Assembly (NCBI GenBank): GCA_046760705.1
Contig: JBHIER010000141.1
Span: 1 to 7,887 of the forward strand
Length of the DNA stretch: 7,887 bases
Source: JBHIER01 sp046760705 [NCBI: bacterium]
GTDB lineage: Bacteria > JBHIER01 > G020348925
Direction: 5' to 3'
Part shown: piece by piece, positions 1 to 7,887 of the stretch
Numbering within the stretch: position 1 is the first letter of the stretch
How the letters are laid out: each line of letters opens with the position of its first letter
Translations under genes and position numbers: made by a program
Notes under the pieces: generated by a model
Seen by the model: only the letters and a program-made list of their open reading frames with translations
Told to the model about the DNA's origin: nothing
Database searches by the model: none

Positions 1-16
1 AAAAGAGGCGCCATTC

Positions 17-67
17 TAGATCCTGAATCAAGTTCAGGGCCTGGTTCAGGGTCAAATTCAGGATCTA
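17..67. repeat. Palindromic repeat of 12-base units
   Basis: Perfect 12-base inverted arms, TAGATCCTGAAT at 17-28 and its reverse complement at 56-67, enclose a tandem series. TTCAGG occurs at 33, 45 and 57, exactly 12 bases apart, so 30-65 is three units of the form nnnTTCAGGrnc. The left arm carries the same unit inverted. From general knowledge, repeats built around a 'CCTGAAnnAAGTTCAGG' core are widely dispersed between genes in environmental bacteria; I infer this is one such REP-like element. On the minus strand one frame reads through it as Asp-Pro-Glu-x repeats and stays open to the window edge. I see no real start codon for that frame and do not call it a gene. Confidence 0.65.
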
Positions 68-232
68 CTGTGAGTCGCTCCCAAAATTCTCTATGACATC
101 GTGAGCCTCGCTGGAGCAGAGGTCATCGGCTTGTGCCAAAGCTTCTGCGGCAACTCCTATGTAGAATATGTTCATAAATAAAGAGAACAACACAGGGAAT
201 AAGGTTGCCCTGCTTGCCAGGGGCGGGTTCAC
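65..232 (-). CDS. Possible small secreted peptide (doubtful)
   Basis: A 55-codon frame opens at a GTG, 29 bases after the stop of the YkgJ-like gene. It is not a family I recognise. The product would begin MNPPLASRATLFPVLF, followed by a hydrophobic stretch to about residue 29. Then comes AEALAQADD, which resembles a signal-peptide cleavage site (Ala-Gln-Ala before Asp). The tail of about 20 residues has one Cys and is acidic. The TAG stop lies inside the arm of the palindromic repeat at 17-67, so the repeat may have truncated a longer gene. Against it: the strong ribosome-binding sequence AGGAGGT at the YkgJ-like stop lies more than 20 bases upstream with no start codon at normal distance, and nothing convincing precedes the GTG. 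It may be a remnant or chance. Confidence 0.25.
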   Translation of the reverse strand: MNPPLASRATLFPVLFSLFMNIFYIGVAAEALAQADDLCSSEAHDVIENFGSDSQ

Positions 233-261
233 CCCCAGGACTTGGAACGAGAAATACCTCC

Positions 262-864
262 TCAGCGAAGCCTGTATTCCCCTTTGTAATATCCCTTGGG
301 CGTGAAGATATAAATGGGCTTCTTCTTCCTGGAAAGGTACCGCCGAACTTGAATCGATTCGTCACGATAAACGTCGCGCTCGGAGGGCTCTTTCTTAAAG
401 ATATACTTCCACATCTTAATCTGGTCCGAAACGAACTTTTTTGAGATGAGTTGCGGCTTGTCTACGAGAGGGCACTTGTTTCCGAGACGGTAGTTGTAGA
501 CGAGGCCGAGGAGATTTCCCTCCAAGTCTAAGTAGGGCTCAAAGGGGAAGATGCGACAACTGATGGAGCGGTACCGACGATCGCACCGCTCCGGCCCCAA
601 ACACTTACCGAAGACGGTGCCCTTGTCCGTTTCGGCCACCAGCCTTTTTTCATGTTTCGTCTTCGGCCTGAACCGCTTCCAGAGTCCGGTACGCTTCTGC
701 AGATATTTGAATTCCCTCTTGTACATGACCGGGATGAGCCTCACGGTATCGCAGCAGGAGGGAATGCCCTCGTTCTTCGGGGCACAGAGTCGACCGCAGT
801 CATACCTCAACGGGGTCGAGTCGTAATGGCGATAGATGTACGCGAAGTCTTTTTCAACCAGCAT
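262..864 (-). CDS. YkgJ-like cysteine-cluster (Zn/Fe-chelating) protein
   Basis: Encodes 200 residues from the ATG at 864, which has AGGGA about 8 bases upstream. A TTG at 894 would add 10 residues but its AAGGA lies only two bases away. There are eight Cys: C23, C27, C37, C38, C88, C94, C103 and C131. The pattern is C-x3-C-x9-CC, then C-x5-C-x8-CRIFPFEP. The CC pair followed by a hydrophobic segment and the closing C-R-x-F-P-F match the YkgJ family, annotated as a putative zinc- or iron-chelating domain; the biochemical role of that family is not settled. The C-terminal 50 residues are rich in Lys, Arg and Tyr. No signal peptide or membrane segment is seen, so it is probably cytoplasmic. It starts about 50 bases after selD on the same strand, so it is likely the last gene of the sel operon. 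Whether it serves selenium metabolism is inference. Confidence 0.78.
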   Translation of the reverse strand: MLVEKDFAYIYRHYDSTPLRYDCGRLCAPKNEGIPSCCDTVRLIPVMYKREFKYLQKRTGLWKRFRPKTKHEKRLVAETDKGTVFGKCLGPERCDRRYRSISCRIFPFEPYLDLEGNLLGLVYNYRLGNKCPLVDKPQLISKKFVSDQIKMWKYIFKKEPSERDVYRDESIQVRRYLSRKKKPIYIFTPKGYYKGEYRLR

Positions 865-913
865 GGTAGATTTCCCTACTTTCCATTGGGTCAACTTCCT
901 TCTGTCATCGCGA

Positions 914-1966
914 TCAGCTCACGACGATCATGCCTGGGGGTTCGGAGATCACCTGGCCAATAATCTCCGCGTCCCGAACACCGGCCTGGCGGAGTCGATC
1001 GAGAAGCTCTTCCGCCTTTTCCCTCTCGACGGAGATCAACAGCCCCCCCGATGTCTGGGCGTCGTAGAAGATGGGCTGAAGCTCCTCAGGGGCACAGGAG
1101 TCCCAGGTGACGTGTTGCGAATAGAACTTTTGGTTGGCCTTGGAGCCGCCGGGGATCAGCCCCGCCTCGGCCAGCTCCACTGCCTCTGGAAAGATGGGGA
1201 TTTTCCTCGCGTAGAGGCGAAAGGCCACCTGACTGCTCTCAGCCATCTCACAGGCATGGCCCAGCAGACCGAACCCGGTGATGTCGGTACAGGCGTGAGC
1301 CCCAATTGCAACCATCGCCTCGGAGGCTTCGTCGTTCAAAGCAACCATGGCCCGGATGGCTTTATCCACCGTCTGAGCTTCGGCCTTGCCGGCCTTGATG
1401 GTTGTGGTCATAATCCCAATCCCCAAGGGTTTGGTCAAGATGAGTCCATCCCCGGGTCTGGCCCCGGCATTGGTCACGATCCGATCCGGGTGGACCGTGC
1501 CGGTGACGGCCAGGCCGTATTTGAGCTCCCGATCATCAACGGTGTGACCGCCCATCAAGAGGACCCCGGCCTCTTTCAACTTCTCGATGCCACCTTTGAG
1601 CATCTGGGCCAGGATATCCAGATCCATCTCCCCTGTGGGAAAACCGACGACGTTCAGAGCCATGACCGGTTTCCCCCCCATGGCATACACATCACTGAGA
1701 GAGTTGGCCACCGTGATCTGGCCGAAGGTGTAAGCATCGTCCACCACCGGGGTGATGAAATCGACCGTCTGAATGATCGCCACCTCGTCGGTCAAACGGT
1801 AGACCCCGGCATCGTCCCCAGCCTCCGGGCCGAGGATGAGCCGGTCGTCTTCAATTTTGGGCAACTGATGCAGCACGTGCATCAGATCCTGCGGATTCAA
1901 CTTCGATGCTCAGCCCGCGCAGCGGACTTGCTGGGTCAGTCGCTTCTCAATCTCTTCCTTGGTCAT
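914..1966 (-). CDS. selD: Selenide, water dikinase; selenoprotein with Sec at codon 19
   Basis: SelD makes selenophosphate from selenide and ATP, the selenium donor for selenocysteine. The frame from the ATG at 1966 encodes 350 residues if the TGA at 1910-1912 is read as selenocysteine. The N-terminus then contains C-A-G-U-A-S-K-L, aligning with G-A-G-C-G-C-K-I of E. coli SelD. U19 takes the place of catalytic Cys17, and K22 of the essential Lys20. Other family motifs follow: G-D-D-A (50-53), V-D-F (68-70), L-S-D-V-Y-A-M-G-G-K-P (90-100), then D-I-T-G-F-G-L-L-G-H and the D-A-Q-T-S-G-G-L-L motif near the C-terminus. A standard call would begin at the TTG at 1900 and lose the active site. The ribosome-binding site is weak: AGGA lies 11 bases before the ATG, or 5 before an in-frame TTG at 1972. 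It follows selB after a 180-base gap and precedes the YkgJ-like gene. Confidence 0.95.
1865..1885 (-). promoter_or_regulatory. Bacterial SECIS hairpin for the selD UGA
   Basis: On the coding strand CTGATGCA pairs perfectly with TGCATCAG (8 base pairs) around the five-base loop CGTGC. The stem begins 24 bases after the UGA and the loop 32 bases after it, within the usual spacing of a bacterial SECIS, which lies inside the coding region just after the UGA. Such elements have a short apical loop with G and U contacted by the last winged helix of SelB; this loop contains G-U-G. Stem and distance are read directly. Function is inferred from the in-frame UGA at the catalytic position. Confidence 0.8.
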
Positions 1967-2020
1967 GGTCAACGTTTTCCTATCATTGTATTCTTTTGAG
2001 AACACGCACCTGCAGCAGCT

Positions 2021-2075
2021 TGTAGGGTAGGGGCTTGTCCCCGTAACATTCACGCCCACAAGGGGCTACACTACA
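2021..2075. repeat. 55-base palindrome with two alternative folds
   Basis: The outer arms TGTAGGGTAG (2021-2030) and CTACACTACA (2066-2075) pair at 9 of 10 positions. Inside are two small hairpins, GGGG-CTTGT-CCCC (2030-2042) and GCCC-ACAAG-GGGC (2054-2066). Their five-base loops are exactly complementary. The element can therefore form either a cloverleaf-like fold with kissing loops, or one long hairpin in which the loops pair and the G and C tracts oppose each other. It fills the gap between selB and selD. On the plus strand it is followed by TTTTT (2076-2080), which looks like an intrinsic terminator, but no plus-strand gene precedes it. It is probably a mobile REP- or MITE-like repeat; I cannot see other copies in this window. 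Confidence 0.7.
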
Positions 2076-2146
2076 TTTTTATGGCCAGCATCCCCACACC
2101 TGCGAAAGGTTGACTTAGTGGCGATCCTCTGTGGCGAACGACCCGG

Positions 2147-4072
2147 TCAAACGATCTTCGCATTCTCCTCCAGAAGCACCCGCTCGTCCTCCACTCGGCG
2201 GGTCAGGTGGGTGCGGTCGAAATATTCGAGCAGAGCCAGGGAGTACTTCCTACTGGTGTTGAACCGGTCCCGGAACTGGGCCACGGTGATGCTTCCCTGC
2301 TGGCGGATGAAGCTTTTCACAAATTCCGTCGCCTGCTCCACAGCCTGGCGATGAAAGACCACTTTTCCGGAGGTTCTGACCAGAGTCCCCTCCTCCACAA
2401 GGAGATTGAGCATCCCTCTCAGCTCTGGCCCGGAGCCCAGCCTTCTCTCGATCTCCTCAAAGCCCGGCGGTTCGAAGAGCCTGTCGAGGTGGATTCTCTC
2501 AAGTCTATCCTTCAAAGCCTGTTGGGTGGGTGGCAGAAAACTCTCCCGCCCGACCGGGCAGACCTTCCCCTCCTGCAGGCGGATCTGCCCTGTGCTCAGC
2601 AACTGTTCTGTCAATTGGTCAAAGAGGATAGGATCCGCACCCAGGGCTAACTTGGATTTGACCTCCTCCTTGGGCATACCTTTCTTGTACGGATTGGCCT
2701 CGAAATACTCGCTGACAAGGGATCTAAACTCTTTCAAGAGTCGATCGAAGGTCTGGGCCCCGATGAGGGCCTCCCGGTTCTCCTTTCTGAGCCGTCGTAT
2801 CTGACCTTTGGCGATGAGCGTTTCCGCGGCCTCGAGCAGCTCTTCCCGGTCCACATTGAGATAGGACGCTAACTCATCGATGGAAAACGCCCTCTTCCGG
2901 CGTTCGAGCAGTTGGTGCACAATATCACCGAGCCGGTCGCTCTCCATGGTCGCCAAAAATGTGGCCACCTCCTGGGCCTCCTTGCGCCGAAACCTCTGGG
3001 GCCGGATGTCGATCACCTGTCCTCCTCCGATGGTGGCAACGGGAAGGGGTTTGCGAAGGACAAACCGATCGCCCCGCAGGGCCACCACGGACTCCTTTAG
3101 CCTCATCCGGGCCAACGCCGATTCGCCCGGCTTGGTCTCCTTTCGATCAAAGAGGATGACCTGGGCCGGGATCTGAGTGGTTCCCAGGTGAAATTGGACG
3201 TGGGTCCGATCCGCCAAAGGTCTCTTCGCCCCCTCCAGCACGAAGAGCCTGGCGTCGAGCGTCTGGGTACGTTCGAAGACCCCTGGAGTCACCAGGACGT
3301 CCCCCCGTTGCAGTTGGGATTTCTCCACATCCGGCAGGTTGAGGGCTGTTCGCTGGCCGGCGTAGGCCCGCTCCACTTTCTGGTTGTGGACCTGAATCCC
3401 GCGGATGCGGACGCTCCGTCCGGAGGGGAGAACCTCCAGGGTGTCTCCGACGGTCCCTGAGCCGGAAAAGACGGTCCCGGTGACTACCGTGCCGAAGCCC
3501 TTCATGGTGAAGACCCGATCGACGGGAAGCCGAAAGGGGCCCCGCTCGGACTTGGCCTCAATGTGCCGGACCGCCTCCTCGATGGCCGCTTTCAGCTCCG
3601 GGATCCCCTGGTGGGTGGCCGATGAGACTCTCAAGATCGGTGCCTCTTGGAGAAAGGTCCCGGCAACCGTCTCTTTGATGTCCTCTTCGACGAACTCGAT
3701 CTGCTCCTCGTCGGCCAGATCCGTCTTGGTGACGACGGCCAATCCGTTCTCGAGGTGAAGGAGCCGGAGGATGTCGAGGTGTTCTCTGGTCTGGGGCATG
3801 ACCCCCTCGTCGGCGGCCACTACCAGCAGGACGAGGTCCATGCCCACCGCACCGGCCAGCATATTCTTTACAAACCGCTCATGTCCAGGGACGTCGACAA
3901 TGCCTGCCCGCTGGCCCCCGGGCAGATCGAAATAGGCAAACCCCAGGTCGATGGACAGACCGCGCTCCTTCTCCTCCTTGAGGCGGTCCGTCTCGATGCC
4001 TGTCAGGGCCCGGATGAGGGCCGTCTTGCCGTGGTCGATGTGGCCGGCCGTGCCGATGATGATGTGTCTCAT
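2147..4072 (-). CDS. selB: Selenocysteine-specific elongation factor SelB
   Basis: SelB is the GTP-binding factor that carries selenocysteyl-tRNA(Sec) to the ribosome at UGA codons marked by a SECIS. The product has 641 residues, close to the 614 of E. coli SelB. GTPase motifs are complete: G-x4-G-K-T within G-H-I-D-H-G-K-T (10-17), [10 protein letters not shown] (36-45), D-V-P-G-H-E (60-65), T-K-T-D (115-118) and S-S-A (150-152). A translation-factor beta-barrel segment with F-G-T-V-V-T-G-T follows at 193-200. The C-terminal half, from about residue 375, is rich in charged helices and fits the four winged-helix repeats that bind the SECIS. The start ATG lies 7 bases after the selA stop. Its AAGGG sequence almost touches the ATG, so translation is probably coupled to selA. 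No frameshift or missing motif is seen. Confidence 0.98.
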
Positions 4073-4079
4073 CCCTTAT

Positions 4080-5495
4080 TTAATTATAGTCTAATGTCTT
4101 GAGGGTGGACCTTACGTGGCTCTCCTCGCTCGTGCGAATCGTTCTCACATCGAGCAGAACCCTGTCCTGATGGATGCGGCCGATGATGGGGATAAGTTGT
4201 TGTCGGAGCCGAGCCGCCAGTTCATCAGGCGAAATGCGGAGCGGCCTCAATGCGATGAGCTTAGTGGGTAAACTCTCCGCAGGCAATGATCCCCCGCCCA
4301 CCCGGGAGAGGCCGTCTTCCAGGCTCATTTCGACCTTGCCTCGGAGATCGAGCAACAGGTCTTCGATTATCTTTGAGGCCGACCGCTCAATATCCTCCAG
4401 GGGTCTGGTTAAGAACCTGAGGATTGGGAGCTTGGCTGCAATATCCGGCTCAGTCAGATATATCCGGAGAGTGGCCTCGAGGGCGGCCAGAGTGGACTTA
4501 TCCACCCGAAGGGCCCGCCTTAGGGGATTTTTCCGCACCCGTTCCACAAGGGCTTTTTCCCCCACAATAATGCCGGCCTGGGGCCCTCCGAGAAGCTTGT
4601 CGCCGCTGAAGGTGACCAGATCAGCGCCGCTCTCCACGCACTCCTTGGCCACAGGTTCCTTTTCGAGCCCATACTGGGAGAGGTCAACGAGGGCGCCACT
4701 GCCAAGATCGTATACGACGGGCAGACGGCGTTGCGCACCGAGGGCTACCAAGTCCTCGACCGCGACGTCGGCAGTGAAGCCGACGACGATGAAATTACTG
4801 GGATGGACGCACAGCAAAGCTCCGGTTCTATCGGTGATGGCCCTTTCATAGTCCTTGAGGTAGGTCCGGTTGGTCGTCCCCACCTCCACCAATCTCGCCC
4901 CGCTCTTGGCCACCACCTCCGGCAGACGGAAGGAGCCGCCGATCTCGATCAATTGGCCGCGGGAGATGATGACCTCCTTGCCCTCGGCCAAAGTGTTCAA
5001 GCCCAGCAGCACAGCCGCAGCGTTGTTGTTGACCACCGTGGCCCCCTCGGCCCCGGTGAGCCGGCACAGAAGATTCTCCACGTGAACATCCCGGTGGCCT
5101 CGCTTTCCGTCCTGGAGACTAAGTTCCAGATTGCAAAATGACTCGGCGGCTCGCTCCATAGCCTCAACTGCCTTATCAGCCAACAAGGCCCGCCCGAGGC
5201 CGGTGTGCAACAGGATACCGGTGGCATTGACCACGCCCTTGAGGTTCGACTCGCCCCTGGCCTTCATCAGTATCTCGACCTTCTCAAGGATCCCCTCCGG
5301 TGAGAGATCGAGGGACCTTCGCTCCCCTTGGCCCTCCCTGATCTTCGTGCGCAGCAGGTCCAAATATTCGCGGATGGCATCCCTGATAAAGGGGCGCGAA
5401 TATATTCGCAAAAGATCTTTTGCCACCGGATGCTCCAGGAGGCTCTCCACAGCCGGAATCTGGGAGAGGAGCGAACCACCCTTTTTACTGCTCAT
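4080..5495 (-). CDS. selA: L-seryl-tRNA(Sec) selenium transferase SelA
   Basis: SelA is the pyridoxal-phosphate enzyme that converts seryl-tRNA(Sec) to selenocysteyl-tRNA(Sec) using selenophosphate from SelD. From the ATG at 5495 it has 471 residues, near the 463 of E. coli SelA. The N-terminus [13 protein letters not shown] is typical of the family. The [10 protein letters not shown] motif sits at 155-164, and [10 protein letters not shown] carries the expected cofactor lysine at K300 (Lys295 in E. coli). A TTG at 5537 would add 14 residues, but it lies only about 5 bases after the predicted transcription start and so would lack a ribosome-binding site. The ATG at 5495 has AAGGGA some 11 bases upstream. 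It is the first gene of the operon, 7 bases before selB. Confidence 0.98.
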
Positions 5496-5514
5496 CTTAA
5501 AAGTCGTCCCTTCT

Positions 5515-5529
5515 GGGGGTTTTGCCCCC
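5515..5529 (-). promoter_or_regulatory. G/C hairpin in the selA leader
   Basis: Five G's at 5515-5519 pair with C's at 5525-5529 around a TTTTG loop (CAAAA on the transcript strand). It lies between the predicted transcription start near 5542 and the selA ATG at 5495, just before the ribosome-binding sequence. There is no T-run after it on the minus strand, so it is not an intrinsic terminator. It could stabilise the mRNA or affect translation; a function is not shown. Confidence 0.45.
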
Positions 5530-5548
5530 CGGTCCAAAAAACTCCTCT

Positions 5549-5577
5549 AATATAGCTCTGATCGTCAAGTCCGTCAA
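5549..5577 (-). promoter_or_regulatory. Sigma-70 type promoter for the selA operon
   Basis: On the minus strand TTGACG (5572-5577) is separated by exactly 17 bases from TATATT (5549-5554). These match the -35 and -10 consensus at five of six positions each. The predicted transcription start is near 5542, giving a leader of about 47 bases before the selA ATG. It is the only good minus-strand promoter seen upstream of selA, and it probably drives selA, selB, selD and the YkgJ-like gene. Confidence 0.7.
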
Positions 5578-5646
5578 CATATTTTTCATCTCGCCCACGG
5601 CCGCCCGCTCGCCATCACCATTGTGGACAAAAATTGAAATTAATCC

Positions 5647-5675
5647 TTGCCTTGCCACTGGAAAAGTTATATAAT
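5647..5675 (+). promoter_or_regulatory. Sigma-70 type promoter for the OPT transporter
   Basis: TTGCCT (5647-5652) is followed after 17 bases by a perfect TATAAT (5670-5675). Transcription would start near 5682 and leave a leader of about 98 bases before the transporter ATG. The promoter points away from the selA promoter, with about 70 bases between the two -35 boxes. I saw no clear operator palindrome between them. Confidence 0.7.
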
Positions 5676-5744
5676 AGCGGAACGTTTTGTCGCAATTGGG
5701 CGGGGCAGGTGGTGTCTGGCCGGAAGAATGGGTATCTCAATCAC

Positions 5745-5776
5745 AGGGGCTGACGGCCCCTCTTCAGCAAGGAGGG
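5745..5776 (+). promoter_or_regulatory. Leader hairpins overlapping the OPT ribosome-binding site
   Basis: AGGGGC (5745-5750) and GCCCCT (5756-5761) form a 6-base-pair hairpin with loop TGACG. The same C's, with the following TCTT, can instead pair with the ribosome-binding sequence AAGGAGGG (5769-5776), leaving one bulged G. The two pairings exclude each other, so the leader could open or hide the start site. I do not recognise a known riboswitch class. The pairings are read from the sequence; regulation is inference. Confidence 0.35.
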
Positions 5777-5779
5777 TGT

Positions 5780-7786
5780 ATGGAGGAGAGAAAACAGACT
5801 GGCCTACCCCAGAACGCTTACACCCCTTTGAAGGATGGGGAGGAGTACATCTCCTACGTCCCCGCCGCTCAATACCCACCGGAGATCACTCTCCGCTCGG
5901 TCCTGTGGGGGGTGCTCATGTCTGCGGTCTTCACAGCGGCCGCAGCCTATCTCGGTCTCAAGATCGGTCAGGTCTTCGAGGCAGCCATTCCCATTGCCAT
6001 ACTCGCGGTGGGCATCGCCGGGATTTATGCCCGGCGCAGCAGTATTTTGGAGAACGTCATCATCCAATCGATCGGGGCCGCCTCAGGTGTGGTGGTGGCC
6101 GGGGCGATCTTCACCATCCCGGCCCTCTATATTCTGGAGCTCGATGCCAACTTCTTTCAGATCTTCCTGGCCTCCCTCTTCGGCGGATTTCTGGGCATTC
6201 TTTTCCTCATCCCGCTCCGCAGATATTTTTGTGCTGACCAGCACGGACTGCTCCCCTTCCCGGAGGCAACGGCCACCACAGAGGTGCTGGTCACCGGCGA
6301 AGGCGGGGGCGAACAGGCCAGGGTGCTCGTCTGGGCAGCCCTGTTGGGGGGGCTGTACGACTTCTGCATCGCCAGTTTCGGTCTGTGGCGGGAGATCGTC
6401 TCGACGCGTGTGATCCCCTGGGGGGCAGCCTTGGCCGAGAAGGCGAAGCTGGTGGTCAGGCTCAACGCTGGGGCAGCCGTCATGGGCCTGGGCTATATCG
6501 TCGGCCTGCGCTACTCGGCCATCATCTGCGCCGGGAGCCTCGTCTCCTGGCTGGTGATCATCCCGGCCATCTGGTACTTCGGCCAACATATAGGGATCAC
6601 AATCGTTCCCGGTGAGATACCCATAGCCGAGATGAGCCCGGAGCAGATCTTCTCCAATTACGTCCGGCACATAGGCATAGGTGGCATTGCCTGCGCTGGT
6701 ATGATCGGTATCATAAAGAATATTAACATCATCGTCCGAGCCTTCTCCCTGGGGATCAAGGAGATTTTCCGGGGCAAGCTGGCCAGCGCTGAGGCTGGAC
6801 CGAGGACCCAGAGGGATCTGCCCATGTCAACTTTGATTCTTCTTATCGCCCTCTCGGTGATCGCCATCCTCCTCTTTTTCCGCGCTCAGGTGGTAGCGAG
6901 CTGGGGTTTTGCTCTGGCCGCGCTGCTGCTGGCGGTCATCATCGGTTTTGTGTTCACCACAGTGGCGGCCCGAGCCATCGCCATTGTCGGGGTCAATCCT
7001 GTCTCAGGGATGACGCTGATGACATTGATCCTCTCCTCGGTCATCCTGGTGAAACTGGGCTTGCACGGCACCGGGGGCATGGTCTCGGCATTGATCATTG
7101 GCACCGTGGTCTGCACCGCCCTGTCCATGTCCGGTGGATTCATCACCGACCTGAAGATCGGGTACTGGCTCGGCTCGACACCTTACAACCAGGAGCGCTT
7201 CAAGTTTCTGGGAACCCTGGTGGCAGCGCTCTGTGTTGGGGGTGTGATCCTTCTCTTGAACAAAACGAACGGCTTCGTGCTCACGGCTGAACATCCCAAC
7301 CCTCTGGCCGCCCCTCAGGCCAATGCCATGGCGGCCATTCTGAAAGTCCTCTTCGGGGCTCAGGCCCCTTGGGGGCTTTACGTCGCCGGTATCTTTATGG
7401 CGCTGACCATGGAACTGATCAAGGTCCCACCCCTCGCCTTCGCTCTGGGGATGTACCTGCCCATAGAGCTCAACACGCCGCTCCTCATCGGCGGCCTCAT
7501 CTCCCATACGGTCTCCACCCGGAGCAAGATCGAGGAGGTGAACACGGCCCGTCGGGAGAGGGGGACGCTTATCGCCTCGGGCTTCATCGCCGGTGGGGCC
7601 CTAATGGGGGTGATCAGCGCCTTTCTGACCCTCATCTTCGCCGACAGGCTCCACACCGGCATCGGTGAGAGGCCAATTGGCGAATGGCTCTCCATTCTCC
7701 TCTTCGCCGGCCTCTGTCTGACCATGTATTATTGGGCCAAGGGAGCGAAGGAGGAGAGCGCTGCGGAAGGAGTGAGCCACGGCTGA
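5780..7786 (+). CDS. OPT-family oligopeptide (or metal-chelate) transporter
   Basis: Encodes a 668-residue integral membrane protein of the OPT superfamily. Known members are proton-coupled importers of small peptides, glutathione-like compounds or, in the yellow-stripe branch, metal chelates; the substrate here cannot be read from sequence. The ATG at 5780 is chosen because AAGGAGG ends 4 bases before it; the frame is open to 5687 but that part lacks such a site. After a soluble head of about 38 residues come some 14 to 16 hydrophobic segments, the first at about 39-60. Family-type motifs are V-N-P-V-S-G-M-T (405-412) and L-G-M-Y-L-P (about 556-561). The tail is short and charged. Length is normal for bacterial OPT proteins. 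It is a single-gene unit transcribed away from selA; a link to selenium is possible from position but not shown. Confidence 0.93.
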   Translation: MEERKQTGLPQNAYTPLKDGEEYISYVPAAQYPPEITLRSVLWGVLMSAVFTAAAAYLGLKIGQVFEAAIPIAILAVGIAGIYARRSSILENVIIQSIGAASGVVVAGAIFTIPALYILELDANFFQIFLASLFGGFLGILFLIPLRRYFCADQHGLLPFPEATATTEVLVTGEGGGEQARVLVWAALLGGLYDFCIASFGLWREIVSTRVIPWGAALAEKAKLVVRLNAGAAVMGLGYIVGLRYSAIICAGSLVSWLVIIPAIWYFGQHIGITIVPGEIPIAEMSPEQIFSNYVRHIGIGGIACAGMIGIIKNINIIVRAFSLGIKEIFRGKLASAEAGPRTQRDLPMSTLILLIALSVIAILLFFRAQVVASWGFALAALLLAVIIGFVFTTVAARAIAIVGVNPVSGMTLMTLILSSVILVKLGLHGTGGMVSALIIGTVVCTALSMSGGFITDLKIGYWLGSTPYNQERFKFLGTLVAALCVGGVILLLNKTNGFVLTAEHPNPLAAPQANAMAAILKVLFGAQAPWGLYVAGIFMALTMELIKVPPLAFALGMYLPIELNTPLLIGGLISHTVSTRSKIEEVNTARRERGTLIASGFIAGGALMGVISAFLTLIFADRLHTGIGERPIGEWLSILLFAGLCLTMYYWAKGAKEESAAEGVSHG

Positions 7787-7804
7787 GGCGGCCCAGATCG
7801 CCTC
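7785..7804 (+). terminator. Weak hairpin at the end of the OPT gene
   Basis: GAGGCG (7785-7790) pairs perfectly with CGCCTC (7799-7804) around an eight-base loop, overlapping the stop codon. No T-run follows, so it is at best an RNA-stabilising hairpin or a poor terminator. The remaining bases to the window end are AT-rich and show no gene. Confidence 0.25.
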
Positions 7805-7887
7805 CGGCAACAATGTAGCCTTAAATCAAAAGTAGGTCTTTGTCATCTGTCGTGAAAGTTTTATGAGTTTTTCTTGTTCTTATTTCA

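Follow-up and report, generated by a model that had tools for sequence, protein, structure and literature searches.

Selenophosphate synthetases (SelD) that carry selenocysteine (Sec) have long been described and are common, as the accessible portions of several papers attest (PMC1794560, PMC4561486, PMC13188914). In a prokaryotic reference set, 19% of the SelD genes are given as encoding Sec, always at the same position (PMC4561486, accessible portion), and in an ocean set a CxxU motif is given for about 5.6% of the single-domain Sec-SelDs (PMC2398784, likewise in part).

The stretch of DNA analysed here, 7,887 nucleotides long and called the window below, contains a selD gene which an earlier note had proposed to encode a selenoprotein. 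We agree, and put at about 0.96 the probability that the product is both a bacterial selenophosphate synthetase and a selenoprotein in its own right; Sec insertion, SelB binding and enzymatic activity we infer from the DNA. In favour of Sec insertion are the homology of the product, the conservation of the TGA at this one codon, the role of TGA as a stop in other genes of the window, the adjoining selA and selB, and the hairpin, whose register Sec-encoding relatives keep and Cys ones do not. In the mechanism that we envisage, SelB together with Sec-tRNA would bind the SECIS hairpin 24 nt past the UGA, and selenocysteine would enter at residue 19, which is the catalytic position of the N-terminal loop. 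From selenide and ATP the enzyme would then make the selenophosphate that SelA uses, and in this way would supply the selenium for its own Sec. The SelD protein would contain selenium.

The selD reading frame and its neighbours

The genes and elements of the window are these:

914 to 1966, minus strand: selD, selenide water dikinase, with a putative Sec at residue 19 (ATG at 1966, terminal stop TGA at 914-916; TIGR00476)
1901 to 1966, minus strand: the N-terminal 22 codons, missing when ordinary gene calling starts at TTG 1900 (ORF comparison)
1910 to 1912, minus strand: putative Sec-encoding UGA (U19) at the active-site position (TGA or Cys codons in relatives; Cys in 2yye and 3u0o)
1865 to 1885, minus strand: candidate SECIS hairpin with an 8-bp stem and the 5-nt loop CGUGC (stem starting 24 nt and loop 32 nt after the UGA)
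1978 to 1981, minus strand: AGGA, a possible ribosome-binding site 5' of ATG 1966 (read from the sequence, no statistics)
2147 to 4072, minus strand: selB, Sec-specific elongation factor (TIGR00475, E 1.5e-118; SelB-wing_2, SelB-wing_3 and Beta-barrel_SelB)
4080 to 5495, minus strand: selA, L-seryl-tRNA(Sec) selenium transferase (TIGR00474, E 1.5e-175)
262 to 894, minus strand: Cys-rich ORF of 210 aa (ORF262), starting from TTG, directly after selD (ORF call)
5780 to 7786, plus strand: OPT-family oligopeptide transporter, divergent from selA (TIGR00733, E 3.1e-87)

Read from ATG 1966, selD contains exactly one internal in-frame TGA, at codon 19 (plus-strand coordinates 1912-1910), and 3' of it the frame stays open to the end of the gene. 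The surrounding residues are RCAG-U-ASKL, with Cys at residue 16, U19, and Lys22 at +3, in keeping with the active-site Cys or Sec followed by Lys at +3 that is expected of a SelD. The read-through product matches TIGR00476 at equivalog level, as a full-length SelD, over residues 9-317 (E 3.6e-114; 381.2 bits against a cut-off of 125), and this match takes in the residues upstream of the UGA (residues 9-22); the Pfam domains AIRS and AIRS_C are present as well. ORF calling with table 11 yields 914..1900, a product of 328 aa starting from TTG 1900, which corresponds to residue 23. GC3 is 0.73 in 1901..1966 and 0.75 in the remainder of the gene.

The earlier note had claimed that extension past the TGA at 1910-1912 reaches an in-frame start at 1966, that the motif C-A-G-U-A-S-K is thereby restored with Lys three residues beyond the UGA, and that ordinary calling from TTG 1900 costs the enzyme its catalytic residue. 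The sequence agrees on each of these points, as the table-11 ORF omits both U19 and K22. In the alignment with other SelDs that the note had suggested, U19 falls on the Cys of the solved chains 2yye and 3u0o, the latter of which we take to be E. coli SelD, with Cys17 and Lys20 as the relevant residues.

Upstream of selD and on the same strand lie selB and selA, both named by family models, so that the note's placing of SelB and SelA next door holds and the genome of the putative selenoprotein carries both genes, adjoining selD. The window itself contains no tRNA-Sec gene (selC), which presumably lies elsewhere in this genome; of 8 related genomes, 7 have a tRNA-Sec match that exceeds the Rfam cut-off. 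As controls, 14 of 14 named genomes gave a match at a looser E-value and 5 of 14 one above the cut-off, and matches below the cut-off mean little. On contig C68 of genome G170, two tRNA-Sec matches (7946-8039 and 12427-12520; 68.9 and 63.1 bits, both above the cut-off) lie about 4.4 kb apart and are possibly two copies of selC; the same contig also holds a SelD gene with one internal TGA. The one Rfam match in the window, to sRNA P10 (20.3 bits against 37, E 0.26), is below threshold and was taken as chance.

ORF262 stayed without a Pfam match up to E 10 and without an NCBIfam match at 0.001; among 301 genomes of one phylum, only 4 contain related sequences, and one of these is weak. At 17-67 of the window there is a perfect 12-nt inverted repeat, TAGATCCTGAAT / ATTCAGGATCTA, with its arms 27 nt apart; the stretch 10-75, taken as DNA, folds far better than shuffles (z -3.59), and the element resembles a small palindromic repeat of the intergenic kind. 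The gap between selB and selD (1967-2146) measures 180 nt. Promoter and terminator scans of 1850-2200 gave no match, and the fold of 2012-2085 is not clearly above that of shuffles (z -1.02).

The UGA codon in relatives

A scan of genome contigs returned 77 loci encoding relatives, 76 of them with a readable site (L071 ends at a contig edge). The codon at this site is TGA in 51, TGC in 20, TGT in 5 and any other codon in none. With the same codon in 51 of 76 relatives and Cys in the other 25, the TGA at codon 19 of selD is clearly more than chance. Some match was found in 279 of the 301 genomes of the phylum of genome G001, where the weaker matches are, to judge from their E-values, probably related enzymes and not SelD; among the matches listed, those of SelD strength include 9 without an internal stop, the rest having one TGA, and the closest relative is 57% identical.

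In an enlarged set, to which 10 loci of the phylum search and 40 hand-chosen stretches were added, the site is readable in 126 genes, the window counted among them; 93 have TGA, 25 TGC and 8 TGT. The set omits L071 and L120, whose site is unreadable at contig ends, as well as L088-L091, which belong to another query, and it contains near-copies such as L001 and L079 in one genome. The earlier note had named as a case against its reading a close relative whose SelD begins at the TTG and has no active-site Cys or Sec; none was found among the 126, all of which have TGA or a Cys codon. Thinning by shared 4-mers left a non-redundant set of 76 rows, 16 with Cys and 60 with TGA, the window being one of the latter. 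In this set Gly directly before the site and Lys at +3 are present in 60/60 TGA and 16/16 Cys genes.

A second Cys is found in some of these 76 non-redundant genes, either at -3 from the Sec/Cys (17/60 TGA and 7/16 Cys genes) or at +2 (17/60 and 5/16), never at both places together. It may be a bonding partner of the Sec, which is a guess, and the counts ignore shared descent.

TGA is the terminal stop of four window genes (selD, selB, ORF262 and the OPT gene), and selA and selB contain no internal TGA. Because of the four terminal stops, TGA is not reassigned. The in-frame UGA of selD is thus aligned with Cys or UGA in its homologues while TGA also serves as a stop.

Genome contigs, viral contigs, plasmids and the sampled phylum yielded no second record nearly identical to the gene. 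The scan of viral contigs gave no confirmed selD relative, and the plasmid matches (6 records) are distant, the best one reaching 63.7% across 63% of the gene. On these grounds we set aside a viral or mobile origin of selD.

The hairpin downstream of the UGA

The perfect 8-bp hairpin that had been described 24 bases beyond the UGA was found exactly there, as CUGAUGCA-CGUGC-UGCAUCAG (plus-strand coordinates 1885-1865). In the bacterial SECIS model, as given in the accessible part of PMC13188914 (Fig. 2 legend), the loop has 3-9 nt, the upper stem 4-16 bp, and G occupies one of the first two loop positions, at a distance of 16-37 nt from the UGA and with an energy of <= -7.5 kcal/mol. The window's hairpin agrees with this consensus throughout, with a loop of 5 nt, a stem of 8 bp, G in second place, a spacing of 32 nt and -9.8 kcal/mol, the last value being that of the bare hairpin. 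In our own reading of the model, such a hairpin is present in 41/60 TGA genes and also in 5/16 Cys genes, and the model is thus not very specific for Sec genes.

Taken from the window alone, the hairpin is weak evidence. The 53-nt fold does not surpass dinucleotide shuffles (z -0.08), and among 2000 synonymous shuffles a stem of at least 8 bp arose in 11.3% and the MFE was equalled in 16.9%. A score for hairpins with G in the loop stands at the 5% level of 200 shuffles (z -2.8).

It is through comparison with relatives that the hairpin becomes convincing, its register being kept in the Sec-encoding genes but not in the Cys ones. If the 60 TGA genes are scored in precisely the register of the window, 73.5% of the cells for its eight pairs hold a standard pair (73.1% minus the window), as against 26.0-60.3% when the register is slid by 1-6 positions either way; the 16 Cys genes have 44.5% standard pairs in register and 28.1-60.4% in the slid registers. 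A full set of standard pairs at the inner 7 places occurs in 30/59 TGA relatives and in 0/16 Cys genes. Pair changes on both sides, which occur at 7 of the 8 pairs, were dropped as support for the hairpin, since several slid registers also reach 7.

The mean hairpin z was -1.53 in the 60 TGA genes (window included), 29 of which lie at or below -1.65, compared with -0.06 (8.3% at or below -1.65) for 300 control positions within the same genes and -0.53 (4/16) in the Cys genes. Mann-Whitney tests, uncorrected for kinship, gave p 0.004 for TGA versus Cys genes and p 2e-17 for TGA genes versus in-gene positions. A weak difference also separates the Cys genes from 80 control positions inside them (p 0.024); it fits either hairpins that remain from a Sec ancestry or a slight artefact tied to the site.

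Relative to shuffles, the loop of the best hairpin begins preferentially at one of two distances from the UGA in the 60 TGA genes: 31 have it at 30-35 nt, where 7.5 were expected, and 24 have it at 13-20 nt, where 14.0 were expected. For the 16 Cys genes the corresponding numbers are 4 (1.6 expected) and 4 (3.4 expected), and a best hairpin at 30-35 nt is therefore not specific to Sec genes. The two ranges, called distal and proximal below, were chosen after the distribution of best hairpins was known, and gene counts overstate independence.

In a tree of the 76 non-redundant rows, with a midpoint root for drawing only, the window sits in a well-supported set of 16 rows (98/97), the other 15 of which form a set of their own (98/92) with 14 TGA genes and 1 Cys gene. 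Rows labelled Chloroflexota, Planctomycetota and Acidobacteriota are among its neighbours, its end branch measures 0.59, and the phylum is not settled by this placement. In the 14 TGA genes of this sister clade, proximal loops are favoured (mean z -1.87 ± 0.31) and distal ones are not (0.04 ± 0.23), whereas the remaining 45 TGA genes favour the distal placement (-2.43 ± 0.29) and show a weaker proximal signal (-0.96 ± 0.21); the two placement values of the 16 Cys genes are -0.47 ± 0.33 and -0.81 ± 0.59. The window's own hairpin is distal (z -2.64; proximal z -1.05), and the hairpin predicted in its nearest clade lies about 12-16 nt closer to the UGA, a difference that speaks against the Sec reading.

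These data fit a SECIS that shifted once, on the branch that separates the window from its sister clade. That the hairpin was relocated within the SelD family, with the window just outside the switch and keeping the distal form, is a tentative reading to which we give slightly less than even odds. Against it, several proximal hairpins are weak (-4.6 kcal/mol in L078 and -3.8 in L003, with none at all in L005), and at 35 nt L121, L126 and L131 have an additional hairpin, likewise weak, of 4 bp. The titles and abstract openings listed by our literature searches, which ran largely outside the subscription journals, hold no mention of two SECIS placements within SelD. In this family the hairpin seems to have two preferred distances from the UGA, partly following the tree, which would make SelD a useful natural set on the limits of the distance between SECIS and codon; if relocation is true, it would be a natural series on the tolerance of SelB for a SECIS shift of 12-16 nt.

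Alternative readings and known systems

The gene might encode a Cys-SelD, with a TGA that arose through faulty sequencing or assembly. Cys-SelDs are common (25/76 readable relatives), and a close copy that could expose an error is lacking from the genome and viral contigs, the plasmids and the sampled phylum, the closest relative listed being 57% identical. However, 14 of the 15 other rows of the window's smallest well-supported tree set carry TGA, selA and selB adjoin the gene, and an error would leave the Sec-type hairpin register unexplained, as no Cys gene has the inner 7 pairs intact; we consider an error very improbable. Slightly less probable still is a TGA that is a real stop, followed by a start at TTG 1900 and hence a truncated SelD or pseudogene without catalytic residue. 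Such a start is what table-11 calling offers with its 328-aa ORF, but residues 9-22, upstream of or round the UGA, belong to the SelD family match, the frame is open from the UGA to the end of the gene, the Gly at -1 and Lys at +3 are kept without exception in TGA and Cys genes alike, and every relative with a readable site has TGA or Cys. An in-frame TGA would by itself also fit a sense codon, for Trp or another residue, in the code of the organism. This is next to negligible given that four window genes end at TGA, that selB and selA have none internally, and that the relatives without TGA have Cys, not Trp.

With the gene read as a Sec-encoding selD, the comparison with described systems is straightforward. 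According to the accessible parts of Zhang et al. 2006 (PMC1794560) and Mariotti et al. 2015 (PMC4561486), bacterial Sec-SelD/SPS has its UGA at the same single position, together with the SelA/SelB machinery and a hairpin just 3' of the UGA, all of which the window shares. We see no difference of kind from these genes; the window's selD is divergent, with 57% identity to the closest among the matches listed. It is like the CxxU SelDs, as far as these are described in the accessible part of PMC2398784, in its C16-A-G-U19. The Cys at -3 is found in 17 of the 60 non-redundant TGA genes, the window among them, and in 0/15 of the other rows of its tree set. With the solved SelDs 2yye/2zod and 3u0o the product shares homology along almost its entire length (E 1.6e-72 and 2.4e-67), and where those chains have Cys at the site, the window gene has TGA. 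Our analysis thus adds one more putative Sec-SelD to what is a well-known bacterial arrangement. Since Sec-SelD is widespread, the gene is an ordinary one, and the practical point is that an annotation starting at TTG 1900 loses the active site.
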